A stretch of 40,639 bases of DNA from Natronolimnohabitans innermongolicus JCM 12255 (GCF_000337215.1 NZ_AOHZ01000106.1:1-40639), one strand, 5' to 3'. Shown: positions 1 through 40,639, numbered from the stretch's first letter. Made by a program: numbers and translations. The notes: generated from the sequence alone by a model not told the origin.

Positions 1-1015
1 GATCGGTCACGTTCACCAGCCCGCCAACGTACTCCTGGCGCCGTCGCTGCCAGCGGTCGGCGACCTCGTCGCCATCGGCGGCGAGAAGCTCGAGGACGCG
101 CTCGCGAAGCGGCAGGTAGTCGTCGAACTGCTCGGCGAGTCCCGCCCGCTCGAGTTCCCGGAACTCGCCGTACTCGTGGTCGTCGCTGCCGCGGTAGCGA
201 AACGACGGCGTGCCGAGGAGGGCAGCCTCGGTGACCATCGTTCCCGTGTCCGCGACCAGCATGTCGGCCTCGGCCATCGCGTCGTGGATCAGCGCGGGAT
301 GGAGGTCGTACTCGCGCGCGGGCAACTCGTCGAGGGCCATCCGCCCGCTCTCGTCGGAGACGAACACCGTCGCGTGCTCGCTCACCCGTTCGATCAGATC
401 ACGGCGCTGCTCCGGACCGAATCCCTCGAGGCCGGCGTCACAGAGCGCGTCGAGGGCGTTGAACCGCGCGAGGACGTACGGCTCGTCGGCGTCGACGCCG
501 AGGCGGTCGCGAACGGTCGGATCGGGGTCGAAGACATCGGGGTGGAGATAGGCACACTCGGTGACGCCCTCGAACGTGTAGTGGGCGTCGCCGAGGTCGC
601 GGCGCATCGCCGCCGGCGAGAGGATGCAGTCGGCGAACGGTTTGGACACCAGATAGTTGACGTCGGCCGGCTCGTCGTCGACGACGAGGACCACCGGCGT
701 CCGGGTGAGCGTCCCCGCGTAGGCGGCGTAGGGTCCGCGGCCGAAGACGACGTCGGGATCGAACCGCCGCGCCTCACGGGCGATCGTGACGAACTGGTCG
801 CCGAACTCGCGGGCGATCCGGAGCCGCGAGGAGCGCTCCGTACCGTGCTCGCCGTAGACTCGGTACGGCATCTCGAAAAAATCGAGCAAGTCCGTCGTAC
901 AGGCGTACTCGCGAGTTAACACGAGGACGTCGTGTCCTGCCGACTCGAGTCGGGAGACGGCGTGTCGGTACAGGTGGACGTGAGCGGGTGTGTTCGCGAA
1001 GACGAGGATCTTCAT
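1..1015 (-). CDS. DUF354 family protein, copy 1 (C-terminus cut by window edge)
   Basis: The frame opens at ATG 1015 (MKILVFANTPAHVHLYRH) and stays open to base 1, so the last part of the gene lies outside the window. About 338 residues are visible. The protein is close to the neighbour at 1186-2292 over its whole length and belongs to the DUF354 group, whose fold resembles GT-B glycosyltransferases and UDP-GlcNAc 2-epimerases. Visible family-like segments are the N-terminal beta strand with an AHVHLYRH turn, DPDVVFGRGPYAAY in the first domain, and VADTGTM plus LLGTP in the second. The role is inferred to be sugar-nucleotide or glycan chemistry from the fold and from its place in a glycan cluster; the reaction is unknown. 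The start is supported by a TATA-like box 27-34 nt upstream. Confidence 0.85.
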   Translation of the reverse strand, partial: MKILVFANTPAHVHLYRHAVSRLESAGHDVLVLTREYACTTDLLDFFEMPYRVYGEHGTERSSRLRIAREFGDQFVTIAREARRFDPDVVFGRGPYAAYAGTLTRTPVVLVVDDEPADVNYLVSKPFADCILSPAAMRRDLGDAHYTFEGVTECAYLHPDVFDPDPTVRDRLGVDADEPYVLARFNALDALCDAGLEGFGPEQRRDLIERVSEHATVFVSDESGRMALDELPAREYDLHPALIHDAMAEADMLVADTGTMVTEAALLGTPSFRYRGSDDHEYGEFRELERAGLAEQFDDYLPLRERVLELLAADGDEVADRWQRRRQEYVGGLVNVTD

Positions 1016-1041
1016 TGAAAGACAGTGTCTCGAGTCGATGC

Positions 1042-1062
1042 TTTGTAATCCGGCGACTATAC
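1042..1062 (-). promoter_or_regulatory. Promoter of DUF354 copy 1 (GTATAG-N7-ATTACAAA)
   Basis: On the minus strand ATTACAAA lies 27-34 nt upstream of ATG 1015, the spacing expected of a TATA-like box for a leaderless transcript. GTATAG lies seven bases further upstream. The same bipartite arrangement, with the same distance to the start codon, precedes the second DUF354 gene. Confidence 0.6.
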
Positions 1063-1185
1063 TGGGTTGAATAGGGCCTCGGTCGACCGAAACCGCGCTG
1101 ACGGCGAGACGACGCGCCACCTATCCACACAGCAGCAGGTCGACGTGTCAGTACCACGCGTCGGATCCCCGAAACGGGGACGACG

Positions 1186-2292
1186 TTAGAACGGCATCCG
1201 TTCGTGGCGGGGCTGCAACGCACCCCGTATCGAGGGATTCAACCGCTCGACCGAGCCGCGGGATTCGGCGACCTCGACCAGCAGATCGGCCAGGTTCACC
1301 AGTTCGCTGACGTACGCCCGGCGTCGCTGTTGCCACCGGTCCGTGACGCCGTCGGCCTCGAGGAGGTCGACGACGCGCCGGCGCAACGAATCGTACTCAG
1401 CGAACTGTTCGGCGAGTCCCGCCTGCTCGAGTTCCCGAAACTCGCCGTACTCGTAGTCGTCGCTGCCGCGATACCGGACCGCCGGGGTGCCGAGGAGGGC
1501 GGCCTCGTTGATCATCGTCCCCGTATCCGCGACCACCAGATCGGCCTCGGCCATCGCGTCGTGGATCAGCGCGGGGTGGAGGTCGTACTCGCGCGCGGGC
1601 AACTCGTCTATGGACATTCGCCCACTCTCGTCGGAGACGAACACCGTCGCGTGCTCGCTCACCCGCTCGATCAGGTCCCGGCGCTGTGCCGGATCGAATC
1701 CCTCGAGATCCGTATCGTGGAGGGCATCGAGAGCGTTGAACCGCACGACAGCGTACGGCTCGTCGGCATCGACGTCGAGGCGGTCGCGAACGGTCGGGTC
1801 GGGGTCGAAGACGTCGGGGTGGAGATAGGCACACTCCTTGAACCCCTCGAACGTGTAGTGGGCGTCGCCGAGGTCGCGACGCGTCACTTCCGGCGAGAGG
1901 ATGCAGTCCGCGAACGGTCGGGAGACGGTGTGGTTGAAATCGCCGGGTTCGTCGTCGAGGACGAGAACGACCGGCGACCGGGTGAGCGTCCCCGCGTAGG
2001 CGGCGTAGGGTCCACGGCCGAAGACGACGTCCGGATCGAACCGCCGCGCTTCGCGGGCGATCGTGACGACCTGTCCGCCGAGTTCGCGACCGAACCGAAG
2101 CCGCGAGTAGCGATCGGTTCCATGGGAGCCGTAGACCCGGTACGACATCTCGAAGAAGTCGAGTAAGTCCGTCGTACAGGCGTACTCGCGAGTCAGCACG
2201 AGGACGTCGTGGCCCGCCGCCTCGAGTCGGTCGACGACGTGTCGATACAGGTGAACGTGAGCGGGGGTGTTTGCAAAGACGAGTATCTTCAT
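1186..2292 (-). CDS. DUF354 family protein, copy 2
   Basis: The gene encodes 368 residues starting MKILVFANTPAHVHLYRH at ATG 2292. An upstream in-frame start at 2331 would add 13 residues but would swallow the promoter box, so it is rejected. The two-domain GT-B-like layout is visible: an N-terminal Rossmann-type half with DPDVVFGRGPYAAY, and a C-terminal half with VADTGTM and AALLGTPAVRYRGSDD. The protein is a tandem paralogue of the gene at 1-1015, nearly identical in many stretches. No transmembrane segment or signal peptide is seen, so it should be cytoplasmic. It probably acts on a sugar nucleotide or glycan intermediate in this surface-glycan locus, but the exact reaction cannot be read from sequence. 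Confidence 0.88.
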   Translation of the reverse strand: MKILVFANTPAHVHLYRHVVDRLEAAGHDVLVLTREYACTTDLLDFFEMSYRVYGSHGTDRYSRLRFGRELGGQVVTIAREARRFDPDVVFGRGPYAAYAGTLTRSPVVLVLDDEPGDFNHTVSRPFADCILSPEVTRRDLGDAHYTFEGFKECAYLHPDVFDPDPTVRDRLDVDADEPYAVVRFNALDALHDTDLEGFDPAQRRDLIERVSEHATVFVSDESGRMSIDELPAREYDLHPALIHDAMAEADLVVADTGTMINEAALLGTPAVRYRGSDDYEYGEFRELEQAGLAEQFAEYDSLRRRVVDLLEADGVTDRWQQRRRAYVSELVNLADLLVEVAESRGSVERLNPSIRGALQPRHERMPF

Positions 2293-2318
2293 CGACGAAC
2301 AATTCCGTCGAACGATAT

Positions 2319-2339
2319 TTTGTAATAACACGACTATAC
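2319..2339 (-). promoter_or_regulatory. Promoter of DUF354 copy 2 (GTATAG-N7-ATTACAAA)
   Basis: ATTACAAA occupies 27-34 nt upstream of ATG 2292 on the minus strand, preceded seven bases upstream by GTATAG. From the T of TATAG to the start codon is exactly 46 nt in both DUF354 genes, so the duplication included the promoter without gaps. Confidence 0.6.
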
Positions 2340-2735
2340 CGTCACCATCGACGACAGCTTGGGCGAGGTATGGCCTGAGCGTGCCGTTTTATGGCGTACT
2401 CCGGCACGAACGAGTTGCGGCTCAACGCAGTTGGTCGCGTGGTCGCCGCGTCTCAGCAGCGACCGACTACCGAGTCCTTACCGGCCGCGTATGGAGTTGC
2501 AGAATCGAGAATCAAGTCACTGAACGGGACGGGACAGCCAGTAGAGACGGCGTAGTCGGACGTTCGTGGACGCTCTCGATCTCGGACGAACCTATACGAG
2601 TACGTGAAGATAACCGGATCGTGAGCGAACGTGTCGAACTCCCTACCGTACGTATCCAGTGATTGACCGACCCTGTAGTGCGACTGTTCTCTCTATAACA
2701 AAACACCGTCGACTGGTAGCCTCGGTCAGTCGGCA
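2340..2735. other. Divergent intergenic region
   Basis: This gap of about 400 bases separates the minus-strand DUF354 gene from the plus-strand glycosyltransferase. Short open frames cross it, but none has protein-like composition. The only element I can support is the TATA-like box of the glycosyltransferase at 2695-2702. Confidence 0.5.
2695..2702 (+). promoter_or_regulatory. ATAACAAA box upstream of the glycosyltransferase
   Basis: ATAACAAA ends 33 nt before ATG 2736. A transcript starting about 27 nt downstream of the box would have a leader of at most a few bases. It is one of five exact copies of this box found upstream of genes in the glycan locus. Confidence 0.5.
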
Positions 2736-3701
2736 ATGCACGTCCTCACTCTTACGACCAACGCCGACGCACCGTTTATGAACCAGCAGATGAGCGAACT
2801 CGAGCGACGCGGGGTCTCCTTTACCACGCTCCCGATTTCGGGCGAGGCCAGCGACGTCACCTCTCGCAGTCCGGTCGACTACCTTCGGACGCTTCCAAAG
2901 GTGCTCACCGAGGCGGGGAACAACTACGACCTGATCCACGCACACTACGGATTGACGGCGCCGATTGCGCTCTCGCAGCTTCGAACGCCTGTGGTGTTGT
3001 CCCTGTGGGGGTCCGACGTTCACGGGCCGACCAAACCCGTAAGCAGCGCGTGTGCGCCGCTGTGTGACGACGTGATCGTCATGTCCGAGGAGATGCGCGA
3101 GGAACTCGGCCGCGACTGTCGGGTGATCCCCGACGGCGTCGACCTCGAGCAGTTCCAACCCGACTCGCAGGAGCGAGCGCGCGAGCGGGTCGGCTGGGAC
3201 GACACCGGCGACGCCTACCAGGTGCTGTTTCCGTACCGGCCCGGTCGGACGGTCAAGAACTTTCCGCGGGCCGAGCGAGTCGCCAGCGCCGCCGAGCGAC
3301 TGCTCGATCGACCGATCGACCTCCGCGTCGTCCACGAGGTCGACCACGAGACCGTTCCCGACTACATGAACGCCGCCGACGCGCTCTTGCTTACGTCTCG
3401 CAGCGAGGGGTCGCCGAACTCGGTCAAGGAGGCGATGGCCTGTAACCTCCCCGTCGTCGCGACCGACGTCGGCGACGTTCGGGAGCGACTCGCCGACGTC
3501 GAGCCCTCGTACGTCGGCGCCACCGACGCCGAACTCGTCGAGGGACTGGTCGACGTGCTCCGTCGCGAGGAGCGCTCGAACGGCCGCGACGCCGCCCGCG
3601 AGGTCAGCATCGAACGCACAACCGACCGAATTCTCGAGGTCTACGAGCGAGTCAGCGGGACGACGGTCGAACCGCCCCGCGAACCGGCGACGATCGAGTG
3701 A
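2736..3701 (+). CDS. GT-B glycosyltransferase, group 1 (GT4-like)
   Basis: The 321-residue protein has the two Rossmann-like halves of GT-B glycosyltransferases. The first half runs from MHVLTLTTNADAPF through DLIHAHYGLTAP and SLWGSDVHGP. The linker has the typical VIPDGVDLEQFQPD segment (near residues 131-144). The donor-binding half contains the E-x7-E-type motif in SEGSPNSVKEAMACNLPVVATDVGD. That pattern is typical of retaining enzymes that use NDP-sugars, so it most likely adds a sugar to a glycan intermediate on the cytoplasmic face. At 321 residues it is a little shorter than the usual 350-400, mostly in the first domain. It is a monocistronic gene with its own TATA-like box. Donor and acceptor are unknown. 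Confidence 0.92.
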   Translation: MHVLTLTTNADAPFMNQQMSELERRGVSFTTLPISGEASDVTSRSPVDYLRTLPKVLTEAGNNYDLIHAHYGLTAPIALSQLRTPVVLSLWGSDVHGPTKPVSSACAPLCDDVIVMSEEMREELGRDCRVIPDGVDLEQFQPDSQERARERVGWDDTGDAYQVLFPYRPGRTVKNFPRAERVASAAERLLDRPIDLRVVHEVDHETVPDYMNAADALLLTSRSEGSPNSVKEAMACNLPVVATDVGDVRERLADVEPSYVGATDAELVEGLVDVLRREERSNGRDAAREVSIERTTDRILEVYERVSGTTVEPPREPATIE

Positions 3702-3743
3702 GCGGTCGCTTTTGCTCGGGTCGAGCTCGAGTTCGAAGAGAAG

Positions 3744-3762
3744 CGCAAAAAACTATTTTGCG
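3744..3762. promoter_or_regulatory. Inverted repeat upstream of the winged-helix gene (candidate operator)
   Basis: CGCAAAA (3744-3750) and TTTTGCG (3756-3762) form a perfect 7-bp inverted repeat with a 5-nt spacer, 39-57 nt upstream of ATG 3801. The position suits a binding site for a dimeric repressor, possibly the winged-helix protein encoded just downstream. It could instead be a weak transcription end for the glycosyltransferase gene, whose stop lies 42 nt away. Confidence 0.45.
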
Positions 3763-3800
3763 TGCTAAAACATATGTTTCCACAGCGCGTCGATCGAGGT

Positions 3801-4394
3801 ATGAGCGAAAACGGGCCTCGTCCGGCGGACATCGATCCGTTTCCGGAGACAGACGCGAACACGGCCGTACAGGAAGCCGCTGAAGCGGAGTGGACGGCCG
3901 CGACGACGGCGTTCGAACGCGTCGAATCGGTCCTCAGTCGGACGACCGATTGGCAGAGTGCCAGCGAGATCGCCGAGCGGGCCCGAGTATCGGAGCCAAC
4001 CGCTCGGAAACACCTCATGGCACTCGCTGAGACCGGACGTGCGGCGATGAGCGATACCGGCAACGGTACTCGGTTCAAACGAGACCCCGATCGACGGCGG
4101 CTCGAGCGCATCCAGCAACTCGCAGACGAACATTCGCGTGCGGAACTGGAGCGTGCTGTACGGGAGATGAAGGCGCGGGTTCGCGAGTTCGAAGACGAGT
4201 ACGACGCCACGAGCCCCGACGAGCTCGTCGACCGACTCGAGCCGGACGACGAGGCTGGGTGGAACATCCTTTCTCGATGGCGGACGACGCGCCGTAATCT
4301 CGCGTTCGCGAAAACGGCGCTCTCGTTCGCTGAAACCCGGGTCGTTGACGCGATGAGTACGGGGGAAGATCGATCGATCGAGGAGAATGCCTGA
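3801..4394 (+). CDS. Winged-helix DNA-binding protein (possible antitoxin/regulator)
   Basis: The 197-residue protein starts at ATG 3801 (MSENGPRPADIDPFPETD); the longer frame from 3762 runs through the inverted repeat and is disfavoured. Residues about 45-85 hold a helix-turn-helix: WQSASEIAERARVSEPTARK, followed by a wing. The C-terminal half is charged and helical (RELERAVREMKARVREFEDEY type), suited to dimerisation. Its last codons overlap the start of the next gene (ATG 4387), so the two are translated together. Small winged-helix proteins of this kind, with a helical tail and a coupled partner, are common in haloarchaea. The pairing with a TumE-like gene suggests an antitoxin that represses its own promoter, which is inference. 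Confidence 0.78.
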   Translation: MSENGPRPADIDPFPETDANTAVQEAAEAEWTAATTAFERVESVLSRTTDWQSASEIAERARVSEPTARKHLMALAETGRAAMSDTGNGTRFKRDPDRRRLERIQQLADEHSRAELERAVREMKARVREFEDEYDATSPDELVDRLEPDDEAGWNILSRWRTTRRNLAFAKTALSFAETRVVDAMSTGEDRSIEENA

Positions 4395-4836
4395 CTCCTC
4401 GGAGCGTGGGCCAGTCGACTGGAACGCGTTACAAACGGTCGAACGAATCTTCCGCGATCGCCTTGACGGACTGGTGGCGGAAACGACGTACGACCCGAAC
4501 GCCATCGATCCGGTCGAGTTACGCATCACACTCGCCGTCGGCTTCGAAAACGGTCGAAGCCGATTCGACATCCAGTGGTGGACAAATCACGGGTACAAAT
4601 ACCACTACAGTGAGAGCGAGAGCGATCTCGAGTTTCGGTTCGGGTGGGAAACTCGACCGAGAACGACGTATCCGGAGAAGCACTTCCACCCGCCGACGAA
4701 TACGACAGAACATCGCGAATCGTGCATTCGACACGAGGTTCCGGAACTGGTCACACTCGCGGTTATCAAGTGTTGGTGGACCGCCCTCGAGGCGGAGGAT
4801 CCGTCGCTGCTGAACGACCTCGACGAGCCGCCCTAA
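4387..4836 (+). CDS. TumE-like small protein (candidate toxin)
   Basis: This 149-residue protein overlaps the upstream winged-helix gene by 8 bases. The central block reads YKYHYSESESDLEFRFGWE, then P-EKHFHPP and a downstream ELVTLAV helix. That order (YxYHY, an R/F-rich strand, a P-x-KHxH segment) recalls the TumE toxin family (DUF6516), in which the toxin is encoded next to a helix-turn-helix antitoxin. TumE proteins are usually 100-130 residues, so the length is compatible. I recognise this by pattern only, at moderate strength. No signal peptide or membrane segment is seen. The coupled reading frames and the small size support a two-gene toxin-antitoxin-like module sitting between glycan genes. 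Confidence 0.7.
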   Translation: MPDSSERGPVDWNALQTVERIFRDRLDGLVAETTYDPNAIDPVELRITLAVGFENGRSRFDIQWWTNHGYKYHYSESESDLEFRFGWETRPRTTYPEKHFHPPTNTTEHRESCIRHEVPELVTLAVIKCWWTALEAEDPSLLNDLDEPP

Positions 4837-4923
4837 CGGATCTCACAGACAGGTGGGACCGGAGAGTCAGTCTCCGCCAGTTCGAGCGAAACGACACAGC
4901 AAAAACCGCAAGTGGAATCCGTA

Positions 4924-5898
4924 TCAGGCTTCCTCGCGGTACCACTCGACCGTCTCCGGCAGGTGGTCCTCGATCGGTCGATACTCGTAACCCAGTTCGG
5001 CCTGGGCCTTCGCCGAGGTGTAGAACATCCGCTCGGTCGCGAGCTGGGCCATCTGACGGTCGAAGGGGAACATCCGCACGCCGGCGACGGCGCTCGCGGC
5101 CTCGGCGACCGGCCCCGCGGCGTGGATTGCGAGGGCTGGCACCTGAATCCGCGCCGGCGAGCCGTCGAGCGCGTGGGAGATCCGCGAGACGGCCTGCCGG
5201 TAGGTCAGGTTCTCGCCGCCGAGGATGTAGTGTTCGCCGTTTTCACCCTTCTCAGCGGCCAGGAGGATGCCGTCGACGACGTCCGAGACGCCGACGATGC
5301 TCAGCCCGCCGGGGAGATACGCCGGCATCGTGCGCTCGAGGCCCATCGAGAGCAACTGGACGGTGAACGCCTCGTCGCCGGGTCCGAAGATCGACGTGGG
5401 GTGGACGGTGACGGCCTCGCCGTCAGTGTCGGCGTACTCGTCGACCAGTTGCTCGGCGTCGGCCTTTGAGGCCTGGTAGGCGCCGACGGGGGTGGCGACG
5501 TCGGACTCGTCGGCGGCGGCGGTGCCGTCGACCCGACGGGTCCCGGACGTGCTCGTGAAGACGAGTCGGCCGACGTCGCCGTCGCGGCAGGCCTCGAGGA
5601 CGTTTTCGGTGCCCTCGACGTTGACGCGGTAGACGGTGTCGGGTCCCGCAGACCAGAGGCCGATTCCGGCGAGGTGGAAGACGACGTCGGCGCCGTCGAC
5701 CAGTTCGCGCAGGGTGTCGGTCTCGAAGAGGTCGCCGACGTACCACTCGATCTCCTCGAGATCGGCGAGTTCGCCCCGATCCGAGGAGGGACGGCTCATC
5801 GCTCGGACGTCCCAGCCGTCGGCGACGAGTCGCCGACAGAGGTGGGTGCCGAGAAAGCCCGTCGCGCCGGTGACGGCGGCTGTTCGTCCGCCGGTCAT
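4924..5898 (-). CDS. NAD(P)-dependent epimerase/dehydratase (extended SDR)
   Basis: The 324-residue protein begins MTGGRTAAVTGATGFLGTHLCR, which contains the GxxGxxG dinucleotide-binding motif. YQASK gives the catalytic Tyr and Lys (YxxxK), with the preceding TSTSGT supplying the Ser/Thr. Downstream, PTSIFGPGD is the usual extended-SDR substrate loop. Such enzymes epimerise, dehydrate or reduce sugar nucleotides such as UDP- or dTDP-hexoses, but some act on other substrates. It is the last gene of a three-gene minus-strand operon, overlapping the DUF362 gene by 4 bases. The context points to sugar-nucleotide conversion for the glycan made by this cluster. Confidence 0.92.
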   Translation of the reverse strand: MTGGRTAAVTGATGFLGTHLCRRLVADGWDVRAMSRPSSDRGELADLEEIEWYVGDLFETDTLRELVDGADVVFHLAGIGLWSAGPDTVYRVNVEGTENVLEACRDGDVGRLVFTSTSGTRRVDGTAAADESDVATPVGAYQASKADAEQLVDEYADTDGEAVTVHPTSIFGPGDEAFTVQLLSMGLERTMPAYLPGGLSIVGVSDVVDGILLAAEKGENGEHYILGGENLTYRQAVSRISHALDGSPARIQVPALAIHAAGPVAEAASAVAGVRMFPFDRQMAQLATERMFYTSAKAQAELGYEYRPIEDHLPETVEWYREEA

Positions 5899-6833
5899 CG
5901 TCGCTGGGTGAACTGTGGCGGGACGGCGTCGCCGGCCACGGCGGCGTACACCCGGTAAGCGGTCGTCACGAGGGGGTTGACCTCGTCGCGCGGCGGGAGT
6001 CCGCCCTCCGGAATGCGACGACGGAGCGACGCGAGGTCGACGGCCGGCTCGTCGGTCACGCTCTCGACGGTCACCGACTCCTCGGCCGCCTCGACGGTGC
6101 GTCGGAGGACGGGATCCTCCTCGACGGCCCGGGAGAGCAGCGACGAGCCGACCGCGTCGATCTGTGCGGCCGGGCCGGCAAACAGCGCGTCAGCGGCGAC
6201 CGGATCGCCGCCGTAGGCGATCGTCGCGTCGAGCACGGAGAGGTCGGGTTTGACCGCTCGCTCCGCCGCGACCGCGGCGTCGTCGGCGTCGGCGACGCTG
6301 CCGACGAGTCGACCGAGCGTTCGCAGTCCGCCCGAGACGGGACCGTCCTCCGTCGGCCGGAGCGTGGGCACGAGGACGACGGTGCTCTCGAGCAAGCGCT
6401 CGGGAACCGCGATCGAAACGCGCTCGTCGCCGACCGTGACGACCGTATCCCGGTGGTCGTCGTCGGCGAGGTCGACGAGGTCGGCGTCGAAGCGGTCGGC
6501 GATGGCGGGGTAGCCGAGGTACTCGGCGGTTCGATCGAAGGCGATCCGATCGTCGGTCGCGCCGGCGATTCCGATCTCGGCGTCGGTCCAGTCCGAGAGG
6601 CGGTCGGCAATCGAGCCGACGACGGCGGGATCGGTCACCATCCCCGACGACGGGTGAAACGGGTAGTGCGTGTCGGGAACGAGCGTGATCCGGTCGCCCG
6701 CGGTCAGCGAGCTCGCGTGGCCCTCGAGGACCGACCGAATCGGCGACTCGAGGGTCGCCAGTCGACGGTCGACGTCGGGCGCCCAGCCGCCCTGCCGGTT
6801 CGGCGTTTCGACGCCGGCGAGGTGGACGCTCAT
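5895..6833 (-). CDS. DUF362-type protein
   Basis: The 312-residue protein overlaps both neighbours by 4 bases (stop/start overlaps), so it is the middle gene of an operon with the Gfo/Idh oxidoreductase and the SDR epimerase. The segment ITLVPDTHYPFHPSSGMVTD, then PAVVGSIADRL, is like the DUF362 core (normally VKPN followed by a TDP segment and a helix). A second piece, VLVPTLRPTEDGPVSGGLR, may correspond to the later conserved strand. DUF362 proteins often carry ferredoxin-type cysteines, but none are present here. The biochemical role is unknown. Operon membership with two sugar-type oxidoreductases suggests a step in modifying the same substrate. Confidence 0.72.
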   Translation of the reverse strand: MSVHLAGVETPNRQGGWAPDVDRRLATLESPIRSVLEGHASSLTAGDRITLVPDTHYPFHPSSGMVTDPAVVGSIADRLSDWTDAEIGIAGATDDRIAFDRTAEYLGYPAIADRFDADLVDLADDDHRDTVVTVGDERVSIAVPERLLESTVVLVPTLRPTEDGPVSGGLRTLGRLVGSVADADDAAVAAERAVKPDLSVLDATIAYGGDPVAADALFAGPAAQIDAVGSSLLSRAVEEDPVLRRTVEAAEESVTVESVTDEPAVDLASLRRRIPEGGLPPRDEVNPLVTTAYRVYAAVAGDAVPPQFTQRR

Positions 6834-7972
6834 GTCGTCACCTCCGGCGTCTCGAGGGTGGCGTCTGCCGCCTCGTCCTCGCTTTCACCGTCGCCCTCGC
6901 TCTCGCTCTCGGCGGCCAGCTCGTAGGCGGTCTCGGTGAGTTCGAGCGTGCGCAGGCCGTCCCGGCCGTCGACCGGCGGCGTCTCGCCCTCGCGGATCGC
7001 CTCACAGAAGTCTTCCAGCGCGTCGTAGTGGGCCTGCAGGTAGAACGTCGGCCCGAAGACGTCCGTCTCACCGCCGGTAAATCGGTTCACGACGTTCGTC
7101 AGCGCGGACGTCGCCGCGCCCGCGTAGAAGTTTCCGGGCATGTGATCTTTGTTACTGATCGTTCCAGTCACGCCCTCGAGTCGCAGTCGCGTGTTGACCT
7201 CGGGAAGCTGTTCCCACTGGTAGGTCCCGCAGTGGAGCGTGATCGTGGTGTCGGTCTCGGGCGCCCGGAGCATCACCGTCGCGGCGTCCTCGGCGGGGAT
7301 GTCGAGGCTCTTTCCCATCGTCGCGTCGACGACCTCGAGGTCGCCGAAGAGCCACTCGAGGACGTCGAAGCAGTGGACGCCGAGCTCGACGAGCGAGCCG
7401 CCGCCGGCCGCGTCGGGGTCCATCGGCCACTCGGGCGGCGCCTCGTCGGCCGGCGGTTTGCCGAGCGGGTGGTCGTTGAGCCGCGTAATCGAGGCGTAGG
7501 GGACGTGGCCGACGCTGCCGTCCTGATAGGCCTCCTTGACGCCCGCCATATCGGGCTGGTAGCGCAGCGTGTGGTCGACGCCGACCGCGATCCCCGCCTC
7601 CTCGGCGGTCTCGAGCATTTCCTCCGCCTCCTCGACCGAGCGGGCGAGGGGCTTCTCGACGAAGACGTCGACGCCGTGGGCCGCGGCCTCCTCGACCGCG
7701 TCGGCGTGGAGAAACGGCGGGAGGGCGACGACGACGGCGTCGAGGTCGTCCTCGTGTTCGAGCAGCGTCGCGTAGTCGTCGTACGTTCGCGCGACGCCGG
7801 CGCTCTCGGCCCGGTCGCGGTTCTCGGGGACCGCATCGGCGGCCGCGGGAACCGTCACCTCGGGCATCGAAAGCGCCGATTTCAGGTGTACCATGCCGAT
7901 GTTGCCGACGCCGAGCACGCCGAGCGTGAGCGCGCTCGAGTCGGTCCACCGACGGAGAACTGTCCGTACCAT
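6830..7972 (-). CDS. Gfo/Idh/MocA family oxidoreductase
   Basis: The protein of 380 residues starts at ATG 7972 (MVRTVLRRWTDSSALTLG). The much longer open frame to 8266 has no support and would cover the promoter. The N-terminal Rossmann domain shows LTLGVLGVGNIGMVHLKS (GxGxxG). The family motif EKPLARS (EKP) follows, then the C-terminal alpha/beta domain with DHTLRYQPDMAGVKEA and GGGSLVELGVHCFDVLEWLF, whose D and H belong to the catalytic region of the family. These enzymes oxidise or reduce sugars and sugar nucleotides with NAD(P). It is the first gene of an operon with a DUF362 protein and an SDR epimerase. The C-terminal tail after the catalytic domain is highly acidic, as often in haloarchaea. 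Confidence 0.93.
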   Translation of the reverse strand: MVRTVLRRWTDSSALTLGVLGVGNIGMVHLKSALSMPEVTVPAAADAVPENRDRAESAGVARTYDDYATLLEHEDDLDAVVVALPPFLHADAVEEAAAHGVDVFVEKPLARSVEEAEEMLETAEEAGIAVGVDHTLRYQPDMAGVKEAYQDGSVGHVPYASITRLNDHPLGKPPADEAPPEWPMDPDAAGGGSLVELGVHCFDVLEWLFGDLEVVDATMGKSLDIPAEDAATVMLRAPETDTTITLHCGTYQWEQLPEVNTRLRLEGVTGTISNKDHMPGNFYAGAATSALTNVVNRFTGGETDVFGPTFYLQAHYDALEDFCEAIREGETPPVDGRDGLRTLELTETAYELAAESESEGDGESEDEAADATLETPEVTT

Positions 7973-7999
7973 CTGGCCGAGAACGGACCGGGAGCGGGC

Positions 8000-8007
8000 T
8001 TTGTTAT
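8000..8007 (-). promoter_or_regulatory. ATAACAAA promoter box of the oxidoreductase operon
   Basis: On the minus strand ATAACAAA lies 28-35 nt upstream of ATG 7972, correct spacing for a leaderless transcript. A GGTATG stretch lies just upstream, recalling the GTATAG half of the DUF354 promoters. The box decides the start at 7972 in favour of the short form. Confidence 0.6.
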
Positions 8008-8159
8008 CGTCGCCATACCCGGCGGTAGCGGGCGGTAGAAGGTGCCTTCCAGAAGCGGTGTCGAGCCGACAACTCCGCGAGACAGGCCGATTGACCGGGC
8101 AAGCCACACGACCGGGCGGACCGGAACCGGGCGACGACCGTCCCAGTCGATCCGTCGAA

Positions 8160-9107
8160 TCAGTTCGTCCCGGCCGCCGCTCGCTCGTCCGTGCCGCCGG
8201 CGCCGATGCCTCGCGAGCGATGGACCCGTTCGGCGACCTCGCCCATCGTCTCGACGGTGAGATCACCGGCCGAGCGACGTCGCTCGAGGTGGGCGAGGAT
8301 CGCGCGCATCCGACGGTCGTCGCGCTCGCTCGTCAGGTTGTTCGGGTGCAGCCACATGTGGAAGACGCCGTCGGATCGGGCGGCTTCGTCGATACCCCGA
8401 CGAGCGACCTCGAGCATCGGATCGGTCCAGATCGACTCGGCGACGGTGCGAGCGGGGCCCTCGAATCCGAAGAGAAACTGCGAGGCCGGGACGTTGACGA
8501 GGCCGTACTCGTCGAGTTCGGGTTGAACGAGCATCGACTGGTCGCGGACCGTCGAGTCGAAGACGCCGCGAACGCCGTCTCTGGTCGGCGATTTCCCGCG
8601 GTAGGCCGAGACGCCGTACTCGGCGAGCACCTCGCGGTGGGCGACGTCGTTTCGCGGGTAGATAAACGAGTCGACGGTCTGTCCCCAGTCGTCGGCGATC
8701 TCGGTCGCGCGGCGCAGCTCCGCGCTCGCGAGTTCTCGGTCCGTCCGTTCGTCGCCGAAGAGGACGTGCGAAAAGGAGTGGCTCGCGAACTCGTGGTCGG
8801 TGTCGGCTTCGAGGACGTCGGTCACGAGGTCGGGACCGAATCGCAGCTCCTCGCGATCGGCCCACGAACCGCGTTCGCGGCGGAACCAGCCCGGCGGCGC
8901 GGGGTGGTCGGCGTGACGGCCGTCGCAGTCGGTGAGCATGAGGTGACCGACGACGGCCCACGTCGCGGGGACGTCGAACTCGTCGAGGAGGTCGACCATG
9001 ACGGACCAGCCGCGACGGCCGGATTCGACCCGATTTTCGGGGGGATCCTCGAGGTCGTGGAACCCCCACCCGAGCTCGGCGTCGAGCGAGAGGACGACGC
9101 TACCCAC
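8160..9107 (-). CDS. Polysaccharide deacetylase (NodB-like)
   Basis: The 315-residue protein has the NodB fold signature: VVLSLDAELGWG (first motif, with the metal-ligand Asp in place of the TFDDG form), ASHSFSH (the His-x3-His metal pair), and FIYPRND (third motif). FHMWLHPNNL near the C-terminus supplies the late His. The family removes N-acetyl groups from amino-sugar polymers, using a divalent metal. No signal peptide is present, so it may act on a cytoplasmic intermediate. I place the start at GTG 9107, which has a GGTGGTGA Shine-Dalgarno-like stretch 7 nt upstream. In-frame GTG codons at 9116, 9119 and 9122 are alternatives that add up to 5 residues. Confidence 0.9.
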   Translation of the reverse strand: MGSVVLSLDAELGWGFHDLEDPPENRVESGRRGWSVMVDLLDEFDVPATWAVVGHLMLTDCDGRHADHPAPPGWFRRERGSWADREELRFGPDLVTDVLEADTDHEFASHSFSHVLFGDERTDRELASAELRRATEIADDWGQTVDSFIYPRNDVAHREVLAEYGVSAYRGKSPTRDGVRGVFDSTVRDQSMLVQPELDEYGLVNVPASQFLFGFEGPARTVAESIWTDPMLEVARRGIDEAARSDGVFHMWLHPNNLTSERDDRRMRAILAHLERRRSAGDLTVETMGEVAERVHRSRGIGAGGTDERAAAGTN

Positions 9108-9147
9108 GGCGTTCACCACCACGTACGACCCGTTGTGCGCGTCTCAT
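9100..9147 (-). CDS. Possible 15-codon leader peptide upstream of the deacetylase
   Basis: An ATG at 9147 sits 27 nt downstream of the ATAACAAA box, so it could be the first codon of a leaderless transcript. It encodes MRRAQRVVRGGERRG and stops at 9100-9102, overlapping the GTG start proposed for the deacetylase in another frame. This would place a leaderless mini-ORF ahead of a Shine-Dalgarno-led gene. Translation of it is unproven; it is very arginine-rich and could be chance. Confidence 0.3.
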   Translation of the reverse strand: MRRAQRVVRGGERRG

Positions 9148-9173
9148 ACTACCGATCGAGACGAACGACAGGT

Positions 9174-9181
9174 TTTGTTAT
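9174..9181 (-). promoter_or_regulatory. ATAACAAA promoter box of the deacetylase
   Basis: ATAACAAA on the minus strand, 27-34 nt upstream of ATG 9147 and 52 nt or more upstream of the deacetylase start. It is an exact copy of the box seen before four other genes of the locus. Confidence 0.55.
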
Positions 9182-9339
9182 GGATCACCTGTTGACGCGG
9201 CGACGCTCGTAACGGATCGTGTATGCGAACCGTACCCAAACGACACGCGAGCCGATCAGCTCGATCGCGACCTATCGTAATTCGACAGATAATCGACTGA
9301 ATCGTCGAGTATCACGGCCAACAAACGTGAAATCGCCCC

Positions 9340-9347
9340 ATAACAAA
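9340..9347 (+). promoter_or_regulatory. ATAACAAA promoter box of the phosphodiesterase gene
   Basis: ATAACAAA lies 60-67 nt upstream of ATG 9407, so transcription should begin near 9374 and leave a leader of roughly 30 nt. The remaining part of the 9148-9406 gap holds no convincing gene. Confidence 0.45.
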
Positions 9348-9406
9348 GCAGTTATCCCGGAATGGCTGGGACAGCAGACGTCCCCGAACGTCTCACATAG
9401 TCAACC

Positions 9407-10999
9407 ATGAGCAGATCTTCCCCGCCAGCCGAGCGAGCGTTCGTGCTCGGATTCGACGGCGTACCGTGGCGACTCATCGAACAGTGGAGCGACGAGGGCG
9501 AGCTGCCGAACTTCGCCCGCATGCGTGAAGAGGGTGCGTCCGGCGTTCTCGAGAGCACCCAGCCCGCGACGACGCCGCTCGCGTGGCCCTCGATCGCGAC
9601 CGGCGTCTGGCCGGACAAACACGGCGTCTACGGCTTCCAGAACCTCTCGTCGGACTACACCCACGAGATGTACACGAGCCACGACATCGAGCAGCCGACG
9701 CTGTGGGAACAGGTTCCGCCCGCCCACGTCGGTAACGTTCCGATGACCTACCCGCCCCAGGAAATCGACGGGACGATGGTCACGGGCATGATGACGCCCT
9801 CGAAAGAGAAGGAGTACACCCACCCGCCCGAACTCAAAGACGAAATCGAGTCGCAGATCCCCAACTACGATATCAGTCTCGACTATCCGAAGTACGCGGA
9901 CCGTCTCGACGAGTTCGAGGGCGCCGTCGACGACATGTTAGAAAAGCGTCGCGAAGTCATGCGCCTCCAGATGGCGGAGGCCGGCGACGACTGGGGGCTG
10001 TTCTTCTTCGTCTTCACCGCGCCCGACCGGTTCCAGCACCTCATCTGGGACATGGACCGGCTACTGAACCACTACAAGAAACTCGACGACATCCTCGGCG
10101 AGGTCATGGAGTACACCGACGAACACGACGCCGACCTCTACACCGTCTCCGACCACGGCTTCGGCCCGCTCGAGGAACTGGTCTACGTCAACCACATCTT
10201 AGAGCAAGACGGCTACCTCTACCAGGAAGAAAACGAGGGGACCCGCGGCGCGCTCTCGAGTCTCGGCATCTCCCGCGACCGGATCACGGACGCCCTCGAC
10301 AGGGTCGGCATCTCCGAGGAGAAGATCGTCGACACGCTCCCCCGGTCGCTCGTCGATCGGGTCGCCGAGCAGATCCCGGGCGATCACGCCCTCTACGACG
10401 TCGACTACGACCAAACCGTCGCCTTCGTTCACGGCGCCGGCTGTCTGTACATCAACGACACCGAGCGCTTCGAGAAGGGGGTCGTCGAGCCGAGCCAGAT
10501 CCCCGAACTGAAGACCGAACTCACCGATCTCTTCGAGTCGGTCACCGACGACGACGGCGAGCCGATGTTGAACGTGTTCGACGGCGACGAGCTGTTCCCG
10601 ACCGACAACGAGTCCCCGGACCTGATCGTCAACGGCCGCGGCGTCTACGAGTCGCGAAACGGACTCACCGACCAGGCGACCGGCGACACGGGCACCTACG
10701 CCGCGAGCCACGGCAAGGACGGCATCATCCTCTGTCGCGGCCCGTCGATCGACCACGGGGCCACCCTTCGGGGGGCCCGCGTCGTCGACGTCGCGCCGAC
10801 GCTGCTACACGGCATCGGCGAACCCGTCCCGGAGAACGCCGACGGTCGCGTCCTCTTCGACGCCTTCGACGAGGAGGCGACCCCGGCGACGACCAAAGTC
10901 GAGCGCACCGGCGTCGCGAAAGCCGAGCGCGAGGGCGACGTCGACGACGACTTCGACGACGTCGAGGACCGACTGAAAGGACTCGGCTACATGGAGTAA
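9407..10999 (+). CDS. Alkaline-phosphatase-superfamily phosphodiesterase/nucleotide pyrophosphatase
   Basis: The 530-residue protein is a type I phosphodiesterase/nucleotide pyrophosphatase member of the alkaline phosphatase superfamily. VLGFDGVPWRLIE holds the first metal-ligand Asp. PATTPLAWPSIATG holds the nucleophile Thr. TAPDRFQHLIWDMD, VSDHGFGPLEELVY and a late AASHGKDGIILCRG contain the remaining metal ligands (D, DH and H). These enzymes hydrolyse or transfer phospho- or sulfo-groups. No signal peptide is seen, so the enzyme should be cytoplasmic. Members of this family recur in haloarchaeal polysaccharide clusters, where their substrate is not settled; removal or transfer of a phosphate group on a glycan intermediate is an inference. 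The C-terminus is acidic. Confidence 0.92.
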   Translation: MSRSSPPAERAFVLGFDGVPWRLIEQWSDEGELPNFARMREEGASGVLESTQPATTPLAWPSIATGVWPDKHGVYGFQNLSSDYTHEMYTSHDIEQPTLWEQVPPAHVGNVPMTYPPQEIDGTMVTGMMTPSKEKEYTHPPELKDEIESQIPNYDISLDYPKYADRLDEFEGAVDDMLEKRREVMRLQMAEAGDDWGLFFFVFTAPDRFQHLIWDMDRLLNHYKKLDDILGEVMEYTDEHDADLYTVSDHGFGPLEELVYVNHILEQDGYLYQEENEGTRGALSSLGISRDRITDALDRVGISEEKIVDTLPRSLVDRVAEQIPGDHALYDVDYDQTVAFVHGAGCLYINDTERFEKGVVEPSQIPELKTELTDLFESVTDDDGEPMLNVFDGDELFPTDNESPDLIVNGRGVYESRNGLTDQATGDTGTYAASHGKDGIILCRGPSIDHGATLRGARVVDVAPTLLHGIGEPVPENADGRVLFDAFDEEATPATTKVERTGVAKAEREGDVDDDFDDVEDRLKGLGYME

Positions 11000-11153
11000 G
11001 CGTAACCGACGCCGAGTAACGCGACTCGTCCGTCGTTCTCTCGCGTCTGAGTCCTCTCGAGACGGCACGTTCAGGCTCAATTACTTTTGACGCACACGGC
11101 GAACAGCAACTACCCGACCGTCCGAAAAGACCGAACACGCTCCGTTTCCCGCT

Positions 11154-12401
11154 ATGAGTGATTCATCACCGTCTGCGAACTCGTGTACGATCCGTCCGTT
11201 CGACGCCGGCGACCGACGGGCGTTTCTCTCGCTGTACGAACAGGTGTTCGATCGCGAGCGAAGCGCCGAGTGGTTCCGGTGGCGGTTCGAGGAATCCCCC
11301 TACGTCGATCACGTCCCGATCGTGGTCGCCGACGACGGCGGCGAGATCGTCGGCTGCCGGTCGTTTTTCCCTCTCGAGGTGCGCGTCGGCGGCGCCGACC
11401 GACTCGCGCTCCAGCCCTGCGATACGATGGTCCACCCCGACTATCGCGGACAGGGGCTGTTCAGCCGGATGAACGCGGTTGCCGTCGATCGCTACACCGA
11501 CGGCGACCCGGCGTTCTGTTTCAACTTCCCGAACGACAACGCCAAACCGGGGAATCGAAAGCACGGCTGGAAAGAGATCGGCACGTTCCCCGTCTACTAC
11601 CGGCCACAGGATCCGATCGGAAGCGCCGCCAAGTTGACCGGGGGCGAGGGTGACGACGAGGACGGCGACGACGGCGGCGGCCGAGGCGCAAACGAGGCGA
11701 CCACCGGAGCTGGCGGAACCGAAGTCGAAGCCGGCGCCGACGACGCGTGGCTGGACCTCGGAACCGACACCGACGTCGACCTCGAGCTTCCCTTCGGCGA
11801 CGCGGCCGACGACGGCGGCGTCGTCGACGCGATCGGCAACGCGATCACCAGTTCCCAGGAGGCCGGCGATCAGCTGCTCACTGATTCGCCCGACGCGCTC
11901 GCCATCGAGCGGTTCGAAACGCCGCCGGCGGACGTCCTCGAGTCGATCCACCGGCGGGCGATGCCGGACGGGATCCACGCCGCGCGAACCGCCGAATTCT
12001 ACCGGTGGCGCTTTGCGAACCCGGCCCGGTCGTACGCGGCCTACGTCGCGACGCGAGACGGAGAGGCGGTCGCCGCGCTGGTGTGTTCGCCGGTCGACGA
12101 CCGCCTGCGGATCGTCGAGACGCTTCCGCGAGACGTCGACGCCGAATCGACGGCGGTCGACTACCTGGTGGCTGCCACACTGCTCGATCGCTCGGAGCGA
12201 AACTACGTCACCGCGTTCGGAGAGACGCTTCCCTCGCCGATCCGGTACCGGTTTTACCCCGATACGCGGTTCCCGCTCTCGACGCTGATTCGACCGACGG
12301 CGCGAACGCTGTTCGCCCGCGACCTCGACGGCGGTGTCGGCATCGAATCGACGGACGCGAGCGACTGGGCGCTCTCGCGGCTGGATCTGGATACGGCGTA
12401 A
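11154..12401 (+). CDS. GNAT-family acetyltransferase with two GNAT-like halves
   Basis: The 415-residue protein has an N-terminal GNAT domain (CTIRPFDAGDRRAFLSLY; PCDTMVHPDYRGQGLFSRMN, with the RGQGLF acetyl-CoA loop). A second, degenerate GNAT-like half lies from about residue 255 (FYRWRFANPARSYAAYVATRD), so it resembles the double-GNAT proteins found in glycan clusters. Between them is an acidic, glycine-rich insertion (roughly residues 163-230) containing runs such as EGDDEDGDDGGG. GNAT enzymes of this type acylate amino-sugars or related small molecules. No membrane segment or signal is visible. The gene is monocistronic between the phosphodiesterase and the ATP-grasp gene. The exact substrate is unknown. 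Confidence 0.88.
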   Translation: MSDSSPSANSCTIRPFDAGDRRAFLSLYEQVFDRERSAEWFRWRFEESPYVDHVPIVVADDGGEIVGCRSFFPLEVRVGGADRLALQPCDTMVHPDYRGQGLFSRMNAVAVDRYTDGDPAFCFNFPNDNAKPGNRKHGWKEIGTFPVYYRPQDPIGSAAKLTGGEGDDEDGDDGGGRGANEATTGAGGTEVEAGADDAWLDLGTDTDVDLELPFGDAADDGGVVDAIGNAITSSQEAGDQLLTDSPDALAIERFETPPADVLESIHRRAMPDGIHAARTAEFYRWRFANPARSYAAYVATRDGEAVAALVCSPVDDRLRIVETLPRDVDAESTAVDYLVAATLLDRSERNYVTAFGETLPSPIRYRFYPDTRFPLSTLIRPTARTLFARDLDGGVGIESTDASDWALSRLDLDTA

Positions 12402-12520
12402 CCGTTTCGTGCGGCCCGGGTCGTACGGAATGAATCGTCGCGAACGGTCCAAAACGAACCGGTGGGCTCCGCGTATTCTTCGCTTACCGATCTCGCCCCG
12501 GCACTGACCACCGGATAACC

Positions 12521-12527
12521 TATTTTC
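12521..12527 (+). promoter_or_regulatory. TATA-like box of the ATP-grasp gene
   Basis: TATTTTC lies 22-28 nt upstream of ATG 12549 in an otherwise GC-rich gap, preceded by GGATAACC. The spacing fits a leaderless transcript. Confidence 0.45.
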
Positions 12528-12548
12528 ACTGATACCGAGGGGCGGCGT

Positions 12549-13754
12549 ATGGACAGTGCTGCCTGGGAGGACACCGGCGCCGCCGTCGTTCCGGGAATCA
12601 CCGCGCCGAGTGCCGTCGCCTGCGTCCGCTCGCTCGGTCGCCGCGGCATCCGAACGATCGTCGCCGCGAGCGACGACGACGATCCGGCGAGCAGGTCTCG
12701 CTACTGTGACGAATCGGTTCGCGTTCCCGACCCGCACGACGACCTCGTCGCGTACGCGGACGCGTTGCTGTCACTCGCGGCGCGCTCCGACGTGCGGACG
12801 ATCATCCCCGTCCGCGAACCCGACGCCTACGTGCTCTCGAAACACCGCGAGGAGTTCGCCGAGCACGTGCGGACGCCCTGGCCGACGTTCGACACGCTCG
12901 CGCGCACGCAGGACCGCGTGCGCCTGTTCGACGCGGCCGAACGAGCGGGCGTCGCCGCCCCCGAAACCGATCTGTTCACCGAAAGCGCAGGCCGGGACGG
13001 CGAGTGGGTGGTCAAACCGCGCTATACGATCCTCGGAGACGAGTACGTCGAGGCGTACGCCCCCGAAACCTGTATCGCACCACCCTCGACGAAATACCTC
13101 GAGGCCGACGGCGGCACCGACACCGTCGCGGTGCAGACGGAGATGCGCCACGTTCCGCTCGTCCAGGAGTACGTGGCCGCGACCGAGGAGTACGGCTTCT
13201 TCGCGCTCTACGACGAGGGTGAACCGGTGGCGACCTTCCAGCACCGCCAGCACCGCGGCTACAGCTACGCCGGCGGGCCGAGCGCCTACCGCGAATCGGT
13301 CGATATTCCGGCCCTCGAGGAGGCCGGCCGGGCGCTGCTCGACGAACTCGAGTGGCACGGCCTCGCGATGGTCGAGTTCCTGCGCGAGGCGGACGGCGAC
13401 GAGTTCAAGTTGATGGAGGTCAATCCCCGATTCTGGTCGTCGCTGCCGTTCTCGGTCCGAGCCGGCGCGGACTTTCCGCTCTACTACTGGTTGCTCGCGA
13501 ACGGACTGAGCGACCGAATCGACTGCGAGTACCGGACGGGAATCGGCGGCCACCTCCTGCGCGGCGAACTGCTGTATCTCCGCTCGGTGCTGACCGACGA
13601 GATCGACCTCGTCGAGAAGCCCTCGGTCGCAAGCGCCACGCTCGAGGTCGCCCGATCGCTCCTCGCGGAGCCCCGATTCGACTATCTCTCTCGAGACGAT
13701 CCGCGGCCGTTCTACCGCGACCTGGCGAATACGATCGCCGCAATTCGAGAATGA
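12549..13754 (+). CDS. ATP-grasp superfamily ligase
   Basis: The 401-residue protein is an ATP-grasp enzyme: an N-terminal pre-ATP-grasp domain (GITAPSAVACVRSLGRRGIR), then VVKPRYTILGDEY with the ATP-binding Lys, LVQEYVAATEEYGFFALYD, a glycine-rich loop (HRGYSYAGGPSAYRES), and the metal-binding FKLMEVNPRFWSSLP with E and N. Such ligases join a carboxylate to an amine or other nucleophile through an acyl-phosphate. In glycan clusters they are thought to attach amino acids or similar groups to sugars. The start ATG 12549 has a TATTTTC box 22-28 nt upstream, as for a leaderless transcript. The first residues (MDSAAWEDTGAAVVPG) show no signal peptide. Confidence 0.92.
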   Translation: MDSAAWEDTGAAVVPGITAPSAVACVRSLGRRGIRTIVAASDDDDPASRSRYCDESVRVPDPHDDLVAYADALLSLAARSDVRTIIPVREPDAYVLSKHREEFAEHVRTPWPTFDTLARTQDRVRLFDAAERAGVAAPETDLFTESAGRDGEWVVKPRYTILGDEYVEAYAPETCIAPPSTKYLEADGGTDTVAVQTEMRHVPLVQEYVAATEEYGFFALYDEGEPVATFQHRQHRGYSYAGGPSAYRESVDIPALEEAGRALLDELEWHGLAMVEFLREADGDEFKLMEVNPRFWSSLPFSVRAGADFPLYYWLLANGLSDRIDCEYRTGIGGHLLRGELLYLRSVLTDEIDLVEKPSVASATLEVARSLLAEPRFDYLSRDDPRPFYRDLANTIAAIRE

Positions 13755-13871
13755 CAGGTTCGCGTCGATCGCTTCTGTTCGCATTCAATCAAAACACCGG
13801 CGACGGTTCGGCGGACAATCAGTATACGACCGGCTGTATTTCCAGAATATCTACCATTGATTCGACAAGAA

Positions 13872-13880
13872 AGCTTATAC
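13872..13880 (+). promoter_or_regulatory. TATA-like box (AGCTTATAC) of the single-domain gene
   Basis: AGCTTATAC lies 24-32 nt upstream of ATG 13904. The AAAGCTTAT core resembles the boxes of the three Tat-exported beta-helix genes (AAAGTTTAT or AAACTTAT). A GGAG stretch directly before the ATG is too close to act as a normal ribosome binding site. Confidence 0.45.
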
Positions 13881-13903
13881 CGTAAAGGTCGGGTTAAGGA
13901 GAT

Positions 13904-14233
13904 ATGGCACGTGACACTCCGGTACAGAACGACGCTGCCAAGACCGACACAGAACAGCTGCCGAACCTCGTGACGATCGTCGGACGAGGCGTTCCCTCGA
14001 GTTTCGAGATCACCGTCGACGGCGAACTCGAGATGGTGGCCGACGACCCCGTCGCGGAAGGGACCGTCGTCTCGGGAAGCGTCGCCGAGGGATCGATCGA
14101 CGTCGGCGTCCAGCGATTCCGATTCGCCGGCCAGGTAACGAACGTCCAGGTCGTCGACTGGAACGGGAACGCGGTTCCCGAATCGGCCAGCGTTCCCGAC
14201 GTCCACGTCGATTACGGCGTCCCGAAGCGATAA
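13904..14233 (+). CDS. Stand-alone copy of the beta-helix-associated repeat domain
   Basis: The 109-residue protein is essentially one repeat domain of the sort found in the C-terminal arrays of the proteins at 20233 and 25522. It starts with a short tail (MARDTPVQNDAAKTDTEQ), then LPNLVTIVGRGVPSSFEITV, a middle with GSVAEGSIDVGVQRFRFAGQ, and a closing VDWNGNAVPES. The closest match by eye is the second-type repeat of the larger proteins (YEITVDGTID; VQRYRFSGGISDITFVD). There is no signal peptide, so it would stay in the cytoplasm unless exported by another route. No function is known. The MARD start is shared with two of the large paralogues, which may mean it arose from one of them by loss of the signal and helix parts. 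Confidence 0.8.
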   Translation: MARDTPVQNDAAKTDTEQLPNLVTIVGRGVPSSFEITVDGELEMVADDPVAEGTVVSGSVAEGSIDVGVQRFRFAGQVTNVQVVDWNGNAVPESASVPDVHVDYGVPKR

Positions 14234-14351
14234 CCGTCCGACGCTGGGTAGGGGGTGCGGTTTGCGGTTTCTGCGGCGAGCAAGGACGAGCGCATCGCGA
14301 GCGACGCGACCGAGGCTCACCGACGGCCGGATCGAAAACTGATCGGAGTGG

Positions 14352-15653
14352 CTACCGACCGACGCGTCGCAGCCCCGACTTCGCCGACGTCCAGGCGGGG
14401 TAGACGGTGTTGTAGACCTTCGTCGGCGCATTTCGCGCGCCGGCGCGAAGCAGCCGGTGGGAAAGCGGCGGTCCGGACTCGGAGACGAGGTCGTCGAGGT
14501 CGGCCCGTTCGAGCCACTCGAAGAAGGCCGCCTCCGCCGGCGACTCGGGGTCCGTCTCGCGTGCGCGCTCGCTAATGTCTTCCCACATGTACTTCTCGTC
14601 CTGACCGAGGACCCACTGACCCTCCTCGAGGGCCGTCCGGATCTCGCGGTAGTCTTCCTCCGCGAACGGGTAGCCGTGGTCGGTCGGCTCGAGGTCGGAA
14701 AGGCGCAGTCCGACGGCGGTTCGGTAACACTTCTCGCACTCGCCGCAGTTGCCGTCCATCCGGGCGTTACAGGTCTGGAGCTGGAGAGCAGGTTCCTCCT
14801 CGCGGACGTAGTCTGCGATCGCGTCGAGACGCTCCTGGCGCGTCAGGTCGTAGGAGTCGTGGTGACACTGCGTGCCGGTCCACCGGACGTGATCGTCGAT
14901 GTCGGGTCGCGACCCCCACTCGAGGTCGATTCCCTCCCAGTGGGTCGCGGCGACGTAGAGGTCCTCCATCCCGCGCGCGTAGGCCATCGGTGCACAGAGA
15001 CCGAGCAGGCCAACGCCGTGGCCCACGGAGCTGTACCAGGCGCCGTCGACGTAGCGCTTGTAGTGGGCCAGCAACATCGGGTGGTCGAGAAACGAGAGCA
15101 TGTTCGACTCGACGAACGCCGTCTCGAGGTCGTGGTCGTCCGCAAAGGAGGTGACGCGATTGCGGAGGTGCGTCCAGTTTTCGTCGTCCGACGGCGACGG
15201 CGTGATCGTCCAGCCGCGGATGCTGATCAGCGTCGGCGACTCCTCGCGGTGGCGGACGTACGAACACGTCGAGTCGACGCCGCCGGTAAAGAGCAAGCCG
15301 CTCTCGCCGCTCGCGTCGGGTTCGACGTCGACCGTCTCCTTCGCGTAGAGGGTCCCTCCCTCGAGGAAGTCGTGCATCGCACAGAGCGACTCCTCGACGT
15401 CCGAGAGAGCGTTCGCGAACGTCTCGTCGACTTCGTCGACGTAGACGTCGGCGCCGTTCGCCCACGCGACTGGACAGACGTGGGCGAGCACGGGGATCGC
15501 GAGCACCCCCTCGGGGACGTCCTCGATTGAGACGTCGTACTCGGTTTGAAACGGTTCGTCGCCGAAGAACCGCTCGAGGTCCGCGGACGTCTGTACGTCC
15601 GCCTCGAGGGTCGTTCCGTCGGCGTGTACGCGGTCGATGACGATTGATGACAT
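14352..15653 (-). CDS. PP-loop ATPase (adenine nucleotide alpha hydrolase fold)
   Basis: The 433-residue protein starts at ATG 15653 (MSSIVIDRVHADGTTLEAD). The longer frame begins with TTG and lacks support. The PP-loop is in LLFTGGVDSTCSYV (SGGxDS-type, with F-T-G-G-V-D-S), and the adenylation fold continues with GLLGLCAPMAYARGM and DDHVRWTGTQCHHDSY. CNARMDGNCGECEKCYRT carries a Cys cluster that may bind metal, as in QueC-like enzymes. N-type PP-loop enzymes adenylate a carboxylate or carbonyl and then transfer nitrogen or sulfur. In this context an amidation or similar change to a sugar or to a glycan substituent is possible. The substrate is not evident. It is convergent with the small gene at 13904-14233. 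Confidence 0.88.
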   Translation of the reverse strand: MSSIVIDRVHADGTTLEADVQTSADLERFFGDEPFQTEYDVSIEDVPEGVLAIPVLAHVCPVAWANGADVYVDEVDETFANALSDVEESLCAMHDFLEGGTLYAKETVDVEPDASGESGLLFTGGVDSTCSYVRHREESPTLISIRGWTITPSPSDDENWTHLRNRVTSFADDHDLETAFVESNMLSFLDHPMLLAHYKRYVDGAWYSSVGHGVGLLGLCAPMAYARGMEDLYVAATHWEGIDLEWGSRPDIDDHVRWTGTQCHHDSYDLTRQERLDAIADYVREEEPALQLQTCNARMDGNCGECEKCYRTAVGLRLSDLEPTDHGYPFAEEDYREIRTALEEGQWVLGQDEKYMWEDISERARETDPESPAEAAFFEWLERADLDDLVSESGPPLSHRLLRAGARNAPTKVYNTVYPAWTSAKSGLRRVGR

Positions 15654-15735
15654 AGGTGAATCTGCTTCGAACTGATCGCTGATACGGTGGGCGCGCTGTT
15701 CGCTGTCGAGTCGAGCAACGACGAACCGGTACAAA

Positions 15736-15758
15736 AACCATCAGAACCGTTGATGGTT
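15736..15758. promoter_or_regulatory. Inverted repeat upstream of the PP-loop gene
   Basis: AACCATCA (15736-15743) and TGATGGTT (15751-15758) form a perfect 8-bp inverted repeat with a 7-nt spacer, 83 nt or more upstream of the PP-loop start. It may be a regulator site. No adjoining regulator gene is visible. Confidence 0.35.
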
Positions 15759-16102
15759 CGGAATCGAAGAATGGAACGCATTACTGAACGTTTGTCGCCG
15801 ATGTCGGAACCGTCAGCTCGTGGCTCGAGACGAAATCCGGCCCGTCAGCCGGGGTAAGAGCTGGTTACCCGACGGAGGGTCGTGCGTCGACTGCGGTTGA
15901 GTTCGTCCTTCGCCGGCGACGACGCCGCGGAATCAGCTCGAGGGACGAATTTCTCGGCGACTCGATCGACCGCCGCAACTGGACGTGTTCTCGAGGATCA
16001 CCGGCGCGTTCGACCGTCACACCGTCCGTGAGCGGTGAGACGGGAGCGGATATGTGTATTCGCGATGGTACGTCAGACCGTTTCTCGCCGTGGTACTCGA
16101 GG
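15759..16102. other. Divergent intergenic region, no gene seen
   Basis: This GC-rich stretch separates the PP-loop gene from the membrane-protein gene. Open frames on both strands have no protein-like pattern that I recognise. Confidence 0.4.
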
Positions 16103-16123
16103 GTATAGGAGGCCTATAACAAA
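16103..16123 (+). promoter_or_regulatory. GTATAG-N7-ATAACAAA promoter of the GT-C-like gene
   Basis: GTATAG (16103-16108), seven bases, then ATAACAAA (16116-16123) has the same layout as the two DUF354 promoters. It lies about 75 nt upstream of ATG 16198 and 31-38 nt upstream of the mini-ORF ATG 16154. Confidence 0.55.
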
Positions 16124-16153
16124 CCTCGTTATCCGTGTTCGTTCGGTCGACAC

Positions 16154-16201
16154 ATGCGTATCGCCACTGGATCAGCGCGGCTCCGTTTCGAGGGAGTATG
16201 A
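16154..16201 (+). CDS. Possible 15-codon leader peptide upstream of the GT-C-like gene
   Basis: ATG 16154 opens a 15-codon frame, MRIATGSARLRFEGV, whose TGA overlaps the ATG of the membrane-protein gene (ATGA). A GGGAG stretch 2-8 nt before ATG 16198 could re-initiate translation. This arrangement, promoter box, mini-ORF of 15 codons and overlapping start, is also seen at the deacetylase. Expression is not proven. Confidence 0.3.
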   Translation: MRIATGSARLRFEGV

Positions 16202-17988
16202 AACGGTCGACGCTCAACATCACGCTGGCTATCGGCTTTCTCGCGGTCGCGGTCGGGATCCTCGTTGCGAGGGCAAACCCCGCGACCAACTACGAGCCGT
16301 CGGTGTACACGGGAACGCCGACGATCACGTGGCTCGGACTCGGACTCGGGTTAGCCATCGCCGTCAGCATCGCACTGGCCTGTCGCGGCCGCGAACAGGC
16401 GCTGGGTATCGCACTCGGCGGGACGGTAGTGACGGCGATCGTCAGCCTCCCGGTGATCAGAAACTATCGATTCTCCGGAATGGGAGACGCGCTCAGCCAC
16501 CTCGGCTGGACGCGAGACATCGCCAACGCCGAGATGGCCCCGCACGAACTGTTCTATCCCGCCGTCCACACGATCGCGACGGCGTTTCACTACGTCGGCG
16601 GGATCCCGATCGAGCGCGGGCTCCTGTTCGGGATGGTCGTCCTCTTCGTCCCGTTTCTGATCTTCGTCCCCCTGATCGCGCGAGAGATCACCGGCCCCGG
16701 CATGGCGGTCGGCATCGCGGCGATCGTCTCCTGGATGATACTGCCGATCAACAACGTCGCGACGCACATGGGCGTGCACACGAACTCGAACGCCCTGTTT
16801 CTGGTTCCCGTCGTCATCTTCGCGTTCATGGCGTATCTGCGTCGCCGGGCGACGATCGAGCGGCTACCGTTCGGACTCTCGCCGTTCAGCCTGCTCATCT
16901 ACCTGACGGCGATCGGGCTGTTGCTCGTCCACCCCCAGCACATGATCGGCGTCATCGCGCTCATGGGCGCGATCGCCGGCGTGCAGTTTCTCGCCCGGCG
17001 CCGGTTCGACGATCACCCGATGCTCGACCACCCCACGATGTACGCCCACACGGTCGTCCTCGGCGTGATCTTCGGGCTCTGGGCGCTCAGTAACGAACGG
17101 TTCCGGAACGCCGCGACCGGGCTGATCGCCGGACTCTTCCAGGAGGACGTCGGCGGCGGTGCGGAGGTCGACCAGCGCGAAGCCTCGTTCGAGGCGGTCG
17201 GCAGCAGCCTCGGCGAGATGTTCGTGATCATGTTCGGCGACCTCGCGGTGATCTCGCTCGTCGTCGGCCTGTTCGTCCTGCTCGTGTGGCTCGGTCGGAG
17301 CGGTCTCGATCCGGAGACGAAGTCGTTCGTCAACTACTTCGCGCTCGCACTCGTCCCGCTGACCGGGCTGTTCCTCGTGTACTTCCTCGGGACGCCGACG
17401 ATGGCGTTCCGCCAGATCGGCTTCATCGCCGTCATCCTGACGGTGCTTGCGGGCGTCGCACTGGCTCGAGCCATCGGCGCACTCTCGGGCGTGATCACGC
17501 GTCCGGGAGGCACCGCCGCCGGCGCGGTGGTACTCGGGGTCTGTCTCGTCCTCGGACTGATGACGGTCTTCGGCTCGCCGATCATCTACAACCCCGGCCA
17601 GCACGTCACCGACCAGAAGTTCAGCGGGTACGAAACCGCGCTGAACGACGCCGACCAGGAAACACCCCTCGTCGGCATGGGCTACGACCCGTACCGGTAC
17701 GACCACGGTATCAACGGCCTCGAGGGAGTAGAGAGTCTGAGCTCCGGCGCGGCCTCGAGCGGGGTGATCGACGCCGACGAGTTCGAAAACGGCAGCTACA
17801 GCACCGCGTACAACGAGGTGGATTACAACTTCGTGGTGACGGACTTCGACACCACGCGGGAGATCGAGATCTATCAGGAACTCCATCACAGTCAGGACTC
17901 GCTCGACACCCTCGAGACGGACTCGGGTGCCGACAAAGTGATCTCGAACGAGGAGTTCCGGATGTACGCCGTGCAGGGCGAAGAGTGA
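16198..17988 (+). CDS. Polytopic membrane protein, GT-C-like
   Basis: The 596-residue protein starts MKRSTLNITLAIGFLAVAVG at ATG 16198; the longer frame from a GTG at 16135 would cover the mini-ORF. It has about 10-12 hydrophobic segments. After the first two there is GDALSHLGWTRDIANAEMAP, a GDxxxH-like first luminal loop of the kind that carries the acidic residue in GT-C enzymes. Later segments alternate with short loops, and a soluble C-terminal domain of roughly 120 residues begins after GSPIIYNPGQHVTDQKFSGY. This layout resembles membrane glycosyltransferases and oligosaccharyltransferases that use lipid-linked sugars outside the cell. Family assignment is by topology and the loop only, so it is tentative. 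It is monocistronic with its own promoter. Confidence 0.8.
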   Translation: MKRSTLNITLAIGFLAVAVGILVARANPATNYEPSVYTGTPTITWLGLGLGLAIAVSIALACRGREQALGIALGGTVVTAIVSLPVIRNYRFSGMGDALSHLGWTRDIANAEMAPHELFYPAVHTIATAFHYVGGIPIERGLLFGMVVLFVPFLIFVPLIAREITGPGMAVGIAAIVSWMILPINNVATHMGVHTNSNALFLVPVVIFAFMAYLRRRATIERLPFGLSPFSLLIYLTAIGLLLVHPQHMIGVIALMGAIAGVQFLARRRFDDHPMLDHPTMYAHTVVLGVIFGLWALSNERFRNAATGLIAGLFQEDVGGGAEVDQREASFEAVGSSLGEMFVIMFGDLAVISLVVGLFVLLVWLGRSGLDPETKSFVNYFALALVPLTGLFLVYFLGTPTMAFRQIGFIAVILTVLAGVALARAIGALSGVITRPGGTAAGAVVLGVCLVLGLMTVFGSPIIYNPGQHVTDQKFSGYETALNDADQETPLVGMGYDPYRYDHGINGLEGVESLSSGAASSGVIDADEFENGSYSTAYNEVDYNFVVTDFDTTREIEIYQELHHSQDSLDTLETDSGADKVISNEEFRMYAVQGEE

Positions 17989-18650
17989 GGTCGACGACCG
18001 CGCTCGGTACCCGGAGAGCGTCGGACCGATAGCGGGTTCGGACTCGGCGAGGCGGCGACGGCCCATCTCGGCGAACCGCGTCACCCCCGGACGGGCAACG
18101 GCCGTCGACCGTCGATCGATGACCGTGGCTGACGGACCGAGCAACTCGGTCGTCGGCTATCGGAGACCTGTCTGGTAGCTGTCGGCTGCGCGTGAGCGCC
18201 CCTGTCGTCTCTCATCCTCGCACGCGTTACAAACAATAATAGACGAGCAGTCGGCGCTACGTCCGCGAGTCCGACGCCCAACACCGTGCCCGCAGCCGAA
18301 ACCCGGACGGAAAGCAACCACCATCGCGATGCGTGCGTACTCCGTTCGTTGCAACAGGAGTCCCGCTTCGAACACGACGGCGAAGCGACCGGAAAGTGAG
18401 CGGTATCCGGCCCGTACACGACGGCCGGAGCGCCGCGTCGATCTCGAGGATTAGATCACGGTGGAAACCGAACGAACCATCTAGCAGCCGTCTCCCGGGC
18501 GATAACGCGAGATTTACTCGGAAAGTTCTGGTTACACAGGGTGTTATCAGCCGAGTTTCGTTCATTATTTCTTTAACGATGTGGCGTATATTGTGTTGTT
18601 ATCTTCATCGTTAGAAATATATTCTGTAAATTAAAGTCATCTGCGCACGG
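17989..18650. other. Intergenic region with AT-rich promoter-proximal half
   Basis: This 660-base gap is GC-rich at first and becomes AT-rich from about 18540. No convincing gene is seen. TAACGATG (18574-18581) and CATCGTTA (18606-18613) form a perfect 8-bp inverted repeat with a 24-nt spacer in the AT-rich part, upstream of the beta-helix gene promoter. Confidence 0.4.
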
Positions 18651-18660
18651 AAAAGTTTAT
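18651..18660 (+). promoter_or_regulatory. TATA-like box (AAAAGTTTAT) of the first beta-helix gene
   Basis: TTTAT lies 28-32 nt upstream of ATG 18688, at leaderless spacing. The same AAAGTTTAT core at the same distance precedes ATG 20233, so these two paralogues are likely expressed from matching promoters. Confidence 0.55.
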
Positions 18661-18687
18661 GAGTATAAGCCTAGGTTACGAAAGTGT

Positions 18688-19629
18688 ATGGCGCAGAACC
18701 CCCGTACGTCCGAAACGGATACTACGCCGACGACCGGCCGTAACAGCGGATTAAGCCGCCGAAACTACGTTCAATCGATCGCCGCAGTGGCGACCGCGGC
18801 AACCTCCCTCGGCCTGGTCGGCTCGGCGTCCGCACAGGACGACTACGAGGTCATCGAAGCCAGCGGCCAGTCGATCACCGTCGCCGACGGTGAGAGCTGG
18901 GAGAACAAACTTATCGACATGACCACCGGACAGGACGTCTCGATTACGACCACCGGCAGCGACTGGACGATCCGCAACGTCGGATTCCACGGTCGCAACG
19001 AATCCGGCGCGGGAACCGCGACGTTCGCCATTTCCGACGCCGGTGGCGAGAGTACGATCGAGAACGTCTACCTCGGCGACGGCTCCGATGACCGCAACGG
19101 GAGTTCAACCGGACACGGCCAGACCGCGTTCTGGGTCAACCCCGATCACGCCGGACACATCGACATGCAGAACGTCAACATCCAGGGCTTCGCGGACAAC
19201 GCCGTCTACGGCTCCGCACCCGGGAACGGCGGCGGTGGAACGATCCACATCGACAGCTGTTTCGCCGCGAACTGTTACGTCTCGCACTTCCGCCTCGCGA
19301 CCGAGGGCAGCAAGGTGACGAACTCGAGCATCCTCGTCGACGACGAGGGGTACGCGGGCCGCGGTATCTGGGCCTGGGCCCCCGGAACGATCGAGGTCGA
19401 GAACTGCCAGATCGAGATGAACGGCAACCACACCGCGATCGACGCCGGTGCCAACGGTCAGGGCACCCAGGTCGTCGTCGCCGACACCGACTACGACGAG
19501 CAGGCCGGCATCGCCGAACACGCCGGGTCGAACGTGCAACTCGAGGGTGACACGGGAACGGACCCCGAAGCGATTATCCCCGACGGCACGCCGACCAGCG
19601 CCGAAGCGGCCGCCGCCGGCGACGACTAA
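18688..19629 (+). CDS. Tat-exported right-handed beta-helix protein without repeat array
   Basis: The 313-residue protein has a Tat signal: SRRNYVQSIAAVATAATS, then hydrophobic residues and an ASA cleavage site before QDDYEVIEASGQ. No Cys follows, so it should be released or cell-surface associated rather than a lipoprotein. The rest is a right-handed parallel beta-helix candidate: short repeating strands such as SDWTIRNVGFHG, STIENVYLGDGSD, IDMQNVNIQGFADN and IEVENCQIEMNG. It ends with DGTPTSAEAAAAG, and the same ending marks the helix end in the two larger paralogues. This copy has no C-terminal repeat domains. The fold is used for polysaccharide binding or cleavage (pectate-lyase-like), but catalytic residues cannot be assigned. 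It probably works on, or is part of, the cell-surface glycan. Confidence 0.85.
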   Translation: MAQNPRTSETDTTPTTGRNSGLSRRNYVQSIAAVATAATSLGLVGSASAQDDYEVIEASGQSITVADGESWENKLIDMTTGQDVSITTTGSDWTIRNVGFHGRNESGAGTATFAISDAGGESTIENVYLGDGSDDRNGSSTGHGQTAFWVNPDHAGHIDMQNVNIQGFADNAVYGSAPGNGGGGTIHIDSCFAANCYVSHFRLATEGSKVTNSSILVDDEGYAGRGIWAWAPGTIEVENCQIEMNGNHTAIDAGANGQGTQVVVADTDYDEQAGIAEHAGSNVQLEGDTGTDPEAIIPDGTPTSAEAAAAGDD

Positions 19630-19708
19630 CGCGCTCGCTGCCGTCGGTGATCGCCACCGTCTTCCACCCCTCCACGCCGGGCGATTTCGACGGCAACCAC
19701 CCTCCCCC

Positions 19709-19847
19709 GCTGACGCAACCCCTCCTCACCTCGCTGACGCAGCCCCTCCTCACCTCGCTGACGCGGTCCCTCCTCACCTCGCTGACGCGGTCCCTCCCAA
19801 CCCCGCTGACGCGGTCCCTCCTCACCTCGCTGACGCAGCCTCTCCCC
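19709..19847. repeat. 24-bp tandem repeat, about six copies
   Basis: Copies begin GCTGACGC at 19709, 19733, 19757, 19781, 19805 and 19829, always 24 bases apart. The unit goes on with RRY-CCCTCC and, in most copies, TCACCTC. It lies 80 bases after the stop of the first beta-helix gene. Because 24 is a multiple of 3 each strand stays open through it, but no convincing gene uses it. Confidence 0.9.
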
Positions 19848-20198
19848 TCCACTGGACATCGTTCGCACAGTTTTTCACAGAACACTGTCCCAAATCTCGT
19901 CGCCCTCGAGTCGGGATCGAGACCGCGTCGTCGACCGTTTCGATGCGGGTGTGAAGCCGACAGCATCCCGATCGAAAGCCGCCGAGTCGGAAGTAAGAGG
20001 CTATTACTACGGATCTATTCTCCCGAACGGCCTCGAGAAAAGTCGAATAGGGCTGCGAGAGCTGGTAATATACTATTACCGGCACGATTCCTAAGAAAGA
20101 CCGATATACAAATTATCGATCTAATTTGCTAATAATATTGTCTCTAGAAACCCACGTAGCAGATGAAGTCTGTAAATTTTAAATATAATAGAGGAGAA
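19848..20198. other. Intergenic region ending in an AT-rich promoter zone
   Basis: The first part is GC-rich and shows nothing clear. From about 20060 it becomes AT-rich and holds the palindrome at 20064-20080 and the promoter of the second beta-helix gene. Confidence 0.4.
20064..20080. promoter_or_regulatory. Palindrome GGTAATA-N3-TATTACC
   Basis: A perfect 7-bp inverted repeat with a 3-nt spacer, about 150 nt upstream of ATG 20233. GGTAATA also occurs upstream of the third beta-helix gene, on its minus strand near 25543-25549. It is a candidate binding site for a dimeric regulator. Confidence 0.45.
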
Positions 20199-20205
20199 AG
20201 TTTAT
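20197..20205 (+). promoter_or_regulatory. TATA-like box (AAAGTTTAT) of the second beta-helix gene
   Basis: TTTAT (20201-20205) is 28-32 nt upstream of ATG 20233, with AAAG before it, matching the first beta-helix gene in sequence and spacing. Confidence 0.55.
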
Positions 20206-20232
20206 GGTGGTAGTTCCGGACTACTCGACTGC

Positions 20233-22011
20233 ATGGCACGCGACTCTTCGGTATCGGATGACGATCGGTACGTCGGCGGCGAAACGCAGCCGGCGTCCGA
20301 CGGTGATAGCGATAGTGGACTGATCGACCGGCGTTCGTACATGAAGATAGGTGCAGCCACGGCGGCTGCCGCGGCGTTGACGGCCGGCGTAAGCGCCTCG
20401 AGCGACGATTACGACGTCATCGAGGCCCGCGGACAGGTGATCCGGCTCGACGACGAGACGTTCGAGAACAAACTCATCGACGTCACCAGCGGAAACGACA
20501 TCTCGATCATCGTCGACGGAACCGCGACGGTCCGCAACGTCGGCGTCCATGGCCTCTACCGAGGCGACGGGTTCATCTTCACGGTCACCGCGTCACACGG
20601 TACCGTCGAGTTCGAAAACGTCTACGTCGGCGACGGCGCCAACAAGTCCGGCTCGAGTTTCACGCACGGCCCCGGCGGGTTCTTCTATCACGCGAGAGCG
20701 AACGCCGACGTCGTCTTCCGCGAGTGCAACGTCCAGGGCTATCCGAACAACGGCTGGTACTGTTCGAACAGCGCCGGCAGCGGTTCGGTCACCTGGGAGC
20801 GCTGTTACGGAAAGAACAACGGCGTTTCGACGTTCCGCGCCGCGAACCAGGGCGACACGCTGCGCGACTGCGTCGCGTACAACGACGACACCGATTACTC
20901 GACCGAAAACGGCAACTGGGGCGGCTACACCGAAGACACCGGCCGGCCGCTGTGGGTCTGGCCGCCCGGCGGCATCACCGTCGAAAACTGCCAGTTCGAC
21001 GCCGGCAGCTACGGCTCGGCCGTCGTCACCCACAACGGCTCCTCCGTCAGTCTCGACGGCGGTGCCGTCTCCGGCGGCGCACAGGGCAGCGTCAATCTCT
21101 CGAGCGCCGGCGACGATCCCGACCTCTCGGTCCCCGAGGGCGTTCCGACGTCCGCCGAGGAGGCGGCAACCGGCGAGGGCGCGAGCGCCTCGAGCGGCGC
21201 GGACAGCGAGGACAGCGAGGACGAGGAGCAGTCCCACGTCCTCCTCTTCGACGGCGACGCCGCGGACGTGACGCGTTACGAGTTCGTCGTCGACGGCGAC
21301 GTCGAACCCTCGAACGACGAGGGGGCGTCGATCGACGCGGCGACTGAAATCGACGACGACACCGTCCACGGCGTCGTCGCAGACTGGCGCGACGCCTTCC
21401 GGTTCGACGGCGACCTCGAGAACCTCACCGTCGACGGACCGGCGACCGTCCTCCTCGACGGCGAGGAGATCGATCCCGACGAGGTCGGCGCCGAACTCCC
21501 CCACGTCCTCGAGGTCGAGGGCCAGGGCGAGCCGACGAGCTTCGAACTCACCGTCGACGGGACGATCGAGCTCGCGGACGACGAAGACGAGTCGACCGCG
21601 ATTTCGGGCTCGACGGTCCAGAGCTCTGTCACCGACGAGACGTTGCCGTTCCAGTTCTCGGGCGCGCTGACCGACGTGACGATCATCGACGGCGACGCGG
21701 CGGTCCGACTCGACGACGAGGAGATCGATCCCGACGAGTACGGCGAGACCGAACTGCTCCCCCACGCCATCGTCTTCGACGGCACCGAGACCGACGAGCC
21801 GAGCTCCTACGCCTTCGAAACCAGCGGCGCGGTCCACAAGTCGACCTATCAGGACGCGACGATCAGCAGCGACGACGTCATCGAGGGCCAGACGGTCCGC
21901 GGCGTCGTCGATGACTGGCTCGACGCCTACTGGTTCGACGGCGACCTCGAGGAGTTCACGCTCAACGGGGACGCGGACGTCGACATTCAGTACAACGCCC
22001 GCGATCAGTAA
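20233..22011 (+). CDS. Tat-exported beta-helix protein with three C-terminal repeat domains
   Basis: The 592-residue protein starts MARDSSVSDDDRYVGG and has a Tat motif at residues 33-34 (DRRSYMKIGAATAAAAAL). Residues about 57-305 are a beta-helix like that of the 18688 protein, ending LSVPEGVPTSAEEAA. After an acidic Ser/Glu linker come three repeat domains from about residues 333, 422 and 509 to the C-terminus. Each shows the pattern LPH-x4-G, a Y/F-E-F-x-VDG strand, GTVxGxV, DAFRFDGDLExLTVDG, and DPDEYG at the end. The repeats differ in type, in the order a-b-c. No lipobox is seen. The protein is probably exported folded and sits in or on the surface glycan. The function of the repeat domain is unknown; carbohydrate or calcium binding are guesses. 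Confidence 0.87.
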   Translation: MARDSSVSDDDRYVGGETQPASDGDSDSGLIDRRSYMKIGAATAAAAALTAGVSASSDDYDVIEARGQVIRLDDETFENKLIDVTSGNDISIIVDGTATVRNVGVHGLYRGDGFIFTVTASHGTVEFENVYVGDGANKSGSSFTHGPGGFFYHARANADVVFRECNVQGYPNNGWYCSNSAGSGSVTWERCYGKNNGVSTFRAANQGDTLRDCVAYNDDTDYSTENGNWGGYTEDTGRPLWVWPPGGITVENCQFDAGSYGSAVVTHNGSSVSLDGGAVSGGAQGSVNLSSAGDDPDLSVPEGVPTSAEEAATGEGASASSGADSEDSEDEEQSHVLLFDGDAADVTRYEFVVDGDVEPSNDEGASIDAATEIDDDTVHGVVADWRDAFRFDGDLENLTVDGPATVLLDGEEIDPDEVGAELPHVLEVEGQGEPTSFELTVDGTIELADDEDESTAISGSTVQSSVTDETLPFQFSGALTDVTIIDGDAAVRLDDEEIDPDEYGETELLPHAIVFDGTETDEPSSYAFETSGAVHKSTYQDATISSDDVIEGQTVRGVVDDWLDAYWFDGDLEEFTLNGDADVDIQYNARDQ

Positions 22012-22126
22012 CGAGCGGAGTATCACACTCGAGACGGTGCCAAAAAGAGTCGCACCGATTTCGAACGACGACCGGGACTGAAACGGATCACCTCGCTTTC
22101 TGCGTTCGCACTTCCGCTGACGCCGT

Positions 22127-22225
22127 TCAGGTCAACTGCGCGATCGTTTCGCGCGGATCGACAACCCCACTGGCCGTGACCACGCCCCAGATCGCGAGTC
22201 CGACGGCAATCACTCCGAGCAGCAA
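22127..22225 (-). pseudogene. C-terminal fragment of a membrane protein (remnant)
   Basis: On the minus strand a hydrophobic segment, LLLGVIAVGLAIWGVV, followed by TASGVVDPRETIAQLT and a stop, looks like the last membrane helix and tail of a longer protein. The start and body are missing. At its 5' side, near 22225, it meets a plus-strand glycosyltransferase remnant, so two broken genes abut here. The call rests on composition only. Confidence 0.4.
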
Positions 22226-22759
22226 CGGACTGCTCGATGCGGTAGCGCGAACCGACGGCCGACAGGAAGTACACGTGGTCGGTCGGGGGCCGAGAAGGCG
22301 GGCGTCCGTAACCGAGCCAGCGAACTCGGGCTCGACGACCGCGTCGTCGTCCACGGTGCAGTCCCTCATCCCGAACTGCCGACTTACTACGCGAGCGCCG
22401 ACGTATTCTGTCTACCGAGTCACAACGAGAGCTTTGGCATGGCCAACGTCGAAGCGATGGCAGCCGGATTGCCGGTCGCCACGACGAGCCTCGAGGATAT
22501 TCGGACGTATCTCACAAACGGCCACAACGGATTGCTCGCGCGGGTCGGCGATCCACGAGATCTCGCGGACAAACTCGCGATGGTACTCGAGAACCCGCAG
22601 CTTCGGCGGCAACTCGGCCAGCAGGCTCGCGAGGACGTTCGGGCGACGTTTACCTGGGACGAGCAGGCCCGCCGACTCGAGCGGTTCTGTTACGAGACGT
22701 TCGACCTCGACGAACCGAAGTCGACGCGGGAATCACAGCCGATTTCGACGACGGGTTGA
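22224..22759 (+). pseudogene. Broken GT4-type glycosyltransferase (C-terminal half, frameshifted)
   Basis: From about 22224 one frame reads NGLLDAVARTDGRQEVHVVG, typical of the start of the donor domain of GT-B enzymes. Near 22290-22300 the homology moves to another frame, which reads ASELGLDDRVVVHGAVPHPE, then YYASADVFCLPSHNESFG, and MANVEAMAAGLPVATTSLED with the E-x7-E-type motif. It ends near 22759. The N-terminal half of the protein is absent and there is a frameshift at the junction of the two frames. This is a remnant of a former glycan gene, lying in the 22012-23056 gap between two beta-helix paralogues. Confidence 0.8.
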
Positions 22760-23056
22760 CAGCGCGGTCGCTCTCGGATTGGATGCAGTGAAAGTGGCTC
22801 CCGCGCCTGAAACGGAAACAGATGCTGGCACGCGAACTGCTCCGGTACTGGATGACGGTCGTCGGGAGCCAATCGTCCCTTCGAGTGCCGTGAATAAAAG
22901 TCCTTCCGCCCGACACCTGCAGTGAAAACCGATGCGGGGCGGCGTCGGCGGTACCGGATCGCCCTCGATGGGCGCCGCCGGTCGGTTCGGTAGGGGCGCT
23001 ACTGAAACGAGGCACACACTGAGCGCAACGTCCGGCGATCAGGCGTGCAGTGACGG
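22760..23056. other. Intergenic remnant, no intact gene
   Basis: The stretch follows the broken glycosyltransferase. A short plus-strand frame (about 22788-22893) reads WLPRLKRKQMLARELLRYWM and stops, without a start codon, and could be a further gene fragment. The rest has no clear content. Confidence 0.35.
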
Positions 23057-25522
23057 TCAGTGGCTACTGTACTCGCTTCGAGCGTTGTACTCGACGTCGA
23101 CGTTCGCGTCGCCGGCCAACGTGAAGTCGGCGATATCGCCGTCGAACCAGTAGGCGTCGCGGGAGCCGTCGACGCTGCCGCTGACGGACGTCCCCTCGAT
23201 GACGTCGCCCTCGTCGACCGTGGCGTCGCGGTAGTTCGCGACGAGCACGTCGCCGTCGATCTCGAACGAGTAGGTCGTCTCGCCGTCGGCGTCGGTGCCG
23301 TCGATCACGATGGCGTGGGGGAGCAGTTCGGTCTCGCCGTACTCGTCGGGGTCGACCGGTTCGTCGTCGACGTAGACGTCAGCCGAGCCGTCGACGAACG
23401 TAATGTCGCTGATCCCGCCGGAGAATCGGTAACGCTGGACGTCGTCCTCGACGATACCGGTCAGAATGTCATCGGAGAGATCGACCGCATCGGGGAGCGC
23501 CTCGCCGGGGAGTCGATCGATCGTCCCGTCGACGGTGATCTCGTAGCTGGCCTGGGACTCGTCGCCGACGACCGTCAGCGTGTGGGGCAGGTCCTCGCCG
23601 TAGTCGCTCGGATCGACGCGCTCGCCGTCCAGGTAGACGTGGGCCGGTCCGTCGACGGTGAGTTCCTCGAGGTCGCCGGTGAACCGGAAGGCGTCGCGCC
23701 AGCCGGCGACCGAGCCGGTGACGGTGCCGCTGTCGATGACGTCCTCGTCGTCGATCGTCGCGCCCTCGTCGGTCGACTTGCGGACGGAGCCGCCGACCGC
23801 GAACTCGTAGCGGCTTCCGCCGGACGTGCCGACGCCGTCGATCAGAATCGTGTGATCGTAGCCGTCGTCGTGCCACGGCATGTCGCCCTTCCAGTCGTCG
23901 CCCGTCGCCCCCTCGAGGGGGTAGCGGCTGGGGTAGGAGTCGACATCGTTGATGAGGGGGTAGGCGGGCCCCTCGATCGTGACGTCGATGAGGTCCGTAT
24001 CGAACTCCCAGGCGTGGGTACCGTCGACGACGCGGCCGGCCGCGCGGTGGCCGTCGTCGCTGACCCACATGTACTCGTCCTCGATTTCGGCGTCGCGGTA
24101 GGTCGAAGGCTCGATCGGGCCCTCCTCGACCTCGAAGTAGTAGTCAGTCGGCTCGTCTTCGCCCTCGGCGACGAACTGGTAGGTGTGCTGGAGTTCGGGG
24201 TGGTCGCCGTGCCACGGCATGTCACCCTTCCAACCGTCGCCCGTCGCACCATCGAGCGGGTAGCGATCGAGGTGAGACTGGACGCCGTTGATCGTCACGT
24301 CGGCCGAGCCGTCGACGGTGGCGTCGACGATGTCGGTATCGAACTCCCAGGCGTGGTGGTCGTCGCTGATTCGACCCGCGGCGCGGGCCCCGTCGTCGCT
24401 GACCCACATGAAGTCCTCGTCGATGGTCGCACCGTTGGCCGTCGAGGGCTTGATCGGGCCCTCCTCGACCTCGAAATAGTAGTCGGTCGCCTCGTCTTCG
24501 TCCCGGCCGGCGAACTCGTAGACGTGCTGGAGGTCGTCGTGATCGCCCTCGGGTTTGTCGGAGCCCGAAGGGTTGTCTCCCGACGACTCGCCGCCGGCGG
24601 CCTCGCTCGCTGACGTCGGAACGCCGTCGGGAACCGAGAGGTCGGGGCTGCCCCCGTTCTCGACGCCGTGGCCCTCAGAGTAGCTGCCGGAGCCGGACAT
24701 GCTGTAGCCGCTGTGTCGGGTGTCTTCGACGTGGGTCCGTGAGCCGGATCGTCCGTAAATCGACGAGCCGTTACCGTAGGAACCGCCGTCGAAATCGCAG
24801 CCGGAAATCTCCTGGTCGCCCCAGCCCCAGAACGGCCGACCCCGGTATCGACCGCTTCCGTCGTTGTACGCGACGGAGTCGACCACTTCGCTGTCGTCGG
24901 AGATCCGGAACGAGGAGACGTAGTTGTTCTTCCCGAAGCAGTTCTCGATCCTGACCGTCCCCGGCGTGTCGTACGCCGCCGCGCTGGCGTAGATCCCGTT
25001 GTTCGGCCAGTCCTCGAGGTAGACGTTTCGAATGTCGAGGTGACCGGAGTGACCGCGGTGGACGAAGATTCCACACTGTCCGTGCGAGCTGTAGGAACTC
25101 GGTCGAACGCAGCCGTCGCCGAGGTAGACGTTCTCGATCGTCGACGTGTTCCCACCCTCGTCACGAGCGACGATCGCGTGATTGTCGTGAGTGTGCGTGC
25201 CGCGGAATCCGACGTTGCGGATCGTCCAGTTCGTTCCGCTGGCGAGGATCGTCATCCAGTTGCCGTTCGTAAAGTCGATAATCTTGTTCTCGAACACCTC
25301 GCCGTCGTCCAGTCTGTAGTTACTGTTGTCCGCTTCGATAACTTCGACGTCCTCGTCGCTCGCGCTGACTGCGGTCGCCGCCGTCGCGGCGACGGTCGCC
25401 GCACCGGCGAGTTTGAGATACGATCGCCGGTCGATTAAGCCGTTATTACCCGCGCTATTTCCGTCTGAGAGGCCGCTGTGGCCTTCCACATCATCATCCA
25501 GTTCCGAACTGTCGCGTGCCAT
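23057..25522 (-). CDS. Tat-exported beta-helix protein with five C-terminal repeat domains
   Basis: The 821-residue protein starts MARDSSELDDDVEGHSGLSD and carries a Tat signal (LIDRRSYLKLAGAATVAATA). A beta-helix follows to about residue 310 (INFxN-like repeats such as TWTIRNVGFRG-type strands and LDIRNVYLEDWPNNG). After a linker of low complexity come five repeat domains starting near residues 331, 444, 557, 645 and 734. The first two form a longer subtype of about 113 residues (YYFEVEEGPI; HAWEFDTDLIDVTIEG; GDxWKGDMPWH). The last three match the a-b-c series of the 20233 protein, ending with DANVDVEYNARS. It is probably exported folded and faces the surface glycan. The function of the repeats is unknown. 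The gene is on the opposite strand to its two large paralogues. Confidence 0.87.
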   Translation of the reverse strand: MARDSSELDDDVEGHSGLSDGNSAGNNGLIDRRSYLKLAGAATVAATAATAVSASDEDVEVIEADNSNYRLDDGEVFENKIIDFTNGNWMTILASGTNWTIRNVGFRGTHTHDNHAIVARDEGGNTSTIENVYLGDGCVRPSSYSSHGQCGIFVHRGHSGHLDIRNVYLEDWPNNGIYASAAAYDTPGTVRIENCFGKNNYVSSFRISDDSEVVDSVAYNDGSGRYRGRPFWGWGDQEISGCDFDGGSYGNGSSIYGRSGSRTHVEDTRHSGYSMSGSGSYSEGHGVENGGSPDLSVPDGVPTSASEAAGGESSGDNPSGSDKPEGDHDDLQHVYEFAGRDEDEATDYYFEVEEGPIKPSTANGATIDEDFMWVSDDGARAAGRISDDHHAWEFDTDIVDATVDGSADVTINGVQSHLDRYPLDGATGDGWKGDMPWHGDHPELQHTYQFVAEGEDEPTDYYFEVEEGPIEPSTYRDAEIEDEYMWVSDDGHRAAGRVVDGTHAWEFDTDLIDVTIEGPAYPLINDVDSYPSRYPLEGATGDDWKGDMPWHDDGYDHTILIDGVGTSGGSRYEFAVGGSVRKSTDEGATIDDEDVIDSGTVTGSVAGWRDAFRFTGDLEELTVDGPAHVYLDGERVDPSDYGEDLPHTLTVVGDESQASYEITVDGTIDRLPGEALPDAVDLSDDILTGIVEDDVQRYRFSGGISDITFVDGSADVYVDDEPVDPDEYGETELLPHAIVIDGTDADGETTYSFEIDGDVLVANYRDATVDEGDVIEGTSVSGSVDGSRDAYWFDGDIADFTLAGDANVDVEYNARSEYSSH

Positions 25523-25767
25523 ACGATCAGTTCAATAAGCTATTACCTACATAAGTTTTCTGGAAATCTTGAATAAGACGGTGCGATAGTAATGTATTCG
25601 AGAATGTATCTGTATCTTATATGTACATACATTCAATTCTTCTGGACTATTTCGTCTAGAATACTATGACAGTAACGAGTGGTGGGAGACGGGGCTAGAC
25701 TGGGCTGGGCGATATATCGTCCGACCGCGAGGCGCGATCTCGGAACCAGCGAGAACCGACGAGTCCG
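25523..25767. other. AT-rich intergenic region with an inverted repeat
   Basis: This gap holds the promoter of the minus-strand beta-helix gene: on the minus strand AAAACTTAT has its TTAT 29-32 nt upstream of ATG 25522. Further upstream, GAATGTA (25602-25608) and TACATTC (25628-25634) form a perfect 7-bp inverted repeat, with AATGTAT repeated directly at 25591 and 25603. Confidence 0.5.
25551..25559 (-). promoter_or_regulatory. TATA-like box (AAAACTTAT) of the third beta-helix gene
   Basis: On the minus strand AAAACTTAT lies 29-37 nt upstream of ATG 25522, in line with the matching boxes of the two plus-strand paralogues. Confidence 0.55.
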
Positions 25768-27711
25768 TTATCGAGGCGATAGCGTGGCCTCGAGGTCGAC
25801 GTCGGAGAGATTCTCGAAGACGTACTCGACGATTTCCGAGCGTGACTCCATCTTCTCGGTGTACGTACTCACGGCGTCGAATCGCCAGTCGAGTTCGAGA
25901 CGGTGCAGGTAGACGCTCGGGAGGTACAGTTCGAACGTTCGAACCGGAATCCCGACCTCCCGACAGTAGCCGCGGATCATCGAGCGCATGATTCGGGCGT
26001 ACTCGTTGTCCCCGCAGAAGACGGTCCGGAAGCCGTCTTCGAGCCCCCCGAAAACACGCATCGCCGTGTTCAACGCCAGAAAGCCGGCGTCGATGATCGG
26101 CGAAGCCTCGAATGCGCCGTACTCCCAGTCGATCACGCTCGTCACGTCCGATCCGTCGACGTGGATGTTTCCGGCCAGGTAGTCGCCGTGGACGGGCGTA
26201 AAGAAGGTCGTGACCGACTCGTCGATGGGCGGCGGCTCGATGCCGGTCGGCGCGAAGCTGAGGTCGTCTCGGACCTCGGCCGGCGACCGCGTGACCGTAG
26301 GGCCGCGAAACGCCTGCTGGAACTCGATGAGCCAGTCGAAGCCGAGCCGGAGCACCCGCTCGTAGGACCGCAGGTTACGCGAGAGGTCGTCGGCGAGTGG
26401 CTCGCCGGCCACGGGCGTCTCCACTCTGGCCTCCCCACACGGCGTCTCGACATCGGTCCCACGGGGTAACGTCTCGACGATCGGCTCGTTCGACACCTGC
26501 AGCGACGAGAGGACCGCGTTCTCCCGCTCGGTGAACGGCGCGTGCGCTCGTCGGTTCGGGAACTTCCAGACCGTCTCGAGGCCGTCGTCGTCGGTTTCGA
26601 GGACGACCGATCGGGTTCGACCAGGGACCAACAACGGATCGTCGAACGTCGTCGACCGCTCGAGCGAGCCGCCGTCGGCGTCGCCGTTCTCACAGACCGC
26701 AAGGACGCTCGGATGGAGCCGATCGAGCAGTCCCGTTCGGTTGGCAAGCGAGACGAGCGGCTTTCCCATCCGCGCGAATCGGCCGTAGTCCGAGAGCAAA
26801 ATCTCGGCGAGCAGGTCGACGGCCCGCTCGTTGTCGACGCCGAAGACGAACAGCGGGCGGTCCGCCGTCGGGAACAGCGAGTACAGCGACGCCGAGTCGA
26901 ATCCCGCCGCCGTTATCATCGAACGATAGGTCCCCGGCGTTCCGTCCGTGAGTGCTCCACTCGGGATTGCTTCGGTGGTATCGGCATCGAGGAGTTCCGT
27001 CAGCCCGCTCCGACGCGACCAGCCGTCGGCGGTGAAAACGAGCGTCCCGTCGTCGGTGAGATACTCCGACAGACGAGACAGCCGCGTTCGCATCTCACCC
27101 GTACTCGAGCCCGTGAAATCCGCGACGATGGTATCGAACGAGTTCGGCCCGAAGGGGAGTCGGTCCTCCGTCGTGTGGAGCGGAAGCACGCGCTCGGTCC
27201 CGTCGTAGTCGGTTCGCGTCGCCGCGACGCGTAGCTTCTCGAGGTTCGAATCGACAGCGACGACCGAGTCGGCAAGTTCACTCAAGACGTGCGCCCGGCG
27301 GCCGAACCCGGCGTCGACGTCGAGACACCGGCCAGTAATCGTTCCGCCGACGAGCGCGGTCCACGACTCGCGGTTGACGTCGTATATCGTGCTCAGGGCG
27401 TCCCCTCTGGCGGGGTGATCCTCGAGGACGGTCGTCGTCGCTTCGCGAATCGAGCCCGTTTCGGCGCGCTCGGCGAGCAGCCGCAGTTCGTCCGGCTCGA
27501 GACCGGTCGCATCCGGTTCGTCACCGGCGGTCGGCCGTGTGCCGGCGGCCGGAGTCAGCGACGGGATTCCGTGTTTGAACTCGCCGTCGAAACCACAGTG
27601 TCGACAGTGAAGCGACTCGAGCGAGAGCGGCTGTTCACAGTCCGGACAGCGTGAGCGAACGCTGTCGAGCAGCGACGGTTCGATCGTCTCGTTATCTTTG
27701 TGTAATGACAT
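25768..27711 (-). CDS. Fusion of zinc ribbon, SAM methyltransferase and APH-type kinase
   Basis: The 647-residue protein joins three modules. Residues 22-39 hold a zinc ribbon (CPDC at 22-25 and CRHC at 36-39). A methyltransferase follows: TGRCLDVDAGFGRRAHVL near residues 125-142 is motif I, with an acidic Asp closing the next strand (VVAVDSN). A kinase of the aminoglycoside-phosphotransferase type occupies about 370-610: a VWKFP strand with Lys, the catalytic loop VHGDYLAGNIHV from about 507, and the metal-binding DWEYG from 528. APH kinases phosphorylate small molecules or sugars. The gene follows the flippase by 6 bases in one operon, so it probably modifies the glycan or its lipid carrier, which is inference. 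This fused form is unusual. Confidence 0.86.
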   Translation of the reverse strand: MSLHKDNETIEPSLLDSVRSRCPDCEQPLSLESLHCRHCGFDGEFKHGIPSLTPAAGTRPTAGDEPDATGLEPDELRLLAERAETGSIREATTTVLEDHPARGDALSTIYDVNRESWTALVGGTITGRCLDVDAGFGRRAHVLSELADSVVAVDSNLEKLRVAATRTDYDGTERVLPLHTTEDRLPFGPNSFDTIVADFTGSSTGEMRTRLSRLSEYLTDDGTLVFTADGWSRRSGLTELLDADTTEAIPSGALTDGTPGTYRSMITAAGFDSASLYSLFPTADRPLFVFGVDNERAVDLLAEILLSDYGRFARMGKPLVSLANRTGLLDRLHPSVLAVCENGDADGGSLERSTTFDDPLLVPGRTRSVVLETDDDGLETVWKFPNRRAHAPFTERENAVLSSLQVSNEPIVETLPRGTDVETPCGEARVETPVAGEPLADDLSRNLRSYERVLRLGFDWLIEFQQAFRGPTVTRSPAEVRDDLSFAPTGIEPPPIDESVTTFFTPVHGDYLAGNIHVDGSDVTSVIDWEYGAFEASPIIDAGFLALNTAMRVFGGLEDGFRTVFCGDNEYARIMRSMIRGYCREVGIPVRTFELYLPSVYLHRLELDWRFDAVSTYTEKMESRSEIVEYVFENLSDVDLEATLSPR

Positions 27712-27717
27712 TTTTAG

Positions 27718-29181
27718 TTACAGTGCGTTCGCGAATTGGTCGACGTCGAGCAGTCCGGTGAGAACGGAGAGCACGCCCCAGACGGCGACGCCCAGCGCGA
27801 TGACGAAGACGAGCGAGAGGAAGCCGGTGACGTGGGAGACGGCGACGAAGACGACGGCGGCCATCGCGCTCGTAACGGCCGCGATGAGCGCAATCCGTCG
27901 CAGGAGGAAGCCGACCCGAAGGTCGAACTCCTGGTGGATGATGTAGACGTTCGCGAGCGTGTACAGCGAGTACGTGATAACCGTCGCGACCGCGGCCCCG
28001 ACGACGCCGATCGTCGGGATCAGGATGATGTTGAGAACGACGTTCATGAGCGCCGTCACCCCCTTCACGATCGCCCGCTCGCGAGCCCGGCCGAGAAAGT
28101 CGAGCCCGTTGCTGGTGAGTTTCGTAATCGAACGCAAGATTGCGTAGATCGCGAGCACCTGCAACACGGGAACGGCGTTCAGATACTCGTTGCCGAACAG
28201 CAACTCGAGGGCCGGTTCGGCGACCAGCGCCAGGCCCGCGGCGATGGGGATGTAGAGCAAGAGCGTGTGTGAAAGAGCCGTCTCGTAGATCCGAGCGGCC
28301 TGGTCGACGTTGCCGTCGGCCTTCTGGGAGCCGTAGGTCGGCGACAGGGTGAACCCGAGCGCCGACGCCGGCGTCTCGACGAACTCGACGACCTGCTTGC
28401 TGATAACGTAGTACGAGACCGCGACCGGGTTCAGGAAGAACCCGACGAGGACGGTGTCGACCTCCTTGTCCAGGACGTTCGCCGTACTCGTCGCGGTGAG
28501 CGGAACGGAGTACTCGCCGATCCGCCGCGGGAGCCCCTCTTCCACCGACGACGCTCGATCGTGGTTCCGGACGTACCGGACGTAAATCGTCCCGAGGCCG
28601 ACGACCGTGACGAGCGCGAACGCCAGAATGTACCCGACGAGCGCGCCGACCGCGCCGAATCCGAGGACGACGAAGCCGACCGCGAAAACGAACCGACACC
28701 CCCGGTCGACCGCGTGTAGCGTCGCGCTGAATTTGATCGCCTCGAGGCCCTGTAGCATCAATCGAACGTACGTCGCCAGCGCCTCGAAGGCAAGATACAG
28801 CGCCCCGAGCAGCAAAAACGGCGTCAGTCCGGGTTCGTCGAGGACGGCGGCGATCTGCTCGTAGCCGATCGTCACGACGGCCGCGACGACCAGGATCGCG
28901 GCGACGTTAAACGCCAGTACCGTCCGGAAGATGTGGGGCAACTGTTCCGGATTCTGTTCTTTGTACTCGGAGACGTACCGTGCTCCGGACTTGGCGATGC
29001 CGAGCTTGCTGAAGATGCCGAGCGTCGAAAACACCGAGATGGCGAGAAACAACAGACCGTACTCGTCGGGTCCGAGCAATCGAGCGAGCAGGACCATCAA
29101 CAGACCGCTCGAGACGATCGCGATGATCCGACCGAGGAACTCGACTTTGAATCGATCGGCGAGTTGCTGTGTGAGATCCAT
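27718..29181 (-). CDS. Wzx/MATE-type flippase (polysaccharide export)
   Basis: The 487-residue protein has about 12-14 membrane segments with the layout of the oligosaccharide flippase family: MDLTQQLADRFKVEFLGRII, ARLLGPDEYGLLFLAISVFS, GLTPFLLLGALYLAFEALAT, and a late pair of helices with VAVWGVLSVLTGLLDVDQFA. It should move a lipid-linked glycan across the cytoplasmic membrane. The kinase/methyltransferase fusion follows 6 bases after its stop in the same operon. No other flippase is visible in the window, so it is the likely exporter of this cluster's glycan. Confidence 0.93.
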   Translation of the reverse strand: MDLTQQLADRFKVEFLGRIIAIVSSGLLMVLLARLLGPDEYGLLFLAISVFSTLGIFSKLGIAKSGARYVSEYKEQNPEQLPHIFRTVLAFNVAAILVVAAVVTIGYEQIAAVLDEPGLTPFLLLGALYLAFEALATYVRLMLQGLEAIKFSATLHAVDRGCRFVFAVGFVVLGFGAVGALVGYILAFALVTVVGLGTIYVRYVRNHDRASSVEEGLPRRIGEYSVPLTATSTANVLDKEVDTVLVGFFLNPVAVSYYVISKQVVEFVETPASALGFTLSPTYGSQKADGNVDQAARIYETALSHTLLLYIPIAAGLALVAEPALELLFGNEYLNAVPVLQVLAIYAILRSITKLTSNGLDFLGRARERAIVKGVTALMNVVLNIILIPTIGVVGAAVATVITYSLYTLANVYIIHQEFDLRVGFLLRRIALIAAVTSAMAAVVFVAVSHVTGFLSLVFVIALGVAVWGVLSVLTGLLDVDQFANAL

Positions 29182-29591
29182 GAATACGTAGACGTGCGCT
29201 TACGCGACGACCGAAACAGCGGTCGTTTCTTCGGCGGACTGGCTGTCAGAACGCGACGGGAGGGAGGGTCGTCGGGACATAAACACTGACCATCAGAGAC
29301 GATTCACAGTTTCCTAGTTGGTTATTTCAGGCCTAACCGTAAGTCAGTAGAGCTAACCAGTAAACCGTAGTCGTCGGGAGGCGGTCGACGGCGACGACAC
29401 CCGCGACTCGTTCGGCGTATTCGACGGCGAAAACAGTAGCAACGGATCACATCGACGTTCCGCCGGAACTCGATTCGGACGGCTGTTCACTGGCGACGGC
29501 CGACCGTCGGCTCCGGTTCGCTGACAGCCCTAACTCGCGCTATCGAACGGAACTCGAGAATTCACAGCGACAATCCCTGCCCGCCGGACGG
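29182..29591. other. Intergenic region, little content
   Basis: About 400 bases lie between the flippase start and the stop of the winged-helix membrane gene. I see no gene. A short inverted repeat (GGTTA and TAACC around 29319-29338) and a GTTTATG stretch near 29278 on the minus strand are the only possible sites. Confidence 0.35.
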
Positions 29592-30188
29592 TTACTCGAT
29601 ACGAGAGAGTTTGCCGTCGACGTTCTGTTCTTGCTGGCGATTCGAAACGAGATGCGCGACCGAGAGAAGGAAGAACGCGACGACGACGACTCCAGCGAGG
29701 CCGAGCGTCGGGACGGCCGCCAGCCCCGGAACGCCGAGGAAGGCGCCGGCGACGACAGCGGCACCAACGACGCTCATCCCGGCGTACCAGCGGTCCCACC
29801 GATCCTGCTGATGGCTGTCCGTATCGAGGTACATCATCAGCAGGTCGGCGTTGTCCGACAGCGAGATCAGGCCGCGGTCCTGATCGTACTCGACGATTCC
29901 GGCGTCGTCCATCTTCGGCAGATGGGTCTGGTAGAGCGCGACGTAGACGCGCTTGCGCTGATCGGAGCTCAGCGCGCTGACTTCGGTGTCGTTCTCCCAG
30001 GCCGCGATCTGTTCGGCCAGTTCACCGAGGGTTACCGTATCGTCCGACTCGAGTAAGTACGCGAGTACTTCTCGTCGCCGGCGGTTTTTCAGGAGCTCGA
30101 AGATGACGTCCTTCGAGAGCCGCTGTTCTTCGTCCTCGTCGGCGACCGATGCAATTTCGTCTGGGAGTGAGGTATCGATTGACGACAT
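29592..30188 (-). CDS. Winged-helix protein with two membrane segments (haloarchaeal HTH)
   Basis: The 198-residue protein begins MSSIDTSLPDEIASVADEDE. Residues about 30-90 form a winged helix: DVIFELLKNRRRREVLAYL, then LGELAEQIAAWENDT and RKRVYVALYQTHLPKMDDAG. It has the layout of the haloarchaeal domain usually recorded as DUF7344 (number from memory). A wing with IVEYDQDRGLISL follows. Two membrane helices come near the end (MSVVGAAVVAGAFLGVPGLA and LAGVVVVAFFLLSVAHLV), so it should be tethered to the membrane with the DNA-binding part in the cytoplasm. It probably regulates nearby genes. Tandem GTTG-x-ACACCAA repeats sit at its presumed promoter. Confidence 0.82.
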   Translation of the reverse strand: MSSIDTSLPDEIASVADEDEEQRLSKDVIFELLKNRRRREVLAYLLESDDTVTLGELAEQIAAWENDTEVSALSSDQRKRVYVALYQTHLPKMDDAGIVEYDQDRGLISLSDNADLLMMYLDTDSHQQDRWDRWYAGMSVVGAAVVAGAFLGVPGLAAVPTLGLAGVVVVAFFLLSVAHLVSNRQQEQNVDGKLSRIE

Positions 30189-30318
30189 TTATGCTTGGCC
30201 TCCGGACAGGGGGGTTGTGTTCCGACCCGATCGGTACCGAGTACGATACGCGAAAGGGCTGCCAAACTCTCGAATCGACAGGTACCGCCGTTCAGTCGGT
30301 CGGCAAGTCGCAGTCACG

Positions 30319-30359
30319 GTTGACACACCAAGTTGTACACCAATACTGACAGTCTTAAG
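30319..30359 (-). promoter_or_regulatory. Promoter zone with tandem GTTG(A/T)-ACACCAA repeats
   Basis: GTTGACACACCAA (30319-30331) is directly followed by GTTGTACACCAA (30332-30343). On the minus strand a CCTTAAGAC box (30352-30360) lies just upstream of them. The repeats would overlap the transcription start of the winged-helix gene and could be autoregulatory sites. Confidence 0.4.
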
Positions 30360-30360
30360 G

Positions 30361-30935
30361 ACGGCCACGTTTCGCACCGGCTGCAAAGCGGGTATGGAAC
30401 GACTTCTCGGCGCGTCTCGCGCCGAGTAACGTCGGCATTCCACCGGCCGAGGATCGAAATCGATAGACGGCAGCGGTATCGACCGATTGTTCGTTCGTAT
30501 TGACCGCGTACACCGGCGGCTAGTACGCGTACAGGACGGCGAGCGCAACCCGAGGACAGCATTACGACACGACACTGCTACGGAACGTTTGCTCCCAGCG
30601 ACATAAAGGCGAGCGACAGTTCGCCGCTGAAAGCTGCATTTACGCGATGAATAGACGGTTTACATCGCCGCCGCGTCGAAACAATAGCCGCATTTCATGA
30701 GATAACGTCCCATACACCGGCGTAGGGCGAAGACCTGCGCCACCGCTTCGCCCAACACGGACCGATGGGACACGGTCTCGGCACGGTTCAGTCGGCAGCC
30801 TCGAGTCGGGGACGACGGCGCGCGTCGTCTTCCGCTCGTTTGGCTCTTACCGCGAGTGGCCGCTGCGTAAGTCGGTGTTTCTCGCGAAACCATGTTAACC
30901 CCTTACAGTGCCTGCAGGATTTGTAGGGGACACTG
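30361..30935. other. Intergenic region upstream of TFB, no clear gene
   Basis: About 575 bases with several short frames and no protein-like one that I can support. No tRNA or other RNA gene is seen. The stretch just before TFB (GTTAACCCCTTAC near 30893) may hold a weak promoter. Confidence 0.35.
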
Positions 30936-31886
30936 ATGACGCGGTCCATCATTGATCAGACCACGAACGAGTCAGCAGAGACAGAAGCGGGCCTGTGTCC
31001 GGATTGTGACACCGCGACGATCATCCACGACCCGGACCGCGGCGAGCGCGTCTGCGAGGAGTGTGGACTCGTCCTCACCGAGGACCCCATCGACTACGGC
31101 CCCGAGTGGCGCGCGTTCAACGCCCAAGAACACGACCAACTCTCCCGCGTCGGCGCGCCGCTCACCCAGTCGATGCACGATCGCGGGCTGACGACGACCA
31201 TCGACTGGCGCAACAAAGACGCCAACGGCCGCTCGATGTCGTCCGAGAAACACGGCCAACTCCACCGGCTTCGGGTCTGGCAGGAACGGATCCGGACGAA
31301 AAACGCCGGCGAACGCAACCTGAAGTACGCCCTCTCGGAGATCGATCGCATGGTGAGCGCGCTCGGCGTTCCGAAGCCGGTCAAAGAGACCGCAAGCGTC
31401 ATCTACCGCCGCGCACTCGAGCAGGATCTCATCCGCGGCCGATCGATCGAAGGCGTCGCAACGAGTTCGCTCTATACGGCCTGTCGTAAGGAAGACATTC
31501 CGCGAAGTTTAGAAGAAGTAACCGCCGTCTCGCGCGTCGATCAGCGAGAGATCGGGCGCACCTATCGGTACATCGCCGACGAACTCGACATCAACCTCGA
31601 GCCGACGAACCCGCGGCAGTTCGTACCCCGATTCTGTTCGGAACTCGACGTCAGTAAGGACGTGGAAACCAAGGCCGTCGAGATCATCGACCGGACGACC
31701 GACCAGGGGCTTCACTCCGGGAAGTCTCCGACCGGCTTCGCCGCCGCCGCGATCTACGCCGCCGGCCTGCTCTGCGAGGAGACGATTCCGCAGCGAGCCG
31801 TCGCCGATACCGCACAGACGACCGTCGTCACCGTTCGGAATCGCTACCGCGAGCAACTGGACGCGATCGACCAGCAGCCCGCCTGA
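30936..31886 (+). CDS. Transcription initiation factor IIB (TFB)
   Basis: The 316-residue protein is a full TFB. The N-terminal zinc ribbon has C21-x2-C24 and C40-x2-C43 (CPDCDTATII; CEECGLVL). The linker holds the B-finger region (YGPEWRAFNAQEHDQLSRVG). Two cyclin folds follow: LKYALSEIDRMVSALGVPKP in the first and AVEIIDRTTDQGLHSGKSPT in the second, with GRSIEGVATSSLYTACRKED between. TFB bridges TBP, promoter DNA and RNA polymerase. Haloarchaea have several TFB paralogues that prefer different promoters. This one sits between a glycan locus and an Orc1 origin region. Its DNA-recognition helix is in the second cyclin fold and looks intact (QRAVADTAQTTVVTVRNRYR). Confidence 0.96.
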   Translation: MTRSIIDQTTNESAETEAGLCPDCDTATIIHDPDRGERVCEECGLVLTEDPIDYGPEWRAFNAQEHDQLSRVGAPLTQSMHDRGLTTTIDWRNKDANGRSMSSEKHGQLHRLRVWQERIRTKNAGERNLKYALSEIDRMVSALGVPKPVKETASVIYRRALEQDLIRGRSIEGVATSSLYTACRKEDIPRSLEEVTAVSRVDQREIGRTYRYIADELDINLEPTNPRQFVPRFCSELDVSKDVETKAVEIIDRTTDQGLHSGKSPTGFAAAAIYAAGLLCEETIPQRAVADTAQTTVVTVRNRYREQLDAIDQQPA

Positions 31887-31984
31887 TCGGACTGGGCTCC
31901 GTCGTCAGTGTCGGCGCAATCGCAACGACAACTGGTCGCGATTGCACCGGATCGTCGGAACAGCACCCCGTTCGTTCCGCCCGG

Positions 31985-32161
31985 CTACATGATCGACCGC
32001 TCGTCGCTTCTGTAGAGTTCCTCGTTTGCCAGCGCGTGAAGGTTTGCGTACGGCACGAACGCGAGGAACTCGTCGTCTTCGTCGTACAGCTCGAGGCCCT
32101 CGTCTTCTCGCTCGTACCGTTCGCACTGGATCTGACCTTCGGGAAGGATCGCGCGATACAT
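31985..32161 (-). CDS. Conserved 58-residue acidic protein
   Basis: A small gene on the minus strand: ATG 32161, stop TAG 31985-31987, 58 residues, starting MYRAILPEGQIQCERYERED and ending ANEELYRSDERSIM. The TATA-like box (TATATTT, minus strand) lies 24-30 nt upstream, fitting a leaderless transcript, and supports the start. The acidic composition and the YANLHAL segment are like a small protein I recall as widespread in haloarchaea; its function is unknown. It lies between TFB and the origin repeats and shows no signal or membrane part. Confidence 0.75.
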   Translation of the reverse strand: MYRAILPEGQIQCERYEREDEGLELYDEDDEFLAFVPYANLHALANEELYRSDERSIM

Positions 32162-32184
32162 ACCCGGCTAGACGGTATCCAGGC

Positions 32185-32191
32185 AAATATA
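32185..32191 (-). promoter_or_regulatory. TATA box of the 58-residue gene
   Basis: TATATTT on the minus strand, 24-30 nt upstream of ATG 32161, is the clearest TATA box near this gene and fits a leaderless transcript. Confidence 0.6.
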
Positions 32192-32208
32192 GCTGGGCGG
32201 TGACTCGA

Positions 32209-32231
32209 GGGAGAGTGGATTTCGTGTGTTC
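32209..32231 (+). repeat. Direct repeat of GGGAGAGT-N2-ATTTCGTGTGTTC, copy 1
   Basis: This 23-base stretch matches the one at 32391-32413 at 21 of 23 positions. The TTTCGTGTGTT part occurs a third time in reverse at 32478-32489. It forms a second repeat family next to the origin boxes. Confidence 0.6.
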
Positions 32232-32365
32232 TCGAGACTCGAGTCCGCGGGGAAATTCTGAGACGAGTGATATCGATATCCGTAGTGGAGTAACAGACGA
32301 AGAGGAGGACTTCGACCACCGCTCACTCGAACGGAAAGCCGATTCCTGCGAACCAGTGTCGCCAG

Positions 32366-32387
32366 ACACCCCTCTATCGATGTGTTC
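32366..32387 (+). repeat. Origin-recognition-box-like repeat 1
   Basis: ACACCCCTCTATCGAT, then GTGTTC. It is one of six near-identical 22-bp repeats around the orc1 gene. The ends ACAC and GTGT are complementary, giving an imperfect dyad. Confidence 0.75.
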
Positions 32388-32390
32388 CGG

Positions 32391-32413
32391 GGGAGAGTAC
32401 ATTTCGTGTGTTC
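32391..32413 (+). repeat. Direct repeat of GGGAGAGT-N2-ATTTCGTGTGTTC, copy 2
   Basis: It follows ORB-like repeat 1 by 3 bases and matches the copy at 32209-32231 at 21 of 23 positions, so the pair ORB plus this repeat may form a unit. Confidence 0.6.
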
Positions 32414-32554
32414 GTATTCACGAATACCGTGTTGAAGGTCGAGGGAGCCGATAGAGACGTGCTATCGGAATCGGTCAAAACACACGAAACAAACGAAATA
32501 CGGTTTTATAATATGCACCCCTCAAGAGGATGATCGCGAATCGAGATGAGACAG
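32414..32554. other. AT-rich spacer between ORB-like repeats 1 and 2
   Basis: From about 32476 to 32515 the sequence is rich in A and T (ACACACGAAACAAACGAAAT, then TTTTATAATATG). It could be a duplex-unwinding element. A half repeat CACCCCTC occurs at 32516-32523. Confidence 0.4.
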
Positions 32555-32576
32555 ACACCCCTCTATCGAAGTGTTC
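32555..32576 (+). repeat. Origin-recognition-box-like repeat 2
   Basis: ACACCCCTCTATCGAA, then GTGTTC: the consensus form of the repeat, preceded by an AGACAG context like repeat 1. Confidence 0.75.
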
Positions 32577-32699
32577 AATCTCTTTCGGAGGGGGAAGGGA
32601 GAGACTGTCTGTCCGACTACCAGACTCAGCTATAACAGTTCTTCTCCACCATTGAACCCGTTAGAAGACATATACCGGTGATACATAGTGCGAGCGCAT

Positions 32700-32721
32700 A
32701 CCCGCGTCTTCAGGCGCGGGT
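32700..32721 (+). repeat. Left-end hairpin of the IS element
   Basis: ACCCGCG and CGCGGGT enclose a short loop (TCTTCAGG). Subterminal hairpins of this type are recognised by the Y1 transposase as single-stranded DNA. Confidence 0.65.
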
Positions 32722-32826
32722 CGAGCGGTAGGCATAGTGCGTCCGGCCCACGTTGCTACAATCGGCCGTATTTCCCACTTCACTCGGTAGTTTTAAGACC
32801 GTTGCTCACCATAGTGTGTCGTACGG

Positions 32827-33216
32827 ATGAAGACCACACGGCACGCGACCTACAACCTCAACTACCACATAGTGTGGTTGCCGAAGTACCGCAACTCGGT
32901 GCTGGTTAACGAGGTAGAAGACCGTGTGCGCCGAATCCTCCAAGAAATCGCCGACGAAAAGGGATTGGAGATCGTCGACCTCACCATCCAATCCGACCAC
33001 GTTCACTTGTTCGTGAGTAGTCCACCGAAACACGCCCCGTCACTTCTCGCCAACTGGTTCAAAGGCATCAGTTCGCGGAAATACAACCACCGCTACGCCG
33101 ACCACGACGGCGAGAAAATCAAGTGGGCGCGCGGCTACTACGCCGGAACAGCAGGACACGTCTCAAACGAAACGGTTCAAGACTACATCCAGCGTCACGA
33201 GGAGGACGAACAGTGA
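32827..33216 (+). CDS. tnpA: IS200/IS605-type Y1 transposase TnpA
   Basis: The 129-residue protein is a Y1-type HUH transposase. The metal-binding HUH motif is H58-V-H60 (IQSDHVHLFV), and the catalytic Tyr is Y120 in ETVQDYIQRH. The N-terminus (NYHIVWLPKYR) and the length of about 130 residues are typical of the family. It cuts and rejoins single-stranded DNA at the hairpin ends, moving the element through a circular intermediate tied to replication forks. All key residues are present, so it should be functional. Its stop TGA overlaps the GTG start of tnpB. Confidence 0.95.
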   Translation: MKTTRHATYNLNYHIVWLPKYRNSVLVNEVEDRVRRILQEIADEKGLEIVDLTIQSDHVHLFVSSPPKHAPSLLANWFKGISSRKYNHRYADHDGEKIKWARGYYAGTAGHVSNETVQDYIQRHEEDEQ

Positions 33217-34448
33217 CCGAACTCACCGAGACGCTGGAACTCAAGCTTGTGGAGCCAAACGCCCACAAGCACCGCAAACTCTGTGAGACGAAACGGGCGT
33301 ACCAAGACGCCCTCGAAGCCGCGTTCAACACAAACTGCACCACTCAGACCGAAGCGAACGACGTGGTAGTCAACTACGACCTGAGCGGTTACGCGAAAAA
33401 CGCTCTCAAGAAGTACGTCCCGCAACTCTGCGGAGGGAGCTACGTCGCGAAAGAGATTGACGACGACCACCCGGTTCGGTTCACGAACGAAGGCCCGAAG
33501 CTCGACCACAAGCCACAGAACGGGATCGAGTGGTACGTCAAAATCCCCCACCACGACGACTACCACCTCTGGTTGCCCGCGCAACCGAACCCCGAACAGC
33601 GAGAGTGGCTCGAAGCGTTGCACGCGGGGGACGCGACAATGGGTGAGTGTCGGCTGTTCGATCGGGACGGTGAGTGGTATTCCCACATCGTCGCAACGCG
33701 GGACGTGGAGGAACGACCCAGTTCGGCGGACGAAACGCCGATTGGGGTAGACATCGGGGAGGCCTCTTTGTTAACGGTGTGTCACCGTGACGAGCGCGGC
33801 TCCCCGGCTACACCCAACCTTTGGAACGACGAAGGCAAACAGGTTCGACGGTTCCGTGAGACGTACTTCACGGCGACTCGACGCCTTCAGCAACGCGGAA
33901 GTGAACGTATCGCAGAGTCCTACGGGGATTCGCTTTGGCGGCAGATAGACGACATTCTCCATACGGTCACGTCGGGGGTCGTCGCCTACGCCGACCAATT
34001 CGAGAATCCCGTGTTGGTTCTGGAAGACCTCACGCATATCCGCGAGAACATGGACTACGGCGCGTTCATGAACCGGCGCTTGCACGGATGGGGCTTTGCG
34101 AAGATGCACGCCCAACTCCGCTACAAAGCCGCCGAGAAAGGGATTCGTGTGGAGACGGTGAATCCCGCGTACACCTCGAAGACGTGCCACTGTTGCGGAG
34201 AACAGGGGTACCGCCCCGATCAAGCAACGTTCAAGTGTTCCAATTCGGAGTGTTGGGTTTCGGAGTACCACGCGGACATCAACGCCGCGCTCAATATTGC
34301 AGACCGCTACCTCGGCGGAGAGAGTCATTCAAGAGAATACACGGATGGCGATGACTCGGCTGAGGAAGGGGGCCGTTTGACCGGCCCACAAGACAGCCAA
34401 GTCGATGCTGAAGCCCAGCAATTGACGCTTGGAGCGTATGCGTCTTGA
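33213..34448 (+). CDS. tnpB: TnpB RNA-guided nuclease of the IS element
   Basis: The 411-residue protein starts at GTG 33213, overlapping the tnpA stop, with GGAGG as ribosome binding site about 8 nt upstream; the frame from 33123 is too long. The RuvC-like triad is D180 (IGVDIGE), E271 (LVLEDLTHI) and D355 (HADINAALNI). A zinc-finger pair lies between the last two (CHCCGEQG and CSNSEC). Length and motifs are those of complete TnpB, the guide-RNA-dependent nuclease related to Cas12. It uses an RNA made from the right end of the element to cut the empty donor site, which keeps the element in place. All catalytic residues are present. Confidence 0.95.
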   Translation: MTELTETLELKLVEPNAHKHRKLCETKRAYQDALEAAFNTNCTTQTEANDVVVNYDLSGYAKNALKKYVPQLCGGSYVAKEIDDDHPVRFTNEGPKLDHKPQNGIEWYVKIPHHDDYHLWLPAQPNPEQREWLEALHAGDATMGECRLFDRDGEWYSHIVATRDVEERPSSADETPIGVDIGEASLLTVCHRDERGSPATPNLWNDEGKQVRRFRETYFTATRRLQQRGSERIAESYGDSLWRQIDDILHTVTSGVVAYADQFENPVLVLEDLTHIRENMDYGAFMNRRLHGWGFAKMHAQLRYKAAEKGIRVETVNPAYTSKTCHCCGEQGYRPDQATFKCSNSECWVSEYHADINAALNIADRYLGGESHSREYTDGDDSAEEGGRLTGPQDSQVDAEAQQLTLGAYAS

Positions 34449-34523
34449 AACCTTAGGGTCGAATCGCTCGGCCTGAAATCCCATGGTGGGATTCCCGCGA
34501 CTTGAGGCGCGGGAGGAGGTCAA
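34330..34523 (+). ncRNA. Predicted omegaRNA (reRNA) at the right end of the IS element
   Basis: In IS200/IS605 elements the guide RNA of TnpB comes from the end of tnpB and the right-end hairpin, with the guide read from flanking DNA. Here the right-end hairpin (TCCCGCG / CGCGGGA) is at 34493-34514 and the element should end at 34523. The guide would then be the bases from 34524 (TAGAAGACCGAGAGC onward). The 5' limit is a guess. Confidence 0.45.
34493..34514 (+). repeat. Right-end hairpin of the IS element
   Basis: TCCCGCG (34493-34499) and CGCGGGA (34508-34514) form a perfect 7-bp stem around an 8-nt loop. It is similar in stem to the left-end hairpin and lies 9 nt before the likely end TCAA. 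Confidence 0.7.
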
Positions 34524-34596
34524 TAGAAGACCGAGAGCTGTGTGTAATATCCTCCTTGAGTACTGCTCTTCTTCTAGCTTTCTAGAAAGTACACTC

Positions 34597-34618
34597 ACAC
34601 CCCTTTATCGAAGTGTTC
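34597..34618 (+). repeat. Origin-recognition-box-like repeat 3
   Basis: ACACCCCTTTATCGAA, then GTGTTC; one base differs from the consensus. It is the first repeat on the right side of the IS element. Confidence 0.75.
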
Positions 34619-34767
34619 GATGTGCACCAGACGAAGCGTTGCGGTGTTACTACAATAGCGTCTGTAAACGTTCTACGCTGTCTGTCAAAGATACGAACCA
34701 CCATAGTTCCGGAATTATCGGACCGAGATTCGGACCCGTCCACTGGACCACCGCGCTAGAACACATC
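34619..34767. other. Spacer between ORB-like repeats 3 and 4
   Basis: No gene is seen here. The repeats on either side point towards each other (plus and minus). Confidence 0.35.
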
Positions 34768-34789
34768 GAACACTTCGATAGAGGGGTGT
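34768..34789 (-). repeat. Origin-recognition-box-like repeat 4 (inverted)
   Basis: GAACACTTCGATAGAGGGGTGT-type site, the exact reverse complement of repeat 2. It is the only full copy in minus orientation and lies about 160 nt upstream of the orc1 start. Confidence 0.75.
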
Positions 34790-34807
34790 CTGTCGCAATG
34801 GACGAGG

Positions 34808-34829
34808 GAACACTTCGCTAGAGGTTATC
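34808..34829 (-). repeat. Degenerate ORB-like repeat
   Basis: GAACACTTCGCTAGAGG followed by TTATC keeps the left part of the repeat and loses the GGGTGT end. It is in the same orientation as repeat 4, 40 nt away. Confidence 0.5.
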
Positions 34830-34879
34830 GGAAGAGACGTACCATCCCCAATTAACCAGTGAAACAAACTGCCTTTGGC

Positions 34880-34930
34880 GCCTGTTCCCTATTATTTCAC
34901 TCCGATAAAGGCCATATATATTTTTATAGC
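34880..34930. promoter_or_regulatory. AT-rich stretch and TATA box of orc1
   Basis: The stretch contains CCATATATATTTTTATAGC. TTTATA (34922-34927) lies 24-29 nt upstream of ATG 34951, so orc1 is likely leaderless. The wider AT-rich zone could also open as a duplex-unwinding element. Confidence 0.6.
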
Positions 34931-34950
34931 TGTCTTGAGCCTTCATCGAT

Positions 34951-36264
34951 ATGAGCGACGATTCCGAGCCAGAACAATCGATCGAGGACATGCTGTTGGA
35001 GTTCGACGATCAAAAAGGCCTCATCCGGGACCGATCGCTTCTCGATCCGAACTATATCGTTGCGGAGGATCGAATCGTCGGTCGGGACTCACAGTTGCAG
35101 GAAGTAACGAAGATGCTCCGAGTTGCACTCGGCGATAATCGCCCACCGAACCTCTTTCTGTACGGACCGTCCGGAACTGGAAAGTCGCTCATCACGAAAG
35201 CAGTCTGTAAGAATCTCAGTCGAATCTGCGAATCCCGAAACATTCGCTTCGGCACAATCGAGCTGAATTGCCAAGACTTAGACACTCTCGGAATTGCTGT
35301 ATATGAATTAGCGAGTCGTACTGCGAACGAAGGCGGCGTTAGTGTCGAGGTCCCCAAACATGGTGTCGCAACTAAGGAGAAATGGGACGAACTGTATCGG
35401 ATCGTCAACGAGAACTTCGACTCTGTAGTGTTCGTGCTCGACGAACTCGATATGCTCGTAGGGCGACGGGACAAAAAGGAACCTGCATTCTCACGACTCC
35501 TGTATCAACTCTCTCGGGCTGGCAGCAACAACGATCTGACCGCCTATATTTCCGTCGTCGCGATCTCGAACGACACGAAGCTGATGGAATCCGTCGGCAG
35601 TCGTGCACTGAGTTCGCTCACGCCCGAGGACGTACACTTCGACGATTACGATGCGAATCAACTGCAGGCAATCCTCCGGAGACGAACGGACGCATTTTAC
35701 GAGGGCGTCTTGGACGACGACGTTATTCCACTGGCCGCTGCGTTCGCTGCTCAAACACACGGTGATGCACGGAAAGCAATCGATCTAATGCGAGTCGCCG
35801 GCGAACTCGCCGAGCGCGAGGGTGACGCCCATATTCGAGAAGACCACGTCCGGCGGGCACAGAACAAAGTCGAGAAGAACCGCGTCCTCGAGGTCGTTCG
35901 AGGAATCAGCACGCAGAAGAAATTCTGTCTCTATGCGACTGCAGCCGTAGCCGCCGAAACCGACGCTGAAACGGCTCGCAGTCCGATCGGCTACCGAGTC
36001 TACGAATTCCTCACTGACGCAATCGGCTCCGATCAGTATCATCAAGAAACCTACGTGAATAAAATGAAAGAGCTAACGACGTATTCGCTGGTCGACTTCG
36101 AACGCCGAAGTCACGGGCCGAGTTCGGGCATGTTTCTCGAATTCCAGTTCGGTGAACGGCCCGAAACGATACTCGAGACGCTTCGAGAGGATTCCCGGAT
36201 TGGCTCAGTCTCGCCAGACGAAGTACAGTCAGTCGTGCGAGCACAACTTCGTCACAAAACGTAG
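34951..36264 (+). CDS. orc1: Orc1/Cdc6 origin-recognition ATPase
   Basis: The 437-residue protein is an archaeal Orc1/Cdc6. The AAA+ module has Walker A at 72-79 (GPSGTGKS), Walker B at about 159-166 (VVFVLDEL), sensor 1 in SVVAISNDTK, and the sensor-2 helix in THGDARKAIDLMRVAGELAE. The C-terminal winged helix begins around residue 325 (ISTQKKFCLYATAAVAAETD) and binds origin repeats. It recognises origins and loads the MCM helicase. Haloarchaea carry several orc1 paralogues, each beside its own repeats. Here the gene is flanked by six 22-bp ORB-like repeats, so it probably initiates at this site. All nucleotide-binding residues appear intact. Confidence 0.96.
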   Translation: MSDDSEPEQSIEDMLLEFDDQKGLIRDRSLLDPNYIVAEDRIVGRDSQLQEVTKMLRVALGDNRPPNLFLYGPSGTGKSLITKAVCKNLSRICESRNIRFGTIELNCQDLDTLGIAVYELASRTANEGGVSVEVPKHGVATKEKWDELYRIVNENFDSVVFVLDELDMLVGRRDKKEPAFSRLLYQLSRAGSNNDLTAYISVVAISNDTKLMESVGSRALSSLTPEDVHFDDYDANQLQAILRRRTDAFYEGVLDDDVIPLAAAFAAQTHGDARKAIDLMRVAGELAEREGDAHIREDHVRRAQNKVEKNRVLEVVRGISTQKKFCLYATAAVAAETDAETARSPIGYRVYEFLTDAIGSDQYHQETYVNKMKELTTYSLVDFERRSHGPSSGMFLEFQFGERPETILETLREDSRIGSVSPDEVQSVVRAQLRHKT

Positions 36265-36311
36265 TAGTCAACCGAAGCCGTGTCTCACACGCCAATTAGT
36301 ACGCTTTGATC

Positions 36312-36333
36312 ACACACCTCTATCGATGTGTTC
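36312..36333 (+). repeat. Origin-recognition-box-like repeat 5
   Basis: ACACACCTCTATCGAT, then GTGTTC; one base differs from repeat 1. It lies 48 nt after the orc1 stop. Confidence 0.75.
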
Positions 36334-36429
36334 TCACGGAATACAGCTCTTCTGCCCACCAATTCATAGTTTTGATGGTTACAGAAAAAATAACCTAGTC
36401 CAAATTATGTCGCCTCAACGCAATATACT
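36334..36429. other. AT-rich spacer between ORB-like repeats 5 and 6
   Basis: From about 36362 the sequence is AT-rich (TAGTTTTGATGGTTACAGAA, then AAAAATAACC and CAAATTATG). With a repeat on each side it is a good candidate duplex-unwinding element. Confidence 0.5.
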
Positions 36430-36451
36430 ACACCCCTCTATCGAAGTGTCG
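36430..36451 (+). repeat. Origin-recognition-box-like repeat 6
   Basis: ACACCCCTCTATCGAA, then GTGT; the final TC is replaced by CG. It closes the right side of the repeat field. Confidence 0.7.
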
Positions 36452-36674
36452 ACCGTCCCTGGACTCACGTGTCCCGGTCAGATCCGCCTCCGTGGACAGC
36501 CGTCGTCCCCGACCAGCACTCGCTCGGCCGTCCTCGAGGGTGACCGCCGACGACCGCTCGAGCGACGGACTCGAGACTACCGAACCGAGGCGAACAGCCG
36601 CGAGCGGGGACGGCGTCGGTTGGTGAGTGGGTGATCAGCGCCCGCTCGCGGGGTCGGCGGTTGCGTGGACGGGT
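36452..36674. other. GC-rich spacer after the origin region
   Basis: Between ORB-like repeat 6 and the stop of the coiled-coil gene the base composition returns to GC-rich. No gene is seen. Confidence 0.35.
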
Positions 36675-37745
36675 CTAGCCGTGGACGCCACCCGTCTCCG
36701 GATCCGACGGGTCCGGGTCGCCCGTGTCGGTCGTCTCGCCTCGGGTTGTCTCGTTCCGAGTCGTCGCGTTCTGGTTCGTCTCGGTTCGACTCGTCTCGGA
36801 TCGGTTCGTTTCGTTCCGCATCGTCTCGGACCGGTCCGTCTCCCCTCGGGTCGTCTCGTTCTGAGTCGTCTCGTTCCGAGGCGTCTCCCCGGGGATCGAG
36901 GCGTCCGCCGGCAGGACGAGCCGGCGCTCGGTGTACTCGAGGCCGTTCTTGCGCTCAGTCTTCCGGCGCACCGCGAGGCGGTTCTTCGAGAGGTCCAGGG
37001 CGGCGTCGATCGTCCGGGAAACGAGCTTCTTCGCGTAGCTCTCGCTGACTCCCGGTTCCTGGCGGCGGATCCAGTGGCGCAGGTCGCTCGCTTTCACGTA
37101 CTCGGCGACGTCCTTGCAGCCCCGATCCCAGGGATCGTCGCCGACGCTCGGATCGGCGCGGGCCTGCCAGAGCTTCGCGGCGAGTCTGGTCGGCAGGGAG
37201 TTCGCCGCGGCGCGGCGTCGATCCTCGTCCATCCGAGCGAGTTGCTGGATCGGGAGCAGATCGCCGAACGAAAGCGAGACGTCGCCGCCGCGCTCAAGCG
37301 GGTCCGCACTCTCCGGGAGGCGGTAGTACGCGCGGCCGTCGTCTTTCGTGATGCGCTCGAGTCGGCCGTCGGCGACGGCGACCGCGTGTTCGTCGACGTG
37401 CTCGGCCCGGAGGTGGGCGCCTTTCTCGAGTTCGCGCGACTGGAGCTCCGCGACGCGGTCCTTGTTCGCGCCGGCCTTGTTGCAGATGGCGTCGGCGAGG
37501 CCCTCGAGTCGCTCGGTCGTCCGCTCGCAGTCGGTGGCGCGGCCCTCGAGGTCGTCGGTGCGCTCGGCGAGCCGGGCGACGGTCTCGCGCAGTCGATCGC
37601 GGTCGCGCTCGAGGTCGGCGATGCGTTCGTCCTTGCGCTCGAGGTCGGCCTCGAGGGACTCGAGGCGCTCGCGAAGGTCGTGGAACTGCTCGGCGAGGGT
37701 GCGGTCAGCGGACGATTCGGTCGGGGTGGATCGTGGGGATGGCAT
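36675..37745 (-). CDS. Coiled-coil protein with pentapeptide-repeat tail
   Basis: I do not recognise the family of this 356-residue protein. Residues about 18-80 form a strong coiled coil (LAEQFHDLRERLESLEADLE, then ERKDERIADLERDRDRLRET). A globular middle (roughly 85-290) contains LSFGDLLPIQQLARMDEDRR and SDLRHWIRRQEPGVSESYAK; the latter resembles a helix-turn-helix. The tail (about 290-345) is a run of five-residue repeats such as RNETT, QNETT, RGETD and RSETM, rich in Thr and Asn. A cytoplasmic, DNA-associated role is possible. Its place next to orc1 could mean a role in plasmid maintenance or replication, which is only a guess. Confidence 0.75.
   Translation of the reverse strand: MPSPRSTPTESSADRTLAEQFHDLRERLESLEADLERKDERIADLERDRDRLRETVARLAERTDDLEGRATDCERTTERLEGLADAICNKAGANKDRVAELQSRELEKGAHLRAEHVDEHAVAVADGRLERITKDDGRAYYRLPESADPLERGGDVSLSFGDLLPIQQLARMDEDRRRAAANSLPTRLAAKLWQARADPSVGDDPWDRGCKDVAEYVKASDLRHWIRRQEPGVSESYAKKLVSRTIDAALDLSKNRLAVRRKTERKNGLEYTERRLVLPADASIPGETPRNETTQNETTRGETDRSETMRNETNRSETSRTETNQNATTRNETTRGETTDTGDPDPSDPETGGVHG
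36724..36888 (-). repeat. Degenerate 15-bp repeats coding ETxRN pentapeptides
   Basis: A run of about 10-11 units of 15 bases (TCGTCTCGTTCCGAG and variants) at the 3' end of the coiled-coil gene codes for the repeats of five residues. The units differ mostly in the third and fifth residues. Confidence 0.75.
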
Positions 37746-37923
37746 TGGTAGTGGTGTGGCGTGGTCGGAAAACGGTGCGACGAGGGCGGGGTGACGAGGT
37801 GGCTCGAGTGTGGGAACTCGAGTGGGTGAGTTGGACGCAGGGACTCGAGTCGTCGCGTTGGATGCAGGGACTCGAGTAGCCCCGGTCGAGCGCAGGAACT
37901 CGAGCGGTGCCGCTTGACGTAGC
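37746..37923. repeat. CTCGAG-rich direct repeats between the two accessory genes
   Basis: GGACGCAGGGACTCGAGT (from 37833) is repeated as GGATGCAGGGACTCGAGT (from 37860) and, more loosely, as GAGCGCAGGAACTCGAGC (from 37888), about 27-28 bases apart. The purpose is unknown. The stretch has no gene. Confidence 0.6.
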
Positions 37924-38394
37924 TTAGCTCGAGTCCCCGGACTCGTCGGCGATGACGCGATAGCGCAGCGCGAGCATCACCGGGTGAAGCTGGGCGCGGA
38001 CCTCGCGGAGGTGTCGCCTGGCCAGCGCTCGCGTCCGCTCGTCGAAGGGCTCGGTCTCGGCGAGGGACTCGAGGAGCCGTTCGGTTTCGGCGTCGATGGC
38101 CTCGAGTCGGGCGACGTACTGCCTGGCGAGCAGGATCTCGAGGTCGGCCCGGCTCGAGTCGGATTCGGCTGTGGTGGGTGAGCTGGGTGGACTCGAGTCT
38201 GAGGCGGACGAATCAGTTCGACTCGAGTCGGCGACGGCATCCGACTCGCTCGCGTCCCGGTCGCGATCCGACGCAGTCGCATCCCGGTCGCAATCCGACT
38301 CGCTCGCGTCCCGGTCGCGATCCGACGCAGTCGCATCCCGGTCGCAATCCGACTCGCTCGCGTCCGAATCGGAATCGGCGGGCTCGTCGTTCAT
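37924..38394 (-). CDS. Acidic repeat protein
   Basis: The 156-residue protein begins MNDEPADSDSDASESDCDRD. Its first half is an 18-residue repeat (DASESDCDRDATASDRDR), present twice and once more in part, followed by a Ser/Asp linker. The second half is helical: LEILLARQYVARLEAIDAET, then RLLESLAETEPFDERTRALA, without known motifs. The repeat part should be disordered and highly acidic. I do not recognise the family. The gene starts at ATG 38394, which overlaps the stop of the upstream frame 38391-38759 (ATGA), so the two may be translated together. It sits between the coiled-coil gene and a PhiH1-like regulator. Confidence 0.65.
   Translation of the reverse strand: MNDEPADSDSDASESDCDRDATASDRDRDASESDCDRDATASDRDRDASESDAVADSSRTDSSASDSSPPSSPTTAESDSSRADLEILLARQYVARLEAIDAETERLLESLAETEPFDERTRALARRHLREVRAQLHPVMLALRYRVIADESGDSS
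38241..38358 (-). repeat. 54-bp tandem repeat (about 2.2 copies, with 27-bp half-units)
   Basis: CCGACTCGCTCGCGTC occurs at 38241, 38295 and 38349, exactly 54 bases apart, inside the acidic repeat protein gene. Each unit has two similar 27-base halves that differ at the GCAGTCGCA / TCGCTCGCG part. Confidence 0.85.
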
Positions 38395-38759
38395 CGCGAT
38401 CCCTCGGTGGGGATGGGGTTGGGACGCGGACCGTCGGACCGATCGCGATCGAGTTTCCGACCGCGTGGCGAATCGGACGCAACCCGCACGGCCCGCGGCT
38501 CGGCGGTGTGGCCGCTGGACAACGGGCCTTCGGGGTCGTCGCTCGAGTCGGCGCCCAGCAGCGGACTCCTCTCGGCTGGAAGAACGTGGAAACTCGAGTC
38601 GCTGTTGGGCGGTCGCTCGAGGAACGGGCGCTCGCGCGTGCGCCCGTAATAGAACAACGGTTGCTGTGCGTCGTTCGCCTCGCCATCGCGGTACTGGGCC
38701 GACGCTACGTCTGGCACGTGAACCCTACAGTTATGGGTCCGTAGGCAATCTTGTCGCAT
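38391..38759 (-). CDS. Small unrecognised protein coupled to the acidic repeat gene
   Basis: A 122-residue frame from ATG 38759 (MRQDCLRTHNCRVHVPDVAS) to a TGA that overlaps the ATG of the next gene. The middle (QPLFYYGRTRERPFLERPPN and SSFHVLPAERSPLLGADSSD) looks like ordinary haloarchaeal protein, while the C-terminus is very charged. I do not recognise a family. Support is the overlap with a coupled gene and a fair composition, so it may be a real gene, but the start is uncertain and a shorter form is possible. Confidence 0.45.
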   Translation of the reverse strand: MRQDCLRTHNCRVHVPDVASAQYRDGEANDAQQPLFYYGRTRERPFLERPPNSDSSFHVLPAERSPLLGADSSDDPEGPLSSGHTAEPRAVRVASDSPRGRKLDRDRSDGPRPNPIPTEGSR

Positions 38760-38886
38760 GGCTTCTGAATCCCTGGCTGGGAACGGAAGCCGCGTCCGAC
38801 GTGCGCCAACACGTCGGGCAGTTCTCGACGAGTGCCCGATGGGGCGGCTTCCGTACGATACATTAACCCACGGTAGTAAATACTTT

Positions 38887-38908
38887 ACTCACTATCTCTG
38901 AGTGATAG
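38887..38908. promoter_or_regulatory. Interleaved inverted repeats upstream of the PhiH1-like gene (candidate operator)
   Basis: ACTCA (38887-38891) and TGAGT (38899-38903) form one dyad, and CTATC (38892-38896) with GATAG (38904-38908) forms another overlapping it. They lie 32-53 nt upstream of ATG 38940, just ahead of the TATATT box (38915-38920). This could be a site for the repressor-like protein encoded downstream. Confidence 0.4.
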
Positions 38909-38939
38909 CGCATCTATATTGTCTGTAAGATAAGAGATA

Positions 38940-39266
38940 ATGATCGAATCCTCACACATCGCAGGGAATATGAATACGGTCAGCAATACTGCGAGCGTGG
39001 TTCGACAACCTGCGGAGTGGATGCAGCCCGTCGACGACCGAATCCTCGAACTCTTCCGCGAGCACGGAAATCTCACTCCTGCGGCAGTCGAGGAATTCGG
39101 TGGTCCCTCGAGCAGCCACGCCAGCCGCAGGTGCAAGCAGTTAGCCCGGTACGGCCTTCTCGAGCAGATCGTGACTGGTCTCTATACGATCACCGAGGAG
39201 GGTGAGGCGTATCTCGATGAGGAGTTAGATGCGAGCGAACTCAAGGCGACTTCCGAGACTTCATAG
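38940..39266 (+). CDS. PhiH1-repressor-like winged-helix protein
   Basis: The 108-residue protein carries a winged helix: WMQPVDDRILELFREHGNLT, then AAVEEFGGPSSSHASRRCKQ, LARYGLLEQIVTGLYTITEE, and a GEAYLDEELDASEL end. This order is that of the haloarchaeal PhiH1 repressor family, which is common on viruses and plasmids. It probably binds an operator close to its own promoter. The start is ATG 38940 or, less likely, ATG 38970 (MNTVSNTASVV). The candidate operator lies between 38887 and 38908. Confidence 0.85.
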   Translation: MIESSHIAGNMNTVSNTASVVRQPAEWMQPVDDRILELFREHGNLTPAAVEEFGGPSSSHASRRCKQLARYGLLEQIVTGLYTITEEGEAYLDEELDASELKATSETS

Positions 39267-39889
39267 GACTTACCGAACAGTGATTGCGCTACTGTCGCTG
39301 CACTCCAAAGCGCGCTTGTGAACACGAACCAGCTCCATCCGAACGGTCTGTTCGTTAGTTCTGTAATATTGAGAGCAGAATATAGATAGAGAGGTCGAAT
39401 TGTCGGCGGTACACGGCAAAGAAAGATATGAACACAGAAAGTCCGCTCTCGTGTTCATATCCGAGAAATAATTCCTCACAACGTGCAACCGGCGGGAGAA
39501 GGGACAATAGTCGTGCCTCTGACTCAGTTGTCCGGAAGACATCGGGTAGACCGATGTCGGAGCTCCCATCCAATGGTGGTGTGTCAATCGGACAGGTTGA
39601 TCGGAGATCAAGCGCCTATCAACGTTGGAATGATCCCGATCAGTAGCGGGGGTTTACGAATGTCTCAGTTCGACGGAACCTGTCAAGCATGACAGTACTC
39701 CCATCCCCGCTAACTGTCGCTTTTGAACAAGGATGATTAAGCCTACTGATTTGGAATATAGGTTGGTTCACACAAGTATCGAGGTCTCGTGTGCATATTA
39801 GAGAAAGCAGATCTGTCGACGATCAACCGCCAGAGGGAGAAGAAAAGGAATGAGATATTGCCCTCTCAAACTCACTTAGCTAAATATTC
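39267..39889. other. Almost gene-free stretch with an inverted repeat
   Basis: This region of about 620 bases has no convincing gene. Several frames over 60 residues lack protein-like composition. The inverted repeat at 39425-39461 is the main feature. The base composition falls towards the AT-rich right end. Confidence 0.4.
39425..39461. repeat. Perfect 11-bp inverted repeat
   Basis: GATATGAACAC (39425-39435) and GTGTTCATATC (39451-39461) are exact reverse complements, 15 bases apart. It could form a stem-loop or be a site for a dimeric protein. No run of T follows, so a terminator is less likely. Confidence 0.6.
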
Positions 39890-40639
39890 CTATGACGGAA
39901 AGTCATCCATTTCTGACCCATAGCCACCTTGTGGCTCAAATTGATTCTCAACTGTTTCAAAAGCCATTTCGGATTTTTTGTCCGGCACCCTATTATTGAA
40001 AATCTTTGATTTAACACTTTGTTTTAAACCGGCTGTAGTATTACCTTGCTTATACATAGCTCTGAAATCACGGTTTTCATGTATATCGTCTGAATCGCCA
40101 TATTTGAGAATTCCAGCGTCTTTGGCAATTTCTAGCAACTCATCAGCCCGTTTATCAAACACAGTCTCCTTCTCTTCTCCCGAGGATCCAACTAAACACA
40201 AGTCTTTAAAGCGACCCACGAAATTCTCCCTGTTGAATTCTCGGGGTTCATCAACTTCACCATGTTGTTCTGTCAACAGAGACATTAGTGTCTCTTGGAG
40301 TGAAATCATCGGAGGAGCGTTCAATGATAAGTAGACATCTCGGTTCTTTGAATCTTTGTAGTCTATACCATCAACTAGCGGACCATGGAGTTTCCCGTGC
40401 TCAATTGTTCCATCTTCGTATTTGAGTACATATTCTTTCTCTGAATCCTCGTCATCATCTGGTTCATAGTCATCATCTACTGTGCAGATGGCATATTCAT
40501 TGGGTGCACCATGCTGAAGATGTCGAAATTGAACATCAGGATATTCCTCCTTCGCTCTTGTGTAGCACTTTGTTGATTTCACAGCGTTGCTTTGACAGCG
40601 TGTTTGAGCGCTTCTCTCCCTGGTTTTCGCAGTAACTTT
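39890..40639 (-). CDS. Unrecognised low-GC gene (N-terminus beyond window edge)
   Basis: The reading frame stays open from the stop at 39890 through to the window edge. A GTG at 40582 could start it, but codons upstream of that continue without a stop (TRERSAQTRCQSNAV), so the protein is probably longer. The visible part is about 249 residues and includes an acidic run (VDDDYEPDDDEDSEKE) and a Lys-rich end. I do not recognise a family. The base composition is much lower in GC than the genes of the glycan locus, and the codon use follows this, so it is likely acquired (virus, plasmid or integrated element). Confidence 0.7.
   Translation of the reverse strand, partial: KVTAKTRERSAQTRCQSNAVKSTKCYTRAKEEYPDVQFRHLQHGAPNEYAICTVDDDYEPDDDEDSEKEYVLKYEDGTIEHGKLHGPLVDGIDYKDSKNRDVYLSLNAPPMISLQETLMSLLTEQHGEVDEPREFNRENFVGRFKDLCLVGSSGEEKETVFDKRADELLEIAKDAGILKYGDSDDIHENRDFRAMYKQGNTTAGLKQSVKSKIFNNRVPDKKSEMAFETVENQFEPQGGYGSEMDDFPS

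Follow-up and report, generated by a model that had tools for sequence, protein, structure and literature searches.

The proteins encoded by a 40,639-nt stretch of DNA from Natronolimnohabitans innermongolicus JCM 12255 (the window) carry nine copies of one domain of about 86 residues: one in a stand-alone protein, three in a 592-residue protein, and five in an 821-residue protein. Our reading of this domain, offered tentatively and with slightly less than an even chance of being right as a whole, is that it is a haloarchaea-specific accessory beta module, likely holding proteins to glycans or to the cell envelope, with a cytoplasmic derivative that would bear on the expression of envelope genes.

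Units of the domain in the window

For a non-circular test, a profile HMM was made solely with units, 80 in all, taken from other families of haloarchaea. Among the window proteins searched, this other-family HMM found exactly nine units (E 3e-27 to 2e-8); neither the paralogue encoded from position 18688 nor any of four further window proteins gave a match. The E values and matched residues given below are from this HMM.

13904..14233, + strand: stand-alone single-domain protein (P0001), 109 residues, without a signal peptide (HMM, tree, dN/dS)
13958-14230, + strand: domain in the stand-alone protein, residues 19-109 (matched at residues 19-96, E 3.5e-11)
18688..19629, + strand: Tat-type beta-helix paralogue without the domain, 313 residues (RRNYVQ motif; no unit found)
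20233..22011, + strand: Tat-type beta-helix protein with three domains a-b-c (P0003), 592 residues
20401..21162 (approximate), + strand: beta-helix region of the 592-residue protein, from alignment with the modelled 821-residue protein
21232..21495, + strand: unit a, residues 333-419 (E 5.5e-25)
21496..21747, + strand: unit b, residues 422-504 (E 2.2e-16)
21748..22008, + strand: unit c, residues 509-592 (E 2.7e-21)
23057..25522, - strand: Tat-type beta-helix protein with five domains l-l-a-b-c (P0004), 821 residues
24584..25360, - strand: beta-helix region of the 821-residue protein, residues 55-313 (AlphaFold model; VIA)
24194..24532, - strand: longer unit l1, by HMM (residues 331-422, E 6.7e-11)
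23861..24193, - strand: longer unit l2, by HMM (residues 444-535, E 1.7e-8)
23591..23860, - strand: unit a, by HMM (residues 555-642, E 3e-27)
23333..23590, - strand: unit b, by HMM (residues 645-729, E 3.5e-17)
23060..23332, - strand: unit c, by HMM (residues 734-818, E 4.6e-20)

The original prediction had placed four ORFs here with copy numbers of 0, 1, 3, and 5, and both the ORFs and the numbers were correct. The paralogue without the domain had been described as a helix only; its helix can indeed be aligned with those of the 592- and 821-residue proteins. The motifs by which the domain had been recognized (LPH-x4-G, YxFxVDG, GxVxGxV, DAFxFxGDL, VDGxAxVxLDG, and DPDEYG) hold as a consensus, with several units lacking some of them. 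Units l1 and l2 are divergent members of the domain, distinguished by an insertion and by an extension at the C-terminus. Identity between same-type units of the two arrays was 44-59% (a, 58%; b, 44%; c, 59%) and that between l1 and l2 was 65%; pairs of different types were mostly less similar, the exception being M_a/M_b at 48%.

Twin-arginine motifs followed by Ala-rich stretches were present in the proteins encoded from 20233 (DRRSYMK), 25522 (DRRSYLK), and 18688 (SRRNYVQ); the Pfam TAT_signal model matched the 592-residue protein with an E value of 0.015, below the cut-off. The domain is common to a signal-less protein and to Tat-type exported proteins, as had been proposed. A further relative, of 847 residues, is encoded on contig C41 of the same genome.

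A tree of 162 units was used to examine the unit types. Types a, b, c, and l from Natrialbaceae each formed one clade with members from many genera, although deeper nodes were poorly supported. The stand-alone copies formed one clade (support 0.958) within the group that holds b (0.95), and the copy from the window clustered with 15 other stand-alone copies. Because each type forms its own clade across genera, we conclude that the fixed order of units was inherited and not rebuilt. The earlier claims of a fixed a-b-c order and of a b-type unit in the small protein are borne out by the same-type identities and by these clades.

Fold, distribution, and naming of the domain

An AlphaFold model of the 821-residue protein, built with 32 relatives, had a mean pLDDT of 82.1 and a pTM of 0.42. 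It contained a beta-helix (residues about 55-313), a low-confidence linker, and then five compact all-beta domains, the units having high local confidence and the linkers low confidence. VIA alignment of the model matched the helix only (residues about 47-313), leaving the units (331-821) outside. The helix gave Z scores of 17-20 against tens of beta-helix enzymes, the best match being the PL6 alginate lyase 7dmk (Z 19.9, rmsd 3.8 over 247 residues). The N-terminal part of the model therefore has the predicted fold of PL6 lyases and other right-handed parallel beta-helix enzymes, from which the protein differs in that its repeated units lie outside the helix. That the units might instead continue a longer beta-helix was rejected on the structure prediction, in which they appear, as the original prediction had it, as separate domains.

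The model of the stand-alone protein, built with 99 relatives, was of moderate quality (pLDDT 74.8, pTM 0.60) and consisted entirely of strands. Its best Foldseek match was a cohesin-like module (2jh2, 2xdh), but with an E value of 0.035 and TM of 0.3-0.4 this was weak and not significant. Cohesins also occur on exported proteins of some archaea. By VIA the best match, also weak, was the lectin CV-IIL (Z 5.4); chitin-binding domains and an adhesin domain ranked next. Cellulose- and xylan-binding domains, cohesins, and Ig-like and adhesin repeats were among the other weak neighbors, and so were complement, Grainyhead, and YcnI domains. Because such Z scores may mean a common arrangement only, we propose that each unit is an independently folding all-beta domain, predicted to be sandwich-like, and assign it to no fold family.

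The domain had been presented as a feature of the locus in the window; it is in fact spread across the class Halobacteria. A 10-unit profile (E<=1e-3) matched 275 of the 391 Halobacteria genomes sampled, spread over 75 of 86 genera, which rules out restriction to this locus or genus. With a 99-unit profile (E<=1e-4), 36 of 295 genomes of the phylum Halobacteriota matched, all from the same order, and the domain was in none of about 242 other Halobacteriota genomes. All 38 matches among plasmid records were haloarchaeal, most of them annotated "hypothetical protein", as were the plasmid copies that were inspected. Phage records and IMG/VR gave no match; for bacteria, the search covered plasmid and phage collections only.

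Outside the window the domain is often found on beta-helix or pectate-lyase-like proteins. It also occurs on a GH16 protein (L135), a subtilase with a GH26 match (L110), a polysaccharide deacetylase (L134), an AstE/M14-like protein (L130), and a kelch-repeat protein (L132). The carbohydrate-active partners are thus GH16, GH26, polysaccharide deacetylase, and pectate-lyase-like domains, alongside kelch, subtilase, and M14-like ones. A protein has 1-7 copies, arranged in tandem head-to-tail with short linkers, and these may precede the main domain; single-unit architectures are known and are sometimes N-terminal (L106, L108, L137). In another family (L097) a single-domain protein has a twin-arginine-like start. 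Of 79 array ORFs, 43 passed a strict filter for RR plus hydrophobicity; because many that did not pass are cut loci or have a visible RRSYxK motif, this figure was not taken as a count.

No Pfam family matched any of 99 diverse members at E<=0.01, and weak matches to DUF896, Peptidase_S7, Lipid_bd, and PLipase_C_C, being below the cut-off, were dismissed. NCBIfam gave one match, to a single member of the 99 (E 0.0086), far from family level. A PDB sequence search gave only a CBM40-like protein (6er2-6er4, E 0.19) and a phage fiber chain (E 0.31), and no paper describing the domain was found in open-access full text. The view that the domain has no name agrees with the absence of any Pfam or NCBIfam model covering the members scanned. 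Judged by Pfam, NCBIfam, and open-access text, the family is undescribed.

The stand-alone gene and its surroundings

With each species represented by a single genome, a scan yielded 60 stand-alone relatives. All were in records named as Natrialbaceae MAGs or as genera of that family. A hydrophobic N-terminal stretch was found in 0 of the 60, which supports a cytoplasmic location for the protein as predicted from sequence. Comparison with syntenic orthologues gave dN/dS values of 0.12-0.18, indicating purifying selection. At the C-terminal end a conserved tail of its own, DWNG..PES.S.P.VHVDYG, which is absent from the arrays, replaces the DGxAxV/DPDEYG motifs.

The window copy and most chromosomal orthologues make up a subgroup designated type I. 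Its gene cluster encodes a deacetylase, a phosphodiesterase-type enzyme, a GNAT protein, the stand-alone protein, a 433-residue orphan, a 617-residue membrane protein, a helix protein, and a helix-a-b-c protein, and is conserved in the window, Haloterrigena turkmenica pHTUR04, Natronorubrum bangense, and N. texcoconense. The 433-residue (14352-15653, - strand) and 617-residue (16135-17988, + strand; many membrane segments) proteins had no Pfam match, and their synteny extends to at least two further loci in Natrialbaceae. A remnant of a glycosyltransferase family 4 gene lies at 22277-22741 (+ strand). Its N-terminal half is gone, and what is left corresponds to residues 229-378 of a 386-residue H. 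turkmenica protein (63%); on pHTUR04 the intact GT4 gene adjoins the array gene. Elsewhere in the window, one ORF at 25768-27711 (- strand) combines an N-terminal Zn-ribbon-like part with methyltransferase and APH-type phosphotransferase domains, and a pair of IS200/IS605 type, judged by sequence, lies at 32827-34448 (+ strand), the TnpA-like ORF (129 residues) overlapping the TnpB-like one (441 residues).

The same genome has a second signal-less stand-alone copy on contig C109 (L013, 10826-11545), beside genes for a GT2 and sugar-nucleotide enzymes. Downstream of it is a small winged-helix-like gene, common to loci L083, L087, and L095; a protein similar to its product is encoded in the window at 38940-39266.

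A PadR-type gene was present in the 2.5-kb flanks of 20 of the 60 stand-alone loci: directly upstream on the same strand in 16, divergent with its near end less than 500 bp away in 3, and downstream at 1.4 kb in 1. Its near end was within 500 bp at 19 of the 60. A 91-residue neighbor of the stand-alone gene matched PF03551 (E 4.7e-12). By rough arithmetic, a PadR gene within 1 kb would be expected for about 1% of genes; the genomes examined have 4-29 related PadR genes each, so some proximity comes cheaply. The PadR link covers one stand-alone subgroup only, and the type I copy in the window had no PadR gene nearby. The pair of PadR and stand-alone genes recurs on plasmids in unrelated neighborhoods: each of the Natrinema zhouii plasmids NZ_CP084882 to NZ_CP084885 has at least one pair, and two of them have two (L225, L227, L228, L230, L233, L234).

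Similar short sequences precede the stand-alone gene and the three helix genes of the window.

13870..13878, + strand: promoter-like box AAAGCTTAT, 34 nt before the ATG of the stand-alone gene
18652..18660, + strand: promoter-like box AAAGTTTAT before the 18688 gene
20197..20205, + strand: promoter-like box AAAGTTTAT before the 20233 gene
25551..25559, - strand: variant box AAAACTTAT before the 25522 gene, outside the search pattern

The strict form, AAAGYTTAT at 22-27 nt from the ATG, occurred in the genome only before genes of the family (4/4, of 14 pattern matches), and in 55 of the 60 stand-alone relatives the ATG was preceded, at 32-34 nt, by a GAAAGYTTAT-like box. A reversed-pattern control gave 10 matches vs 14, showing no enrichment of the loose pattern by itself. 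Looser matches preceded plausible genes for SecF-like, ETF-beta-like, glycosyltransferase, and AglB-like proteins, and the box resembles the published haloarchaeal elements BRE (CGAAA) and TATA (TTWT) (PMC4983044); for these reasons the idea of a family-specific operator was dropped. The box is best read as the core promoter of a gene that is probably leaderless. On contig C81 (72602-72791; L147, L148), the box occurs in both orientations between genes for a GT2-like protein and an AglB-like oligosaccharyltransferase.

Possible functions of the exported and stand-alone copies

The domain is of a known kind, an accessory beta module of exported proteins; its signal-less branch is unusual. Like CBM2/CBM5-like and chitin-binding domains, it is small and all-beta and occurs in one or more copies on exported proteins that act on glycans, and the stand-alone model has a weak likeness to the Pyrococcus furiosus chitin-binding domain 2cwr (VIA Z 5.3). 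It differs from carbohydrate-binding modules in having no Pfam sequence match, no significant structural match, and a signal-less clade. In the explanation we favor, a protein with a twin-arginine signal carries 1-7 of these modules in a row, behind its beta-helix or other glycan-acting or hydrolytic domain or in some cases ahead of it, and the exported units would most likely hold the protein to a polysaccharide or to a glycosylated envelope surface, as carbohydrate-binding modules do. Glycan binding is suggested by the partner domains together with the weak structural neighbors; a kelch or subtilase partner does not imply action on glycans, and since no structural match was confident, the likeness to carbohydrate-binding folds may reflect a common beta-sandwich arrangement.

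The main rival, which we consider unlikely, is that the exported units are structural beads without a ligand, either a stalk or spacer such as Ig-like repeats form or a means of multimerization. Tandem units with short linkers in numbers that vary from 1 to 7, partners as diverse as kelch and subtilase domains, and the Ig-like and adhesin repeats among the weak structural matches all fit a spacer. Single-unit architectures, several of which are known and some of which are N-terminal, fit it poorly, and the persistence of a, b, and c as distinct types in one order across genera goes beyond what a spacer needs. Purifying selection on a signal-less stand-alone copy likewise counts against it.

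Within Natrialbaceae, according to the favored explanation, a copy resembling b came to be encoded by a gene of its own, lacking a signal, and its product stayed in the cytoplasm. That gene is found in at least two contexts, a cluster for extracellular glycan, as in the window, and a two-gene pair with a PadR-type regulator on chromosomes and plasmids; within the cell its product would most likely bind a ligand that is small or related to glycans, and would bear on the expression of envelope genes. The PadR genes near about a third of the loci suggest a possible role in ligand sensing or regulation. The arrangement resembles known PadR-type systems, in which the target gene is adjacent, in having a PF03551 neighbor with an adjacent or divergent gene; it differs in that the adjacent gene here encodes a derived export-module domain without a named family.

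Two other roles for the stand-alone protein seem less probable still. The original prediction took it to be a cytoplasmic partner of the arrays, and of this the location is supported by the lack of a signal, whereas the partnership, whether as a chaperone, an export escort, or an assembly factor pairing with b units, is in our view improbable. The stand-alone clade groups beside b, the gene has a similar promoter-like box, and the window, H. turkmenica, and N. bangense all have it together with array genes in a single conserved cluster. However, the gene is kept, divergent from PadR, in five genomes of one genus, Halovivax-like by an identical N-terminal sequence, that have no close a-b-c match and only distant domain-bearing proteins; its persistence without a-b-c arrays weakens the partner reading. 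Many copies, some duplicated with PadR, lie in unrelated plasmid neighborhoods, the C-terminal end has diverged, and the box resembles a haloarchaeal core promoter, most of its other matches also preceding plausible genes. It is also improbable that PadR and the stand-alone gene make up a small mobile pair with a regulatory function, the domain modulating PadR directly and independently of what the exported units do. The 20 loci with PadR nearby, mostly directly upstream, and the stand-alone copies on all four matching N. zhouii plasmids would suit such a pair, but the type I copy has no PadR nearby and the abundance of PadR genes makes proximity cheap.

A more specific form of the favored explanation, and a speculative one that we regard as improbable, is that Natrialbaceae returned a glycan-binding domain of exported proteins to the cytoplasm, where it and PadR form a mobile sensor pair that measures envelope-glycan intermediates and tunes the expression of surface-glycan genes.

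The domain matters because most haloarchaeal genomes carry it: it is present in about 70% of those sampled, yet is nameless in Pfam and NCBIfam. Defining it would give an annotation to many exported haloarchaeal proteins and a handle on how Tat-exported enzymes may be kept near the cell surface in saturated brine. The signal-less clade would represent an export-type domain re-used inside the cell, beside a regulator, as a two-gene pair.
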